64,000 bases of DNA from Microbispora hainanensis (lineage in GTDB: Bacteria; Actinomycetota; Actinomycetes; Streptosporangiales; Streptosporangiaceae). Made by a program: the position numbers and the translations under genes. This document shows positions 1 to 64,000 of the stretch, piece by piece (position 1 is the first letter of the stretch; every line of letters begins with the position of its first letter). The stretch lies in assembly GCF_006874475.1 (NCBI RefSeq), contig NZ_VIRM01000038.1, positions 1 through 64,000 on the forward strand. The letters run 5' to 3'. The notes beneath the pieces are model-generated. The model was not told the DNA's origin and made no database searches. It saw only the letters and a program-made list of their open reading frames with translations.

Positions 1-96
1 AAGGTGCGCGAGGGCGGGCGGACGGTGAACGTGCACTGCCTGATCGCCACCGGCGTCAACGCGGGCGGCGTCAGGATCGACGACGCTGCACGGTGA
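1..96 (+). pseudogene. IS256-family (Mutator-type) transposase fragment
   Basis: The window opens inside an open frame that ends with TGA at 94-96. Its translation contains GGRTVNVHCLIATGVNAGG, which resembles the segment of IS256-type transposases leading into the catalytic core (usually ...LIATGVNADGRREVLG...). The frame breaks off right after this motif and ends in RIDDAAR, so the rest of the transposase, including most of the DDE residues, is absent. I read it as the broken end of an insertion sequence marking the left edge of the accessory island. The 5' part lies outside the window. Confidence 0.6.
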
Positions 97-101
97 CACG
101 A

Positions 102-740
102 TTACGGAGACGCTCGCGTCGGGGGGGGCGTGTCCAACCCGCTGTCACCGGCCGCCGTCGCGAGCTGAGTGTTGGTCTTCTGGATGGAGGCCGTACTGAG
201 CAGTACCTCGGCCTGGGCGTCCTTGAGGCTCTTGTACGACTCCCGGACGTAGGCGACGAACTCCTCGCCCGGGTGATTCACGAGGATTTTTCCTTCCTCC
301 CCTGCCGCCCACTCGGCGGCCGTCACCTCGTACGAAGCAATGTGGGCGCAGAAGTCTAGGACTACGTGTGGTATTTGGTCCTCGATGAACAGGTCGCCGT
401 GGTCCACGATGGCATCCCGCATCTGGCGCGCCGACGGCAGGAACACTGTGAGTACCCAGCGGCGCCACAGCCTGTGCTGCTCCTCGGTCAACTCCACGCC
501 TCGCCGGCGTTCCTCGGCCGATGGCAGATGCTGCCGACGGAAGGCATCCCAGGTACGCTCGTTCGACTCCACGAGCACCAGGAGCGGCCCGTATAGGTCT
601 CGCAGTTGGGAGTCGACACGGTTCAGGCGGGCCTGGCGCCGGGCGCGTGCGAGCTCTCCGCGCTGGTTGAGCAAGTATGCGAGGACGGCGATGAGGACGC
701 TGGCGATGGCGGTGACCAGCGTGGCGATCAGGGTGGACAG
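102..740 (-). CDS. Small membrane-anchored protein downstream of the TIR gene
   Basis: No family recognised. If translation starts at CTG (738-740), which has AAAGGAG five bases upstream, the protein has 212 residues and begins with a hydrophobic helix (STLIATLVTAIASVLIAVLAY, about residues 2-22) followed by the basic run NQRGELARARRQARLNR. This is a single N-terminal anchor with a cytoplasmic helical domain. The best ATG/GTG/TTG alternative is TTG at 674, which would remove the anchor and lacks a clear ribosome site, so I prefer CTG. The body is rich in Trp, Glu and Arg (WDAFRRQHLP, HRLWRRWVL, YVRESYKSLKDAQAEVLL). It lies 21 bp after the TIR gene on the same strand and is probably co-transcribed, suggesting a membrane partner or effector for the TIR protein. 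The function is inferred only from context. Confidence 0.7.
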   Translation of the reverse strand: MSTLIATLVTAIASVLIAVLAYLLNQRGELARARRQARLNRVDSQLRDLYGPLLVLVESNERTWDAFRRQHLPSAEERRRGVELTEEQHRLWRRWVLTVFLPSARQMRDAIVDHGDLFIEDQIPHVVLDFCAHIASYEVTAAEWAAGEEGKILVNHPGEEFVAYVRESYKSLKDAQAEVLLSTASIQKTNTQLATAAGDSGLDTPPPTRASP

Positions 741-761
741 GGGGGCTCCTTTGCTCGGGGA

Positions 762-1658
762 CTAGAGAGGTTCGAAGACCAAGATCTCGATGTCATCGGT
801 GACCTCGATCGCCGAACCGACGCTGGCTGCGAGCGTTTGCAGTCGTCCGTAGTTCTTGGCGGCCCGCCGATATCCCTCGCTGTCGCAGCGCACGGTGATT
901 CCACTTTCCGTGGTCCGCAGCTGGCGAACATGGGACTTACCGATGATTTCGTGGACGTTCAGAACCACCTCCTTACAGAGGGCGTCCCTCACGCCTTTCG
1001 CCGGGATGTCCGGGTCCGGCTGGACATGGGTGGTGACCGACGAGGTCCTTCCCAGTATCTCCAGCCTCCTTTCCAGCGCCTTAATCCTTATATTCTGCTC
1101 GCGGACGAGGCTAACGAGTTCGTTGAGGATGGCGGGCGTAGCTCGGGTTAATGCCTTCGGGGATGGCTTCATTTGCCTGATCTTCTGAAGCGTCTTGTCC
1201 AGTTCCTCCCAGTACTGGTCGAAATGTCCCCGCAGGATGTCGGTTTCGACCTTGCCCTTGCTGTCGCACACGTCGTTGATCGACTGGACCATTTGCCACA
1301 CTTGCCCCTTGTTCGAAGAGTCAGTGGCCTGAAAGCTGGACAGCGGCCCGGGCGTCAGGTCCTTTTCTGGTAGATCGATGAGAAACGGCATGACCCGGCT
1401 GTCGGACACCGCTTTTGACAGCGCCCCTGCCTCAAAGTTGAGCCAGGGGGCCGCCTGATTCCCTCGCGTGACACACACTATGCCGAAGTTGGATACCTGC
1501 AATTGGTTCGCGATCTTGGACCTCGCCAGCTCGCCCTTCGCGATGTCGGTATTCGAGCACCACGGGTCGATGGTGTGATTCAGCTTCCTGATCCACAGTT
1601 TTAGAAACGAGGCGCACTGCTCGGCCAGTTCTCCGGACCAACTGATAAAGAGCTTCAC
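762..1658 (-). CDS. TIR-domain protein with C-terminal coiled coil
   Basis: The first about 140 residues read as a bacterial TIR domain: MKLFISWSG at the start (strand A), PWCSNTDIAKG, then GIVCVTRGNQAAPWLNFEAGALSKA. Glu76 in the WLNFEAG motif is in the place of the catalytic Glu of TIR NADases, so NAD+ cleavage or cyclic ADP-ribose signalling is possible but unproven. Residues about 180-215 look like a coiled coil (LNELVSLVREQNIRIKALERRLE). The last 80 residues form a small domain I do not recognise. The GTG start at 1658 has AAGGAA upstream. It is first in a two-gene minus-strand operon with the membrane protein and is divergent, across 156 bp, from the giant STAND-like gene. Bacterial TIR proteins commonly act in anti-phage defence, which fits this IS-bounded setting. 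Confidence 0.85.
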   Translation of the reverse strand: MKLFISWSGELAEQCASFLKLWIRKLNHTIDPWCSNTDIAKGELARSKIANQLQVSNFGIVCVTRGNQAAPWLNFEAGALSKAVSDSRVMPFLIDLPEKDLTPGPLSSFQATDSSNKGQVWQMVQSINDVCDSKGKVETDILRGHFDQYWEELDKTLQKIRQMKPSPKALTRATPAILNELVSLVREQNIRIKALERRLEILGRTSSVTTHVQPDPDIPAKGVRDALCKEVVLNVHEIIGKSHVRQLRTTESGITVRCDSEGYRRAAKNYGRLQTLAASVGSAIEVTDDIEILVFEPL

Positions 1659-1814
1659 TCTGGCGCGTTCCTTGAGGTGAGGGCATCCGGCGGCCCGACC
1701 CTGCAGCCGGACTGACCTATTGTCAACTCAGGTGCCGTGCAAGTCCACTGGCGTCGGATAAACTGATGCCTCTTCCTCTCTGTCCTTGATACGCGAGGCA
1801 TAACGGGAGGTCAC

Positions 1815-4800
1815 GTGTCCGTGACGGCTTCCAGTGGGATTTCGACGGCAGCTAGGGATCTTGAACTGTTCCTGTCTGGCCGGGGGCGCACCGCGGAGGG
1901 GAGTTACTCTCCGGCGGTGCTCAAGGGCGTGGGGCCGTTCGCGGTGTTCCTGCACCGCAGAGTCGCCATGACGGCCTCCGTGCTGGTGCCGGCGACGGAC
2001 CGAGTGGTCAGCCCCGGCCCGCACGTCGTGCTGCTGCCCCGGCTGTGTCAACGCGCGGCGGCCGTGGGCGAGCACGCGCTCGCTGAACTGCTGGACTGGG
2101 CGGAGATCGCCTGGACCGGGCGCACCAGCCAGCGCTACTTCTACGCTCGTCGTGCGCTGCCCGAGCCCGTGTACCGGCATCTGCACGACCTGGTGACCCG
2201 GCATGGCGCCGTGATGCGCCGGGTCACCGGATCGCTGGTGCTGCGCGCGCGGGCCGAACACCTGAGGGCTGAGACGGACCGCCTTGCGAGCGTCGACCAC
2301 ACGTTCACCCGGCAGTTGTTCGTCAAGCCTGTGGAAGCGGTCCTGCACGATCTCAGCCGAGGTGTGATCGACGATCACGGGCTGCTGGAGCATCCCCCGG
2401 AGATGCTCGTCTCCCGCGTCAACGTCGCCCACCGCGGCCAGGGTAATCTTGCGCCGGTCCCCAGCAACGGCAAACGCTGGCCGGTGCTGGTGAAAAATGC
2501 CGCGGAGGTCTGCGAACTGGTGCGCTACCTGCTGGAGATCGCGGCCGAGCATACCTGGCACGTTCCCGACGTCTCCGCGCCGCCGCTGGATCGGCTCGAC
2601 CCGGTCCTGGTGCCCGTCGTCGAGGCGCTTCTGTTCGCCTCCCCGGACCTGGATGCGCCCCGGATCGACGCCGACGACAGCTGGGTGACGAGGGTCGCTG
2701 CCGAGGCGCTGACGCTGGTGGCCGGGGAGCACCGGCATCTGATCGCCCTGGCGGCCAGGGGAGCTGGCGTGCCGGAGGAGGTGACCGGGCCGGCACTGGA
2801 GCCGCTGGAGAGAATCCGCGAGCGTGCGGACATGCTTTTCCGGGGGTTGGCGCAAGATCCGGACGGGGAGGGCGAGGACCTGCACAGTCTGATCCTCGAC
2901 GCCCTGGTACGCGGTGATTTGCCCGACGCTCAGCAGGGCCTGGACATGCTAGAGGAGCTGGACGGACGCACGGCCGTGGAGGTCAGGGCGATGGCCGTGC
3001 AGCAGGCCCTAGCCACTCTCGGGGACGGGGACGGGGACGGGGTACGGCTCCACCTCAGGACTGTCGAACTGCACTTGGAACGCGGCGATCTGCGCGCGGC
3101 CGAGTCCTACGTCGCTCAGGCTGAGCAGGCCCTGCCTGGCGACCCGGAACCGGCGTGTCAGCAGCGGCCGCAGGACGCGGAGCCGACGGCAGCCCTCGCG
3201 GAACCAAAGCAACCCCCGGCCACTGCCCAGGTTGACACCGCAGACATCGCTAGTCCCGTCAATACCCCGGACACCGTCCACGACGACGAGTTGCCCGCCC
3301 GCATCCTCGCCGCCTTCCGGACTCCGACGCATCAGACAGCCGATCGGGGGCAACTAGAGTGGGACGTAGGGCAGCTGGGCCGGTCGGGGCCGCTGTCCGA
3401 CGTGGTGAGCACCGCTCGCGAGCTGCTGCACCTCGCACCCGAGCTGGTCGTCGAACTCACCGACTTGGCGCTGCACCGGGCCCGCCCCGTCCTGTACCCC
3501 TCCCTGTGGCAGCTGCAGTACGACGCGCTGCGTAGCCTCGGCCAGACCGAGCGGGCCGAGAGCGTGTTCCGGCGGGGCCATCCGCCGCTGCCGCCCCAGA
3601 GCCTGACGGTCGGCGAGTCAGTACCGGGCGCACACCTGCTCACCCCGTACGTACGGCCGTTCCGCGGCGCCGACGTCACTGCGGAGGCGGGCGGCGGCCC
3701 AGGAGCCGGGCCGCGCACGCAGGAGGAGGAGGCGCGGCTGTACGCACGGTCGCTGGAGGCGGGCAACACAGCCGCGCTCGGCTATGCCATCGGCTGGGCG
3801 GTCCGTGCAGGCCGGGCCGCGGACGCCCTCCACCTGTACCGGCGGTTTGGGCCGCACCAGTATCTCAACGGGGCGGCCGCCTGGAACATCGCCGCCGCCT
3901 ACGCCGCCGTCGGCTCCGCCCGGCAGGCGCTTCAGGCGCTGGACGTCTTCCAAGACATCCTTTCCGGCCGCATGGAACCAAACCAGCGACGTGCAATGAG
4001 GGAGTTTATGGCCCTTCACGGCGCCCGTCCCGCACCCGAACCGGCTTTCCAGGGTGCACCCGGTACGGGCACTGGGCCCATGCACCCCGAGGAGGAAGCC
4101 AAACACCTGCACGCCATGGGCCGTGCGCAGGAGGCGGCGGCCCGATTGGAACAGCTGCTGACGGTGAATCCGCGATCCCCCGGCGCCTTCCTGCTGCTAC
4201 GCATCCACCGCGAGGGCAACAACCTGGCCGGGGCGCGTTCGGTGGTCGACCGCATTGAGGCGGCTGGGGTGGCGACCTGGCGGCACCACCTCGAACTCGC
4301 CCGCAACGCACTCGAGGCCGGGGACGTCGCCCTCGCGCAGGAACGCCTCGACCGCGCCCAGCAGATGGGCGCCACCGCCGACTGGACGGAGAAACTCCTC
4401 CACCAGCTGCGCGCCCAGCCGGCCGGCCGGGTCGAGATCCGGCTAACGCCTGTGCCGGCCACTGGCGTGGCGCCGCCGCCCACCAGCACCAATGACATCG
4501 AGGCCTGGCGGAAGTATTTCGCCGCCCAGTTGGGCACGCGCGGACTCCAGGACGTGCTGGAGACCACTACCTGGGCCTCGCTGCGCGAACCCGTCATCGT
4601 TGGCGTGCTCACCACTCAGCTGCGCACCCTGGGAATCCCCGTGCCTCGCGCCGACATCACCGAACGACTGATCGGCCTGGTCAATCAGTGCCGTGACTCC
4701 TTCCTCAGCCGCGACCTCGCCCTGTGGCTGATCAACGGCTGCGATCACCGTACGGCGGTACGGGTGCTGCAGGACTGCGTCGCCTGGACACCGCCCGAAC

Positions 4801-7800
4801 GGCTGCCGCGCGTGGTCTTCCTGCGAGACGAGGCCGTCCGCAGGGGCGGGCTGCCCCAGGGGAGCTACGATCCACCCTCGCCGCCGGCGCAGGTCACCAG
4901 TGTCCGGCGGGCTGTGGATCCGTCGCTCGTGCCCGAGGTCCACGTCCAGGAGATCGGCGGGCCGCAGGCTGCGGACCTCCTCATTCACGAGGCGCAGCAG
5001 CTGCCGCCGAACACTGAAGCCTCTCTCGTCGCCGACGCCTGGCTCAGAGCCGTACACCACGGGCACTCCCTGGCCCTCGGCAACGCGCTGGCGACGCTGG
5101 TGCTGGCCGACCGGGCCGAGGAGGCGGTCGCCTTCTACCACAGCGTGTCCGACCGGTACTGGCTCGGCTCGTCCGCGGCGTGGAACCTGGGCTGCGCCTA
5201 CATGGCGTCCGGCCACTTGGAGGAGGCCGCCACCACCTTCGAGTACCACGCGCGCGTGTCCACCTGGAGCTACACGGACGAGCAACGCAGGGTGCTCACC
5301 GCGCTCTTCGAGTCGGTGGGCCGCCCGGTGCCAACCCCTGCGGGCAGCAAGCTGCTGCTGGCCCGGGGCGGCAACGCCCGGCCAGGCACCGGCGAGCAGG
5401 CCGTCGCCGCGCTTGGCGACGGGGCCGACAGCGCCGAGGGGGAGGCGGCCCGGCGTATCGCGCAGTGCAGCAGCGCACCGACCAGCCACAACTTCTACTA
5501 CGCCGGTACGGCGGTGCGTCGGGCCATGCAGTCTCGGCCGTCCGGCAATGTCGCCCGGTACCTGGCAACGATGCGGAATCTCTTCGCGCTGGTGACCGAC
5601 CTCAACCCGAAAGCCGTCGCCGAGATGGCGGCCGTACTTGAAACGGCCGGCCGGGCGGAGGAGGCCTGGAACCTGCTCCGGCAGTGGATCGACCGAACTC
5701 GTGCGGCACCCGCGCTGCTGGCCCTGGCGGTTCGCATCTCCCGAGAGCTGGGCCACGAGGGGGAGCTGCGCAGGCTGCTGGAGCGGCACCAAAGGCCGAA
5801 CTCCTCCTATGAGGTGTACCTCAGCCTTGCCAAACTGGCGCAGCGACAGAACGACGAGGAGGCGCTGCTCAAGTACGCCGACCTTGCACTCCAGCGCAAC
5901 CGCCGATCCGTGGAGGCGGCCGTCCTCAGGGAGAGCGCCGCAGCTCTCCGACAGGCCCTGCCGGTGGGCGACCGGGGCGTCCTGGCCAAGGTTAAAAACC
6001 CCCGAGTGTCGGTGAACCAGGCGATCCAGCAGCTGGTGCACGAGTACGACGACCAGGTGCGCGACCTGCGGCTGAAGGCATTGACTTGGTTCCAGCCGAA
6101 GGTCGATAAGGCGGAGCTGAACCGTTTGCTGTCGACGACGCTGCGCGCGCAGGCCAAGCCCGCGTTCCAGGCCGCCACGGACGAGGACTGGGAGACGGCG
6201 ACCCGGCTGTTCAAGGAGCTGCTGAAGAAGCATCCCAGGGACGTGGCCTTGGCCCGGGCGACGGTGGCCTGCCAGCTCAAGTGCGGCATGGTTGACGACG
6301 CCGCCGCGGTCGCCGGAGTCTTGGGGCACATTCCGGACGGGGTACGCCTGCAGGTGCAGGTTGCCTGCGCCCAGGGTGATTACAACGAAGCCGGCCGTCT
6401 CCTTGGGCTCTTTCTCACGCTGCACGACGGTTCCGCGGAGGAGGCGATCGTTCAAGCAGGTCTGCTCACCCACCTCGCCAACCGCGCCTCGGTGGCACCG
6501 AAGCTCCTCCTGGAGTTCGCCCGGCGCCGCCAGCCGGGCACCTCCGACTTGCCGCTGGCCATCGCGGTGGTCCTGGCCAACCAGCAGCGCAAACGCGACC
6601 TTGCGCGTGAAGCACTCCAAGAGCTGCGCCGCCCCCGGAACGAGGAGCCGGATGCCCTCATCGCCCGGGCGATTGAGTACGACGTCCCCGACATCCTCAA
6701 TGACACGGCCATACCGCCCCTGGGCCGGGGGCACCTGGAGCGCATTGTGGAGCACCTGCGCATGGACACGCCGCGGCTGCTGCGATTCCTTCAGGACCAC
6801 ATCAAGCTTAGGGCGACCGCCCTGGATAGCACGGTGGTGCGAGAGGCACGCGGGTACTGCGCGACGCTGCTCGCCGAGCACGGGCTGGTGCGCGACGCCT
6901 ACAGCGTGTGGCGGGGGCTCGTCGAGAGCGCGGCCACTGCGGAGGAGAAGGGCAATATTTTACACGAGCTTAGATCCTTCTGCGACCGGATCTCGTACGC
7001 AGAGGGCTACCGCTACGCCATCGTCACCCTGCCCGAACTCGGCATCGAGCCGAGCGACGAGGACCTGGCCTACGTCGACAACATGTCCTCTGAGATGGAA
7101 CCGCAGGCTCTACCGGAGGAGACCACGCAGCTCGTCCAAGCGGTGGTAGTCCGCCGGTGCGCTTCCCTCGCGGAGGCCCTGACCTCGGCCGTGGATCAAC
7201 TGAAGGTTGATGCGGGACCGCAGGACGCGATCGGCCTGGAGAAGCTGAGGAAGCTGTGGACGCGGCTGGCCGAGCAGTTCGAGGACCCCGACTCGCCGTC
7301 CCGGCTGGCAGGCAGAACGACGCGTGACCTCGTCGAGTCGGCGACACGCGTCGAGAGCGACATGTACCTGCAGCGCCAGCTCGCGAAGAACCTCATCTCC
7401 ACGGCACGCGGCGAAGCAGCTGTCTCGCTCTCCCGTGCGCTGCAGGAAGCGTGGGACGAGGTGGCGCGGCATCACCTCAAGAGCGGCGGAACCCAGCGCT
7501 GGCTGGATCTGACGGTGCACAGGGCGACCCGCCTGGGCAGCGGCCCCGTGGAGGTCAAGGTTGAGATCACTAGCTTCCGCCAGCCCTTGAAGCAGGTCAC
7601 GGTGCGCGTCGACAAGAGGACGCTCGTGGTGGGCGACCTGGAGCCCCACTCCTCCGCGACACGACGCCTCGTCCTGCCCGGCGAGGCCCAGGAGGTGAAG
7701 GTCACCGCCTCGGGCCTGCAGGACGGCAAGCCGACCGAGAAGACACAGACGGCACCGGTCACCCGCTACCCGCACGATCAACGGCTGGCCGCACGCTTCA

Positions 7801-10064
7801 ACCCGAGCGACCCGGTGGACCCGGAGCTGTTCGTCGGCCGCACTAAGGAACTGGAGGACCTGACTCACCACTACGAGAAGGCGGCCCGGACCAACACACG
7901 GGCACTGTTCATGACGGGCTCGCGTCAGGCGGGCAAGACGTCGATCGCGCATCAGCTCAGCGAAGTCCGTCCGCCCGGCGCCGCCGAACTGCCGCCGCCC
8001 AGCAAGTGGCGCATCCCGCGCGTATTCCCCGTCTATCTGAACGCCGAGATGACCGCCGACGCCGACGGCCACTTGATGACCGACATCGCCAAGGCGGTCG
8101 CCCTCGCTGTAAACCAGGCCTTCAGCGGCCAGGCACCAGACGTGGGCATGCCCGAGGGTGCCGGCTCGCTGGACTTCCTGCGCTGGTGGCGGGACGTTCG
8201 GCAGCGGCTGTGGCAGGACAACGTGGGCCTGCTGCTGATCCTCGACGAGTTCCAGCATCTGCTGCGCCAGCTGAAACAGTCTGGAACCTTAGAGTCCGCG
8301 CTGAGCGACCTGCGCGGCCTGAAGAATCGTGGCGATCTGGCTCTGCTATTCTGTGGGGCCGCGACCACCAACGGGATCCGAGAGTTGCTGGAAGGCACTC
8401 GTTTCCAGCAGGAGTTCACGACGCCGTACCTCATCGGGCCGCTGGACATGGAAGCAACACTGCAGGCTTTTCACCAGGGCTTCCTACCGCCCGTCGACGT
8501 GATGCCCCAGGCCGCCGCACGGGTCTGGGCCCATACCAAGGGCCACCCTCAGCACATCCACATGCTCGGCAGCAGGGTGCTGGAACTGCTGCATGACGGG
8601 CAGCGGGTAATTGTGGACACGGACCTCGTGGACAAGGCGTTCGACCGGGTGGTGGCCGACGACGATGCGGTGATCAGCCTGCTCGACCCCTACGTCGAGG
8701 GACGCCGCGAACAGGCGCTGGAGCTTCTGTACGAGATCGCCGAACTCATCGACGAGGGCGCATCTGACGCCGCGGTGAAGGCGCAGCTCGGCACGGCCAA
8801 GTTCAAGGACCTCGAGGCGCTGCGCGCGTTCGGGATCCTCGTCAAGGCGCAGGACGAATGGCAGTGGATCAACCAGATCGTGCGCACCTGGCTGGACACG
8901 CGGCGGCCGCGGAACCCCGACCGCACGCAGTCCGCCTGGCAGCCAGACGAGGAAGCCCTTAGGAGTGCTGGATACGTCGTCGTCAGCCGCGTCGACGACG
9001 GAGTCTGGCCGAAGACCTGCCTGCTGCGGCACGACAACCATAAGCAGCCGCTGCTGGCCCGACACCACCCCGGGCACCGGGCGACGCTAGCCCGACTCAA
9101 CGAGATCCTTTTCGACCCCACGCAGAACGTAGCTGGTGTGCCCGAGATGCTGTCCCCCTGCGGGGACTGGCTGCTGTTCCGCGCGGTGGAAGGGGTTAGT
9201 CTGCGGCAGAAGCTCGACGCCAAGCTGGCCGGAAGCGCAGAGATTAGCCCTGTCAATGCCGCTCGCTGGATCGCCGATGCGTGCGACACACTGCACCGGA
9301 TGCTCGATGCGCGGCAGATCACGCACGGAAACCTACGGCCGGAGAACCTCGTGCTGGTCGGGGAGGACCCAGGCGAGCTGCATGTGCTGGGTTGGGGCTC
9401 CGGCACCGACCTGGCGCTTGGCCAGCCGCTCCTTCCAGCCCGGCACCCATCGGACTATGCGCCGCCCGAAGCCCGCGACGGCACATCACCGGCAGCATCG
9501 CCTCAGGACGACGTGTTCGCGCTGTCAGCGATCCTCTACCAACTGCTGCACCCGTCCGGCGCCCTGCCCTACGCCGACCAGGAGTCGTTCCGATTCGGCC
9601 CACCGGCTCTTCCAGGGTATGGGCTGTTGAACAGTACCGTCTGGCAGGCCGTGAGCAAACGCCCCGACGCCCGGTTCCCCAGCGCTCTGGAGTTGCGCAA
9701 CGCCCTAGAGGAGGCCGTGCTCGAACTGCAGCACAAAGATCGAAGGGCGACGAGGGTGCCCGTAGGCGCTCCTTCGGTAACCCCTCCGGTTACGCTCTCC
9801 GGCACGGCGCAGACCGAACTCCGGCGCAAGCTGGACCATCTGACGGAAGTGATCGAGTTTCTCACCGCCAGTCTCACCGGGGATGAGGAGAACGACGTAA
9901 TCCGCGACCACTCCCACCTCATCGAGGCCGTTCGGGCCGAGGCCCTGGAGCCCCACCGCATCGCGAAATTCGCACGGCGGTTGCGGGAGACGCTTGCAAG
10001 TTTGGGAACTCCATCGCCAGCCATCCGCATGGTGGACGAGATACTCGAGGTCGCCCTCTCATAA
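1815..10064 (+). CDS. Giant TPR-STAND NTPase-pseudokinase protein (2749 aa)
   Basis: GTG start with GGGAGG four bases upstream. Residues 1-300 are an unrecognised domain. About 300-1900 are helical TPR-like repeats (clear units near 690 and 1123, AAWNLGCAYMASGHLEEA), with a Pro/Ala-rich linker near 450-500. About 1910-1995 look like a beta-sandwich (VEVKVEITSF...LEPHSSATRRLVLPG). Then comes an NTPase: ELFVGRTKEL near 2005, Walker A GSRQAGKTS near 2035-2043, Walker B LLILDEFQ near 2139-2147, GAATTNGI sensor-like strand, and a winged-helix-like region. About 2390-2660 is a protein-kinase fold that has lost key residues: HGN at 2504 replaces HRD, GWG near 2526 replaces DFG, and no VAIK lysine is visible; YAPPEARDG and DDVFALSAILYQLL remain. 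A helical tail follows. The likely role is a stimulus-sensing STAND ATPase in a conflict system; the cellular target is unknown. Confidence 0.85.
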   Translation: MSVTASSGISTAARDLELFLSGRGRTAEGSYSPAVLKGVGPFAVFLHRRVAMTASVLVPATDRVVSPGPHVVLLPRLCQRAAAVGEHALAELLDWAEIAWTGRTSQRYFYARRALPEPVYRHLHDLVTRHGAVMRRVTGSLVLRARAEHLRAETDRLASVDHTFTRQLFVKPVEAVLHDLSRGVIDDHGLLEHPPEMLVSRVNVAHRGQGNLAPVPSNGKRWPVLVKNAAEVCELVRYLLEIAAEHTWHVPDVSAPPLDRLDPVLVPVVEALLFASPDLDAPRIDADDSWVTRVAAEALTLVAGEHRHLIALAARGAGVPEEVTGPALEPLERIRERADMLFRGLAQDPDGEGEDLHSLILDALVRGDLPDAQQGLDMLEELDGRTAVEVRAMAVQQALATLGDGDGDGVRLHLRTVELHLERGDLRAAESYVAQAEQALPGDPEPACQQRPQDAEPTAALAEPKQPPATAQVDTADIASPVNTPDTVHDDELPARILAAFRTPTHQTADRGQLEWDVGQLGRSGPLSDVVSTARELLHLAPELVVELTDLALHRARPVLYPSLWQLQYDALRSLGQTERAESVFRRGHPPLPPQSLTVGESVPGAHLLTPYVRPFRGADVTAEAGGGPGAGPRTQEEEARLYARSLEAGNTAALGYAIGWAVRAGRAADALHLYRRFGPHQYLNGAAAWNIAAAYAAVGSARQALQALDVFQDILSGRMEPNQRRAMREFMALHGARPAPEPAFQGAPGTGTGPMHPEEEAKHLHAMGRAQEAAARLEQLLTVNPRSPGAFLLLRIHREGNNLAGARSVVDRIEAAGVATWRHHLELARNALEAGDVALAQERLDRAQQMGATADWTEKLLHQLRAQPAGRVEIRLTPVPATGVAPPPTSTNDIEAWRKYFAAQLGTRGLQDVLETTTWASLREPVIVGVLTTQLRTLGIPVPRADITERLIGLVNQCRDSFLSRDLALWLINGCDHRTAVRVLQDCVAWTPPERLPRVVFLRDEAVRRGGLPQGSYDPPSPPAQVTSVRRAVDPSLVPEVHVQEIGGPQAADLLIHEAQQLPPNTEASLVADAWLRAVHHGHSLALGNALATLVLADRAEEAVAFYHSVSDRYWLGSSAAWNLGCAYMASGHLEEAATTFEYHARVSTWSYTDEQRRVLTALFESVGRPVPTPAGSKLLLARGGNARPGTGEQAVAALGDGADSAEGEAARRIAQCSSAPTSHNFYYAGTAVRRAMQSRPSGNVARYLATMRNLFALVTDLNPKAVAEMAAVLETAGRAEEAWNLLRQWIDRTRAAPALLALAVRISRELGHEGELRRLLERHQRPNSSYEVYLSLAKLAQRQNDEEALLKYADLALQRNRRSVEAAVLRESAAALRQALPVGDRGVLAKVKNPRVSVNQAIQQLVHEYDDQVRDLRLKALTWFQPKVDKAELNRLLSTTLRAQAKPAFQAATDEDWETATRLFKELLKKHPRDVALARATVACQLKCGMVDDAAAVAGVLGHIPDGVRLQVQVACAQGDYNEAGRLLGLFLTLHDGSAEEAIVQAGLLTHLANRASVAPKLLLEFARRRQPGTSDLPLAIAVVLANQQRKRDLAREALQELRRPRNEEPDALIARAIEYDVPDILNDTAIPPLGRGHLERIVEHLRMDTPRLLRFLQDHIKLRATALDSTVVREARGYCATLLAEHGLVRDAYSVWRGLVESAATAEEKGNILHELRSFCDRISYAEGYRYAIVTLPELGIEPSDEDLAYVDNMSSEMEPQALPEETTQLVQAVVVRRCASLAEALTSAVDQLKVDAGPQDAIGLEKLRKLWTRLAEQFEDPDSPSRLAGRTTRDLVESATRVESDMYLQRQLAKNLISTARGEAAVSLSRALQEAWDEVARHHLKSGGTQRWLDLTVHRATRLGSGPVEVKVEITSFRQPLKQVTVRVDKRTLVVGDLEPHSSATRRLVLPGEAQEVKVTASGLQDGKPTEKTQTAPVTRYPHDQRLAARFNPSDPVDPELFVGRTKELEDLTHHYEKAARTNTRALFMTGSRQAGKTSIAHQLSEVRPPGAAELPPPSKWRIPRVFPVYLNAEMTADADGHLMTDIAKAVALAVNQAFSGQAPDVGMPEGAGSLDFLRWWRDVRQRLWQDNVGLLLILDEFQHLLRQLKQSGTLESALSDLRGLKNRGDLALLFCGAATTNGIRELLEGTRFQQEFTTPYLIGPLDMEATLQAFHQGFLPPVDVMPQAAARVWAHTKGHPQHIHMLGSRVLELLHDGQRVIVDTDLVDKAFDRVVADDDAVISLLDPYVEGRREQALELLYEIAELIDEGASDAAVKAQLGTAKFKDLEALRAFGILVKAQDEWQWINQIVRTWLDTRRPRNPDRTQSAWQPDEEALRSAGYVVVSRVDDGVWPKTCLLRHDNHKQPLLARHHPGHRATLARLNEILFDPTQNVAGVPEMLSPCGDWLLFRAVEGVSLRQKLDAKLAGSAEISPVNAARWIADACDTLHRMLDARQITHGNLRPENLVLVGEDPGELHVLGWGSGTDLALGQPLLPARHPSDYAPPEARDGTSPAASPQDDVFALSAILYQLLHPSGALPYADQESFRFGPPALPGYGLLNSTVWQAVSKRPDARFPSALELRNALEEAVLELQHKDRRATRVPVGAPSVTPPVTLSGTAQTELRRKLDHLTEVIEFLTASLTGDEENDVIRDHSHLIEAVRAEALEPHRIAKFARRLRETLASLGTPSPAIRMVDEILEVALS

Positions 10065-10090
10065 TGGCCGAGGCTCTGGTTGGACTGCAC

Positions 10091-10420
10091 TGAACCGCCC
10101 CGGCCTTGATGTTCACCGGCTTTCGTGGAGTCCCTTTGGTTGACTGGCAGGCCCGAAACCCAAGAGAGGTCAGCATGCCGAGGAACTATCCCCCCGAATT
10201 TCCGCCGCAAAGTCCTGGACCTGCTGAAGGCCGATCGCACCATGCGGCGGGTGGCCGCCGATCGGCAGATTAGCGACCAGACCATCTACAACTGGCGCAG
10301 ACAAGAGCGCATCGATGTGGGTCTGGAGCCCGGTATCACGTCGAACGACCAGGCCGAGCTGGTGGCCGCCAGGCGGCGGTTGCGAGAGACGCTCGCAGCT
10401 GATCACGTGAGGTCGGAGAG
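10091..10420 (+). pseudogene. Decayed IS3-type element: left end and frameshifted orfA
   Basis: TGAACCGCCCCGG at 10091 resembles the terminal repeat of actinobacterial IS3 elements. An ATG at 10175 opens MPRNYPPEF, the usual start of the helix-turn-helix OrfA. One extra T near 10199-10201 shifts the frame, and the remainder (RRKVLDLLKADRTMRRVAADRQISDQTIYNWRRQE, then GITSNDQAELVAARRR) continues in another frame. The homology ends near 10410, before the leucine-zipper part, and no OrfB integrase follows. The element is therefore inactive. It lies 27 bp after the giant gene and marks the right edge of the island. Confidence 0.75.
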
Positions 10421-10702
10421 TTCCAGTGCTGGCCCCAGGCGACGAACGCCGCTCCGTGCTTGCTCCTGCAGCACGCGAGCGGCTTCGGCGTCGGCGCAGG
10501 CCAGGTCGACGTGGGCCGGCCGGGCCTGGACCCTCATGGAGCCGCCGTGGTATCTCGTCGGCGTTTACATTTGGCGGGCCGTGACTGGGTCTGTCCAATC
10601 AACGGGTCTGTCCCGGGCGTAGGTAATCCGCCGCCGCCCCCGCGCGGTTGTTGCCGCATTCGCCGCTGCCGTGTCGCACGCGACGCGTGATGGATACGGT
10701 CA
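10421..10702 (+). other. Gene-free stretch between two IS remnants
   Basis: No convincing gene. Open frames here have no ribosome site and no recognisable motif. The stretch joins the truncated IS3 orfA to the truncated IS630 transposase and is best read as scrambled leftovers of nested insertions. Confidence 0.5.
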
Positions 10703-10957
10703 GCGCGGTTCCACATGCACTTCACCCCGACCGGCTCCTCCTGGATCAACCAGGTGGAGCGGTGGTTCGGGTTCCTGACCGATCAGCTCATCCGGCGCGG
10801 GGTGCACAAGAGCGTCCAGTCCCTGGAGAAGGACATCCGCGACTGGATCGCTCAGTGGAACAACAACCCTCGGCCGTTCGTATGGAAGAAGACGGCAGAG
10901 GAGATCCTCGAATCCCTCGCACGATATTGCCGACGAATTTCAGGCGCAGGACACTAG
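10703..10957 (+). pseudogene. IS630-family transposase, C-terminal fragment
   Basis: The frame starts abruptly with ARFHMHFTPTGSSWINQVERWFGFL and ends ILESLARYCRRISGAGH. This is the last about 85 residues of IS630-type transposases that usually read HFTPTHASWLNQVERWF; the Glu in NQVERW is the third residue of the DDE triad. The two catalytic Asp residues and the N-terminal helix-turn-helix are missing, so the fragment cannot transpose. It may still appear intact from its ATG at 10715, but no ribosome site precedes that codon. Confidence 0.8.
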
Positions 10958-11039
10958 CTGTTCTGTTCCCACGGCCCTTGATCCCTTACAAGATCATCCA
11001 GGCGTGTCGCCCCGTACCTGACCTCTGTGGTCAGTACAT

Positions 11040-11645
11040 CTAGCCAAGCCGCACCATGGGGAGAAAGACTTGGTCGACGATCTCGGTCAGTATCTCCTCG
11101 GAAATGCCTGCCTCCGGGTTCATCAGGAATTCCTGGCGGAGGAGGACGACGGGGACGGTCGCCACGCGGGGACGCAGGGAGGCAGGTCTGGCCTCGCCTC
11201 GCGCGACCGCTCTGCCCAGAATGGTCATCATGGCGCCGGGCTCCTGGGCGAGTTCCTCGCGTATGTGCTTGAACAGCTCTGGATGGGCGTGCATCTCGGA
11301 CATCATGCCGCGCAGGATCTCGCCGCCCACCGCGGACTCCATCCGGTTCGCCGCTCCTCGCAACAGTTCCAGCACGTCCGTCCGCAGGTCTCCGGTGTCG
11401 GGCAGGGCTGTTGGCCGGGCCACGAAGTGGCGGTAAGCGGCAAAGGCGAGAGCGGCGCGGTGCGGCCAGCGGCGGTAGATCACTGACTTGTTGGTCCCTG
11501 CCCGCTGTGCGACGCGGTCAATGGTCAGCTGCGCGTAGCCACGCTCGAGGAGCTCGTCGAGCGTGGCCTGCAAGAGCGCCTCTTCAAGCTCCGCGCCTCG
11601 CCGCCGGGAGCGCTTGTCGCCTTCCGTCCCTGTCGCGGATGCCAC
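11040..11645 (-). CDS. TetR-family transcriptional regulator
   Basis: A 201-residue protein of typical TetR length. Residues about 20-66 contain the helix-turn-helix (LLQATLDELLERGYAQLTIDRVAQRAGTNKSVIYRRWPHRAAL), with the YRRWPHR signature after the recognition helix. The ligand-binding half (DTGDLRTDVLELLRG...) resembles TetR_C_11 regulators. The start is the ATG at 11645 (MASATGTEGDKRSRRRG). An inverted repeat TAAGAT-N8-ATCTTA lies 60 bp upstream and is a candidate operator, so autoregulation is likely. The regulated neighbour is unclear: the upstream 650 bp hold only decayed sequence, followed by the glycosidase gene at 12295 on the other strand. Confidence 0.9.
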   Translation of the reverse strand: MASATGTEGDKRSRRRGAELEEALLQATLDELLERGYAQLTIDRVAQRAGTNKSVIYRRWPHRAALAFAAYRHFVARPTALPDTGDLRTDVLELLRGAANRMESAVGGEILRGMMSEMHAHPELFKHIREELAQEPGAMMTILGRAVARGEARPASLRPRVATVPVVLLRQEFLMNPEAGISEEILTEIVDQVFLPMVRLG

Positions 11646-11704
11646 GGCCCCTCCAGATCGTTACGAGACTTCAAGCTCTTATGGAGGTCTAAAGAAAACC
11701 TATA

Positions 11705-11724
11705 TAAGATTCTCTGGTATCTTA
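11705..11724. promoter_or_regulatory. Inverted repeat, candidate TetR operator
   Basis: TAAGAT (11705-11710) and ATCTTA (11719-11724) are perfect inverted arms separated by 8 bp, inside an AT-rich island that stands out from the GC-rich surroundings. It lies 60 bp upstream of the TetR start. Position and symmetry suggest an operator; binding is not shown. Confidence 0.45.
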
Positions 11725-12294
11725 CATGGTCCCCTTTCTCCGGTGCTTCAAGATCGAACCTTTCGGCGCCGATGAGGGGGAGTCGTGTCAGGTGAACCGG
11801 ACCCGCCCGATGGGATGGGCGCCGCTCTCGGCCGCTTCCTGGAGTCGCCGGGCCGGGAGCTGGATGACCATGTCGGTGGGGTCGTGGCGCGGAACGACTG
11901 CGGCTGAGTAGGGCGACCGCGACCCTGCAACGCTCGCGCCGAGGAGGCGCGGGCGCTCGCCCGACGCTCGTCGAGCCCCGTCCCGCGAGCCGCGAGCCGC
12001 GTTCCACGAGCCCTGCGGCGGCCTGGCCGAACTCGCCCGCCTGCTCGCCCGCCTGCTCGCCCACGCGCACTTCGTCGGCGCCGAGAGCGATGTGCAACCG
12101 ATGGTCGGCGGCCAGGCGTATGGTGCCGGACCTCGTGAAGCAGCTGCCTGGGCCTGTGCACCTCGACCTGGGATGAGTACTCACCGGATGGAGGGTCGTA
12201 CGGCTGGCGCTGGCGTTCAGCGCCTCGGCCTTGACGTTCCAAATAAGGTCCTGATCGTCTCCTATTGCGATCCTAGATGTTAGGGTTAAGGTAC
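11725..12294. other. Gene-poor 570-bp gap with probable decayed coding sequence
   Basis: No intact gene seen. On the minus strand around 11795-11915 a short frame reads DMVIQLPARRLQEAAESGAHPIGRVRF and stops, and nearby frames contain simple repeats (VGEQAGEQAGEF). It could be the eroded end of an oxidoreductase or similar gene, but I cannot name it. The sequence becomes AT-rich just before the glycosidase start at 12295 and may hold that gene's promoter. Confidence 0.4.
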
Positions 12295-13770
12295 ATGAGT
12301 CTCTTAAAGAGAGACTGGCCTTCACGTGAGGTGGTAGACGAGATGGTCGTTCTGGATGAGATCCGCACGGGCGTCAATCGCGGCGGCACCTATGGCCTAT
12401 TCGGTGCTCCCGAGCAGTTCATGCACCACGCGCGGGCGCTCGGTGCCCGGTTCGTCAGGGTCAATCTCTTCTGGTCCCAGGTCGAGCCCGAGCCGGGCGT
12501 GTTCGACTGGGGAGTGGTGGACAGCCTCGTCGATCAGATCGAGGAGGATGACGAGGTCTGGGTCACCGTATGCGCCGGTTCGCCATGGGGCACCAGGCGG
12601 GCGACCCGATTTCTCCCCGCCTCACCGGCCAAGGAGCCGGCGACCTATGAGAGGTTCGTCAGCGCGCTGGTTCGGCGGGCCCGCGGCCGGGTTCGCTTCT
12701 GGCAGTGCGAGATCGAGCCGAACATCCCCATGCTGTGGTCTGGTGCGCCGGATGACTATCTGGAACACCTGCATACCTTTCACCAGGCCGTCAAACAGGT
12801 CGATCCGCGGGCCCTGGTCGCTCTCGGCGGGGCGGTTCCCAGTGCGATGACCGGCGACGAAAAGGGCAGCGGCGCCGGCTGGATCGGTTACTTCGACCGC
12901 GTCCTGGCGGGCGCTCGTGATCGCTTCGATGTCTTCGACATCCATCCGTACGGCGATCCGTACCAGATTCCGGCCATGATCGATGCCTGCCGCCGGCTGA
13001 TGGACGCACACGGATACGGCAAACCTATCGTCGCCAGCGAGTTCAACGGCCCGATGCCCACCGCGTTCCCCGGCAATCTGCCGTACCTGATCGAGGCGTT
13101 GGCCGCGCACCGTCGGCAGGCCCTTGGCGAGAGCGCGATTCCGGAGGGAGGTCCGCTCGAAAGCAAGGCCCAACCCGGCGTGGCGGCCCTCTACGAGCGC
13201 ATGGACGAGCTGCCCGAGACCCTCCAGATGTTCTTGTCCGGGTGTTCGCCGGAGCTGGAGGCCAAACGCGTCAGAATGAGCGGCCGCGACATCGTGATGC
13301 GCACCTTGCTGCTGCTGGCCGGCGGTGTACGCAGAACGGCCGTCTTTCAGCTCGCCCCGGAATCGCCCCACGAAGCCGACATCCGTACCACCAGAGCGTT
13401 GATGTTCGGCACGTTCGCCCTCACCGACTACGACGGCGAGGAGGTCGGGCGCCGTCGCCCGACCGCCGCCACGGTGGAACTGCTGTCGCACCACCTGCGC
13501 GGAGTGACCGAGGTTCACAGGGTCGACGTGGCAGGCGCTCCCGACGTCTACCTCTTCGACATCCGTCGCGAGCCCCTCGGGCCGCTCATCGTCGTCTGGC
13601 GGCAATCCGCCGGCTTCTCCATCGAGGACGAGCCGTCCGCCGACTTCGACTGGCCGTGGCCGCTGCCCTGCGCGCATGCCGTCGACGCGTTCGGCGCCGA
13701 GGTGCCGATGAAGATCGCCGACGGCCGAATCCATCTGCCTCTTTCCGGCACTCCAGTCCTCATCTCCTGA
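12295..13770 (+). CDS. Clan GH-A (GH39-like) glycoside hydrolase
   Basis: 491 residues from the ATG at 12295 (AAGG four bases upstream; an ATG at 12343 is also possible). The N-terminal half is a (beta/alpha)8 glycosidase: ARFVRVNLFWSQVEPEPGVFDW, then FWQCEIEPNIPMLW with Glu141 as likely acid/base, and IVASEFNGP with Glu249 as likely nucleophile, near the ends of strands 4 and 7 as in clan GH-A. The C-terminal about 130 residues (LFDIRREPLGPLIVVWRQ...) may be a beta-sandwich. There is no signal peptide, so the enzyme is probably intracellular. The substrate cannot be told from sequence. Thirteen bases separate it from the next membrane-protein gene, suggesting co-transcription. Confidence 0.75.
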   Translation: MSLLKRDWPSREVVDEMVVLDEIRTGVNRGGTYGLFGAPEQFMHHARALGARFVRVNLFWSQVEPEPGVFDWGVVDSLVDQIEEDDEVWVTVCAGSPWGTRRATRFLPASPAKEPATYERFVSALVRRARGRVRFWQCEIEPNIPMLWSGAPDDYLEHLHTFHQAVKQVDPRALVALGGAVPSAMTGDEKGSGAGWIGYFDRVLAGARDRFDVFDIHPYGDPYQIPAMIDACRRLMDAHGYGKPIVASEFNGPMPTAFPGNLPYLIEALAAHRRQALGESAIPEGGPLESKAQPGVAALYERMDELPETLQMFLSGCSPELEAKRVRMSGRDIVMRTLLLLAGGVRRTAVFQLAPESPHEADIRTTRALMFGTFALTDYDGEEVGRRRPTAATVELLSHHLRGVTEVHRVDVAGAPDVYLFDIRREPLGPLIVVWRQSAGFSIEDEPSADFDWPWPLPCAHAVDAFGAEVPMKIADGRIHLPLSGTPVLIS

Positions 13771-13782
13771 AGGGAGCCACTT

Positions 13783-14418
13783 ATGAACAAGACAACCCTG
13801 CTCAAGGCCCTTGTCCCGGACGTCGTGCTACCCATCGCGATCTACTACGCATGCCGCAGGTTCGGGCTGCACGAGACGATCTCGCTGTTGCTCGGCGCGG
13901 GTGCCGCCCTGATCCGCGTCCTGCTGGTGGCGGTCGTCTCGCGCCGGTTCAACGGCCTGGCTGCCCTGGTGTGCAGCGGCTTCGCCGTGGGCCTGCTGTT
14001 GACCTTCCTGACCGGCGACCCCCGGTTCCTCCTGGCCAAGGAGTCCGTCCTGTCTGGGCTGCTCGGCCTTCTCATGCTCGGCTCCTGCCTGCTGGGGCGG
14101 CCTCTCATGTACGCGCTCGTGCGCCGGCTGAGTGCCGACGACCCGCGGAAGCTCGCCGAATGGGAGCGGCTGTGGCGGTTCGAGCCCCAGTTCCGCAAGG
14201 TGTTCCTGACCCTGACGCTGGTCTGGGGCATAGGGCTGCTCGCCGAGTCGATCACCAGGATCCCGCTCATCTACCGCCTGCCGCTCGACGTCATGACCGG
14301 CCTGTCCACGGCGCTGCAGCTGGGCACGTTCGCACTGCTGATCGGCTGGTCCCTGCTCTATCGGCAGCGGCGGCTCGGCAAAGCAGCCGCCTCGGGCAAC
14401 ATCAGGGCACTGCGCTGA
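13783..14418 (+). CDS. VC0807-family integral membrane protein
   Basis: 211 residues with about six hydrophobic segments (LVPDVVLPIAIYYACRRFG, TISLLLGAGAALIRVLLVAVV, LAALVCSGFAVGLLLTFLTGD, ESVLSGLLGLLMLGSCLLG, VFLTLTLVWGIGLLAESI, ALQLGTFALLIGWSLLY). The motif GDPRFLLAKES and the Arg-rich loop fit the VC0807/septation-protein-A-like family of unknown function. AGGGAG precedes the ATG. It follows the glycosidase gene by 12 bp. Confidence 0.7.
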   Translation: MNKTTLLKALVPDVVLPIAIYYACRRFGLHETISLLLGAGAALIRVLLVAVVSRRFNGLAALVCSGFAVGLLLTFLTGDPRFLLAKESVLSGLLGLLMLGSCLLGRPLMYALVRRLSADDPRKLAEWERLWRFEPQFRKVFLTLTLVWGIGLLAESITRIPLIYRLPLDVMTGLSTALQLGTFALLIGWSLLYRQRRLGKAAASGNIRALR

Positions 14419-14446
14419 GGGCCGATGCGCGACCTCCCACACCGGC

Positions 14447-14556
14447 TTTCCCGCCGTCTCGCCGGCCAAGACGTTCACCGCCGCCGCAGCACTCCGGCTT
14501 GTCCAGGAAGCCTGGAGCTGGATGACCGCATCAACGTCTACCTCACCGATCTCTAG
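14447..14556 (+). pseudogene. Remnant of a serine beta-lactamase-fold hydrolase
   Basis: In one frame the DNA reads FPAVSPAKTFTAAAALRLVQE. It matches the active-site helix of class C beta-lactamase-like esterases and peptidases (usually S-x-x-K-TFTAAAVLRLVEEGKL), with SPAK as the SxxK motif. After a base-count change near 14510 it continues ELDDRINVYLTDL and stops at TAG 14554-14556. Only about 35 codons survive, so this is a scar of a lost gene between the VC0807 and LysE genes. Confidence 0.55.
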
Positions 14557-14706
14557 ATCCCCCACACCTTTCCCCGGACGGCTGATCACATTGCGCCACC
14601 TGCTGACCCGCACAGATCCGGCGTCGAGAACCGGCCCCGCCACCGCCGCGGCCGACGTGGCGGTGCCGGACCGGCAGCAAAGCCGCCGGCCGATGCTCGT
14701 CCGAAC

Positions 14707-15339
14707 ATGATCGCGGCACTGGTGGCGGGGCTGCTGGCCGGCTATGGCATCGCCATCCCGGTCGGCGCGATCGCGACATATCTGGTAGCTCTCACCGCTC
14801 GAACGTCCTTGAAGACCGGAGCTTCCGCCGCGCTCGGGGTGGCGACCGCGGACGGTCTGTACGCCTTGATCGCGACCCTCTGCGGTGCCGCGCTCACTCC
14901 ATTCGTCCAATCGATCGTGGCCCCGCTGCGCCGGGGTGCGGCGCTGATCCTCATCGCCCTTGTCCTACGGGGCGCGACGACGGCGATCAGGCAGTACCGT
15001 CAACGCCACCACCCCGCGACGATGGATGATCGGCCGCTCGCTCCGGCAGGGGCCTTCTGGACGCTGCTGGGTCTCACGATGCTGAACCCCCTCACCGTGA
15101 TCTACTTCGCGGCGTTGGTGCTCGGCATTCAGACCGCGACAACCGTGCGCGTCCTTGACCAGGCCATGTTCGTCGTCGCCGCCTTCGCGGCCTCAGCGAG
15201 CTGGCAACTCCTCTTGGCGGGGAGCGGCGCACTGCTCGGTCGATTCATCACGGGCAGCCGGGGGCGGCTGGCCACCGCGCTGATATCGAACGCAGTGATC
15301 CTCTATCTCGCTCTGCACATGTTCTCGTTGGCGACGTAG
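14707..15339 (+). CDS. LysE/RhtB-family exporter
   Basis: 210 residues with about six membrane helices. The start (GYGIAIPVGAIATYLVALTARTSLKTGASAALGVATADGLYALIATL) is the signature of LysE/RhtB amino-acid and metabolite exporters, including GAIATYLVALTAR and the G-x-A-x-AD motif. WTLLGLTMLNPLTVIYFAALVLG matches the fourth-helix NP motif. The substrate is not predictable. No strong ribosome site is seen before the ATG, and the first 5 kb of this mosaic contain no obvious partner regulator. Confidence 0.85.
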   Translation: MIAALVAGLLAGYGIAIPVGAIATYLVALTARTSLKTGASAALGVATADGLYALIATLCGAALTPFVQSIVAPLRRGAALILIALVLRGATTAIRQYRQRHHPATMDDRPLAPAGAFWTLLGLTMLNPLTVIYFAALVLGIQTATTVRVLDQAMFVVAAFAASASWQLLLAGSGALLGRFITGSRGRLATALISNAVILYLALHMFSLAT

Positions 15340-15535
15340 CGTTCCCGGTGCCGGAGGAGATCAGCGCGTGAGCCGGTCAGTGCCGCGCGGCGCGCGGATG
15401 CATGACGAGCGCCGCCACGGAATAGTCCAGGGGACAGAGCCGCGTTGGCGTAGCCGTGTTCGGCGTCGGCGGGAGGTAGGCCGAGCGCGACGGTGGTCGG
15501 CGCCTGGTGACCGCGCTCGACCGGGGACACCATGC

Positions 15536-16135
15536 TCACAGCGAAAGGGCGTGCTCGAGAGTGTCCGGTCCTTGGAAGTGAACGGCGGTCCAACCCGCGG
15601 CGCGTGCCGCCGCGGTGTTGGCGGGACTGTCGTCGACGAACAGGATGTCGTCGGGAAGGGCGCCCAGTCGTTTCAATACGGTGGCGAAGGCGGCCGGGTC
15701 TGGTTTCCGGTGTCCGAGGCGATGGCTGAACAGCAGGTGGTCGAAGCTGTCGAACATGGTGGGGTAGAGGCGGAGCAGGGCGTCTTCCTCCAGTGGGCCG
15801 TTGTTGGTGAACAGCGCCGTTGGCCGTGTGCCGCGGTGGCGTTCCAGCACGTGGCGAACCGCCTGGTCCGGCCGGAAGGCGCTGCACCAGGCGGCGTCGA
15901 GGCGGTCATCGCTGCCGGTGAAGCCGGTGGCGGCACGGATGTACTGCCGGATCTCGGCGGGATTCCGGTACTTGCCCGCGTCGCAGTCGGCACTGAACCC
16001 GGACCGCCACAGCAGCTCGTCGATCCGGTCCGCGGCGAGCTCGAAGGCGTCGGCCATGTGCCGCAGGCGACTGGCGTGGTCGAAGTGGAACAACACGCCG
16101 CCGAGGTCGACGACGACTACACGTGGGCGGCTCAT
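15536..16135 (-). CDS. HAD-IA family hydrolase
   Basis: 199 residues with all four HAD motifs: VVVDLGGVLF (nucleophile Asp; the D+2 position is Gly as in the YihX-like branch), ALFTNNG (motif II Ser/Thr), GHRKPDPAAF (motif III Lys) and ILFVDDSPAN (motif IV acidic pair). It is probably a small-molecule phosphatase. AAAGGA lies seven bases before the ATG at 16135. It is divergent from the LOG-family gene, and the 150-bp gap between them holds the GGGAT...TCCC element shared with the XRE gene. Confidence 0.85.
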   Translation of the reverse strand: MSRPRVVVVDLGGVLFHFDHASRLRHMADAFELAADRIDELLWRSGFSADCDAGKYRNPAEIRQYIRAATGFTGSDDRLDAAWCSAFRPDQAVRHVLERHRGTRPTALFTNNGPLEEDALLRLYPTMFDSFDHLLFSHRLGHRKPDPAAFATVLKRLGALPDDILFVDDSPANTAAARAAGWTAVHFQGPDTLEHALSL

Positions 16136-16225
16136 GTGGTGTCCTTTGCGCGCTGCGGCATGCCGAACGCCTTGCCGAGAGGTGTTCGTTGTTCCTCTCT
16201 CGAATCTATCTTGATTCCCAACTAT

Positions 16226-16238
16226 GGGATGCTTTCCC
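16226..16238 (+). promoter_or_regulatory. GGGATGCTTTCCC element between HAD and LOG genes
   Basis: GGGA (16226-16229) and TCCC (16235-16238) are inverted arms, and TTCCC just upstream (16215-16219) adds a third half-site. The element is followed by ATATGAGA (16241-16248), exactly as the matching element at the XRE start is on the opposite strand. I infer an operator for the XRE-cupin regulator controlling the divergent HAD and LOG genes. Confidence 0.45.
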
Positions 16239-16242
16239 GTAT

Positions 16243-16293
16243 ATGAGATACCTTAAGGGGTTTTGTCGCCCGTTATCGGGAGGAGCCGCATGA
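16243..16293 (+). other. Possible 16-codon leader peptide before the LOG gene
   Basis: ATG at 16243 opens MRYLKGFCRPLSGGAA, whose TGA (16291-16293) overlaps the LOG ATG at 16290 as ATGA. The LOG ribosome site GGGAGG lies inside the mini-frame. Translational coupling is possible, but the mini-frame has no ribosome site of its own and could be read only from a leaderless message. Confidence 0.3.
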
Positions 16294-16841
16294 AGCGCAT
16301 TGCCATCTTCACTGGTTCGTCGCCCGGCGCCGACTCCGGCTATGCGGAGGTCGCGGCCGATGTGGGTCGCGAGCTGGCTCGCAGGGGGATCGGTGTCGTG
16401 TACGGCGGCGGCCGTGCCGGGCTCATGGGCGCGGTCGCCGACGGGGCACGGCAGGCCGGTGGCGAGGTGATCGGGGTGATTCCGCGGGAGATGGTCGATC
16501 GGGAGTGGGCGCACCATGGCATCACCGAACTGCACGTCTGCGAGACGATGCACGAGCGCAAGGCGATGATGACGGAGAAGGCCGACGCCTTCCTGGCTCT
16601 GCCCGGAGGACTCGGCACGCTTGAAGAGGTCTTCGAGGTGTGGACCTGGCGGCAGCTCGGTTTTCACCGCAAGCCGGTGGGCTTTCTGAACGCCAACGGC
16701 TTCTGGAGCCCCTTGCTACGGGCCTTGGACGCCATAGTGGCCGCCGGATTCCTGTCCGACGTTGCTCTGGAGGACATCGTCGTGGAGCAAGAACTGCCTG
16801 CTGCACTGGAAGCCCTCTCTCGCCGCATCGTCACCGCCTGA
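16290..16841 (+). CDS. LOG-family protein (cytokinin riboside 5'-monophosphate phosphoribohydrolase type)
   Basis: 183 residues from the ATG at 16290, chosen because GGGAGG lies six bases upstream. The Rossmann-like fold and signature motifs are clear: AIFTGSSPG at the N-terminus, GIGVVYGGGRAGLMGAVADGA, MHERKAMM and the diagnostic LPGGLGTLEEVFEVWTWRQLG. This family hydrolyses nucleoside 5'-monophosphates to free base and ribose 5-phosphate (LOG activity, TIGR00730). The protein is cytosolic and probably dimeric. It is divergent from the HAD hydrolase gene and has the GGGAT...TCCC element upstream. Confidence 0.9.
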   Translation: MKRIAIFTGSSPGADSGYAEVAADVGRELARRGIGVVYGGGRAGLMGAVADGARQAGGEVIGVIPREMVDREWAHHGITELHVCETMHERKAMMTEKADAFLALPGGLGTLEEVFEVWTWRQLGFHRKPVGFLNANGFWSPLLRALDAIVAAGFLSDVALEDIVVEQELPAALEALSRRIVTA

Positions 16842-17035
16842 CCATCCAGACTGATCCGGCTCGGCCACCACCGCGTCAGGTGAGGTCCGGCCGGAGGGGC
16901 ATGCGAACCATGTGCGGCTTGGTGACGGGTCGCCCGTGAATGATGACCGTCCGCGGCGATCTTCAGGACTCGTTGGACCGGCAGCTTGCCGATGCCGAGG
17001 CCGGCGACGTGCGGAGCGCCATGCCGAGCTCGCAG

Positions 17036-17659
17036 TCATGCTCTCATCCCCGGCGCCGGTCGGCCGGCCGACGGCAGGACGATCAGTACGGCGTAACGGA
17101 CCGGGCCGGGGCCAGGGTTCTGAAATCGTGAGGGCCCCCACAGCCGGAAGCGCAGGCAGTCTCCCTTATGGAGTTCGTGCGCCGCGCCATCCACCGTGAT
17201 CCGCAAAGCGCCCTCCAGGATCCAGATGTGCTGTTCCTGGCCCGGGACCGGCGGTTTGTCGTACGGGATGTCCGCGCCGGGCAGGAGGAAGGCCTCGAGG
17301 ATCTCGCCGTTCAGACCCGGATGGGGCGGGGACACCGACCGCCGACTGAAGCCGGACTTCTCATCACGCCACTCCAATTGCCGGCCCGATCGCACCAGTT
17401 GCGGGGGCTCCGACTCCACTTCGGCCAGCAACTGCGACATCGTCCGCCCGTACGCTGCGCACAACTTGCCCAGCACTGCCGCGGTCGGGCTGATCTCCCC
17501 GCGCTCCAGCCGCGACAGGGTTGAACGGCTCACGCCCGATTGCTGTGCCAGCTCATCCAGCGACCAGCCGTGGTCCGTCCGCAGTTCGGCGAGCCTGTTC
17601 GCCAGCCGGGCCTCCATCTGGTCGGCGCTCTGCGGCCCTCGATCTGCAGCGCGTCTCAT
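17036..17659 (-). CDS. XRE-family regulator with C-terminal cupin domain
   Basis: 207 residues. The N-terminal helix-turn-helix (about 17-75) reads LANRLAELRTDHGWSLDELAQQSGVSRSTLSRLERGEISPTAAVLGKL, the typical XRE/SutR type. Residues about 110-195 are a cupin sensor (PGQEQHIWILEGALRITVDG...HELHKGDCLRFRLWGPSRFQNPG). Such regulators usually repress nearby metabolic or efflux genes and respond to a small ligand. The ATG at 17659 overlaps the stop of the preceding DUF7710-like gene (ATGA). A palindrome GGGATAGCATCCC ends five bases before the start and is a likely autoregulatory operator. Confidence 0.9.
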   Translation of the reverse strand: MRRAADRGPQSADQMEARLANRLAELRTDHGWSLDELAQQSGVSRSTLSRLERGEISPTAAVLGKLCAAYGRTMSQLLAEVESEPPQLVRSGRQLEWRDEKSGFSRRSVSPPHPGLNGEILEAFLLPGADIPYDKPPVPGQEQHIWILEGALRITVDGAAHELHKGDCLRFRLWGPSRFQNPGPGPVRYAVLIVLPSAGRPAPGMRA

Positions 17660-17931
17660 ATCTGGGATGCTATCCCTGAGTCACCGGTCCACGGGTACTC
17701 GGTCAGGATCTCGGACACCTCGTGCTTGCCTGCCCAGGCGAGTGCGGCGTCCAGCGTCTCGAACACGCCGGAGGCGTACCGGGCTTCGCAACCGTAAAAG
17801 ATCCAGACGACTGGCCTGAGGGGACTGCGCTGGTCGGAGGTCGGCCTGCGGCGCAGGCCCTCGGGCCTGAACGAGCTCATCGGCAGGAGCGGACGGCGGT
17901 TCCCGCGTGCGAGCGCGATGAGCCGCATCAC
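17656..17931 (-). CDS. DUF7710-like protein with shortened C-terminus
   Basis: 91 residues. After a basic N-terminal tail (first 38 residues; a second ATG at codon 18 is possible) it reads VVWIFYGCEARYASGVFETLDAALAW, then EVSEILTEYP, resembling the small DUF7710 domain (W.F.G...ASGVF...A..W...H...LT.YP). That family normally continues with a conserved tail after the YP; here it is replaced by WTGDSGIASQI and stop. The gene lies 27 bp after the HEAT-repeat gene and overlaps the XRE gene by four bases, so the three look like one operon. Its last codons overlap the XRE operator-like palindrome. The function is unknown. Confidence 0.6.
   Translation of the reverse strand: MMRLIALARGNRRPLLPMSSFRPEGLRRRPTSDQRSPLRPVVWIFYGCEARYASGVFETLDAALAWAGKHEVSEILTEYPWTGDSGIASQI
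17664..17676 (-). promoter_or_regulatory. GGGATAGCATCCC palindrome at the XRE gene start
   Basis: A 13-bp palindrome five bases upstream of the XRE ATG. Read on the minus strand it is followed by ATATGAGA, as is the copy before the LOG gene. It lies inside the 3' end of the upstream gene, so it could repress transcription locally or act on the RNA. Confidence 0.5.
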
Positions 17932-17958
17932 CGCCCGGCCGGTCGACGAGCGGCGCGA

Positions 17959-19767
17959 TCAGCCGATGCCGAGGATCCGGCGCAGTTGGCGGGCCTGCTG
18001 GGCGCCGATCAGCGGCTCGGCTGCGTCGACCAACCGGCCGAGGAGGAGTGTCATCTCCTTGGTCGGCGCGTTGTAGGCGGTCGCGGCGCCGCGGCGTGCC
18101 CAGTCGTTCAGGTCGGCGTGTGCCCGGTGGCCGAGCTCCACGTCGCGGGTGACCAGCAGGTGGAGGTCGACGTGAACACGGGTCCAGGTGTCCTTTGCCC
18201 GGAGCTGCTCATAGGCCCCCAGCCGAACATGCGGCGGTGATTCGGCGGCCAGCAGTTCCCACAGCCGTACGGCTGGCACGGCGGCGGGCTCGCCACGCAA
18301 CGCCTGCGTGGCCGCGCGGACGACCACTGGCGCAGGATCGGCGAGCATTCCGGCGATGCTGGCGGGGGATCCGCCCAGGCGGCGGACGGCGCGTACGGCC
18401 GCCGCCCGCATCCGGGGACTCGGGTGCTCCAGGAAAGGCAGGAGCATGTCCACATCCTGACGCGTGCCGCATTCGGCGAGGCCGACGACCAGCGCACGAG
18501 CCCGGCCCACCGGCGGGTCCGCGGCCAGGGCGTTCCGGTAGATCGCGGCGGGATCGCGGCCCGCGCGACGGACCGCCCACTGCGCGGTGGCGCGCATCAT
18601 CGCCGACCGATCCGCCAGATGGGCCTCACCGGCTTCAGGGTGGCCGAGCTTCACCAGGGCGGTGAGCGCCTCGATCCCGACCTGCGCGCTTCCCCGCCTC
18701 AGCAACTCTTCCAGCACGTCGACGCGCCGGTCTCGGACGGCGTCGGCCACGAGCCGTTCCGCGCACAGGAGACGGCAGACTCCATCTGGTTCGCCCAGGG
18801 TGGCATTCATGACCTCCTCGTATCGGGAACGGCCGGATTCCAGCCACAACCGGTACGCCAGGCGCCGCACCCCGAGGTCCTGGTGCGTACGGGCCGTCGC
18901 GGGCACGCCGTACGGCGCTGTCCGCAGCGCCTCCGCGAGGGCCTCCACGGCATGGCCACCACGTGCCCACGATCCGATCGCCGTGGCGACACTCGCCGCA
19001 GTGAGCAACGCCGACGCACCCGCCGACCGCAACACGGTGGTCAGCGACATGCGTGCGCGCTCACGCACCTGCGGCACCCAGTCGGCGGTCCGCAGCACCA
19101 GGAGGGGCAGCAGCAACCCGTCCGCAGCCGTGGCAAGGCCCGCGACCGCCGACTCCCTTTGGTGGCCGTCCCATGAACAGCCCGCCACGAGGGACGACAG
19201 CCGCTCGTTCTCCGGCAGCCGGGCCTTCGTCGCATGCCCGCCGTACGTCACCGCCGTCGTACGCAGTGCCCCGTCGAGCCCGATCCAGGTCTTCGCCCCG
19301 GCGACCGACAACATCGCCAGAACCTCGTCCGCCGGCTCCCGCCCGGCAGCGGCTGCGGCGACCCGCGTCGCCAGCGGGCCATATCCGGGAGCGTGGAACT
19401 CCCGGACCACGTGGATCGGCCCCGCCAGATGGGCGTTGAACTCCTCCAGCTCCCCCGCCGGAACCCACAGCTCCAGGATGGTCCGGCCGCCCGCCTGCCG
19501 CACCGGATAGCGGCGTGCGAAGTCCGCGTCGACCTCGAAACGCGTCACGAAACCGGCCCCCGACGCCGGGACGTTCCAGTCGCGAGCGATCCTGACTGCG
19601 TACGCCTCGTTCAGCACCGGATAGAAGATCGGCTGATCGGGCAGCCGAGGCGGCCAGGCCCTCCACCCCGAGGCACGCACCAGCGACAACTCCGCCGGTC
19701 CCACCGGGCGCCACAACGTCAGCGTGGCCCGCCGGCCCGTACGCGCTCCGCTCTGCTTGCCGTTCAC
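17959..19767 (-). CDS. HEAT-repeat protein with N-terminal 'ADP-ribosylation/crystallin J1'-type domain
   Basis: 602 residues. Residues about 16-130 (LTLWRPVGPAELSLVRASGW, WPPRLPDQPIFYPVLNEAYA, RIARDWNVPASGAGFVTRFEV, ELWVPAGELEEFNAHLAGPI) match a small domain that databases often label ADP-ribosylation/crystallin J1; no enzymatic activity is established for it. The rest is an alpha solenoid with HEAT-like units (HPSPRMRAAAVRAVRRLGG, DPAPVVVRAATQALRGEP), probably a protein-protein scaffold. The GTG at 19767 lacks a good ribosome site but fits the domain start. It is first in an apparent operon with the DUF7710-like and XRE-cupin genes. Confidence 0.7.
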   Translation of the reverse strand: MNGKQSGARTGRRATLTLWRPVGPAELSLVRASGWRAWPPRLPDQPIFYPVLNEAYAVRIARDWNVPASGAGFVTRFEVDADFARRYPVRQAGGRTILELWVPAGELEEFNAHLAGPIHVVREFHAPGYGPLATRVAAAAAGREPADEVLAMLSVAGAKTWIGLDGALRTTAVTYGGHATKARLPENERLSSLVAGCSWDGHQRESAVAGLATAADGLLLPLLVLRTADWVPQVRERARMSLTTVLRSAGASALLTAASVATAIGSWARGGHAVEALAEALRTAPYGVPATARTHQDLGVRRLAYRLWLESGRSRYEEVMNATLGEPDGVCRLLCAERLVADAVRDRRVDVLEELLRRGSAQVGIEALTALVKLGHPEAGEAHLADRSAMMRATAQWAVRRAGRDPAAIYRNALAADPPVGRARALVVGLAECGTRQDVDMLLPFLEHPSPRMRAAAVRAVRRLGGSPASIAGMLADPAPVVVRAATQALRGEPAAVPAVRLWELLAAESPPHVRLGAYEQLRAKDTWTRVHVDLHLLVTRDVELGHRAHADLNDWARRGAATAYNAPTKEMTLLLGRLVDAAEPLIGAQQARQLRRILGIG

Positions 19768-19834
19768 GAGAACCGAGTCTCGCGACCCCGCCGGGCCCTG
19801 ACCACTGAATATCCCCGTCGGAGGTCGGCGGGGT

Positions 19835-19871
19835 GGGCCGCGGGCGGTGCGTGTACGACCGTCCGCGGCCC
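19835..19871 (-). terminator. Stem-loop downstream of the beta-helix gene
   Basis: Arms 19835-19848 and 19858-19871 pair over 14 bp (GGGCCGCGG type, one G-T pair) around a 9-nt loop, starting 16 bp after the stop of the minus-strand beta-helix gene. There is no U-tract, as is usual for actinomycete terminators. Confidence 0.6.
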
Positions 19872-19886
19872 GGCGGGAACCTCACA

Positions 19887-22844
<2,958 letters not shown>

Positions 22845-22944
22845 TCACGAGGTGTGCGCCGCGCTTCCTCATGCCGGCTGGGCGCGACGCGGCCTGTGGG
22901 GAGTCATCCCATCTTTAGCGGATGGGAGGGGGCGTGTTGCCCGT

Positions 22945-23358
22945 TCACTCAGGGTGGGGCCGGTGGTCCCGCCCCTCGGCCACGGGACGCCCGAGCAGCT
23001 TGTCGATGCTGCGGCGCTCGCGTTTGGTGGGACGCCCCGCGCCCCGAGCCCGTACGGCCACCGTCACGGCCTCTTCACGCCGCGGAGGCGGCGGGCTCTT
23101 GTCGACGTAGCACTCGGCGGCCACGGGGGCGCCGACGCGCTTGGTGATGATGCGGGAGACGACCACGATGCGTTCGCGCCCCTCGTGCCGCAGCCGGATC
23201 TCGTCTCCGACCCGCACGACGTGCGCGGGCTTGACCCGCACCCCGTTTACCCGGACGTGACCGCCCCGGCAGGCGTCGGACGCGATCGAACGAGTCCTGG
23301 TCAGCCGGACCGACCAGATCCAGATGTCCACCCGCGCGCTCACCTGCTCACCCGACAC
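22945..23358 (-). CDS. S4-domain RNA-binding protein (Hsp15-like)
   Basis: About 137 residues from GTG at 23358 (MSGEQVSARVDIWIWSVRL); GTG at 23343 is an alternative. The N-terminal S4 domain is clear: RVDIWIWSVRLTRTRSIASDACRGGHVRVNGVRVKPAHVVRVGDEI. A strand-rich part and a basic tail follow, ending GRPTKRERRSIDKLLG. Hsp15 binds 50S subunits carrying stalled nascent chains; this protein probably binds ribosomal RNA similarly. It is divergent from the NUDIX gene. Confidence 0.85.
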   Translation of the reverse strand: MSGEQVSARVDIWIWSVRLTRTRSIASDACRGGHVRVNGVRVKPAHVVRVGDEIRLRHEGRERIVVVSRIITKRVGAPVAAECYVDKSPPPPRREEAVTVAVRARGAGRPTKRERRSIDKLLGRPVAEGRDHRPHPE

Positions 23359-23498
23359 TCCGCCACTGTACTGAGAGCCATGCCCTGCCGGCAGATCGGC
23401 CCGTGTCAACGGCCGAGGGCGAGCGGCGAGCCCGCTACGAGCAGGTTCCGAGATACACCGGCGCCAGGCCGTGCGCGGCTCGTAGTGTCGGAGCCGTC

Positions 23499-23996
23499 AT
23501 GAGCGACTCCGCGTCATACCTGGCCTTCCTCGCCTCCGTACCGCGCCTTCGTGCCGCGGCGGGCGCGTTGCTCCGAGACCGCGAGGGGCGGGTGCTCGTC
23601 GTGCACCCGGTCTATAAGGACGACTGGGAGATCCCCGGCGGAATGATCGAGGCGGGGGAGTCCCCCACCGACGCTCTGCTCCGTGAACTACGGGAGGAGC
23701 TGGGCATCGCACCGCAGGTGGGCCGGCTCGCATGTATCGACTGGGTGCCACCCGCGCCGCCCTGGGACGCCGGGCTGATGTTCGTCTTCGACGCGGGGGT
23801 GCTCACCGGTTCCCAGATCGCGGCGATCCGCCTGCAGCCCCAGGAACTCGACGAATACGTGTTCGCCGCTCCCGCGGACCTGGACACGCTCCTGCCGCCA
23901 GGCCTGGCGCGGAGGATGAACGCGGCGATCTCGGCGGCGGACGCCGGCCAGACCGCATATCTGGAGGACGGTCGCCCCCGGCCGAGTGGTGCTTGA
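23499..23996 (+). CDS. NUDIX hydrolase
   Basis: 165 residues from ATG at 23499 (GGAG six bases upstream); longer readings from 23403 lack a ribosome site. The complete Nudix box is present as GGMIEAGESPTDALLRELREELGI (G-x5-E-x7-REUxEExGU), so Mg2+-dependent pyrophosphohydrolase activity is expected, on a nucleotide-type substrate that cannot be specified. WEIPGG before the box and VPPAPPWDAGLMFVFD after it are typical of small MutT-like enzymes. Confidence 0.9.
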   Translation: MSDSASYLAFLASVPRLRAAAGALLRDREGRVLVVHPVYKDDWEIPGGMIEAGESPTDALLRELREELGIAPQVGRLACIDWVPPAPPWDAGLMFVFDAGVLTGSQIAAIRLQPQELDEYVFAAPADLDTLLPPGLARRMNAAISAADAGQTAYLEDGRPRPSGA

Positions 23997-24085
23997 CCTG
24001 GGGTGGCGCGGGCTTGTCGCGGTGGCCGGCGTCCGGCTGCTGTGAGGCGTATCGCGCCGCGCCCCTCGTCGTTAGGGTTCGGTGC

Positions 24086-25675
24086 ATGGTCACCCCCCTG
24101 GAGCCCGACGACCCGCGCGTGCTGGGTGAGTTCACGCTGAGCGGGCGGCTCGGCGAGGGCGGGCAGGGGGTGGTGTTCCTCGGCCGGTCGCCTCGTGGGG
24201 AACCGGTCGCGGTGAAGGTGCTCAAGTCGGGGCTCGACGCGTCGGTGAAGGAGCGGCTGGTCCGCGAGCTCGACGCGATGCGCGGGGTCGCGCCCTTCTG
24301 CACCGCCCGGGTGCTGACCGCGGTGGTCGACGGCCGGATGCCGTACGTGGTGAGCGAGTTCATCGACGGGCCGTCTCTGCAGCAGCGGGTCGATTCCGGC
24401 GGTCCGCTGCGAGGCGGCGAACTGGAACGCCTCGCGGTCGGCACGGCCACGGCGCTGACGGCCATTCACGGCGCCGGGATCGTGCACCGCGACTTCAAAC
24501 CGGCCAACGTGCTGCTGGGGCCGGACGGCCCGCGGGTGGTGGACTTCGGCATCGCCAGGCACGGCGCGAGCGACACGATCACGGCGGGCCCGGTCGGCAC
24601 CCCGGCCTACCTGGCTCCCGAGCAGATCGCCGGAGCCCCGGCCACGCCCGCCTCCGACGTGTTCGCCTGGGGTGCCACGATCGTGTTCGCCGCCACGGGC
24701 CGTGCGGCCTTCGGCGCCGACGGCGTCCCCGCCGTCATGCACCGGATCCTGACCGCCGAGCCCGACGCCTCGGCGCTGCCCCCGCCGCTGCGTTCGGTGG
24801 TCGAACGCTGCCTGGCGAAGGACTCCGCGCGCCGGCCGTCCTCCCGCGACCTGTTGCTGGAACTCGTCGGGTCCGCCGGCGACCCGCTCCAGGCGGGCGC
24901 GGCCGCGGCGACCACCAGGCCGGAAGGCGTACGGCAAGGCGGGACGACCGCGGTCCTCCCGGTTCCCGGTCCGGGCGGGACGTTCCCGTCGGGCGCGGAG
25001 CCGACCGGGGCGGGCGGCCACCGGCAGGCGTCCCGTGCGGGGATCGTCGCCGGGGTGGTGGCCGCCGTGGCCGCGGTGTCGGTCACCGCCGCCCTGCTGG
25101 CGCCGCGCCTGCTGTCCGGCGGTACGCCCGCTGCCACGACGCCCGCCGCCACGACGCCCGCCGCCACGACGACCGTCTCGCGCGCGGCCGGCTCGTCGCC
25201 TCCGCCCGCCGACGCCACGCCCGAGGCAGACGACACGGCCTATGGCGCGGAGCAGGACGACAGTGTGACGACGGAGGACGCGACAGAGGACCCGGCGGAG
25301 GACGCTGCGGGGGACGCCGCGGCGACTCCGGCAGCGGCCGCCGAGCCGTCGACCACGCCGGGCGGGACGGTTCCGGCCGCGTTCGCCGGCACCTGGGGAG
25401 GCCACCTACAACCCGACGAGCTCGTCGGCACCAGCGAGACCGACGTACAGATCGTGCTGAAGGCGGGCGGGCGCACCGGAACCTGGAAGGACACCAACAG
25501 TTCATGCCGGGGGAGCCTGACGCTGACGCGCAGCTCGGCCACGGCACTCGTCTTCCGGCTGGACACGTGCGCCCCGGGCAGGATCGCCCTGATCCAGAGC
25601 GGGGAAGGGCTCGCCTACCGATGGGACGGTGACGAGGGCGAGGTCGTCTACCAGGGCCTCCTGGTCAAGGACTGA
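24086..25675 (+). CDS. Receptor-type Ser/Thr protein kinase
   Basis: 529 residues from ATG at 24086 (the message may be nearly leaderless; no strong ribosome site). The kinase domain occupies about 15-275: GEGGQGVV loop (23-30), VAVK Lys44, HRDFKPAN (His134, Asp136), DFG at 153-155, GTPAYLAPEQ activation segment and a conserved SDVFAWG helix. A Pro/Ala/Thr linker follows, then one membrane helix (about 318-342), then an extracellular Thr/Glu-rich stretch with a (PAATT)3 repeat and a C-terminal small domain (AFAGTWGGHLQPDE...CRGSLTLTR...YRWDGDEGEVVYQG). There are no PASTA repeats; the ligand-binding domain is of unknown type. It probably senses a cell-envelope signal. Confidence 0.92.
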   Translation: MVTPLEPDDPRVLGEFTLSGRLGEGGQGVVFLGRSPRGEPVAVKVLKSGLDASVKERLVRELDAMRGVAPFCTARVLTAVVDGRMPYVVSEFIDGPSLQQRVDSGGPLRGGELERLAVGTATALTAIHGAGIVHRDFKPANVLLGPDGPRVVDFGIARHGASDTITAGPVGTPAYLAPEQIAGAPATPASDVFAWGATIVFAATGRAAFGADGVPAVMHRILTAEPDASALPPPLRSVVERCLAKDSARRPSSRDLLLELVGSAGDPLQAGAAAATTRPEGVRQGGTTAVLPVPGPGGTFPSGAEPTGAGGHRQASRAGIVAGVVAAVAAVSVTAALLAPRLLSGGTPAATTPAATTPAATTTVSRAAGSSPPPADATPEADDTAYGAEQDDSVTTEDATEDPAEDAAGDAAATPAAAAEPSTTPGGTVPAAFAGTWGGHLQPDELVGTSETDVQIVLKAGGRTGTWKDTNSSCRGSLTLTRSSATALVFRLDTCAPGRIALIQSGEGLAYRWDGDEGEVVYQGLLVKD

Positions 25676-25691
25676 CCGTAGGGTGGGCGGC

Positions 25692-26063
25692 ATGTCGCTG
25701 CGACTTGGTCTGCTGAACTTCAAGGCTCGGGACAGCTCGGCGCTGGGGCGGTTCTGGGCGGATGCGCTCGGCTGGGATGTGTTCAGCGACGGACCCGCTG
25801 TGACAGGCGTGGGGCCGGTGGGCTTCGTCTGGCCGGACCCTGCCGCCGTCTGCGTCTGTGTCGTCACCGTTCCGGAGCCCGAGACGGTGAGGTATCGCGT
25901 GCACCTCGATCTCGCCACCACCTCCGCGGCCCATCAGGCGGAGCTGGTCGCGCGTTTGAAGGAGCTCGGGGCGACGCCCGCCGACGTGGGGCAGGGCGAC
26001 GTCTCATGGGTCGTCCTCGCCGACCCCGAAGGCCACGAGTTCTGCGTCCTCGCCCCGGCCTGA
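25692..26063 (+). CDS. VOC-superfamily (glyoxalase-like) protein
   Basis: 123 residues with the paired beta-alpha-beta-beta-beta modules of the vicinal-oxygen-chelate fold: LGLLNFKARDSSALGRFWADALGWDVF at the start and VVLADPEGHEFCVLAPA at the end, the latter the usual terminal signature with Glu as metal ligand. It resembles the Glyoxalase_6 group. It follows the kinase gene by 16 bp. The substrate is unknown; such proteins often give resistance or detoxification. Confidence 0.8.
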   Translation: MSLRLGLLNFKARDSSALGRFWADALGWDVFSDGPAVTGVGPVGFVWPDPAAVCVCVVTVPEPETVRYRVHLDLATTSAAHQAELVARLKELGATPADVGQGDVSWVVLADPEGHEFCVLAPA

Positions 26064-26079
26064 GCCCGAGCCCGCATCT

Positions 26080-26102
26080 CCACTGACAGTAGGTGTCAGT
26101 GG
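26080..26102. promoter_or_regulatory. Perfect 9-bp inverted repeat before the DUF1579-like gene
   Basis: CCACTGACA (26080-26088) and TGTCAGTGG (26094-26102) flank a 5-bp spacer, 20 bp upstream of the ATG at 26123 and 16 bp after the VOC stop. TGACA-N5-TGTCA sites are common operators in actinomycetes, but the hairpin could also terminate the VOC message. Confidence 0.55.
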
Positions 26103-26122
26103 AGGAGCCGTACGGTCCCGGC

Positions 26123-26623
26123 ATGGCGTTCAGCGAGAAGGCCGTTCGTGAGTTGGGTGAAAGGGACGGGACTGTGCACGACTTCGATTTCTTCGCAGGC
26201 ACGTGGGACGTGACCAACCGGAGGCTGCTGAAGCGGGGTGTCGGCAGCGACGAGTGGGAGGAGTTCCCCGGACGCTGCGTCGCGCAGGGCTTCTTCGGCG
26301 GCGCGGGCAGCTTCGACACGCTCACGCTGCCTACAAAGGACTTCGACGGCGCGACGATCCGGACGTACGACGCCGAGCGGGACGAGTGGTCCATCCATTG
26401 GGTCAACAGCAGGCGCGGCCTGGATCCGGTCCCGGTCGTGGGCCGTTTCGTCGACGGGGTCGGCACCTTCTATGCCGACGACACCGATGACGGCCGTCCG
26501 ATCCTCATCCGGTTCATCTGGTCGGGGATCACACCCGGCTCGTGCCGCTGGGAGCAGGCGTTCTCCTACGACGACGGCCAGACCTGGGAGACCAACTGGA
26601 CGATGGACTTCACCCGCGTCTGA
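26123..26623 (+). CDS. DUF1579-like small protein
   Basis: 166 residues from ATG at 26123; an upstream GTG at 26093 lies inside the inverted repeat and is less likely. The sequence HDFDFFAGTWDVTNRRLL, GFFGGAGSFDTL, then EWSIHWVNSR, VVGRFVDGVGTFYADDTDDGRP and RWEQAFSYDDGQTWETNW resembles a lipocalin-like family often called DUF1579 and found near SnoaL/VOC genes. Probably a small beta-barrel binding a hydrophobic ligand; the function is unknown. Confidence 0.75.
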   Translation: MAFSEKAVRELGERDGTVHDFDFFAGTWDVTNRRLLKRGVGSDEWEEFPGRCVAQGFFGGAGSFDTLTLPTKDFDGATIRTYDAERDEWSIHWVNSRRGLDPVPVVGRFVDGVGTFYADDTDDGRPILIRFIWSGITPGSCRWEQAFSYDDGQTWETNWTMDFTRV

Positions 26624-26647
26624 CGCACGTGCGCGGGTCAGTTCAGG

Positions 26648-28639
26648 TCAGTTGAGGTCCAGGGCGACCTCCAGGCGCAGGTAGGCGTCGATCCAGGCCC
26701 GTTCGACGGCCTCGTCGGAGTCGTGGGTCCGCGCCGCCGCGAAGGCCGTCACGGCCTGCGCGATGCGGTGCAGCCCGAGGACGGTCAGCCGCCGCGCCGC
26801 GGCGGCGAGCCGGTCGTCGTACGTCGGCGGCAGGTGGGACAGGCCGTGATGGGCCACTTCGGCGAGCAGATCCCGGGTGTCGATCAGGGCCGCGGTAAGT
26901 GGTTCGTGCCGGACGTCGTCGGCGACCACGAGCGTGCCGCTCCCACCGGCGGGCCGCAGGTCGGGGACGACGACCCGGCCGCCGACCGCCAGGCCGATCG
27001 GATCGATGACGACAGCGCCCGCGATCCGTCCGAGCACGCCGCTGACGTAACGCAGCTCGCCCTCCTCGCCGCCGAGCACGGTGGCCAGCGCGTCGAGGCG
27101 TCCGGGGGTGGCGCCGGTGTGCGTGGCCCTGACGATGGCGGTGTTGCCCGCCTGGTCGACGATGACGGCGTCGAGGCGCTGGTCTCCGGGCGCGTACGTG
27201 ACGGCCTCCACCCGGGCGACGGCGACGACCCGGACCAGTTCCGCTTCCACCCTCGGGCGGATGGGCCGCAGGGGGAGGGCGTCGAGCTCACGGCTGAGCG
27301 CGGCGACGTCGGTCACCAGCAGAGACGACGGCAGTTCGCCCCAGTCGCCGCGCGACGGGCTGACCGTCGTCTTGGAGATCCGCCCGGTCGACAGCCGCAC
27401 CGTACGGCTGGCGCTGCGGACGGCGGACTCCGTGACCAGGGTGCCGGTGGCCAGAGCGGCAAGCGTCGACGTGGCGATCCGCCGCCCGGCCAGCGCCGCC
27501 CCGTCGTCGTCGCCGTCCCATCGACGGCGAAGGACCAGCACCATGGCGCTGTCGCTGTGGGCCAGGTAGACCTCGGCCGTCCGCTGGTCGCCGAACCCGC
27601 GGATCCGGCAGCCGAGGCTCTCCAGCCGCGCCCGGCGCAACGGGGTCTCGGCGGCTTCGGCGGTGCCGAGCACGCTGCCGCGCAGGGTGGCGTCCGGCCG
27701 TGTCACCGCGCGGTGCCGGGCGTGCAGCTCGGCGATGTGGCTCGCCAGCAGCTCGGGGCGATAGTGGGCGCCGCGGTCGCGATAGGAGGACAGTTGCTCG
27801 GCGAGGTCGCCGACCGCCAGCAGCGGCCAGCGCAGCCCGGCGGCGTCGAGATGGCGTCGCACGTCGGCGATGGCGGCGTCGAGCCCCTGACCGAGGTGGG
27901 CCGCGCCCTCGCGCAGGACCGTGCCGGCCAGGCCCAGGGCACGCCCCAGCCCGGATTCAGCGCCGGTTTCGCTGCCGGTTTCGCTGCCGGTTTCGCTGCC
28001 GGTTTCGGTGCCGGATCCGGGCTCGCCGCCGACGTCGATCCGTACGTCGGGGACGCCGGGGTGCAGCTCGTCGGCGGCCCGGAACGCCCAGACCGCCAGG
28101 GCGATGACGTCGTCACGACTGCCGGCGACGGTGTCGGTGTGGACGAACCCGAGGTCGCCGGGGACCAGGAAGCGCACGGTCGCGGTGGCCAGCTCGACCT
28201 CCGGCACCGGATCGGCGGGGGTCGCCCGGCGGACCCGTGCGGTGAATCCGGATCTGTGCGTGCGGCGAGCGGCGGCCATCAGGCGGGTGCCGATCTTGGC
28301 GGTGAGCTCGTTATCGGTCACCTGCCCCGGTGACCAGGGCAACGGCGCCGCACCGGCCTCTTCCACCACTGGGGTGGCCGCGGCGGGCAGGCGCTGGTAG
28401 GCGAGGATCACCGCGATGACGTGCCGGCAGACGCCCGTGGCGCCGCAGGTGCAGCGGGCCGCGTCGAGGCCGCCGGTGGGCAGGGTCGCGGACGGGCCGT
28501 CGGGGAAGCTGCCGTGCACGGTGCCGTCGGCGTCGGTGCGAACCTCCGGCGCGGGCTCCTTGGCGGCACGTTTGACCAGCCCGCGGTTGGTGAGCGCGGC
28601 CAGGGAGTCCGTGGTGAGCCCGAGCAGATCCGTCCTCAT
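26648..28639 (-). CDS. SWIM zinc-finger protein of the MoxR-vWA operon (YehQ-like)
   Basis: 663 residues from ATG at 28639. The SWIM finger is near the N-terminus: RCTCGATGVCRHVIAVILAYQ (C-x-C-xn-C-x-H). The rest is an about 580-residue region with alternating acidic and hydrophobic strands, no recognised catalytic motif, and a 12-bp repeat coding (ETGS)n (27962-28009). The start overlaps the vWA gene's stop by four bases, so it is last in the operon WGR-DUF4132, MoxR, DUF5682, vWA, SWIM. In E. coli, yehQ has the same place beside yehP. The finger may bind DNA or a protein partner. Confidence 0.85.
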   Translation of the reverse strand: MRTDLLGLTTDSLAALTNRGLVKRAAKEPAPEVRTDADGTVHGSFPDGPSATLPTGGLDAARCTCGATGVCRHVIAVILAYQRLPAAATPVVEEAGAAPLPWSPGQVTDNELTAKIGTRLMAAARRTHRSGFTARVRRATPADPVPEVELATATVRFLVPGDLGFVHTDTVAGSRDDVIALAVWAFRAADELHPGVPDVRIDVGGEPGSGTETGSETGSETGSETGAESGLGRALGLAGTVLREGAAHLGQGLDAAIADVRRHLDAAGLRWPLLAVGDLAEQLSSYRDRGAHYRPELLASHIAELHARHRAVTRPDATLRGSVLGTAEAAETPLRRARLESLGCRIRGFGDQRTAEVYLAHSDSAMVLVLRRRWDGDDDGAALAGRRIATSTLAALATGTLVTESAVRSASRTVRLSTGRISKTTVSPSRGDWGELPSSLLVTDVAALSRELDALPLRPIRPRVEAELVRVVAVARVEAVTYAPGDQRLDAVIVDQAGNTAIVRATHTGATPGRLDALATVLGGEEGELRYVSGVLGRIAGAVVIDPIGLAVGGRVVVPDLRPAGGSGTLVVADDVRHEPLTAALIDTRDLLAEVAHHGLSHLPPTYDDRLAAAARRLTVLGLHRIAQAVTAFAAARTHDSDEAVERAWIDAYLRLEVALDLN

Positions 28640-29835
28640 CGGCCCACGTGCTCCGCCACGAAGGACGCCAGTTCGCCCGGTGTCATCGCGCCGACGTGGG
28701 CTCCGGCGTCGGCGAGGCGCTGCGCCAGCTCCCGGTCGTAGGCGGGATCGGCCTGCTCGTCGAGCGCGGCCAGGCCCAGCACCTTGCTGCCCTGCGCCAC
28801 CAGGTCGCGGACGACCCGCACCAACCGGCGCGGATCGCCGCCCTCGAAGAAGTCGGTGATCAGCACGACGATCGCGCGGCGCGGCTGGTCCACCAGGCTC
28901 GCGCCGTACGCCGCCGCGCGGGCGATGTCGGTGCCGCCGCCGAGCTGCACCTTCATAAGCAGCTCCACCGGATCGTCGACATCGGCGGTCAGGTCCACCA
29001 CTTCGGTGTCGAAGGCGACCAGGTGGGTGCGCACACCGGGCAACCCCCACAGGCAGGCCGCGGTGACCGCCGCGTGGATCACCGAGCCGGCCATCGAGCC
29101 GGACTGGTCGACGAGCAGGATCACCTGCCACTGCTCCAGGTGGCGGCGGGTGCGGGAGAAGAAGTACGGAGTCTCGATCACCACCTTGCCGGTCCCGGGC
29201 TGATAGCGGCCGAGGTTGGCGCGCAGCGTCCTGACCATGTCGAAGTTGCGGGCCAGCCGCATCCGGCCGGGCCTGCGCACCTTGGCGCCGGAGAACGCGC
29301 TGCGAACCTCGGTGGCGAGCTTGTCCATGAGCTGCCTGACCACCTGCTCCACGATCCGCCTGGCCAGCCGCAGCACCTGCGGGTTCATCAGGTGCTTGGT
29401 CCGTAGCACCGCCTTGAGCAGCACGGGGTTGGGCTCGATGCGCGCCAGCACGGCCGGGTCGGTCACCACGTCATGGATCTCGTAACGCTCGACCGCGTCG
29501 CGGTGCAGGCGTTCGACGGTCTCCTTGGGAAACAGCCGCGCGATGTCGTCGAGCCAGTCGAAGGTGGTCAGCGTCGATTCGCCTGTCCCGCCCTGCCGCG
29601 TGCCCTGCTGCACACCCTGCCGTACGCCGCGCCGGCGCAGCTCCTCGTCGCGGCCGTAGAGCCAGTCCATGGCCGCGTCACGGGCGGCGGCCTGCGCGCC
29701 GAGCGGCTGCTCGGCGAGACAGGCGCTGCCCGCCTCGCCGAGCAGCAGGCGCCACCGTTCGAGCGCGGGGTCGAGCGTGTGATCGGTCATGGTGTGATCG
29801 GTCATGGTGTGATCGGTCATGGTGTGATCGGTCAT
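28636..29835 (-). CDS. vWA-domain protein (YehP-like)
   Basis: 399 residues from the first of four in-frame ATGs (29835), which overlaps the DUF5682 stop as ATGA and has GGGAGGGA 12 bases upstream. Residues 1-25 are a repeated MTDHT peptide coded by a 15-bp tandem repeat. The C-terminal half is a von Willebrand A domain with an intact metal site: LLVDQSGSMAGS (DxSxS), GGGTDI and ITDFFEGG. MoxR ATPases typically pair with vWA proteins to assemble or mature targets. Its partner here is the MoxR gene two genes upstream. E. coli YehP is the counterpart. Confidence 0.9.
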   Translation of the reverse strand: MTDHTMTDHTMTDHTMTDHTLDPALERWRLLLGEAGSACLAEQPLGAQAAARDAAMDWLYGRDEELRRRGVRQGVQQGTRQGGTGESTLTTFDWLDDIARLFPKETVERLHRDAVERYEIHDVVTDPAVLARIEPNPVLLKAVLRTKHLMNPQVLRLARRIVEQVVRQLMDKLATEVRSAFSGAKVRRPGRMRLARNFDMVRTLRANLGRYQPGTGKVVIETPYFFSRTRRHLEQWQVILLVDQSGSMAGSVIHAAVTAACLWGLPGVRTHLVAFDTEVVDLTADVDDPVELLMKVQLGGGTDIARAAAYGASLVDQPRRAIVVLITDFFEGGDPRRLVRVVRDLVAQGSKVLGLAALDEQADPAYDRELAQRLADAGAHVGAMTPGELASFVAEHVGR

Positions 29836-29846
29836 GGTGTGATCAG
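29777..29846 (-). repeat. 15-bp tandem repeat over the vWA start codon
   Basis: Four perfect copies of GTGTGATCGGTCATG plus a partial fifth. Each copy encodes MTDHT and contains an ATG, so the gene has four consecutive in-frame starts. Copy-number change would keep frame but alter the N-terminus and the distance to the ribosome site. Confidence 0.9.
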
Positions 29847-32075
29847 TCCCTCCCGGCGCAGCGCCGCCTCGACCCGTTCGTCCAGTGCCCGGCCGGCGGC
29901 CACCAGCTCGGGCGCCGCGTCCAGCCGCATCAGGTCCCATGCGGACGCGCTCCCGGCGCGCCGCTCGACCAGACGGGTGGCGATGAGGTGCCGTTCGCGA
30001 GGCGGGAAGAAGCCGAACGCCTGGCGCAGGGCGGGCAGGGCCACCAGGAAGTCGTGATCGGTCATCTCTCCGACCAGCTCGTCGAGCAGCTCCAGCATGC
30101 CGCCGGTGTGCAGCACCTCCTCGCGCGCGAGCGCGAACAGCCCGGCCAGCCAGTCGCCTGCCGACGCGGGGACGAACGCGCCGCGCACCGCCCGGGCCGG
30201 GTCGGCGGCGGCAGTGCCCCGCAGTGACCAGCCCAGGCCCAGCGACGCTCCCCGCAGGTCGGGTGGCGCGTCCTGGCGGACGGCGACCCTGTCGGCGACG
30301 CCCAGCGCCGCCTGCGTGTCCAGTCCGAGCGACGGGCCGGCGTGCCGGAGCGCGTCGCGTACGGCGACCAGGGCGCCGATGCGCTGGAGGTCGGCCGGTG
30401 CCGGGCCGCCGCGCACGCCTTCGGCCAGCCACAACGCCCGGCGGGTGGCGGTCGCGACGACCGTGCCCAGGGTGGTGCTGCCGCCGGTGCGGAACAGGTC
30501 GTCGTGGCGCCACATGGCCAGGGCGACGGTGAGGGTGCGGCCCAGCGATCCCAGGTCGGACGCCGCGCCGACGGCCCGCGCGAGGTCGTCCAGCACCCGT
30601 CCGGTCAGTTCGCCGATGCCGCACAGCGCCGTGTCGAACAGGATGTCGGCGAGCTGGTCCAGGCCGGCGCCGGGGATCCGTTCGGCGAGGGCTCCGGCCG
30701 CCGCCTCCTGCGGGTCGACGCCGTAGCCACCGGCGTCGATCAGCGCGGGCAGCCGGTCGTCGGAGTCGGTCAGCGTCCATCGTTCGGCGAGCTCGGCGCC
30801 GTCCGCCAGGCGGGGTCCCGAGGTGCGCACCACGCCGGGGATCCGCAGCACCCGCAGCCGGTGCAGAAACCGGCTGCGCTCGCGGCCGGCCTCCGTGCCG
30901 AGGTCGAGCCGTTCCTCACCCGGGCCGCCCAGCACGGGGAGAACCGCGTGGACCAGCGGTGGCAGCCGAGTCGCGTGATGCAGGCGGCCCACCTGGTCAC
31001 CGCTGAGGGCCGCGATCATCTCCACGATCACGGGGTGGGTGCCGGCCCGCAGCGTGCCGCGGGTCGCCCAGGGCAGCGGGACCTCGATCGCCTCGCCGAC
31101 CAGTGCGCTCGCCAGGCCGTCCAGCACATCGACCCGGGCCGGAAGCGGATGACCGCGCAGCAACGCGAGACCGTCGGCGGTGGCCCGGGCGGCGATCAGG
31201 TCCGCGGTGGAGACCGGCCGGCGCCGTTCCCGCAGCCGGGCCGTCACCGCCTCGGTGAGCCTGCGGGCGGCGTCGGCGGGGCCGGACTCCCACACGTGCT
31301 GGTAGTAGCCGGGCGACGGCATGCCCGACTGGTAGCCGTCGAAGGCGTCCAGCCGCCGGAACGAGTAGGGCACCAGATAACTGGCGGCGACCGCGTCCGC
31401 GGGCGGCCGCGGCACCTCCGGCAGGCTCCGGTCGCCCTGCTCGGCCAGCCGCATCAGAGCGGGGCGGTGGAAGCCGCCGGTGACCACGACAACCGGCCTG
31501 TCGCCCGCGTCGGCGGCCGCGGCCCGGATCCACTGCGCCATGTACGCCTCGCGGGCCATGTCGTCGGAGCCGGCCCGCGTGTCGCCGCGCACCAGGTCGA
31601 AGTAGGCGGCCAGCCGTTCGGCCAGCCCGTCGGCCGGTTCGATCTCGAACAGGTGGTCCCACAAGGCGTCCACGTTGTCCACCGAGAAGGCGCGGCACAG
31701 CCGCCCGGTCACCTCGCCGTAGCGGGCCTCCGCGTCGGCGTACCGGTTGCGCACCTCGGCCAGCGCCGGATGCCAGGCGGGCAGGTCGATGAAGCGCAGC
31801 TCGGCGCCGACCTCACGGCCGGTGGTCAGCGCCGTCCACTCCGGGGAGTAGTCGCACAGCGGCGTCCACGAGCCGTGCCGCCGCTGCGGATCCCGATAGC
31901 CGGTGTAGACCGCGATCGGCAGCTCATGGCCCAGGAAGAGCTCGTCCATCCTGTGGTTCATGTCCGCCGGGCCCTCCACCAGCACGTACGCGGGCCGTAC
32001 GGACCGGATGGTGTCGGCGACCAGCCGGGCGCAGGCGGGGCTGTGGTGCCGCACGCCGAGGAACGTGACCGCCAT
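29832..32075 (-). CDS. DUF5682-family protein (YehM-like)
   Basis: 747 residues. The start MAVTFLGVRHHSPACARLVADTI and the following RPAYVLVEGPADMN, LPIAVYTGYRDPQ and VVVVTGGFHRPALMRLAEQG are characteristic of DUF5682, a large family found only with MoxR ATPases and vWA proteins. The pattern HHSPA...EGPAD...TGGFH suggests a distant TraB/ChaN-like core, but no activity is known. It begins 2 bp after the MoxR stop and its own stop overlaps the vWA start, so all are translated from one message. E. coli yehM appears to be the equivalent gene. Confidence 0.88.
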   Translation of the reverse strand: MAVTFLGVRHHSPACARLVADTIRSVRPAYVLVEGPADMNHRMDELFLGHELPIAVYTGYRDPQRRHGSWTPLCDYSPEWTALTTGREVGAELRFIDLPAWHPALAEVRNRYADAEARYGEVTGRLCRAFSVDNVDALWDHLFEIEPADGLAERLAAYFDLVRGDTRAGSDDMAREAYMAQWIRAAAADAGDRPVVVVTGGFHRPALMRLAEQGDRSLPEVPRPPADAVAASYLVPYSFRRLDAFDGYQSGMPSPGYYQHVWESGPADAARRLTEAVTARLRERRRPVSTADLIAARATADGLALLRGHPLPARVDVLDGLASALVGEAIEVPLPWATRGTLRAGTHPVIVEMIAALSGDQVGRLHHATRLPPLVHAVLPVLGGPGEERLDLGTEAGRERSRFLHRLRVLRIPGVVRTSGPRLADGAELAERWTLTDSDDRLPALIDAGGYGVDPQEAAAGALAERIPGAGLDQLADILFDTALCGIGELTGRVLDDLARAVGAASDLGSLGRTLTVALAMWRHDDLFRTGGSTTLGTVVATATRRALWLAEGVRGGPAPADLQRIGALVAVRDALRHAGPSLGLDTQAALGVADRVAVRQDAPPDLRGASLGLGWSLRGTAAADPARAVRGAFVPASAGDWLAGLFALAREEVLHTGGMLELLDELVGEMTDHDFLVALPALRQAFGFFPPRERHLIATRLVERRAGSASAWDLMRLDAAPELVAAGRALDERVEAALRREGLITP

Positions 32076-32077
32076 GG

Positions 32078-33154
32078 TCAGCCCGGCAGCAGGTGACGGG
32101 CCTCATGCACGGCCTTCCACTGGTCTCCCGGCCGCTTCTGCTCCAGATATCTGCGGAGTTTCGCCAGGTCTTCCGGATTGTCCTTGGCCGCCGTGCCGGC
32201 GAGGCAGGAGACGAGGTCGGCGGCATCACCGGGCTCGCCGCGCAGGAACCACCCGCGCAGCCCGACGGCATGCGCGACCGAGACGGCCTCGGCGGTGCTC
32301 ATCACCCCCGACAGCCGGTCGGTGGCGTCACCCCGCGCCGTCTGCCCCTCGCGCAGCTCCCGGAACGTGGTGACCAGGACCTCCAGCACGTCGCGCCGTG
32401 GCGGCGCGCCGACGCCCGACCGCTGCAGGAGAGCCCTGGCCTCCGCCTCCACCAGCATCAGCTCGGTGTCGAAATCGGCGATGGGGAAGACCGTCTCGAA
32501 GTTGAACCGGCGCTTGAGCGCGGCGCTCATCTCGTTGACGCCGCGGTCGCGGGTGTTGGCGGTGGCGATGACGGTGAACCCCTCCCGGGCGAACACCATC
32601 GCCTCCGGGCCGGTCAGCTCCGGTATGGCGAGCACCCGGTCGGACAGCGGCGACAACAGGCAGTCCTGCACCTCCAGCGGGCACCGGGTGATCTCCTCGA
32701 AGCGCACCACCTTGCCCTCGGCCATGCCGCGCAGCAGCGGAGCGGCCACCAGCGACCGGGTGGACGGGCCCTCGGCGACCAGCAGCGCGTAGTTCCACGA
32801 ATACTTGATCTGGTCTTCCGTGGTGGCCGCCCCGCCCTGGATGGTGAGCGTCGACGTGCCGCTCACCGCCGCGGCGAGCAGCTCCGACAGCAGCGACTTG
32901 GCCGTGCCCGGCTCACCCACCAGCATCAGCCCGCGGTTGGTCGCGAGCGTCACCAGGGACCGGTCGATCAGCGAGGGGTCGCCCACGAACTTGCGGCTGA
33001 TGCCGAGCTTCTCGTCGCCGAGGACGAAGCGCCGGGCGGCCCGCAGGCTCAGCGCCCAGCCGGGCGGCCGGGCGTCGGTGTCGGCGTCCCGCAGCCGGGC
33101 CAGCTCGTCGGCGTAGCGGATCTCGGCCGGGGGCCGCTGGACGTGCTCGTTCAT
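32078..33154 (-). CDS. MoxR-family AAA ATPase (YehL-like)
   Basis: 358 residues. Walker A GEPGTAKS in LMLVGEPGTAKSLLSELLAAAV, Walker B-like VVRFEEITRCPLEVQDCLLSPLSDR, sensor-1 FTVIATANTRDRGVNEMSAALKRRFNFE with Arg finger-like residues, and a helical lid. MoxR ATPases act as chaperone-like remodellers with vWA partners. The ATG at 33154 overlaps the WGR-DUF4132 stop by four bases. It is the energy-using component of the operon. Confidence 0.92.
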   Translation of the reverse strand: MNEHVQRPPAEIRYADELARLRDADTDARPPGWALSLRAARRFVLGDEKLGISRKFVGDPSLIDRSLVTLATNRGLMLVGEPGTAKSLLSELLAAAVSGTSTLTIQGGAATTEDQIKYSWNYALLVAEGPSTRSLVAAPLLRGMAEGKVVRFEEITRCPLEVQDCLLSPLSDRVLAIPELTGPEAMVFAREGFTVIATANTRDRGVNEMSAALKRRFNFETVFPIADFDTELMLVEAEARALLQRSGVGAPPRRDVLEVLVTTFRELREGQTARGDATDRLSGVMSTAEAVSVAHAVGLRGWFLRGEPGDAADLVSCLAGTAAKDNPEDLAKLRRYLEQKRPGDQWKAVHEARHLLPG

Positions 33155-36100
33155 CGGGTGATCTCCCGGAGGTCGCGCAGGATCTCGGAGACGGTGACCG
33201 GATCGAGGCCGTCGAGGGCGATCCCCTCCAGGGTCTGCTCGTCGGCGAAGTCGAGATAGCCGATCGCGATGCCCGGGCTGATCCCGATCGTGATGACCTG
33301 GCCGCCCGGCACGTCTCGCTCGATCCAGAACTGGAGGCCGGCGTCCTGCGGGTCACCCCGCCGCCAGCCGCGCCGTTCCAGGCCGATCACCTTCACGGTG
33401 GGGATCTTGGCCGAGCAGATCTCGGCCAGCAGCGTCTCGTCTGGGCCGTACGTCTCCCGGCCCAGCTGCGGGAACGGCTGCAGGATCTCGTAGTCGGCGA
33501 ACACCTCCGCCCAGGCGGCCAGGTCCTCGCCCAGCTCCAGCGGGTGCGCCACCCCGACGACGGCGTCGCCGGGCAAGATCAGCGTCTCGTCCTCGACGTC
33601 GGCGAAACTGCGGTCCTCGGCCACGCGCAGGGCGCCCGTGAGCCGGCCCGAGGGGTCGTAGAGCCCCCACACCAGCCGCCGCACGATGTGCCAGAGCAGC
33701 GGGTGGCCGACGAGCAGCCGTGTGAAGTCTTCACCGCTCCAGCGGCGCCGGTTCACCATGGCCTGCTCCAGCCTGTGGATGGTGTCCGCGGCCACGGCGC
33801 GCACGTCCTTCTTCAGCCCGGCGAACCGCTGGTAGGCGGCGGGCGCGAGCTCCGGGTCGTCGTTCACGCCAGGCTTGGGCAGGTTCTTGAGCCGCTTTCC
33901 CGCGGCGTCGGCCACGTAGGGCTTGAGCTGCTCGTCGAAGCCGACGACGAACCGCCTGCGGCCGTAGTCGAGGGTCAGGCTGCCGTCGGCGGACAGCCCG
34001 AAGTCCGGCACCAGGCGGTCGGCCAGTTCCTGCGGCGTCAGGCCGAGCTCAGCGGCGACCTCGTCCATCTTCTGCCTCGCCCGGTTCCTGAGCCCGCTGA
34101 ACTTGACCTTCTCGGCGATGCCGTGCAGGTGCATCAACGCGACCTCGGAGCCGATGCCGGCCAGCAGGTCCAGGCCCGCGACCGCACGGGCGTGCCCGCC
34201 CTCGCCGGGCCAGGCCCTGATCAACGGCGTCAGCCGCCGGACGGTCTCGTCGTCGCCGAGCAGGCCCAGCGCGTCCATGACCCAGCTCTCCTTGGACGGA
34301 TAGCCGGCCGCCTGCCAGCGCTGGAACAGCGACCAGACGAAGTCCGCGAGGCTGCGGGCGTCGCATGCCTCCTTGACCTGGGTGAGACCGGCGTACGGTT
34401 CGCCGGGCCGGGAGATCGCCAGCATCGTCATCACATGGCGGACCGCCTCGGGCGGCAGCGCGCCCGCGTCGCCCCGCAGGTGGATGGGGGTCAGGATCGC
34501 GGCGTCCGCCCACTCGGGCAGCACGGGCATCTTGGCGGGCAGCACGTCGAGCGGGTCGGCCGCGAGCAGGTCGGCGACCGCGGCCTCGGCGGCGGGGCCG
34601 TAACCCGCGGCGGCCCGCGCGACGGCGTCGCGGGCGCCGCCCGCGGCCAGCACCGTCAGCGCCTGCTCGGCCTGCCGCCGGGCCACCCCGGGCTTGCCCA
34701 GCGCCGGGGGGATCAGCGCACTCGCGGCCGCCTCGGGGTGACGGGCCAGCCACGCCAGCGCGGTGGCCCGCACCGACTTCAGCCGCGCCAGCCACTCGGC
34801 CATCAGCACGGCGATCTCCGGGCCGGTGAACGGAAGCAGCGCCGGAGCGACCGTCGCGGGGCCGCGCCGGGCGCTGTCCAGCACCGCGGGCAGCGCTGCC
34901 AGCTCGAACCTGGCGACCACCCTCGGCATCCACTCGGAGGCCCCGTAAAGGTCGTCCGGGCGCCACTTTTCGATCAGCGGTGCGGCCAGCTCGTCGGGCC
35001 CGGCGACGAACAGGGCGATCTCGTCGTGCCACACGGCACCCCGGCCGTCGGCGATCCGGCCGGCGACCGCTTCCCAGCTCTCGCGCCAGGGCCGGTCCCA
35101 GGCTTCGTCACCCGGCCGGGCGGGCCGCCACGCGTCGCGCTCGCCCGGCCCCCACACCACGGCCGGCTCGTCGGTGCATACCAGGCCGGCCACGACGACC
35201 GGCTTGCGGGCCGTACGCGGACGGGTCCAGGGCGGGGTGACCAGCACCTCGGGCAGGGCCCCGGCCGGAGCGGTGGCGGCCGTCGCGGCGGTCGCGATCG
35301 CGTCGATCCGCCGGGCGGCGGCGTCGCCGACGGCCGCCCTCACCTCGGTCACCAGGCCGGGATGGGACAGCACGTGGGCGCGCAGCAGCAGGTCTGCGGC
35401 CTTGCCGTCGTGGGCGGCCAGCATCCGCATCGCCCGGCGCGGGAAGCGGGCGGCCGCGCGCAGGAGGGCCGGCTGGGTGTGCTTGTGATCGATCCGGTCG
35501 AGGAGCGCCTGCATCGCCGCGTCGGCCGGCAGTTCGGCGAGCACGCCCAGCAGCCGCCGCTGACTGTCCGCGTGGTCGACCTCGTCGAACCATCCGGCCA
35601 GCACCGGCACGGCCGCGTTCCCCAGGCCGTCGACGAGCGTGGCGAGCAGGGCGAGGGAGTCCGCGATCCAGTACGCCTGCGCGTGGGTCGCGATGAGCGT
35701 CGCGAGCTCCGGCGTGCTGATCGCGGTGATCAGGATGAAGGCGAGCCCTCGATTGAGGCGGCTCATCTCCGCGCAGTCGGCCGCGACCCAGTCGGCCTCG
35801 GTCGGCACCAGGTAGGAGGCCGCCACTCGGTGGTGCAGCCCTCCCTCACGGCTCTGCGCCAGCGCCGCGACGACCTCGGCATACTCGGCGTCCGACGCGG
35901 TGGTGAGGACGGCGCGGACCCGCGTGGCGGGCTTCAGCCGATTCCAGTCGCGCCAGTGTGTGGGGGATTCGTGGTCGGCCAGCCGCCGGACCGGCCGCGT
36001 GTCCGAGAAGAAATAGGGATGCAGCGAGGCCAGTTCGGTCGCGGCCACTGCCGCGAAGGCCAGGCCGCGTTCGGCCAGCCATGCCTCGGCGAACAGAAGG

Positions 36101-36696
36101 AGCGACGGCTCCTCACTCGAAGGCCAGGACGCGGCCACGATCGCGGCGACCACCGCGGCGCCCAGCGGCGGGGCGTCGGGCTCCCCGGCCAGGTAGGCCG
36201 TGCCCGCGGAGGCGATCTCCGGATCGGAACACTTCGTCAGCACGTCAAGGAGCTGCTCGCGGTGCTGGTTCAGCAGCGCGGCGAGTTTTCCGGGCGCCCG
36301 CGCGTCGGGCTTCTTCACGGCCACCTTCACGCCGCCCCGCCGCGGATGAAGAACACGTAGCCACGCGGCCGGCATCGTCAGCCGGTCCTCGTCCGCGACG
36401 CTGCCGGTTCCCGCCGGGGAGGTGGCCGGAAGGGAGGTAGTCGGAGGGGAGGCCGCCGGCCGGGCGGTGACCGGCGCGGCGGCCGCGTCCTCCGTGTAGC
36501 CCTTGCGTAACTTCTCCGCCACCAGCTTGCCGGCCGCCGCCTCGGCGGCGGCAGCGGAGCCGAACGACTTCACCTGAGACTGACCGGCCGTGCCCATCCG
36601 CCCATAGCGGATGTTCAGCTCCGTGCCGTTCTGGCGCACTTCCCAGAACTTCGCCGAACCGCCGCCGACATAGGTCAGCATCCGCTCCGCGGTCAT
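33151..36696 (-). CDS. WGR-DUF4132 protein (YehI/MolR-like)
   Basis: 1181 residues from ATG at 36696, chosen because GGAGG lies eight bases upstream. The N-terminus is a WGR domain (FWEVRQNGTELNIRYGRMG, then SFGSAAAAEAAAGKLVAEKLRKGY), which in PARPs binds nucleic acid. A long helical repeat region follows. The C-terminus is DUF4132: ADRLVPDFGL, LTLDYGRRRFVVGFDEQL, KDVRAVAADTIHRLEQAM, RRWSGEDFTRLLVGHPLLW and VGVAHPLEL. This pairing is found with MoxR-vWA systems and in E. coli YehI. It is the first gene of the operon and perhaps the sensor or target-recognition part. Confidence 0.88.
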   Translation of the reverse strand: MTAERMLTYVGGGSAKFWEVRQNGTELNIRYGRMGTAGQSQVKSFGSAAAAEAAAGKLVAEKLRKGYTEDAAAAPVTARPAASPPTTSLPATSPAGTGSVADEDRLTMPAAWLRVLHPRRGGVKVAVKKPDARAPGKLAALLNQHREQLLDVLTKCSDPEIASAGTAYLAGEPDAPPLGAAVVAAIVAASWPSSEEPSLLLFAEAWLAERGLAFAAVAATELASLHPYFFSDTRPVRRLADHESPTHWRDWNRLKPATRVRAVLTTASDAEYAEVVAALAQSREGGLHHRVAASYLVPTEADWVAADCAEMSRLNRGLAFILITAISTPELATLIATHAQAYWIADSLALLATLVDGLGNAAVPVLAGWFDEVDHADSQRRLLGVLAELPADAAMQALLDRIDHKHTQPALLRAAARFPRRAMRMLAAHDGKAADLLLRAHVLSHPGLVTEVRAAVGDAAARRIDAIATAATAATAPAGALPEVLVTPPWTRPRTARKPVVVAGLVCTDEPAVVWGPGERDAWRPARPGDEAWDRPWRESWEAVAGRIADGRGAVWHDEIALFVAGPDELAAPLIEKWRPDDLYGASEWMPRVVARFELAALPAVLDSARRGPATVAPALLPFTGPEIAVLMAEWLARLKSVRATALAWLARHPEAAASALIPPALGKPGVARRQAEQALTVLAAGGARDAVARAAAGYGPAAEAAVADLLAADPLDVLPAKMPVLPEWADAAILTPIHLRGDAGALPPEAVRHVMTMLAISRPGEPYAGLTQVKEACDARSLADFVWSLFQRWQAAGYPSKESWVMDALGLLGDDETVRRLTPLIRAWPGEGGHARAVAGLDLLAGIGSEVALMHLHGIAEKVKFSGLRNRARQKMDEVAAELGLTPQELADRLVPDFGLSADGSLTLDYGRRRFVVGFDEQLKPYVADAAGKRLKNLPKPGVNDDPELAPAAYQRFAGLKKDVRAVAADTIHRLEQAMVNRRRWSGEDFTRLLVGHPLLWHIVRRLVWGLYDPSGRLTGALRVAEDRSFADVEDETLILPGDAVVGVAHPLELGEDLAAWAEVFADYEILQPFPQLGRETYGPDETLLAEICSAKIPTVKVIGLERRGWRRGDPQDAGLQFWIERDVPGGQVITIGISPGIAIGYLDFADEQTLEGIALDGLDPVTVSEILRDLREITR

Positions 36697-36849
36697 GCCG
36701 ACACCTCCACCGTGTGCTTGACGTAGCTCGTTGTTCAAGCGACACGACGGAGTGACCGCGCCATCTCGGATGCCTCATCCTCGTGATCGCCAGCGGCGAG
36801 TATCGCGCGCCCGACCGACAATCCGGCAATCACGACGGTTGCGGCGGCC

Positions 36850-37539
36850 TTACCCGGTGGCGGTGTAGCGGTTGGCGAGGTTCCTGCACATGACGTCGGA
36901 CGAGCCGATCCACAGGATCGTGAAGCGATAGCCCTTGCTTGTCCTGGTGACGGCGTCGGCGCAGAAGTCGGGACGGAAACCGTCATCTCTGAGAACGTCT
37001 CCCGTGGGGATGTCGAACGGCAGCCTTCTCAGCAGCCAGCAAACCCCGGTGTCGACCAGCGCGTCCAGGTCTCCGCGGACGACCGCGACCATGCCGATCG
37101 ACCACGCGGCGCGGTCGTGGTGATACACCCCGAGCGCCAGGTGGTCGGTCTCATAGGCGCACTCCGCCGCGTCGTTGACCGCGTTCACCCTGCTGACGAA
37201 GCGCTCGAGCCCGCCGCGGAACTCCCTGAACTCCTCGGAGCGCCCTTCGGGGATGAAACCGAGGACGTCTTCGGCCAGGCCCGCGATGCTGATGCAGGGG
37301 TTCTGCACGATCACACTGACCCCGTCCGCCGGGGAAAAGCTCGGGAGCTGGGACCTCGTGATGGGCCCCGGAGCAGGGCAGACCGGGCCCTTCGGTTTCT
37401 CCGGCTCCTTCGGCTGCTTCGCCTTCTTCGGCTCCTGCACCTGCCCCTTCTCGGTCTCCGAGGCGTTCGAGCCTCCCCCGAACTCCTCGTCCAGGCACGA
37501 CGTGGTGGAAAGGGAGACCGACAGGAGGACGGCGAGCAA
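36850..37539 (-). CDS. Putative lipoprotein of unknown function
   Basis: 229 residues from TTG at 37539, eight bases after the stop of the dimethylformamidase-like gene, which suggests coupling. The N-terminus LAVLLSVSLSTTSC is a very short lipoprotein signal with Cys15 in the lipobox; it lacks the usual basic residues, so the start is uncertain. A Lys/Pro/Glu-rich spacer (KKAKQPKEPEKPKGP) follows, then a Cys-containing domain (VCPAPGPITRSQLPSFSP, NPCISIAGLAEDVLG, GVCWLLRRLPFDIPTGDVL, DVMCRNLANRYTATG). No family recognised. It may be the last gene of the NRPS minus-strand arm. Confidence 0.6.
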   Translation of the reverse strand: MLAVLLSVSLSTTSCLDEEFGGGSNASETEKGQVQEPKKAKQPKEPEKPKGPVCPAPGPITRSQLPSFSPADGVSVIVQNPCISIAGLAEDVLGFIPEGRSEEFREFRGGLERFVSRVNAVNDAAECAYETDHLALGVYHHDRAAWSIGMVAVVRGDLDALVDTGVCWLLRRLPFDIPTGDVLRDDGFRPDFCADAVTRTSKGYRFTILWIGSSDVMCRNLANRYTATG

Positions 37540-37549
37540 CCTGTAGGCG

Positions 37550-39391
37550 TCAGATAGGGCGCCAGCGCAGGGGGGTGCCGGGTCCGGCGGCGACGACGAG
37601 CCCGGCGTGGGCGGTGAACGTGGTGCCCGGCACCGCCTCCGCGTGGCACTCCCAGTCGTTCGCGGAAGGCGGGGGAAGCCGGGTCAGCAGACGACCCTCG
37701 CAGTCGAGGGCGAAGAGCCTGCCGTTCATCCCGCCGAGGGCGACGGCGCCTCCCGACGAGCCGGCGCGCTCCCAGCCGTCGCCGCCGAACGGCTGCCGCC
37801 ACAACTCCCCCGACGACGTGGCCACCCAGAAGGTGCAGTCGGCCACGGCCAGGCCGACGGCGGACCCGGGCGCGGGGCCGGCCTCCCGCCATCCCGGCTC
37901 GTCGTGGCGCAGGAGCCGCCCGTCGCGTGTGACGCCGTACAGGCCGGCGGCGACGCCGCCCGCGGCCTCGCGGGGGACGGCCAGGGCGCGTACGCCGTCG
38001 GCGGCGCCGACGGGCCGCCAGGGCAGGTTCTGGCCGCACAGCTCCCGGGCCAGCAGCGTGCCGTCCGCGCTCACCGCGTGCAGGGTGCGGCCGAGCACCG
38101 CGAGCGCCCGCAGGTCGGCCGGCGGGCCGATCACGTCCCAGCGCTCCTCGCCGGGGGCGGCCGACAGCCGGTCGACCACGTTGCGGGTGATCCGGTCGAC
38201 GACGGGGTCGTGCAGGCCGTTGCCCCAGTTCACGGTGGCGGCGGTGAAGACGGTGCCGAGACCGCTGGTGAACACGCCCATGGTCGCCATGCCGCCCTGG
38301 CCGTACGCGCTCCAGTGCCGCAGGTCGGCGGTGGCGAGGACGACGAACGACGGCGGCGTGCCGTTCCTGCCGGTCGCCCGGGGGACCCCGCCGACCTCCT
38401 CGAACTCCGCGGCGTCGGTCTCGTAGCCCAGGCAGCCCTCGCCGAACTTGTCGCCGTCGGTCAGCCCCGTCCCCTCGAACACCCAGTGGGCCGCGAAACG
38501 CGTGGTGTACGACTCCTCCAGCATGCGCGGCATGTGCGGTCCCCAGGCTCCGGCTCCCGCGCGGAAGCTCACGCCGGTCAGCGTGTTCTCCGGCCGGTTC
38601 ACCGGCGCGGCCGACCACTCGACGGTCGTCTGCCGGGGATCGGCGGCGGCCATGGGGTCGGTCACCGGGTCGCGGTGGCAGACCATGGTGCGGCCACCGT
38701 CTTCCAGCCTGATCTGCCACCAGCAGGTGTTGCCGGAGAAGAACGCGACGTTGCCGCCGCGTCGTACGAACTCCTCGACGGCGTCGCGCATCCCCAGAGA
38801 CCAGTACTCGTCGTGCCCGTTGACGATCAGCAGCCGGTGCCGGGACAGCAGGCCGAGGCCGTCGTGGAGGTCCAGGTTGGAGCAGTAGGCGACGTCATAG
38901 CCGCCGCGGCGCAGCCAGCGCATCAGCCCCTCCTCCCAGCGTTCGGGAGGAGGCCCGCCGCCGGGCCGGTCGAAGGTCACCCGCGCGGCCCGAGTGGGCG
39001 ACTCGGTCCAGTAGATGCTCTGCCCCGGTTCTCCCGCCCTGTTGTACGCCTGCCAGGTGGTGAAGGGGACGCTCAGCAGCACCGGCGAGCTGGGCACGGC
39101 CTGCCGCACCACGAAGTAGACCTCGTTGTCCGGGCACGGCGCGCTCCCCGGCAGTCCGAACGGCCACGGCTCGTCGGGGCCGAAGCGAGCCCGATAGAGC
39201 GAGCTGCGCCAGCCGGCGGGGATGCCGAGCTCCCACCGGGGCGCGGAGGCGAGTCCCTCGAACATCACCCGGTCGTCGGCCGCGTCGGTCACCACCACGG
39301 GCGCCGGGCGGTCGAGGACGAAGCCCAGCGAGGCCCCCTGCACGCAGGACGTCGAGGTGGCATAGGCCCGCACGGTCATCGGACTGGTCAT
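37550..39391 (-). CDS. N,N-dimethylformamidase large-subunit-like protein with C-terminal propeller
   Basis: 613 residues from ATG at 39391, which overlaps the stop of the condensation-domain gene as ATGA. Residues about 1-400 resemble the core of N,N-dimethylformamidase beta subunits: PFTTWQAYNRAGEPGQSIYW, YDVAYCSNLDLHDGLGLLSRHRLL, NGHDEYWSLGMRDAVEEFV, RRGGNVAFFSGNTCWWQIR. The last about 200 residues form repeats of a tachylectin/propeller kind (LHAVSADGTLLAREL, LYGVTRDGRLLRHDE, FWVATSSGELWRQPF, LFALDCEGRLLTRL). Such proteins recur in actinomycete clusters, and hydrolysis or formation of a C-N bond on the peptide product is possible. Confidence 0.75.
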   Translation of the reverse strand: MTSPMTVRAYATSTSCVQGASLGFVLDRPAPVVVTDAADDRVMFEGLASAPRWELGIPAGWRSSLYRARFGPDEPWPFGLPGSAPCPDNEVYFVVRQAVPSSPVLLSVPFTTWQAYNRAGEPGQSIYWTESPTRAARVTFDRPGGGPPPERWEEGLMRWLRRGGYDVAYCSNLDLHDGLGLLSRHRLLIVNGHDEYWSLGMRDAVEEFVRRGGNVAFFSGNTCWWQIRLEDGGRTMVCHRDPVTDPMAAADPRQTTVEWSAAPVNRPENTLTGVSFRAGAGAWGPHMPRMLEESYTTRFAAHWVFEGTGLTDGDKFGEGCLGYETDAAEFEEVGGVPRATGRNGTPPSFVVLATADLRHWSAYGQGGMATMGVFTSGLGTVFTAATVNWGNGLHDPVVDRITRNVVDRLSAAPGEERWDVIGPPADLRALAVLGRTLHAVSADGTLLARELCGQNLPWRPVGAADGVRALAVPREAAGGVAAGLYGVTRDGRLLRHDEPGWREAGPAPGSAVGLAVADCTFWVATSSGELWRQPFGGDGWERAGSSGGAVALGGMNGRLFALDCEGRLLTRLPPPSANDWECHAEAVPGTTFTAHAGLVVAAGPGTPLRWRPI

Positions 39392-40734
39392 CGGAGGGCC
39401 GTTTCGACGAGGAGGGCTTCGAGTTCCAGGAGATAACGCTCCATGCCGGGCCGGGACAGACAGCGGGTGTCGGCGGTGAGCGAGACGCCCTCGGCGGTGA
39501 GGTGGACGCAGAACCGGCAATTGAGCTTGTCCTGGCTCATCGGCCAGGTCACCGACGTCTGGGCCAGCGCGGCCGTGATCTCGGCCGGGTCGCACCGGGC
39601 GGGCCCCGGGTCGGCGAAACGCATGTCGTTGAAGCAGCAGTAGGGGTGGATCGGCTCGCCACGCTCGGCGCTCACCGAGGCCGTGATCCGGTTGCGGTCG
39701 GCCGGGTCGTGGTAGGCGCTGCGGTAGGCGCGCAGCGCGGCCGGCCCGGCGGCCCGCAGCAGGCCGGCGAAGGTCGCCTCCCGCCGGTCGAGCGTGAACA
39801 GCCCCTCCTGCGACATCGTGGCGACGATGTCCGTCGTGTCGCGGCGGAACCGGTTGGCCGAGATCGGCAGCACCGCGCACGTCTCGTGGCCGGTGAACCT
39901 GCCGACCAGCTCCGCCACGGCCGTCAGCAGCACGGTCGAGGTCGAGGCGGCGTGCTCGGCGGCGATCGAGCGGACGGCGAGCTCCAGGGCGGGGGAGCGC
40001 AGCAGCGCACGCCAGATGGGCGGCCCGGCCGGAGATCCGCTCGGCGCTGAGGATGTGGAGAACGCGGCGAACATCGTCGGCGGGATGCGCCGATATTCGC
40101 GCTCCCAGTGCGCCGCCGCCGTCTGCGCCGCCCGCCGTCCTTCGGCACCGGCCTGCCGGCGCGCGAGGTCGAGCGGCTGCGGAGCCGCGGGCCGCCGTAC
40201 GTTTGGACCCCGGAGCAGCAGTATCCGCAGGTCGCGCAGTGCGACCTCCGCGCCGAGCCCGTCGGCGGCCAGATGGCAGAAGACCAGCACCACATGGGCG
40301 ACCCGATCGCCGTCGAGCACCAGCGCCACCCGCACCGGCCATTCGCCGAAGTAGTCGAACGGCCGCGCCGCCAGCTCGTCCAGCACCCGGTCGGGGTCCT
40401 CGGTCGTGACCACGACCGGCAGCCGGCCCTTCTCCGCCAGCCGCTGGTAGGGCTCCGCAAGTGTGGTGCGGAGCGGGTCGCTCATTCGGGTGCGAAATGC
40501 GCCGTGCCGCGCGAGGAGGGCGGCCAGCGCCGCGCACACCTCGGCGACGGTGCGGGAACCCGGCACCTTCAGCACCCGGCCGAAGTTGAAGTAGTGGTCG
40601 TCGGGGGCCGTCCGCACGATCGCCTCCCAGATGGCCCGCTGACCCCAGGTCAGCGGCGCCGTCGGCGGTCCGGTTGAAGGTGCGGAACCCGGTCCGGCGA
40701 ACTCGACGTACGGCGTCGGGCCGGTGACGCTCAT
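39388..40734 (-). CDS. Free-standing condensation-domain protein
   Basis: 448 residues with NRPS condensation architecture: LTWGQRAIWEAIVR near the start, VVLVFCHLAADGLGAEVALRDL in place of the HHxxxDG motif, and late motifs such as AVLPISANRFRRDTTDIVATMSQ and HPYCCFNDMRF. The second His and the DG are kept; the first His is Cys, which is tolerated in several C domains. No carrier or adenylation domain is attached. It lies between the free carrier and the dimethylformamidase-like gene with ATGA overlaps at both ends, so it probably condenses or releases an intermediate bound to the free carrier. Confidence 0.85.
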   Translation of the reverse strand: MSVTGPTPYVEFAGPGSAPSTGPPTAPLTWGQRAIWEAIVRTAPDDHYFNFGRVLKVPGSRTVAEVCAALAALLARHGAFRTRMSDPLRTTLAEPYQRLAEKGRLPVVVTTEDPDRVLDELAARPFDYFGEWPVRVALVLDGDRVAHVVLVFCHLAADGLGAEVALRDLRILLLRGPNVRRPAAPQPLDLARRQAGAEGRRAAQTAAAHWEREYRRIPPTMFAAFSTSSAPSGSPAGPPIWRALLRSPALELAVRSIAAEHAASTSTVLLTAVAELVGRFTGHETCAVLPISANRFRRDTTDIVATMSQEGLFTLDRREATFAGLLRAAGPAALRAYRSAYHDPADRNRITASVSAERGEPIHPYCCFNDMRFADPGPARCDPAEITAALAQTSVTWPMSQDKLNCRFCVHLTAEGVSLTADTRCLSRPGMERYLLELEALLVETALR

Positions 40735-40976
40735 CGGGAGGCCGTGGACGCCAGGTGTGCGGCCAGCCGGTCGAGATCGTCCAGCAGGCCCATGCCGTCG
40801 TCGCTCAGGTCGAACTCCACGCCGAACTCCGACTCGATCGCGTCGATCAGCCGCAGCATCGAGATCGACGTGACGCCCAGGGCCGACAGCGGCACGGTCG
40901 CGGCCAGCACCTCATCGGCGGTGACGGCGCCGTCGGACGACTCCGCGACGAGTTCCGCGAGCCTTTCCTTGATCAT
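40731..40976 (-). CDS. Free-standing acyl/peptidyl carrier protein
   Basis: 81 residues, the normal size for a carrier protein. PLSALGVTSISMLRLIDAIESEFGVEF carries the phosphopantetheine attachment Ser (Ser38 or so, in GVTSISM), with an acidic helix-II region and DLDRLAAHL at the end. The ATG at 40976 overlaps the NRPS stop (ATGA) and the stop overlaps the next C-domain gene, so the three are translationally coupled. Confidence 0.88.
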   Translation of the reverse strand: MIKERLAELVAESSDGAVTADEVLAATVPLSALGVTSISMLRLIDAIESEFGVEFDLSDDGMGLLDDLDRLAAHLASTASR

Positions 40977-43900
40977 TCCAGCTCCTTGGCGAGGCGTTCC
41001 GCCTCCTCGTCCGACATCTCGTCGAGCTCGGCGATCAGGAGGTCCTCGATCGCCCGGGCCAGCCCACCGACCGTGGGATGGGTGAACAGCGTGCGGATCG
41101 GCAGCTCCAGGCCGGTCGTGCCGCGCAGCCGCGAGACGATCCGTACGGCGAGCAGCGAGTGGCCGCCGAGCGCGAAGAAGTCGTCGTGGACCCCGGCCCT
41201 CTCGACGCCGAGCACCTCGCCGAAGACCTCGGCCACCAGTTCCTCGGCGTCGGTGCCGGGGGCGACGTACGCCTCCCGGTGGGCCTGCGGCGCGGGCAGC
41301 GCGGCCCGGTCCACCTTGCCGCCCGGCGTCAGCGGCAGCCGGTCGAGCCGGACCCAGGCGGTCGGCACCATGTGCGGCGGCAGCGCCGCGCCGGTGAACT
41401 CCGCCAGCCCGGTGAAGCCGGCGGATCCGGTGACGTAGCCGACCAGCGTGTCGCCGATCGCGACGACCGCGGCCTCGCCCACCTCGGGATGGGCCAGCAG
41501 GCGCGCCTCGATCTCGGCCGGCTCGATGCGGAACCCGCGCACCTTCACCTGTTCGTCCAACCGGCCCAGGAATTCGAGCTGCCCGTCGGGCCGCCACCGC
41601 ACCCGATCGCCGGTGCGGTAGACGCGCTCGCCGTAGAGGTCGGTGAACCGCTCGGCGGTCGGCTCGGGACGGCCGAGGTAGCCGCGGGCCACGCCCGCCC
41701 CGCCGATGCACAGCTCTCCGGCGGCGCCGGGGGGAGCGAGCCGCCCGCCGGCGTCGAGGACGTACACATGAGTGCCCCCGATGGGCCTGCCGATCGGCGG
41801 ACGCCCCGGCGAGCCGTCCAGCTCGGCGAGCGTCGCGATGATCGTCGCCTCGGTCGGGCCGTAGGTGTTGACCAGCCGCACCCGGTCGCCGAACCGCTCA
41901 CGCCAGCGGCTCACCGCGGCCTCGTGCACCTGCTCCCCGCCCAGGATGACCAGCCGCAGCGACGGCGGCCAGGCGATCGACTCGATCTGGTCGACCAGGT
42001 GGTGCCAGTAGGCGGTCGGCAGGTCCAGGACGGTGACGCCGTCGAGATGGTCGGTGAGCGTCACCGCGCCGTCGGGCAGAAGCGCCAGGCGGGCGCCCGA
42101 GGCCAGCGCCGGATAGATCTCCTCGGCGTGCGTGTCGAAGGCGAGCGAGGCGAACTGCACGACCGTGTCATCCGGCCCCAGGCCATACTCCCCGGCCATC
42201 CAGGCGACCCTGGCCGCGAGGTTGCGATGCTCCACGACCACGCCCTTCGGCGTCCCGGTCGAGCCGGACGTGTAGATCACGTAGGCCGCGGCGTCGCCCG
42301 TGACCGGCACGGGCAGCGGCGTGTTCCCGGCGACCGCGTCCGACGCGTACGCCACCGGGACGCCCGGCGGCAACCCCCCAGCCAGGTCGGCGGCCAGGTC
42401 GGCGGCCAGGTCGGCGGAGCTCAGGACGAGCGTGGCGGCGCTGTCGCCGAGCATGAACGCCAGCCGCTCGCCCGGAAGGGCGGGGTCGAGCGGAAGGTAG
42501 GCCGCCCCGGCCCGCCAGACCGCGAGCAGCGCGGCGACGGAGTCGGGCGTACGGCCGAGGAGGACGCCCACGACGTCACCCGGGCCGGCGCCGCGCGCCT
42601 GCAGCAGCGCGGCCAGCTCTGCGGCACGCGCGTCCAGCTCGCCGTAGGTCAGGTCGCCCACCGCGCACGAGTCCCGGTGGGCGCGTACGGCCGAGGCCAC
42701 CAGCTCGGGGACGTACGGCTCAGGGATGACCTCGGGCCCGCGGCCGATCTCCAGCAGGCGGGCCTCCTCCGCCGGGGTGCTCAGCTGCGGGGGAGCGGCG
42801 AAGTCCTGCCGCAGCACCCGCTCCAGCCGGGCCGCCATCGCCTCGACGGTGCCGGGGTCGAACAGCGCGGCGTCGTAGGAGAGCACGACGAGCAGCTCGC
42901 GCTCGTCCTGCCACGCCTCCAGCATCAGGTCGAACTTGACCTGTTCGAAGCCGTGCGCGAACGGCTCGGTCACCAGCCCGGAGAAGGCGGCCGGGGCGGC
43001 GCCGGTGTCCTGGTTGTGCAGGATCGCCATCGTCTGGAAGGCGGGCACGCGCAGCCGTTCGAACGGGATGCCCTGATGCTCGAACGCCGACAGGACCGCG
43101 TCGCGGGTGCGCTCCAGCGACTCTCCGAAACTCGGCCGGTCCGCGTGCTCTGGCCAGGTGCGGATCAGGAGGACGTCGGCGAAGTAGCCGACCACGTTCT
43201 CGAACTCGACCCGGTCTCTGCCGGAGGCGACGGTGGCGATCGTGATGTCGCGCTGACCGCTCTGCGCGGCGAGCACCGCCTGATAGGCGGTCAGCAGCGT
43301 CATGAACAGCGTCGCGCCGTGTTCCCTGCCCCGCTCGACCAGCCGCGCCACGTCCTCGGCCGGCAGCCGGAACGTGTGGAAGCCGCCCTTCCTGACCGGT
43401 GGTGAGCGGCGCGGCCGGTCGGCCGGCAGGTCGAGCGGGGCCGCATCGGCCAGCCGTTCGCTCCAGTAGGCGACGAGCTCGTCCTGGTCGCGCTCGTGCT
43501 GCCACCGGGCGACGTCGCCGAACTGCAGGGGCACCGGATCGAGCCGTTCGCCCGAGTAGAGCCGCGCCAGCTCGTCCAGCATGACGTTCAGCGACCAGCC
43601 GTCGCCCAGCATGTGGTGGAGGACCACGCACAGCACGTGGTCATCCAGGTTGTGGTCGGCGGAGCAGATTCGGATCAGCGTCACGCGCAGCGGCGGCCGG
43701 GGAGCCAGGTCGAACGCCGCGTTCGTGCGCTCGGCGACCAGCGCCTCCGCGTGCGCGACGTCGGCGGCCGAGACCGCCTCGACAGGCACGGGCCCGGGCG
43801 GCTCGACCACCGCGACCGGGGCGCCGTCGACCTCGGGAAACCGCGTGCGCAGGCTCTCGTGCCTGGCGACCAGCGCCGCCAGGGCCCGTTCGAGGGCCGC

Positions 43901-46900
43901 CACGTCGAGCGGACCGCGCAGCCGCCGCACGATCCACATGGCGTACGACGCGTCGTCCGGGTCGAGCCGATGCAGGAACCAGAGCCGTTCCTGGCTGGGA
44001 GAGAGCGGCGCGGGCTCCCCGGCCGGGCGGGGGCGCGGGCCGTCGCCGGGGTCCTGGTCTCGTGAGGCGGCCTCGTCGAGCAGCTCGGCCAGCGCCGCGA
44101 CGGTCGGGCGGGTGAACAGCTCACGCACCGGGATCCGCACCGGCAGCCGGGAGGTGACCATGGTGGCCAGCAGCGAGTGGCCGCCGAGCGCGAAGAAGTC
44201 GTCGTCCGCGCCGACGCTCCCGACGCCGAGCACCTCGGCGAAGACCCCGGCCACCAGCCGCTCGGCGTCCGTGCGCGGCGGGACCCCCACCGGCTTGGCG
44301 GTTTGAGGATGCGGCAGGGCCTTCCTGTCGACCTTGCCGTTCGGGGTGAGCGGCAGCGCGTCGAGCGTCACGAACGCCGCGGGGACCATGTAGCCGGGGA
44401 GCTGCCCGGCGACGTGCCGCCGGAGGGTGGAGTCATCGAGTGTTCCCGCGCTTTCGGGGACGATGAAAGCCACGAGCAGGTCGTCGCGTACGGCGGCCAC
44501 CGCCTGGCGGACCGCCGGATGCGCTTCGAGCACGGCCTCGATCTCGCCCGGCTCGATCCGGTGCCCGCGCAACTTGACCTGGTTGTCCGTGCGGCCGATG
44601 AACTCCAGCGTGCCGTCCGCCAGCCATCTGACGACGTCGCCGGTGCGGTAGACGCGCTCCGAGCCGTGCCGTACGAACCGCTCCGCCGTGAGTTCTGGAC
44701 GGCCGAGGTAGCCGGTCGCGACGCCTTCGCCGCCGATCAGCAGCTGACCGGGCACGCCGATCGGCATGTGAGAGCCTTCCGCGTCGACCACGTGGACGGT
44801 GGTGTTCGCGATCGGCCGGCCGATGGTCACCCGATCGGGCCGCTCGGGCACCTCCCAGGCGGTCGACCAGATCGTGGTCTCGGTCGGGCCGTACATGTTG
44901 ACGAGCCTGCCCACGCGTGCCCGCAGCTCGGCGGCGAGCGCGAGCGGGAGGGGCTCGCCCCCGGCGAGGGCGACGACCGGCGGGAGGTCGCCCGCGAGCA
45001 GCACCCGCCAGCCCGACGGGGTGGCCTGCACGTGGGTCACGCCGGTGTCCGCGATGAGCCGGGCGAGGGCCGCGCCGTCGCGCGCCGTCTCCGCGCCGGC
45101 GACGACCACCCGGCCGCCGGTGACCAGCGGCAGGTAGAGCTCCAGTGCGGAGATGTCGAACGACAGCGAGGTGAGCGCGAGCCAGACGTCCGAGGGCGTC
45201 GAGCCGACGAGGTCGCGCATGGCCGGCAGGAAGTTGGCGAGCGCGCGGTGCGGCACCACCACGCCCTTCGGCCGTCCCGTCGAGCCGGAGGTGTAGAGCA
45301 CGTAGGCGGTGTCGTCCGGCGAAGGCCTGCCGACGGGGGCGGTCCCAGTCGGCTCATCAGCTGTGAGGAGGTCGGCGTCGGTGAGGACGAGGGCCGCGCC
45401 CGAGTCCTCGATCATGTACGCCACGCGGGACGCCGGATAGCCGGGATCGACCGGCAGGTAGGCCGCACCCGACATGGCGATGCCCAGCAACGCCACGATC
45501 ATGTCCGCGCCGCGCGACATGTGCACCGCGACCACGCTGCCGCGCCCGATGCCCCGGTCGCGCAGCCGCGCCGCCAGCCCCGCCGCCCGTACGGCCAGCT
45601 CGCGATAGGTGAGCTCCCGGCGGGGCGTGGCCTCGGCGACCACCGCCACCGCGTCGGGCGCGGCGGCCGCCCGGTCGAGCACCAGGTCGACCAGCGTGAG
45701 CGCGGGCAGCTCTCTCGCGGTGTCGTTCCACGCGGCGAGCCTGGCCCGCTCCCGCCCGGCGAGCAGGTCGAGCCGTCCTACGGGCAGCGTGGGGTCGGCG
45801 ACCGCGGCGGCGAGCAGCACGAGATAGCGCTCGGTCATCAGCTCGACCGTCTCGTGGTCGAAGAGCTCCTCGCTGTAGATGGCGACGCCGAGCACGCCGC
45901 CGTCGTCCTCCGCGAACAGGTCGAGCGACAGGTCGACTCTCGCGGGATGCCAGCCGAGCGGGAACGGCTCGGCGGCCACGCCCGGCACCGGATCGGCCAC
46001 GTCGCCGTGGGTGTGCAGCGCGAACATGGTCTGGAACAGCGGGGTCCTGCTCGGGTCGCGCTCCACGCCGAGCACGCCGATCAGCCGCTCGAACGACACG
46101 TCCCGATGGGCGAGCCCGTCCAGGACGGCCCGGCGGGTGCGGCGGAGCAGTTCGCCGAAGCTCGGCGCGCCGGACAGGTCGCACCGGAGCACCATGGTGG
46201 TCGACAGGTAGCCGATCATCTGCTCCAGCTCGGTGCTGTCGCGGCCTGCCGAGGGGGTGCCCACGCAGAAGTCCGTCTGCCCGCTGTGCCGCGAGAGCAG
46301 CACCTGGTAGGCCGCGAGCAGCAGCATGTAGGGCGTGCAGCGCGCCTGCCGGGCCGCCTCCGCCGCCCGTGCGGCCAGCTCGGGCGGGATGCGGAAACGG
46401 ACCTCCCCGCCCGCCGTGCTCCGCGTCGCCGGGCGGGGCCGGTCGGCGGGCAGCTCCAGGACGGGCGCCCCGGCCAGCCGCGACACCCACCAGTCCAGAT
46501 CCGCCGAGTCGTCGAGGCCCAGCACGTGGTCGCCATATTGGCGTGGGAGGGCATCGGGAAGCGGCCGGCCCGCGTAGTGGTCGGCCACCTCGTTTCGCAG
46601 CACGTTGAGCGACCAGCCGTCGCCGTTGATGTGGTGCAACACGACGCACAGCACGTGGTCGGCCGGGCCGAGGCGCACCAGCGTGACCCGGAACGGCGGC
46701 CGCTCGGCGAGATCGAACGCGGCATTGGTGCGGGCGCGGACGATCCGCCCGGCCTCGTCCGCGGATCCCGCCGCGACCTGCTCGATCGTCACCGGGGCCG
46801 GCGGATCCACGACGGCCGCCGGCCGCCCGCCGGCCTGCACGAAGCGCGTGCGCAGCGCGTCGTGCCTGGCGGCGACCACGCTGAAGGCGGCTTCGAGGGC

Positions 46901-47023
46901 CGGGATGTCGAGCTCCCCGCGCAGCCGGTAGGCGTAGGCGGTGTTGTACGAGGGATCGTCGGGATCGAGCTGGTTCAGAAACCAGAGTCGTTCCTGACCA
47001 CGCGACAGCGGACCTGTCTTCAC
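40973..47023 (-). CDS. Two-module nonribosomal peptide synthetase (C-A-T-C-A-T)
   Basis: 2016 residues from GTG at 47023. C1: LHHINGDGWS (His130-His131). A1: YTSGSTGRPKG near 577, YGPTETTIW; specificity residues read by motif anchoring give DILQLGMIWK, close to the known glycine code. T1: FFALGGHSLL, Ser950. C2: LHHMLGDGWS near 1136. A2: YTSGSTGTPKG near 1584; anchored code DTEDIGTIIK, where Asp278 hints at a basic residue (low confidence). T2: FFALGGHSLL, Ser1956. There is no epimerase, methyltransferase or thioesterase. A 12-bp repeat (42381-42416) codes AADL units inside A2. C1 at the N-terminus means the chain starts on another protein, perhaps the plus-strand C-T protein. Confidence 0.93.
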   Translation of the reverse strand: MKTGPLSRGQERLWFLNQLDPDDPSYNTAYAYRLRGELDIPALEAAFSVVAARHDALRTRFVQAGGRPAAVVDPPAPVTIEQVAAGSADEAGRIVRARTNAAFDLAERPPFRVTLVRLGPADHVLCVVLHHINGDGWSLNVLRNEVADHYAGRPLPDALPRQYGDHVLGLDDSADLDWWVSRLAGAPVLELPADRPRPATRSTAGGEVRFRIPPELAARAAEAARQARCTPYMLLLAAYQVLLSRHSGQTDFCVGTPSAGRDSTELEQMIGYLSTTMVLRCDLSGAPSFGELLRRTRRAVLDGLAHRDVSFERLIGVLGVERDPSRTPLFQTMFALHTHGDVADPVPGVAAEPFPLGWHPARVDLSLDLFAEDDGGVLGVAIYSEELFDHETVELMTERYLVLLAAAVADPTLPVGRLDLLAGRERARLAAWNDTARELPALTLVDLVLDRAAAAPDAVAVVAEATPRRELTYRELAVRAAGLAARLRDRGIGRGSVVAVHMSRGADMIVALLGIAMSGAAYLPVDPGYPASRVAYMIEDSGAALVLTDADLLTADEPTGTAPVGRPSPDDTAYVLYTSGSTGRPKGVVVPHRALANFLPAMRDLVGSTPSDVWLALTSLSFDISALELYLPLVTGGRVVVAGAETARDGAALARLIADTGVTHVQATPSGWRVLLAGDLPPVVALAGGEPLPLALAAELRARVGRLVNMYGPTETTIWSTAWEVPERPDRVTIGRPIANTTVHVVDAEGSHMPIGVPGQLLIGGEGVATGYLGRPELTAERFVRHGSERVYRTGDVVRWLADGTLEFIGRTDNQVKLRGHRIEPGEIEAVLEAHPAVRQAVAAVRDDLLVAFIVPESAGTLDDSTLRRHVAGQLPGYMVPAAFVTLDALPLTPNGKVDRKALPHPQTAKPVGVPPRTDAERLVAGVFAEVLGVGSVGADDDFFALGGHSLLATMVTSRLPVRIPVRELFTRPTVAALAELLDEAASRDQDPGDGPRPRPAGEPAPLSPSQERLWFLHRLDPDDASYAMWIVRRLRGPLDVAALERALAALVARHESLRTRFPEVDGAPVAVVEPPGPVPVEAVSAADVAHAEALVAERTNAAFDLAPRPPLRVTLIRICSADHNLDDHVLCVVLHHMLGDGWSLNVMLDELARLYSGERLDPVPLQFGDVARWQHERDQDELVAYWSERLADAAPLDLPADRPRRSPPVRKGGFHTFRLPAEDVARLVERGREHGATLFMTLLTAYQAVLAAQSGQRDITIATVASGRDRVEFENVVGYFADVLLIRTWPEHADRPSFGESLERTRDAVLSAFEHQGIPFERLRVPAFQTMAILHNQDTGAAPAAFSGLVTEPFAHGFEQVKFDLMLEAWQDERELLVVLSYDAALFDPGTVEAMAARLERVLRQDFAAPPQLSTPAEEARLLEIGRGPEVIPEPYVPELVASAVRAHRDSCAVGDLTYGELDARAAELAALLQARGAGPGDVVGVLLGRTPDSVAALLAVWRAGAAYLPLDPALPGERLAFMLGDSAATLVLSSADLAADLAADLAGGLPPGVPVAYASDAVAGNTPLPVPVTGDAAAYVIYTSGSTGTPKGVVVEHRNLAARVAWMAGEYGLGPDDTVVQFASLAFDTHAEEIYPALASGARLALLPDGAVTLTDHLDGVTVLDLPTAYWHHLVDQIESIAWPPSLRLVILGGEQVHEAAVSRWRERFGDRVRLVNTYGPTEATIIATLAELDGSPGRPPIGRPIGGTHVYVLDAGGRLAPPGAAGELCIGGAGVARGYLGRPEPTAERFTDLYGERVYRTGDRVRWRPDGQLEFLGRLDEQVKVRGFRIEPAEIEARLLAHPEVGEAAVVAIGDTLVGYVTGSAGFTGLAEFTGAALPPHMVPTAWVRLDRLPLTPGGKVDRAALPAPQAHREAYVAPGTDAEELVAEVFGEVLGVERAGVHDDFFALGGHSLLAVRIVSRLRGTTGLELPIRTLFTHPTVGGLARAIEDLLIAELDEMSDEEAERLAKELE

Positions 47024-47274
47024 GTGCCTACCCCCGGGCAGGTGGCCTTCTGGAAAGCTTCTTAACAGTTTTCTGGTTGGCCGCAGTGTTCCACGGATCT
47101 TCGGCCACCCGCAAGACTCCTCCGTCGGCGCGGCCGACTCGGGGGGTTGCCCCTCCCGGCGGGCTCGTGTCAGACTGACGCCAGAGTTTAATTAGTAAAC
47201 TTTCTTATTAGAGGCCGGATAGATCACGGCCTCTGATCCGGCGATTCTCGACCTGGCGACTCCGGGAGCCGATC
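47024..47274. promoter_or_regulatory. Divergent promoter region of the NRPS locus
   Basis: 251 bp separate the two arms. AT-rich blocks stand out at 47055-47075 and 47186-47210. The second contains GTTTA (47186-47190) and TAAAC (47196-47200) as inverted arms around 5 bp, continuing TTTCTTATTA; it resembles ROK/MarR-type operators. No regulator gene is in the cluster, so control is probably from elsewhere. Confidence 0.45.
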
Positions 47275-48696
47275 GTGAGCAAGACTCTTCCCGGCCTGCT
47301 CCGGGAGCGGGCCGCCGCCGATCCCGGCCGGGTGGCGATGACCGTGCACGGCACGGGCTCGCTGACCTTCGGCGAATGGGAGCACCGGGCCCACGGCGTG
47401 GCCCGGGCGCTGCGCGGCCGGGGGATCGGGCGCGGCGACCGGGTCGGCCTCGTGTTCGGCAACGGCGACTGGCTGGACTACGCGGTCGCCTTCTTCGGCG
47501 TCCTCAACGCGGGGGCGGTCGCCGTACCGCTCTCGGACCGCCTGGCCGCCGCCGACACCGACGCGATGCTCGCGCACTGCGGTGCGACGGCGGTGCTGCG
47601 GCCGGGCGAGCTGCCGTACGCCGAGAGCGGCGGGGGCGGGCGCGGCGGAGGCGAGGAGCTCGAACCGTCGGGGCCGGGCGACCCGGCGCAGATCCTCTAC
47701 ACGTCCGGCACCACGGGACGGCCCAAGGGGGTCGCCGCCACCCACGCGAACCTGGCCCACGGCTGCGGCGGCCGCCGCAGGCCGTTCACCCACTCCCGGC
47801 ATCTCGCGCACGCGTTTCCCATCGGCACCAACGCCGGGCAGTGGATGCTGGTCAACGCCGTGGACGCGCATCCCGAGGTGGTGACGCTGCCGCGGTTCAC
47901 ACCCGGCAGGTTCGCCGCGCTGATCGAGCACTATCGGGCGGGCACGGTCTTCGTGGTTCCCGCCATGGCGATCGAGATGCTCGCCGCCGGGGTGCAGGCC
48001 AGGCACGACCTGTCGAGCGTGCTGCTGCTCGGCTCGGCGGCGGCGCCGCTGCCCGCGCGGGTCGCGGGCGACCTCAGCGCCGCGTTCCCCAACGCGACGA
48101 TCACGAACTACTACACCTCGACCGAGGCCGCGCCCGCGCAGACCGTGATGATCTACGATCCCGAGCGGCCGTCGAGCGTGGGCCGCCCGGTCTCCGGCGG
48201 GGCCGTCAGGATCGCCGCGGCGGACGGCGTGGCGCTGCCGCCCGGCACGACCGGCGAGGTCTGGATGCGGTCGCCGGCCGCCACCCGCGCCTACTACGGC
48301 GACGAGGCCGCCACGGGCGAGGTCTTCCGCGGAGGCTGGGTGCGCATGGGAGACCTCGGCTATCTCGACGACGACGGCTACCTCTACCTGGTCGACCGCG
48401 AGAGCGACGTGATCAAGTCGGGGGCCTACAAGGTGTCGACCATCCACGTCGAGGAGGCAGTGCACCGCCATCCCGGCGTCGTCGAGGCGGCCGCCTACGG
48501 GGTGCCCCACCCCACGCTCGGCAAGGCCGTCGCGGTCGCCGTCGTCGGGACCGTCTCTCATGAGGAGCTGCGGATCTTCCTGAAGGACCTGCTGGCCCCG
48601 CACGAGCTTCCCGTACGGCTCGTCACCCTCGACGCCCTGCCCCGCAACAACGGCGGCAAGGTCGACAAGCGCTCACTGCGAGAGGTCGCACCATGA
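47275..48696 (+). CDS. Acyl/aryl-AMP ligase (adenylate-forming enzyme)
   Basis: 473 residues from GTG at 47275, with GGGAG six bases upstream. Class I adenylate-forming motifs: ILYTSGTTGRPKGVAATHANL (P-loop), NYYTSTEAAP, GGWVRMGDLGYLDDDGYLYLVDRESDVIKSG, and the catalytic Lys in NNGGKVDKRSL. It is shorter than typical acyl-CoA ligases, with a compact N-terminal domain and the missing region filled by a GGGGRGGG linker. It probably activates a carboxylic acid and loads it on the carrier domain of the next gene, with which it overlaps (ATGA). Confidence 0.88.
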   Translation: MSKTLPGLLRERAAADPGRVAMTVHGTGSLTFGEWEHRAHGVARALRGRGIGRGDRVGLVFGNGDWLDYAVAFFGVLNAGAVAVPLSDRLAAADTDAMLAHCGATAVLRPGELPYAESGGGGRGGGEELEPSGPGDPAQILYTSGTTGRPKGVAATHANLAHGCGGRRRPFTHSRHLAHAFPIGTNAGQWMLVNAVDAHPEVVTLPRFTPGRFAALIEHYRAGTVFVVPAMAIEMLAAGVQARHDLSSVLLLGSAAAPLPARVAGDLSAAFPNATITNYYTSTEAAPAQTVMIYDPERPSSVGRPVSGGAVRIAAADGVALPPGTTGEVWMRSPAATRAYYGDEAATGEVFRGGWVRMGDLGYLDDDGYLYLVDRESDVIKSGAYKVSTIHVEEAVHRHPGVVEAAAYGVPHPTLGKAVAVAVVGTVSHEELRIFLKDLLAPHELPVRLVTLDALPRNNGGKVDKRSLREVAP

Positions 48697-50192
48697 CGCA
48701 GGTCTCGTTCGCCCAGCATGGGATGTGGGTCACCGAGCGGATGGGGGCGGGGTCGGCCTACCACATGCCGGTCGTGATCCGCTTCGACGGTTCGCGGGCT
48801 CCCGATCCCGCCGTGCTGGCCGCGGCGTGCGCGCGCGTGGTCGAGCGGCATCCGCTGCTGAGCCGGGCCGTGCGGGAGCACGACGGCGTGCCCCACCTGG
48901 TGCCCGCCGCCCGGCCCCCGTCGCTGGAGACGGGGGGGTCGGTGGAGGAGGCCGTCGGGCGGCCCTTCGACCTGGAGGACGGCCCGCTCGTCCGGTTCAC
49001 GCTGGTCGGCGACACCCTCGTGGTGGTCGCCCACCACCTGGTCTTCGACGGCGGGTCCAAGGACATCCTGGTGGCCGACCTGGCCGCGTTCGCGAGCGGC
49101 GCCGTGCCGCCGCCGCTCGCCCCCCTCGACCCCTTTGACCATGCCGCCGGGCAGCGGGAGCGAGTGGCGGCCCTGCTCGGCGAGGCCCGCGCGTTCTGGG
49201 CGGACAGGTGGCGCGAACCGGGCGACATGGTCGTGCCGGGCGGGGCGCTGCGCTCCCGCCGGGGTGGCCCGGGGCGGCTGCTGGAGTTCTCTCTCGACGT
49301 CCCCGGCCTGCCCGGTCTGACCAGGTTCGAGGTGCTGCTCGCGGCGCTGCACGCGCTCCTCATGTCGTACGGCAACGCCGACGTCGTCACCGCGGTCGAC
49401 CTCTCGACCCGCACCGCCGAGTCGGAGGGACACATCGGCCCCTTCGTCAACGAGCTGCCGGTCTTCTCCAGCCCGCCGGCCGACGCGCCGTTCGTGACGT
49501 TCGCCGCCGCGCTGCGCGCCGAGCTCAGGAGCCTGTACGCCTATCGCGAGGTCCCCCTGGCCAGGGCGGTCGCCGGGCTCAAACCGCACGCGGCGCTGGC
49601 TCCCGTCTCGGTCAGCTACCGCCGGGGTCCGTTGACCACAGGTTCGACGGCAGGGTTCGGCGAGGTCGACTGGCTGGCGTTCAACCACGCGGTGCGAGGG
49701 GCCCTGCAACTCCAGGTCCTCGACTCCGCCGGCCGTACGGACGACGACCCGGCGACGCCGGGGATGACCGCGAGCCTGCGTTACGACCCCGGCGAGCTGA
49801 CCGACCCGGTCGGGTTCGCCGACGACCTGCGGGCGGTGCTGGCGGCGATCGCCCAGGATCCCGCCCGGTCCCTGGAGATGCTGCCGGCCCGGGGACCCGT
49901 GGTCGCCTGGCCCGTCCCCAGCCCCTCGACAGTGGAGGCGGCACCGGAGGACGGCGGCGCGGGCGTCGATCTCGACGACCCCCTGGCGGCCGAGATCCGC
50001 GCCATCTGGGAGGAAGTGCTCAAGCTCGCTCCCATCGAGCCGCACGACGACATCTTCGAGCTCGGCGGCCACTCGCTGATCATCACGCAGATCATCGCCC
50101 GCATGCGCAAGCGGCTGGGCGTGGAGGTCGACCTGGACGACTTCTTCGACAACCCGACGATCGCCGGCGTGCTCCAGGTGATCCGCGGATGA
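48693..50192 (+). CDS. Condensation-carrier didomain protein (C-T)
   Basis: 499 residues. Residues 1-410 are a condensation domain: SFAQHGMWVTERM (C1 motif), VVAHHLVFDGGSKDIL (HHxxxDG), FVNELPVF. Residues about 425-499 are a carrier domain: DDIFELGGHSLIITQIIARMRKRLGVEVDLDDFF with the phosphopantetheine Ser in GGHSL. It overlaps genes on both sides by four bases. The order ligase, C-T, then 2-oxoacid dehydrogenase genes suggests that its carrier receives an activated starter acid and its C domain acylates it or an incoming amine. Confidence 0.9.
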   Translation: MTQVSFAQHGMWVTERMGAGSAYHMPVVIRFDGSRAPDPAVLAAACARVVERHPLLSRAVREHDGVPHLVPAARPPSLETGGSVEEAVGRPFDLEDGPLVRFTLVGDTLVVVAHHLVFDGGSKDILVADLAAFASGAVPPPLAPLDPFDHAAGQRERVAALLGEARAFWADRWREPGDMVVPGGALRSRRGGPGRLLEFSLDVPGLPGLTRFEVLLAALHALLMSYGNADVVTAVDLSTRTAESEGHIGPFVNELPVFSSPPADAPFVTFAAALRAELRSLYAYREVPLARAVAGLKPHAALAPVSVSYRRGPLTTGSTAGFGEVDWLAFNHAVRGALQLQVLDSAGRTDDDPATPGMTASLRYDPGELTDPVGFADDLRAVLAAIAQDPARSLEMLPARGPVVAWPVPSPSTVEAAPEDGGAGVDLDDPLAAEIRAIWEEVLKLAPIEPHDDIFELGGHSLIITQIIARMRKRLGVEVDLDDFFDNPTIAGVLQVIRG

Positions 50193-51112
50193 CGCAGCCT
50201 GTCACGGCCGTCTCACCTGCGGGAACGCCGGACGACGCCGACCTCTCGCTCATGCTGACGATCCGGGCGTTCGAACTGAAACTGCTGGACCTGTATGGCA
50301 AGGGGCTGCTCAACGGCACGACCCACACCTGCCTCGGGCAGGAGTACATCCCGGTCGCCATCGAGGGGCTGCTCGACCCGCGTGACCACGTGTTCAGCAA
50401 CCACCGCGGGCACGGCCACTACCTGGCGCGCTTCCGCGACCCCGCCGGGCTGCTCGCGGAGATCATGGGCAGGGAGGGGGCCGTTTGCGCCGGGGTCGGC
50501 GGCAGCCAGCACATCCGCAGAGACCGGTTCCTGTCCACAGGCGTGCAGGGCGAGAGCCTGCCCGTCGCCGCGGGGGTCGCTCTGCACCTCAAGCGGGCCG
50601 AGCCCGGCCGCCTCGCCTGCGTGTACGTCGGCGACGGCACGTTCGGCGAGGGCGCCGTCTACGAGGCGTTGAACATCGCGTCGCTGTGGGCGCTCCCGCT
50701 GCTCGTCGTGGTCGAGAACAACGGTATCGCCCAGTCGACGCCCACCGCCCGGCATCTGGCGGGGAGCATCGCGGGCCGGGCGGCGGCGTTCGGCATCGAC
50801 CACCACCTGATCGGCACCTCCGACGTCGCCGAGATCCGCCGCACGCTCGAACCCCTGGTGGCGCGGGTCCGCTCCCGCTCGACGCCGCTCGTCGTCGAGT
50901 TCGTCACCCGGCGCCTCGGGCCGCACAGCAAGGGCGACGACACCAGGCCGGCCGGAGCCGTACAGGCCCTGCGCGAGCAGGACTGGTACGCGTGGTGCGC
51001 GGCGGCCTGCCCCGGCCGTTTCCCGAGACTCGACGCGGAAGCTCGCGCGCACATCGACGCGGTCGCCGCCGAGGTCACGGCGCGGGGCCCGTCACGGTGG
51101 GTGCAGTCATGA
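50189..51112 (+). CDS. 2-oxoacid dehydrogenase E1 alpha subunit (TPP-dependent)
   Basis: 307 residues. THTCLGQEYIPVAIEGLL, FSNHRGHGHYLA, GVGGSQHIRRDRFLSTGVQGESLPVAAGVAL, and the thiamine-pyrophosphate motif YVGDGTFGEGAVYEALNIASLWALPLLVVVENN (GDG near 148-150) identify an acetoin/pyruvate-type E1 alpha. It decarboxylates a 2-oxoacid and passes the acyl group to lipoyl-E2. ATGA overlaps link it to the C-T gene before and the E1 beta gene after, so it is dedicated to this cluster. Confidence 0.92.
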   Translation: MTQPVTAVSPAGTPDDADLSLMLTIRAFELKLLDLYGKGLLNGTTHTCLGQEYIPVAIEGLLDPRDHVFSNHRGHGHYLARFRDPAGLLAEIMGREGAVCAGVGGSQHIRRDRFLSTGVQGESLPVAAGVALHLKRAEPGRLACVYVGDGTFGEGAVYEALNIASLWALPLLVVVENNGIAQSTPTARHLAGSIAGRAAAFGIDHHLIGTSDVAEIRRTLEPLVARVRSRSTPLVVEFVTRRLGPHSKGDDTRPAGAVQALREQDWYAWCAAACPGRFPRLDAEARAHIDAVAAEVTARGPSRWVQS

Positions 51113-52092
51113 GAGTCGCGGAGAACCTGAACACGGCGCTGGCCGCCCTGCTCGCCCGGGAGCCGGACCTCTACGTGCTGGGAGAGGACGTCGTCGATCC
51201 GTACGGCGGCGCCTTCAAGATCACCCGGGGTCTGTCCACCGGCTTCCCCGACCGCGTCCTGTCGACCCCGATCAGTGAGAACGCCGTCACCGGCATCGCC
51301 GCCGGGCTCGCACTCTCGGGAGACCTGGCGATCGTGGAGATCATGTTCGGCGACTTCGCCGCGCTCGCCTTCGACCAGTTGCTCAACTTCGCGTCGAAGT
51401 CGGTCTCCATGTACGGCTCGCGCCTGCCGATGCGCATGGTCGTACGCTGCCCGGTCGGCGGCGGGCGCGGCTATGGGCCGACCCACAGCCAGAGCCTGCA
51501 GAAACACTTCGTCGGCATCCCCGATCTGGCCGTCTATGAGCTGTCGCCGTTCCACGACAACCTGGCCGTGTTCGAGGAGATGTTCGCCCGGGGGGAGCCG
51601 TGCGTGTTCTTCGAGGACAAGGTGCTCTACACGCGCCCGATGGGCGTCGTGGAGCCGCCGTTCTCGGTGGCGGTCTCCGGCGGCGTGGCCAGGGTGTCCC
51701 TCGACGGCCCGCCCGACTGCGTGGTCATCGCCCCCGGCGGGGTGGCGCACCGGGCGCTGGCCGCGATGCGCTCGCTGCTGGTCGAGGAGGAGATCGCCTG
51801 CACGCTGCTGGTGCCGTCCAGGCTCTATCCGTTCGACCTGCCCGATGACGCCGACGCGGACATCCGCGCGGCGCGCCGGGTGTTCGTCGTCGAGGAGAGC
51901 ACCGCAGGGGGGACATGGGGCGCCGAGGTGGCCCATGTCGTCCACCGGCGGCACTGGGGGCGGCTGGCCCAGCCTGTCACGTTGATCCATTCCGCCGGCG
52001 GGGTCATCCCCACGGCCGCGCACCTCGAACGGGCGGCCCTCGTCAACGAGTCCACGATCCACAGCGCGATCACGGAGGCCCTGGGTGGCTGA
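51109..52092 (+). CDS. 2-oxoacid dehydrogenase E1 beta subunit
   Basis: 327 residues. Typical sequences are VAENLNTALAALLAREPDLYVLGEDVVDPYGGAF, STPISENAVTGIAAGLALSGDLAIVEIMFGDF, MRMVVRCPVGGGRGYGPTHSQS and VVEESTAGGTWGAEVAHVV. E1 alpha and beta form the heterotetrameric decarboxylase; the second TPP-site Glu is in ISENA. It overlaps the E1 alpha gene by four bases and the E2 gene by eight. Confidence 0.92.
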   Translation: MRVAENLNTALAALLAREPDLYVLGEDVVDPYGGAFKITRGLSTGFPDRVLSTPISENAVTGIAAGLALSGDLAIVEIMFGDFAALAFDQLLNFASKSVSMYGSRLPMRMVVRCPVGGGRGYGPTHSQSLQKHFVGIPDLAVYELSPFHDNLAVFEEMFARGEPCVFFEDKVLYTRPMGVVEPPFSVAVSGGVARVSLDGPPDCVVIAPGGVAHRALAAMRSLLVEEEIACTLLVPSRLYPFDLPDDADADIRAARRVFVVEESTAGGTWGAEVAHVVHRRHWGRLAQPVTLIHSAGGVIPTAAHLERAALVNESTIHSAITEALGG

Positions 52093-53467
52093 GCTCCGCG
52101 TGCCGAAGCTGAACAACAACGACACCGAATATCTCCTGGTCGAGTGGCTCGCCGCCGACGGCGCGCAGGTCGCCGAGGACGACGCGGTCGCGCTGGTGGA
52201 GACGTCCAAGGCCGCCGAGGAACTCACCGCGGGCGCCGCGGGAGTCCTGCGCCACCGGATGCGACCGGGAGCCTGGTGCCGTCCGGACGACGTGATCGCC
52301 ATGGTCGGCGGTGCAGCGGAGCCGCCCGGCCTCGATGCTCCGGACCGGGCATCTACGGACCGGGCATCTACGGACCGGGCATCTACGGACCGGGCATCTA
52401 CGGACCGGGCATCTACGGACCGGGCGTCATCGGTCCCGGCCGCGCAGGATGCGGTCGCGCGGGGTGCGGGACAGTGGAGTGCGGGACAGCGGAGTGCGGA
52501 ACAGCGGAGCGCGGGACAGCGGAGCGCGGGCGACGAGCCGGCGCCGCTCATCACGGCTCCCGCGCAGGCGCTCATCGACGAGCTCGGCATCGGCCTCGAC
52601 CGGGTCAGGGCTCTGGGCGTCGCCGTCGTCCGGCGGGCCGACGTCGAACGCCTGGCCGCCGCACCTGCCGACGGCGAGACCCGTGGCGAGCACCGGCTTT
52701 CCCGGGTGCAGCGGGCGGTGGCCAGGTCCGTCGAGTTGTCCCGCCAGACCATCCCCGCCGCGTACGCCGTCGTACGCATGGATCTCGGCCCGGCGCTGGA
52801 GTACGCGCGGGCCGCGACGAGGGAGATCCGCCGCCCGGTGGGGCTCGCGGAGGTGTTCGTCCAGGCCGTCGCGAGCCTGCACGAACGGTTCCCGCTGTTC
52901 TTCGCCACCGTAGACGGCGGCACCGTAGACGGCGGCACTGTGGATGGCGGCACTGTGGATGGCGGCACTGTGGATGGCGGCACTGTGGATGGCGGCACTG
53001 TGGATGGCGGCACTGTGGATGGCGGCACTGGGGACGGCGCCGCCACCAGGGCGCTGCTGTCCGAGGCCCCGAATATCGGCGTCACCGTCGACGTCGGCGA
53101 AGGTCTGTACGTCCCCGTCGTCCACGACGCGGCGAGCCGTACGACGAAGGACATCGCGACCACCCTCATGAAGCACCGGCTCGCCGCCACCACCGGCGAG
53201 TTCACGGAGGGCGACCTGTCCGGCGCCAACTTCGTCGTCACCCTGCACACCGAGCACGGGGTCGTGCTGGCGATTCCGTTCGTCTATCCGGGCACCGTCT
53301 GCGCGCTCGCCGTCCCCGGGCCGCGCGACGGAACCCTCGCCGACATCGGCCTGGCCTACGACCACCGCCTGATCAACGGCAGGGACGCCGCCCTCTTCCT
53401 GAACGCGCTCAGGGCCTCCGTCGAAGCGCTCGCTCGATCTTCGAACGATCAGGGCCGCAAAGTGTGA
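52085..53467 (+). CDS. Lipoyl E2 acyltransferase with altered catalytic motif and tandem repeats
   Basis: 460 residues. Lipoyl domain 1-75 with Lys42 in VETSKAAEE. A repeat-built linker (DRAST)5 and (SAGQR)4-like follows, then a subunit-binding-like region (ITAPAQALIDELGIGLDRVRALG), then the acyltransferase domain (SRVQRAVARSVELSRQTIPAAYAVVRMD). The active site reads YDHRLINGRDA: His427 is kept, but Asn431 replaces the Asp of HxxxDG. A (TVDGG)8-type insert (residues about 274-318) sits in a domain loop. No E3 gene is nearby, so lipoamide would be reoxidised by the housekeeping E3, or the acyl group is moved to a carrier protein instead of CoA. Confidence 0.88.
   Translation: MAELRVPKLNNNDTEYLLVEWLAADGAQVAEDDAVALVETSKAAEELTAGAAGVLRHRMRPGAWCRPDDVIAMVGGAAEPPGLDAPDRASTDRASTDRASTDRASTDRASTDRASSVPAAQDAVARGAGQWSAGQRSAEQRSAGQRSAGDEPAPLITAPAQALIDELGIGLDRVRALGVAVVRRADVERLAAAPADGETRGEHRLSRVQRAVARSVELSRQTIPAAYAVVRMDLGPALEYARAATREIRRPVGLAEVFVQAVASLHERFPLFFATVDGGTVDGGTVDGGTVDGGTVDGGTVDGGTVDGGTVDGGTGDGAATRALLSEAPNIGVTVDVGEGLYVPVVHDAASRTTKDIATTLMKHRLAATTGEFTEGDLSGANFVVTLHTEHGVVLAIPFVYPGTVCALAVPGPRDGTLADIGLAYDHRLINGRDAALFLNALRASVEALARSSNDQGRKV
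52342..52431 (+). repeat. 15-bp tandem repeat in the E2 linker (DRAST)
   Basis: Five perfect copies of GGACCGGGCATCTAC (52342-52416) and a partial sixth. It encodes DRAST units between the lipoyl and subunit-binding domains. Confidence 0.92.
52464..52528 (+). repeat. Diverged 15-bp repeat in the E2 linker
   Basis: About four copies of GTGCGGGACAGCGGA with point differences, encoding SAGQR-like units. Its divergence suggests it is older than the perfect repeats on either side. Confidence 0.8.
52906..53040 (+). repeat. 15-bp tandem repeat inside the E2 catalytic domain (TVDGG)
   Basis: Eight copies plus an altered ninth of CACTGTGGATGGCGG. The first two copies read CACCGTAGACGGCGG. It encodes TVDGG units in the loop after LFFA, where normal E2 proteins have a short turn. 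Confidence 0.92.
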
Positions 53468-53727
53468 TCTTCAACGATTTCGACCAGCGGGATCGAGATT
53501 ATTCCGGCATTCCCGATGGCTGAACTGCGGAGTGCCGGTAATGGATCGTTCCAGCCGCTGCGGATTGGCCGGCAGAGCCCGGAGCATTCGGTCGAGAGAC
53601 GCGAAACGCCTGGTCAGAGAACATTTCGGCACTGCGTACGGCGCGTTGAGGGAAGCGCCGGTGCCCGCTTCTTGACCACTGATACGCTTTATGCCTTTCG
53701 ATAACTCTGAGTATTTACGGGGCAAGA

Positions 53728-55290
53728 GTGACGACGGGGCCTGGTTATCAGCAGTATCCGCCTCAGCCGCCGCCGGAGTGGCAGTCGCAATCTCCACCTC
53801 CACCTCCACCTCCACCCGGGCCACCGCAGTGGCAGTACGGACCTCCGCCACAGCAGCAGCCGTGGCAGGCCCCACCCCAGCAGTGGCAGCCTCAGCCTCC
53901 GCCTCCTCCCGGACCCCGGCGCAGGACCGGGATGTGGGTGACGCTCGGCATCCTGTCCCTCGTGCTCGTCGTCGCGGTGGGTGCGGGGGTGGGCTTCGTC
54001 CTGCGTGCCGGCGACTCCGGCGGCTCCGGCGGCGACGCCTCGGGCGATGCCCCCGCCGACCCGAACACGGTGGTGGTGAAGGACGACGAGATCCGCGACC
54101 TGGTCCAGGCGCACACCAAAGCACTGGCCTCGGGCGACGCCAAGGCGTTCACCTCGATCTTCGACAAGAAGAACGCCGCGCTCGTCCGCGACCAGGCGAG
54201 AGTCTTCGCCAACCTGAGCAAGATGCCGCTGGCCGAGAAGTCCTACGAGGTGTTGCGCCGCCAGGGCCGGGCTCAGGACAGTTTCGGGCGGGGCGTGAAG
54301 TTCACGCAGGACGTCGCGTTCGTCCATCGGTTCGCCGACATCGACCTGCGTCCGGTGTCCGAGTGGTATCGCTGGACCATCGAGAAGGCGTCGCCGAAAG
54401 CGCCCCTGGTCGTGACGAAGGTGGAGGGCGCGCCGCCGACGATCAGCGGCGAGGCGTCGAAGACCATGTACTTCCCCGGGCCGTGGGACATCTGGCCCGA
54501 CATCGTGGTGGAGAAGGCGGGCGGCAGCCTCGTCCTCGCCCGGCCGGAGGACGCCGCCCTGGCCCGGCGCGTCGCGCCGACCGTCTCCTCCGCAGCCGCG
54601 AGCGACCTCGCCTTCTGGGAGAAGAACGGCGATCCGAACGCGGCCGTGCCGAGCGGCTTCGTGGTGGCGCTTGTCAAGGGAAAGACCCAGCTCGGCAGGC
54701 TGTTCCGTACGGCCAAGGCGAACGAGGCAGGCGTCTCGATCCCGATGCCGCGCTGGGGGCTCGCGAACGACACCGTGAGGATCGGCGGCACCCGCATCGT
54801 CGTGGACACGACGTCCGAGTTCTTCGGAAACCAGCAGGGGATCATGGAGATCTCCAAGCACGAGATCGCGCACTCGCTCGTCGCCGGGCTCGACAGTGCG
54901 CAGTTCGCCCTGTTCGGCCGGGCGAACTGGATCACCGAGGGCTTCGCCGAGTATGTGGCCGACCGCGACCAGCCGATCGCGCAGAACCTGCGGTACGCCG
55001 AGGGCCGTGCCTACCTGGCAGGACGGCTCGCCGTGCCGTTCGACGGGAAGCTGCCGACCAACAGCTTCTGGGACTACAAGCAGATGACCAGCGTCAACTA
55101 CCTCATGGGGCATCTGGCCATGCGGTTCATCGCCCAGAAGTACGGCGAGCGGAAGCTGGTCGAGGGCGTGGTCGCGGCCTATCGGGCACCGGGCGACGAC
55201 AGCGAAGCCGCCCTTTTCCAGGTGCTCGGCGTGACGAGGGCGGACTTCGAGCGGCAGTGGGCGGCCTACGTCCGCGCCCAGCTCGCGTGA
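53728..55290 (+). CDS. Membrane-anchored HExxH (gluzincin-like) protein
   Basis: 520 residues from GTG at 53728 (GGGGCAAGA upstream). Residues 1-65 are Pro/Gln-rich ([12 protein letters not shown]), then one membrane helix (about 69-92, [20 protein letters not shown]), then an extracellular region. [10 protein letters not shown] (His378, Glu379, His382) with [12 protein letters not shown] (Glu404) forms a gluzincin/peptidase MA-like zinc site. The protease substrate is unknown. It is followed 13 bp later by a second Pro-rich membrane protein with the same layout, suggesting a surface pair. Confidence 0.82.
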
Positions 55291-55303
55291 TCGGGGAACA
55301 GTC

Positions 55304-57277
<1,974 letters not shown>

Positions 57278-57288
57278 CCGGGGGGCGA

Positions 57289-57318
57289 CGAGGTCCCGTC
57301 CGGGTGGACGGGACCTCG
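57289..57318. terminator. Bidirectional hairpin between convergent genes
   Basis: CGAGGTCCCGTCC and its perfect complement form a 13-bp stem with loop GGGT, lying between the stops of the convergent propeller gene (57277) and CotH gene (57334). Confidence 0.8.
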
Positions 57319-57333
57319 CCGGATGCCTTCAGG

Positions 57334-59529
57334 TCACGGGCTGGTGCAGGTGGCCGTCGGTGTGGCGGCCGAACCGTTGCCGAGGAAGCCGAAGGTCGTG
57401 GTCGCATTGGCCGCGAGCGAGCCGTTCCACGACTCGTTGCGCACCGTCACCGCCGAGCCGGAGCCGGAGTTCAGGCCTCCCCACAGCTGGGTGATGGTCT
57501 GTCCGCCGGGCCAGGTCCACTTCACGGTCCAGCCGTTGATCGCCGCGTTGCCCGCGCCCACCGTGACCTCACCCTGGAAGCCGCCGGGCCAGGAGTTCAC
57601 CATCCGAACCGCCGCCGAGCAGGCGCCGGACACCCCGCCGGACGGCGAGGGGCTCGGCGATGGGCTGGGGCTGGGAGAGGGGCTGGGCGACGGACTGGGA
57701 GAGGGGCTGGGAGAGGGGCTGGGAGAGGGGCTGGGCGAACGGCTCGGCGATGCGCTGGGGCTGGGCGACGGGCTGGGCGACGGGCTGGGCGACGGGCTGG
57801 GCGACGAGATGGCCCCGCCCCATGCGGCCGTCGAGTCCAGCCAGGCCGCGCGGCGCAGCGTCCAGTCGCGCAGATACTGCACCTGACCCTGCCATGTGGA
57901 CGCGGTCGGGGTGTTGAAGAAGCCGATCGTGCGCGTCGTGAGGTTCGGCCAGCGCTGGAAGTTGCGCTGCGCGGCGTTGGTCAGCGGCTGGGCGAGAGCG
58001 TCCATCCTGCTCTGCAGCGCGGCGTCGGACAGCACGCCGCGGCGCAGCGCCTGCCAGCGCGCCTTGACCTGGTCGACGAAGGCCGGATCCCGCATGAGCT
58101 GGGTGAACCAGTCGAAGGCGATCGGCTGCCGGGGCTGCTGATACTGCCAGCCCGAGGTCTGGTCGTTCTGGAAGAACCCGCCCACGCCGAACGTGAGGTC
58201 GTAGTCCCACAGCGGCCCGGCGAAGATCTTGGTGTCCCGGTCCTTGTAGAAGTAGGCGCTGCGATAGTAGGCGTCCATGTTCCGGCTCAGCTCATAGATG
58301 ATCATCTGGTCGATGAAGGAGCCCACGTCGATGTACGCCCGATAGCCGGTGTCCGGGTCGGCGAAGTTCTGCGAGTGCAGCACGTTGTGGAACTCCTGGA
58401 TGTAGCCCCGCAGCCACTCTTTCTGCTGCGGCTGCAGCGGCGAGGGGTCGACAACTTCGAGGTAGCTCCAGCAGGTGGCCGTCGATCCGCTGCACGGCAG
58501 CGTCGGCTCCTCCGCGGCCATCCACTCGAACTTCCAGATGTACCCGCCTGTGATCTTGGGAAGGGTCGTGTCGTCCTCGTCGAGCTGCTTGAGGTCGAGG
58601 CGGTTCTTCGAATCCTTGATCGTCTCGACGAGCATGTAGACGCCCATGTAGTCGTCGGCGCCCACCGGGCCGGAGTCGGTGTTGAGGTAGAACTCCACGA
58701 ACCGATATCGGGGGACGTGCAGCCCCATCTCCTTGCCGAGGTCATAGACCAGGGCCTCGCGGATCAGCGACTTGTCGGGGAACGGCCCGCGCAGCACCCA
58801 GTCGGAGTCGGCGGGCATCCCCAGCACCGGATAGTCGGCGTCGTCGTTGTCGTTGTCCCAGAACTCCAGGCGATAGGGCGCCTTCTCGAACGAGGCCGAC
58901 GACTGTCCCCGCAGGTGGAAGCCGGCGCGGGTGGCGACGGCCGGAGCCGCCGTCAGCGACGTCGTCGCGCCACTGCCCGGGTCGAAGATCATGGTGGCGG
59001 CGTCGAGGTAGTCCCGGCCGGGCTTGCCCTTGCCGTACGAGTCGATCAGGACCAGCGGCAGGTCGTGGGCCGTGCTGACGGCGGTGGCGACGTACAGGGC
59101 CGTTCCGGGCTCCCCGGACGCCGTGCCGCCGACGAAGGCCTGTGCGCGCAGCTGGGTGGTGCGGGTGAACTGCAGCGGCTGGCCGCCGTAGAGGGAGGAC
59201 TGCGCGGTGGGCGGCGTTCCGTCGGTGGTGTAGCGGATCTGCGCGCCGCCGACCGCGGTGCTCAGCGACACCGAGACCTGCCCCTGGAAGGTGCCGCTCG
59301 GCACGGAGAAGGCGATGTCGCCGGTCAGGTCGTCCGCCGCTGCTGCCGCCGCCGTTGCTGAGGCCGCTGCAGCCGTGCTGGTGGCCGATCCGGCGCCCGC
59401 CGACGACGGGTACGCGTTGAGGGGTCCGGCGAGGAGCCCGGTGACGAGCCCGGTGAGGAGCACGGCGACCGCCGTCCTCGTGACGCGGCGGGCCGCCGTG
59501 ACGCCGGTGCTGCGGAGCGTCAGACGCAC
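57334..59529 (-). CDS. Secreted CotH-kinase-family protein with CBM2
   Basis: 731 residues from GTG at 59529 (AGGAGG five bases upstream), overlapping the VTC stop. Order: basic signal peptide (VTRTAVAVLLTGLVTGLLAGP), a beta-sandwich (GTFQGQVSVSLSTAVGGAQIRYTTDGTPP) like chitobiase C-terminal domains, the CotH kinase core (FHLRGQSSASFEKAPYRLEFWDNDN, then GVYMLVETIKDS, NMDAYYRSAYFYKDRD, GPLWDYDLTFG), a long Pro-Ser linker coded by repeats (57644-57802), and a C-terminal CBM2 (CSAAVRMVNSWPGGFQGEVTV...WTWPGGQTITQLW). CotH kinases phosphorylate proteins; the CBM2 probably tethers this one to cellulose-like glycan. Confidence 0.9.
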   Translation of the reverse strand: MRLTLRSTGVTAARRVTRTAVAVLLTGLVTGLLAGPLNAYPSSAGAGSATSTAAAASATAAAAAADDLTGDIAFSVPSGTFQGQVSVSLSTAVGGAQIRYTTDGTPPTAQSSLYGGQPLQFTRTTQLRAQAFVGGTASGEPGTALYVATAVSTAHDLPLVLIDSYGKGKPGRDYLDAATMIFDPGSGATTSLTAAPAVATRAGFHLRGQSSASFEKAPYRLEFWDNDNDDADYPVLGMPADSDWVLRGPFPDKSLIREALVYDLGKEMGLHVPRYRFVEFYLNTDSGPVGADDYMGVYMLVETIKDSKNRLDLKQLDEDDTTLPKITGGYIWKFEWMAAEEPTLPCSGSTATCWSYLEVVDPSPLQPQQKEWLRGYIQEFHNVLHSQNFADPDTGYRAYIDVGSFIDQMIIYELSRNMDAYYRSAYFYKDRDTKIFAGPLWDYDLTFGVGGFFQNDQTSGWQYQQPRQPIAFDWFTQLMRDPAFVDQVKARWQALRRGVLSDAALQSRMDALAQPLTNAAQRNFQRWPNLTTRTIGFFNTPTASTWQGQVQYLRDWTLRRAAWLDSTAAWGGAISSPSPSPSPSPSPSPSPSASPSRSPSPSPSPSPSPSPSPSPSPSPSPSPSPSPSPSGGVSGACSAAVRMVNSWPGGFQGEVTVGAGNAAINGWTVKWTWPGGQTITQLWGGLNSGSGSAVTVRNESWNGSLAANATTTFGFLGNGSAATPTATCTSP
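57644..57802 (-). repeat. Short-unit repeat coding the Pro-Ser linker
   Basis: Units such as GGGCTGGGCGAC, GGGCTGGGAGAG and CGGCTCGGCGAT code for PSPS units between CotH core and CBM2. Base 12 with variants. Confidence 0.85.
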
Positions 59530-60350
59530 GATGCCTCCTGTTCGGGGCGGTGGGAGATGTCCGGCGCCGGGTCGATCGGCGACACGGTGCCGTGGAAGTG
59601 GCGGCGCAGCGTCCGCCGCCATGGGGCGTCGGGCAGGTCGGGGCGGAGCGCGGCCAGTCCGGTGGCGTACTTGGAGATGCGGGCGGGTCGCAACCCGGCC
59701 CGCCACAGCAGGCGGTCGACCGGCGTGGCGGCCGAGGCGCTCTTGGTCTCGACCACGGCGAGGGCGGGCAGCCGCAGCGCGTGGTCGTCGTGCCGCCAGG
59801 CGAGCCCGGTGTCGAGGGTGACCCGGCTCGCGGTCTCCGGCAGCAGCAGGGTGGCGCGATGATATTCGGTCACCAGGACCGGGCCGAGGGAGCTCTGGGC
59901 GCCGAGCCCCATCGACTCGCGGGCGAGTGCCTCGTCCACGAAGTCGCGTCCGGGGTCCACCGTGTCGCAGTCGCGCGGGTCGTAGGGCAGCCGGTGCTTG
60001 GTGACGCTGCCCCGCGCGCCATTGATCTTGACTTCCAGCCAGCTCTGGGCCGAGTCGAGATAGGTGCGGGTGCGCACCTTGAAACGCCGGCGTCTGCGAT
60101 AGGCCGCGCTGTGGTAGCTGGCCAGCTGAGGGGTGTCGAAATACACCGACTGATAGCGGAAGGTGCGTTCGCCGTCGATGTCCAGCGCCTGGGCGTACGG
60201 CACGAGCCGTTCCAGCAGGTGGGGCAGCGCCTCTGCCGGGACCAGATATTTGCGGTCCACCCTGGTCTGCAACGCGGCCCGGTCGACCAGCTCGTCGAGC
60301 CCGACGGGGGTCAGTCGTGCCAGGGCCGGCCCGATGGGCGTCATGGTCAT
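59520..60350 (-). CDS. VTC-domain polyphosphate polymerase
   Basis: 276 residues from ATG at 60350 (ATGA overlap with the DUF4956 gene); ATG at 60344 is also possible. TRVDRKYLVPAEALPHLLERL, FRYQSVYFDTPQLASYHSAAYRRRRRFKVRTRTYLDS, WLEVKINGARGSVTKHRLPY and VVETKSASAATPVDRLLWRAGLRPARISKYATGLA are hallmarks of VTC/CYTH-type triphosphate tunnel enzymes that make polyphosphate. Basic and acidic pairs line the tunnel. The three-gene unit DUF4956-VTC-CotH recurs in many bacteria. Confidence 0.88.
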   Translation of the reverse strand: MTMTPIGPALARLTPVGLDELVDRAALQTRVDRKYLVPAEALPHLLERLVPYAQALDIDGERTFRYQSVYFDTPQLASYHSAAYRRRRRFKVRTRTYLDSAQSWLEVKINGARGSVTKHRLPYDPRDCDTVDPGRDFVDEALARESMGLGAQSSLGPVLVTEYHRATLLLPETASRVTLDTGLAWRHDDHALRLPALAVVETKSASAATPVDRLLWRAGLRPARISKYATGLAALRPDLPDAPWRRTLRRHFHGTVSPIDPAPDISHRPEQEASCV

Positions 60351-60952
60351 CGGCGCGCTCCGGCGGACGCGGGCGCCTCGGGTTCGGTGGCCGGCGCCCG
60401 GTTGGCGAGCGCGTACCGTACGTCGACCACGGTGGTCTCGTTGACCAGGTCGAGCCGCTGGACGGTGACGGCGTGCACCCGGGCGTCGAGGAGTTGCTCC
60501 AGGTGCGCGACGAGCGCGACCTGGTCGGTGAAGGCCGATTCGAGCACCAGGATCTGGTGCCGGTAGTTCCGGAACAGCCGCCGGTGGTCGCCGAGGAACA
60601 TCACCGCGACGATGAGCGCCATCATGCCGGCGCCGAGCCACACCGAGGAGGTGCTCACCGCGCCGAGGATGCCCAGGGCGAGGGCCGAGAAATAGTAGGC
60701 GACCTCGTGCTGGTCGAGCTCGGTCGAGCGCAGGCGGATGATGGAGAGCACACCGAACAACGCCATTCCCAGCCCGAGCCCGGCGCCGACGTTGCTGGAG
60801 CTCAGCGCGCTCGCGACGGCGAGGACGCCGACGTTGACCCCGAGGTAGGAGACGACCAGATCCCGCCGGCGGTGCCGTGGGAAATAGAGCCCGAAGACGA
60901 GCAACACCACCGCGCAGATGTCGATCGCGAACAGGACGAGCCGCGCCACCAT
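60347..60952 (-). CDS. DUF4956 membrane protein
   Basis: 201 residues from ATG at 60952, with GGGAGGA upstream. Four to five membrane helices (LFAIDICAVVLLVFGLYF, LVVSYLGVNVGVLAVASAL, LGLGMALFGVLSIIRLRS, VAYYFSALALGILGAVSTS, GAGMMALIVAVMFLGD), then a soluble C-terminal domain. The motif FGVLSIIRLRSTELDQHEVAYYF is characteristic of DUF4956, which is almost always next to VTC polymerase genes and likely channels polyphosphate or a related product. First gene of the operon; GAAACTTTC/GAAAGTTTC sites lie upstream. Confidence 0.88.
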   Translation of the reverse strand: MVARLVLFAIDICAVVLLVFGLYFPRHRRRDLVVSYLGVNVGVLAVASALSSSNVGAGLGLGMALFGVLSIIRLRSTELDQHEVAYYFSALALGILGAVSTSSVWLGAGMMALIVAVMFLGDHRRLFRNYRHQILVLESAFTDQVALVAHLEQLLDARVHAVTVQRLDLVNETTVVDVRYALANRAPATEPEAPASAGARR

Positions 60953-61020
60953 GTTCGTTCCTCCCGAGTCGCCGCCGGGGTGGGCGGGGCAGCGCCCCGC
61001 TTCTCCGGACAGGCGTGCCT

Positions 61021-61049
61021 GAAACTTTCGGACAAGAAAAGAAAGTTTC
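61021..61049. promoter_or_regulatory. Two GAAACTTTC-type palindromes before the DUF4956 operon
   Basis: GAAACTTTC (61021-61029) and GAAAGTTTC (61041-61049), centre to centre 20 bp, two helical turns apart, 70-100 bp upstream of the DUF4956 ATG. The spacing suggests cooperative binding. Confidence 0.55.
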
Positions 61050-61214
61050 GGGATCCCGCGGGGAACAATAGGTGAATCTCAGGTGACCAGTCAACGAACA
61101 TCTGATACTCCGTCTTGTCAGAATCGCCGGAAGCTCCCGGGACGACCTTGACAAAGGCATGTACGCCGTCGTTTGCCGAGAGTGAAGGGTGATCCGGAGT
61201 GGCACGTCCGCGCT

Positions 61215-61223
61215 GAAACTTTC
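61215..61223. promoter_or_regulatory. GAAACTTTC site in the M14 upstream region
   Basis: Copy with CT before it and ACC after it, the same flanks as the copy at 22804 (CTGAAACTTTCACC). It lies about 375 bp before the M14 ATG. Confidence 0.5.
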
Positions 61224-61340
61224 ACCCTCGCGGGTCGGAGAATCGGGATGCTCAGACTGTCCGGCGGGCGGGCGCCGGATCGTGCGGCGGCGGCCGCTGT
61301 CCCGCCCGCACCGCCCTCCGCGGAGGCCGGCTCTCCGACG

Positions 61341-61376
61341 CGGTCTGTCCGCCGGTCTGTCCGCCGGTCTGTCCGC
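61341..61376 (+). repeat. 12-bp tandem repeat in the M14 upstream region
   Basis: Three perfect copies of CGGTCTGTCCGC in non-coding DNA. Confidence 0.85.
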
Positions 61377-61486
61377 ACATAGGGCGTCACATGTGGGTGC
61401 GGAAAATCACCGACGCCTTTTCGGTATGTGCACAGAAGGCCGGCGATCAGTGGTTGACATGCTCCCATTCACCCCGCAGACTTACT

Positions 61487-61495
61487 GAAACTTTA
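61487..61495. promoter_or_regulatory. GAAACTTTA operator variant at the M14 promoter
   Basis: CTGAAACTTTACAG differs from the consensus at one position. It lies about 30 bp after TTGACA (61454-61459), a position from which a bound repressor would block transcription. Confidence 0.45.
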
Positions 61496-61598
61496 CAGTC
61501 AGCGGCTGTTCGGGGGGAGCCGCGTACTGCCGAAAGACGGCCCGGAGAAAAGGATGCGTTTTCGTTTCCCGCTCGTCCGCGGCTGAGAAAGGTTCAGC

Positions 61599-63077
61599 AT
61601 GTCTTCAGGAGGCACGTCCCCCTCCACTGCCTCTGTCCCCGAAAAGCGTTCCCCCCTCGGGAAACGCGTTCTCACGCTGGCGCTGGGCGTCGGTTTTCTG
61701 GGCGGTCTCGGAATTCCGGCCGCCGGCGCCGACGTCGCGGCCACCGCGGACTCCCCGGCGATCGTCCAGCAGCAGGCGCCGAGCGTGCCGAGCGGACGGA
61801 CGACCTACCGGACGATCGACGACTACAACAACGAGATGCTGGCGCTGAGCGCCGGGCATCCCGGCCTCGTCAAGCACATCACGCTGCCGCACAAGACCCG
61901 CCAGGGCCGGGATGTGTACGGCATCGAGGTCACCCACGACGTCGACGCCGCCGACGGCAAGCCGGTCCTGCTGATGATGGGCGTCCACCACGGCAACGAA
62001 TGGCCCTCCGGCGAGCACACGCTGGAGTTCGCCTACGACCTCATCGGCAACGACGGCAAGGACCCCCGGATCACCCGTCTGCTCGACAAGGCGCGGGTCA
62101 TCTTCGTCCCGGTCGTCAACGTCGACGGGTTCGTCATCAACCGGCGTACGAGCTGCGGCGTGTCCCCGACGTGCGCGAGCAACGCCGGGGTCGACATCAA
62201 CCGCAACTACCCCTTCGGCTGGGGCAGCAACGCCGGTTCCAACATGACCAACCGCGGCCCGGGGCCCGGCTCCGAGCCCGAAGTGCAGAACATCATGGAC
62301 CTGACCACGAACAACCAGGTAACGGTCCTGATCACGAACCACACCTCCGGTCACACCGTGCTCCGTCCGCCGCTGGAGAAGCGCGCGGGCGACGCCCCGG
62401 ACGAGGCCGTCTACGCCGCGCTGACCGACGCGATCACGGCCAAGAACGGCTACACGGGCATGAAGTCGGGCTTCGACTACGAGACGACCGGCGAGACCCC
62501 CGACTGGTCCTACTACGCGACCCGCGGCCTCGGGTTCACCTTCGAGATCATGAAGACCCAGTCGACCAACAACACCTACTCCGAGGTGATCGAGGACTAC
62601 ACGGGCACCGGGCGCTACGAGGGCACGTCGAACCGCGAGGCGTTCATGGTGGCCCTGGAGTACGCGGCCGACCCGGCCGGGCACTCCGTCATCACCGGCA
62701 AGGCGCCGAAGGGCGCGGTCCTGAAGATCACCAAGGACTTCGACCTGTGGACCGCCCCGATCGTCCAGGCGAACAACGTCCTCGGCGCGCCCCAGAGGGT
62801 GCCCACCCACCTGGAGTCGACGCTGGTCGCGCCCACCAACGGCAAGTTCTCCTGGCACGTCAACCCGTCCGTACGGCCGGCTCCGGCCTACACCGAGTCG
62901 GGCGTCGTCGCCACCGGGCCGGGCAACTTCATCAAGGAGAGCTGGACGCTCACCTGCGCCCGCCCGTCGGGCGAGGTCCTCGAGACGGTGCACGTGACCG
63001 TCGACCGGGGCGAGCAGGTCGACGTGCGGCTGCAGGAGTGCAAGACGAGGTTCAACGGCAACGGCCCGAAGAACTGA
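61599..63077 (+). CDS. Secreted M14-family zinc carboxypeptidase
   Basis: 492 residues from ATG at 61599 (AAAGG upstream). Signal peptide: KRVLTLALGVGFLGGLGIPAAGA. Peptidase M14 fold with Zn ligands His131 and Glu134 (GVHHGNEWPSGEH) and His252 (HTSGHTVLRPP), substrate-binding GVDINRNYPFGWG with the Asn-Arg pair, and catalytic Glu316 (GLGFTFEIMKT). The last about 110 residues form a beta-rich accessory domain. It removes C-terminal residues from extracellular peptides. GAAACTTTC sites upstream suggest shared control with the glycan enzyme genes. Confidence 0.92.
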   Translation: MSSGGTSPSTASVPEKRSPLGKRVLTLALGVGFLGGLGIPAAGADVAATADSPAIVQQQAPSVPSGRTTYRTIDDYNNEMLALSAGHPGLVKHITLPHKTRQGRDVYGIEVTHDVDAADGKPVLLMMGVHHGNEWPSGEHTLEFAYDLIGNDGKDPRITRLLDKARVIFVPVVNVDGFVINRRTSCGVSPTCASNAGVDINRNYPFGWGSNAGSNMTNRGPGPGSEPEVQNIMDLTTNNQVTVLITNHTSGHTVLRPPLEKRAGDAPDEAVYAALTDAITAKNGYTGMKSGFDYETTGETPDWSYYATRGLGFTFEIMKTQSTNNTYSEVIEDYTGTGRYEGTSNREAFMVALEYAADPAGHSVITGKAPKGAVLKITKDFDLWTAPIVQANNVLGAPQRVPTHLESTLVAPTNGKFSWHVNPSVRPAPAYTESGVVATGPGNFIKESWTLTCARPSGEVLETVHVTVDRGEQVDVRLQECKTRFNGNGPKN

Positions 63078-63100
63078 CCGACAGCACGACGTGACGTAAG

Positions 63101-63130
63101 CCGGGCGGTCCCCACCGGGGGGCCGCCCGG
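63101..63130 (+). terminator. Hairpin downstream of the M14 gene
   Basis: CCGGGCGGTCCCC (63101-63113) pairs with GGGGGCCGCCCGG (63118-63130), a 13-bp stem with one T-G pair and a four-base loop. The flanking GACGTAA / TTACGTC sequences extend it. Confidence 0.75.
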
Positions 63131-63188
63131 CGGCGTTACGTCCGGCGGGCGCTTCGCGATTCACGAGTGAGGCGACCGGCCGCGGGCT

Positions 63189-63260
63189 GTGTCCGTCACG
63201 GTGTCCGTCACCGTGTCCGTCACGGTGTCCGTCACGGTGTCCGTCACGGTGTCCGTCACT
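63189..63260 (+). repeat. 12-bp tandem repeat just upstream of the RpiR gene
   Basis: Six copies of GTGTCCGTCACG; the second and sixth differ at the last base. The array ends 25 bp before the RpiR ATG. Each unit contains GTG...CAC symmetry. Confidence 0.92.
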
Positions 63261-63285
63261 TCGCGAAGAAGGGAAGTGTTCCAGG

Positions 63286-64000
63286 ATGAGGCACGCCCCG
63301 GAGCCCGGCCGGTCGCTCGCCGTGCTGGACGCCGCCCGGATCGTCGCGAACCTGCGCGCGCTCTTCGACGGCCACCGACTCTCGCCGTCCCAACGCCGGA
63401 TCGCCCGTTATCTGCTGGACAACGCGCAGGAGGCCGTCTTCTTCACCAGCGCGGACCTCGCCGAGCGCGCCGGAGTCAGCCAGCCGTCGGTCACCCGCTT
63501 CGCCGCCGCGCTCGGGTTCCGCGGATTCCCGGAGTTCCGGGAGGCGCTGCGCACGTCCGTGTTCGGCGACCGGCCGCCGGCCGCGACGGACGACCGCCAC
63601 AACGAGATCCAGGAACTGGTCAACTCCGAGATCCGCGACCTCGAACGGCTGCGCGACGGCCTGGCCGACCCCGGGCAGCTCCGGCGGGTGGCGGGCCGAC
63701 TGGCGGAGTCGAGCCCGCTTCTGGTCATGGGCCTGCGGATCTCCGCGCCGCTGGCGCACCTGTTCGGCTATCTCGCCGAGAAGGTGCTCCCCGACGTACG
63801 CGTACTGGACGTGCCGGGCTCGATCATGGAAGACCGGCTGAGCAGGGCGGCGGAGTCGGGCGCCGAGTGGGTGCTCGCCATCGGCCTGCCACGCTATCCG
63901 CGTGAGCTGGAGCAGGGCCTCGCCTGGGCGCGGCGGGTGCGGCTGAAGGTCGCCCTCGTCACCGACCAGCCGGTGGGCCGGCTCACCGACCTCGCGGACG
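63286..64000 (+). CDS. MurR/RpiR-family transcriptional regulator (3' end outside window)
   Basis: ATG at 63286; GAAGGGAAG lies upstream. The first about 85 residues form the RpiR helix-turn-helix (LSPSQRRIARYLLDNAQEAVFFTSADLAERAGVSQPSVTRFAAALGF, RGFPEFREAL). From about residue 130 a SIS sugar-phosphate-binding domain begins (RRVAGRLAESSPLLVMGLRISAPLAHLFGYLAEKVLPDVRVLD...GAEWVLAIGLPRYPREL). At least 238 residues are present and the frame is open at the window edge. Such regulators respond to phosphosugars, amino sugars or related metabolites. Immediately upstream is the six-copy 12-bp repeat. Confidence 0.9.
   Translation, partial: MRHAPEPGRSLAVLDAARIVANLRALFDGHRLSPSQRRIARYLLDNAQEAVFFTSADLAERAGVSQPSVTRFAAALGFRGFPEFREALRTSVFGDRPPAATDDRHNEIQELVNSEIRDLERLRDGLADPGQLRRVAGRLAESSPLLVMGLRISAPLAHLFGYLAEKVLPDVRVLDVPGSIMEDRLSRAAESGAEWVLAIGLPRYPRELEQGLAWARRVRLKVALVTDQPVGRLTDLAD

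Follow-up and report, generated by a model that had tools for sequence, protein, structure and literature searches.

A rare three-gene module of TIR, membrane and giant NTPase-pseudokinase proteins that may be an undescribed phage-defence device related to Thoeris

Introduction

What is the function of a 2749-residue protein that is encoded back to back with a TIR protein and a small membrane protein, among the remains of insertion sequences? The question is raised by the left end of the window, the 64,000-nucleotide stretch of Microbispora hainanensis DNA analyzed here. An initial annotation of its sequence had proposed an IS-bounded conflict system in which the giant protein senses and the TIR/membrane pair executes. 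Here, we ask how much of that proposal stands, and with which known systems the locus can be compared.

Results

The locus spans positions 102-10064 of the window, with the genes for the TIR and membrane proteins on the minus strand and the giant gene divergent on the plus strand. All three genes are intact open frames. The features are as follows.

1-96, plus strand: truncated IS256/mutator-type transposase fragment (Pfam Transposase_mut E 0.0051, below cut-off)
102-740, minus strand: membrane protein, ~212 aa, with an N-terminal TM helix followed by ~150 residues predicted to be cytosolic
762-1658, minus strand: TIR protein, 298 aa, with a TIR part (~1-165), a linker and a C-terminal alpha/beta domain (~225-298)
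1712-1755, no strand: conserved block in the intergenic region of the divergent TIR and giant genes, a candidate shared promoter/operator
1815-10064, plus strand: giant protein, 2749 aa (2749 codons), with full-length relatives at ~59% identity
1815-2747, plus strand: N-terminal domain of the giant (residues 1-311), with no assigned fold; window and locus L010 share 70% identity here
4107-5777, plus strand: TPR stretch (residues ~765-1321; Pfam TPR_19/TPR_7/TPR_8 and NCBIfam PilW, all below cut-offs)
7800-8939, plus strand: AAA+/STAND-like NTPase (residues ~1996-2375; Walker A GSRQAGKTS with Lys2041, Walker B LLLILDEF)
8982-9764, plus strand: predicted pseudokinase (residues ~2390-2650; Arg2416 at the Lys position, Asn2506 for the HRD Asp, Gly2526 for the DFG Asp)
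9792-10061, plus strand: C-terminal helical domain with four predicted helices, which the three TIR-linked giants have and three distant ones lack
10125-10622, plus strand: IS3-type OrfA remnant (Pfam HTH_Tnp_1 7.1e-5, just below cut-off)
10715-10957, plus strand: transposase C-terminal remnant, probably IS630-type (Pfam DDE_3 7.2e-4 and rve_2 0.002, both below cut-off)

The boundary by insertion sequences holds on the right, where remnants are present, and is only partly observable on the left: position 1 of the window is base 1 of the contig, and the left remnant, a single-copy fragment in a DNA search of the genome, is cut there by the assembly. Assignment of the remnants to IS256, IS3 and IS630 is likely, weakly backed by profile matches that all fall below the Pfam cut-offs. 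Between the divergent genes, the conserved block is identical to L010 at 32/44 bases, a score reached by 0/500 shuffles, and in L010 its edge falls within a possible longer TIR frame. The G+C content of the TIR gene is 58%, versus 71% for the remainder of the window, which fits recent transfer.

Close relatives of the giant (~59% identity) were found in two other genomes, Streptomyces coelicoflavus (locus L010) and G1060 (locus L020). Co-occurrence of the three genes, on which the proposal depended, was seen in 3/3 genomes with a close giant, each with the TIR and membrane genes divergently beside it. The module is rare. Giant matches came from 1/341 genomes of its own family and 1/396 of its own phylum, in each case the giant itself, and from 4/392 genomes of another genus (one close relative, three distant). 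The giants of L010 and L020 are 90% identical, and the two loci are near kin, perhaps a single insertion, so that the co-occurrence amounts to about two independent observations. The giant had no match in plasmid and phage records. When viral contigs were searched with an alignment and two peptide patterns for each protein, the 27 stretches obtained for the giant and the 58 obtained for the membrane protein included no relative.

Could three unrelated cargo genes simply have been gathered by transposons? IS remnants on both sides would suit such an origin, as would the occurrence of relatives of each gene without the other two. Yet the gene order and orientation of the window recur in S. coelicoflavus and G1060, the neighbors beyond the membrane gene differ among the three genomes, and the intergenic block is conserved. 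Countered by an arrangement that is kept at 59% protein identity, an assembly by chance is nearly refuted, and we regard it as very improbable.

The TIR protein matches Pfam TIR_2 at E 6.1e-5 (23.9 bits, below the cut-off of 28) and the PADLOC model 'TIR-TM' at 1.9e-51 over residues 1-199; our literature search found no account of that label. Glu76 (codon at 1431-1433) is invariant in 10/10 aligned rows, window row included, and aligns with the W-x-x-x-E glutamate of AbTir, in agreement with the catalytic Glu suggested earlier. It is likely the catalytic glutamate of an NADase-type TIR. The structure model was poor (mean pLDDT 53.6; shallow alignment of 3 rows). To judge from its sequence, this is no new TIR type: the nearest full-length relative found, in genome G1026 (41.5% identity), adjoins a TM-macro ThsA (PADLOC 3e-85, PF20016 2.5e-59). 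ThsB models did not match the window TIR at E 0.1, and the S. coelicoflavus TIR reached 0.022 against a ThsB model. Other members of the family come from an E. coli prophage and from phages P2_AC1 and mEp390, or neighbor a type III-B Cas10 or a ParA-like/TIR/TPR gene. An exchange of the TIR gene within the module was considered and left undecided, as identity is higher to the G1026 TIR than to the module TIRs (39%), whereas a tree groups the three module TIRs together with weak support (72/78).

For the membrane protein, we place the start at CTG (738-740) after AAAGGAG, which would give 102-740; the listed TTG start appears too short. The anticipated N-terminal membrane helix is predicted as a single hydrophobic helix in all three module copies, and an Arg-rich stretch follows it directly. 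Between the window and S. coelicoflavus, this protein is more conserved than the other two (69% identity, versus ~59% for the giant and ~40% for the TIR protein). No macro or nucleotide-binding domain was matched in Pfam or PADLOC, and the best match among solved structures had E 0.91. A macro ThsA was not matched elsewhere in the genome, in a search that was also silent in every control genome. The family is present in 41/315 genomes, some of its copies sitting among ordinary genes. A TIR neighbor was found in just 2 of the 30 loci examined and the giant in 0/13 regions carrying a family member, a poor fit to a dedicated effector. Of the single conflict system proposed initially, the three-gene module is supported; a fixed pairing of the TIR and membrane genes is not supported, given the other settings of both families.

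In the giant, the recognizable TPR matches sit inside a longer alpha-repeat region. All six giants compared have the Walker Lys, Asp and Glu. NTPase profiles remained below cut-off (ATPase_2 E 0.0012; AAA_16 31.9 of 32.6 bits), and a weak model (mean pLDDT 56.7; shallow alignment of 6 rows), with a possible winged helix after the NTPase, gave ORC/Cdc6 and RuvB as best fold matches and Avs3 at E 1.5e-4. What can be kept of the "STAND" label is an ORC/STAND-like AAA+ fold, with profile matches under the cut-off. The kinase fold was matched at 1.8e-14 to a bacterial Ser/Thr kinase by the six-giant profile and at 0.024 by the window protein alone. Active kinases carry the VAIK Lys, the HRD Asp and the DFG Asp. 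All three are replaced in the window giant, as expected of the pseudokinase that had been called; in L010 and L020 the Lys is Glu/Gln, the DFG Asp is Gly, and HGD is kept. Against the CATRA-type PF20270, the C-terminal domain of L010 scored E 0.021, below cut-off, and that of the window had no match (those two were scanned). Recurrence of this domain in the TIR or membrane protein, as a shared adaptor, was dropped after profile comparisons, with shallow profiles, gave probabilities <1%. Between L010 and L020, dN/dS is lowest in the NTPase (0.15), the most constrained part, and reaches 0.53 in the pseudokinase; in the TIR protein it is 0.28 for the TIR domain and 1.08 for the C-terminal part. 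The fast evolution of the pseudokinase and the TIR C-terminal part could reflect relaxation instead of an arms race.

The distant giants (genomes G878, G979 and G902; 26-27% identity, 2743-2759 aa) have a similar order of parts. The TIR pair is absent from their loci, where the giant gene overlaps a kinase-like/NERD-nuclease gene, whose product is a kinase-like/NERD/kinase-like protein. Homologs lacking the TIR pair, which would speak against the proposal if they predominated, are thus confined to these distant giants and do not include the close ones. The distant giants keep the kinase Lys, HGD and DWG, residues lost, HGD in L010 and L020 apart, in the TIR-linked giants. Because its distant relatives have a different partner, the giant seems to be the fixed component, and its partners the exchangeable ones. 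A distant giant and its kinase-like/NERD partner had no match among plasmids, and by eye the surroundings of the distant giants are ordinary chromosomal genes. Such surroundings, like the membrane-family copies among ordinary genes, are what one would expect if the giant were a signal-transduction or development scaffold in a non-immune regulatory module, with the TIR gene as an accessory. That role is, in our view, improbable given the patchy occurrence in the giant's own family, the low-G+C TIR gene, the IS remnants, the likely catalytic TIR, and the presence of its family in phages and next to Cas10 and ThsA.

Discussion

Our results are consistent with a rare TIR/NAD+-type immune module of three genes, Thoeris-like with the giant as its regulator and without a macro effector, a reading to which we give about an even chance. 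An immune role, mobility, a sensing giant, NADase activity and the part played by the membrane protein are inferences. The giant TPR-NTPase-pseudokinase would be the regulator, with its TPR/N-terminal part recognizing an infection cue. Its NTPase may then change assembly state, releasing or nucleating the TIR protein, which would cleave NAD+ via Glu76, leading either to depletion or to an ADPR-type signal like that of Thoeris ThsB proteins. The small membrane protein would act as the membrane-side partner, in place of TM-macro ThsA.

Alternatively, the giant could directly activate the TIR protein as an NADase that empties the cell of NAD+, with no diffusible signal and with a membrane protein that only anchors or restrains the complex. 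This is possible, if rather unlikely. The E. coli prophage TIR lies among annotated phage genes, none named ThsA, the neighbors of the P2_AC1 TIR are annotated as hypothetical, and no nucleotide-binding domain was matched in the membrane protein, all of which agree with direct depletion. However, ThsA, a signal-gated effector in published work on type II Thoeris, lies next to the closest full-length TIR relative found, and the membrane protein is conserved beyond the needs of an accessory anchor.

Within the immune, Thoeris-like reading, a more far-reaching version is offered tentatively, and as a whole it is doubtful. The module would then be TIR immunity of a new type: a giant TPR-AAA+ pseudokinase would gate a ThsB-like TIR, whose action would run through a one-helix membrane protein belonging to a new family of effectors. 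As a chassis, the giant would have swapped partners (a kinase-like/NERD gene versus the TIR/membrane pair), its kinase would have become a dead scaffold, and it would have gained an adaptor helix domain at its C terminus. If true, this would put a TIR enzyme under the control of a very large NTPase-pseudokinase whose partners can be exchanged, show a kinase domain that in nature lost its catalysis along with a change of partner, and offer a candidate new membrane effector for TIR signaling.

Among known systems, STAND/AAA+ sensors (Avs and the conflict systems surveyed in PMC7159879) likewise combine an AAA+ NTPase and TPRs in a giant protein. The window giant differs in having recognizable repeats before the NTPase and a pseudokinase and helical domain after it, and no effector domain was found in its own chain; its composition is not named in the available part of that survey. 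The giant-kinase-like/NERD pair resembles the module in giant length and order of parts, and departs from it in its partner, its retained kinase residues and its lack of the C-terminal helical domain. The TIRs of P2_AC1, mEp390 and the E. coli prophage share the TIR family of the window (33-38% identity); the two inspected, from the prophage and P2_AC1, both have the Glu motif and C-terminal parts of other kinds; the giant had no match in the phage collection. In a literature search covering few subscription journals, no title or abstract opening describes this three-gene composition. The module may be an undescribed phage-defence device related to Thoeris. Like type II Thoeris (ThsB TIR plus TM-macro ThsA), it encodes a membrane protein next to a TIR, and the related G1026 TIR adjoins a TM-macro ThsA. 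Unlike type II Thoeris, its TIR is labeled 'TIR-TM' rather than ThsB by PADLOC, its membrane protein is without a macro domain, and a giant NTPase-pseudokinase has been added.

Conservation of a three-gene module

The window covers the opening 64 kb of contig C184 of a genome assembled as 8.7 Mb in 251 contigs, and the three module genes lie within its first 10 kb:

102-740, minus strand, small membrane protein gene, intact, 21 bp after the TIR gene
762-1658, minus strand, TIR protein gene, intact open frame
1815-10064, plus strand, giant gene, 2749 codons, intact

The membrane protein probably starts at a CTG codon preceded by AAAGGAG. Transposase remnants flank the module on both sides, every Pfam match to them being below the cut-off; the left remnant runs to the contig end, with sequence visible on one side only. 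The locus described in the initial annotation, namely a TIR protein, a membrane protein, a giant and transposase remnants, is borne out. Other contigs of the genome hold further TIR_2 matches (C205:167-2664, C197:128592-128951 and C197:184278-184496). The open frames of these other matches span 436, 1317, 2037 and 168 codons, the 168-codon frame containing an internal stop.

The genome_contigs collection was scanned once for giants, with six peptide patterns that reach close relatives only. This gave one relative, in Streptomyces coelicoflavus NBRC 15399, with 59% identity over the whole length. It is adjoined by TIR (38.8% identity) and membrane protein (70.6%) genes in the same order and orientation as in the window; of the three module proteins, the membrane protein is the most similar between the window and S. 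coelicoflavus (69% in a further comparison). Whole-genome searches recovered only the window's own giant from its genus (1 of 15 genomes) and family (1 of 341, six candidates scored per genome), as did a search of a phylum sample (1 of 396; at E of 1e-20 or better, with two candidates from each genome scored). In another genus, presumably Streptomyces, a whole-genome search found giants in 4 of 392 genomes. The close one among these, in genome G1060, is 90% identical to that of S. coelicoflavus and 59% to that of the window, and has both the TIR and membrane genes beside it.

The arrangement is thus kept in all three genomes with a close giant. Furthermore, between the divergent TIR and giant genes, an intergenic block is identical at 32 of 44 bases in the window and S. 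coelicoflavus, a score reached by none of 500 shuffles; in S. coelicoflavus the block's edge falls within a possible longer TIR frame. Given this conservation, it is very unlikely that the genes are mere chance neighbors, and the earlier proposal of a single system is largely supported. The S. coelicoflavus and G1060 modules may nevertheless share one insertion event, because they are near kin and both have, as judged by eye, a gene for a response regulator flanking the module on the side of the giant. Past the membrane gene, the neighbors differ in all three genomes. In S. coelicoflavus they include two tandem TniQ-domain genes (5683-8051 of the module region L010; Pfam 1.2e-21 and 2.8e-17), which suggests a transposon-linked insertion there.

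Giants with a different partner

A profile of six giants matched bacterial Ser/Thr kinases at 1.8e-14, compared with 0.024 for the window protein alone. The structure model of residues 1985-2749 was weak overall (mean pLDDT 56.7), the NTPase core and C-terminal helices being better, and a Foldseek search with this weak model placed ORC/Cdc6 and RuvB first and Avs3 lower. As far as this goes, the NTPase would be classed as AAA+, STAND-like, and no finer.

Distant giants of 2743-2759 residues, with 26-27% identity to the module giants and their parts in a common order, were found in genomes G878, G979 and G902 (regions L021, L022 and L023). TIR and membrane genes are absent beside them within 20 kb regions; one membrane-protein match (E 0.010) was at chance level and fell within a giant. 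Instead, at all three loci the next downstream gene shares a four-base overlap with the stop end of the giant gene. Its product combines kinase-like and NERD nuclease parts: in the L022 copy, which was scanned, Pfam NERD scored 1.2e-6, Pkinase fell below the Pfam cut-off, and weak PADLOC kinase matches lay at both ends. Identity to this L022 copy is 82% for L021 and 76% for L023.

Two-gene units of a TPR-NTPase-kinase giant and an overlapping kinase-like/NERD/kinase-like gene
L021, 1644-12739
L022, 1720-12830
L023, 7324-18332

By eye, the chromosomal surroundings of this pair are alike in the three genomes. We found no description of the pair in the literature searched.

The kinase domain of the distant giants retains Lys (AVAK), HGD and DWG, whereas in the TIR-linked giants Arg, Glu or Gln replaces the Lys and GWG replaces DWG; the window giant additionally has HGN rather than HGD. 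A C-terminal helical domain is present in the three TIR-linked giants and absent from the three distant ones. From sequence comparison, the giant reads as a constant regulator whose partners may be exchangeable, with a kinase that would have lost activity in one branch.

Selection on module parts was estimated from one pair, S. coelicoflavus and G1060, by the NG86 counting method. Within the giant, dN/dS was 0.15 for the NTPase, 0.36 for the C-terminal helical domain, 0.53 for the pseudokinase and 0.55 for the N-terminus. For the TIR protein it was 0.28 in the TIR domain and 1.08 in the linker and C-terminus, and for the membrane protein 0.41. These values point to retention of the NTPase and TIR enzyme by selection, and to fast change in the pseudokinase and TIR C-terminal part that may reflect relaxation or conflict.

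The membrane and TIR families beyond the module

The membrane-protein family is common, occurring in 41 of 315 genomes (E up to 1e-5, some matches partial or broken) and on three Streptomyces plasmids. Using two small TIR profiles built here, we searched the available flanks of the 30 best loci and found a TIR gene nearby in two, G882 (same strand) and G1032 (divergent); 12 wider regions and the three plasmid regions yielded no additional genome. The best match, in G934, sits at a contig end. At G1032 (10034-12014 of region L079), the family copy and the gene for a different TIR_2 protein (up to 437 aa) are divergent. No giant was present in 20 regions examined, 13 of them with the membrane-protein gene. 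Neither Pfam nor PADLOC gave the protein an above-chance name, and no solved structure matches it; it may be an effector, an anchor or an inhibitor.

The TIR family (PADLOC "TIR-TM") is portable: phages P2_AC1 and mEp390 carry members, as does an E. coli prophage, and another stands beside type III-B cas10 in Gloeothece. In the Gloeothece plasmid region (L025, 4001-7842), the TIR gene is directly upstream of cas10 (PADLOC CRISPR-T 1.3e-55). Three of 200 genomes in the window's own family, the window's among the three, and 11 of 305 presumed Streptomyces (E up to 1e-10) have a member; eight of these 11 regions were retrieved and the gene content of seven was inspected. In four of them the TIR gene is adjoined by another TIR-like gene and by one that is ParA-like. 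Pfam supports both of these neighbors in L072 and the ParA-like one in L074; in L075 and L076 they were recognized by eye alone.

Loci with TIR, second TIR-like and ParA-like genes
L072, 3433-10234
L074, 5774-11113
L075, 4386-10453
L076, 9376-15467

The ParA-like gene of these loci bears TIR and TPR or DUF7779 parts, with Pfam support in L072 and L074.

Comparison with known TIR systems

Glu76 of the TIR protein is invariant in all 10 aligned rows, the window's included; the structure model was poor except in the C-terminal domain. No description of the three-gene composition was found in the literature at the level of titles and abstract openings, with PMC13174449, PMC7159879, PMC8195603, PMC10853773, PMC11204291 and PMC12847820 consulted in part. 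In type II Thoeris, according to the portions covered of PMC12847820 and PMC11204291, the His-ADPR that the TIR makes prompts a TM-macro ThsA to perturb the membrane. A ThsA of this kind adjoins the TIR gene in L070 and L072, the two regions scanned for it, and among the full-length relatives found the L070 TIR is the closest to that of the window (41.5%). Because its TIR protein is kin to this known system, the module is best regarded as a probable variant within TIR immunity, one that has an unusual giant as its regulator and a putative role in phage defense, rather than as a new kind of system.
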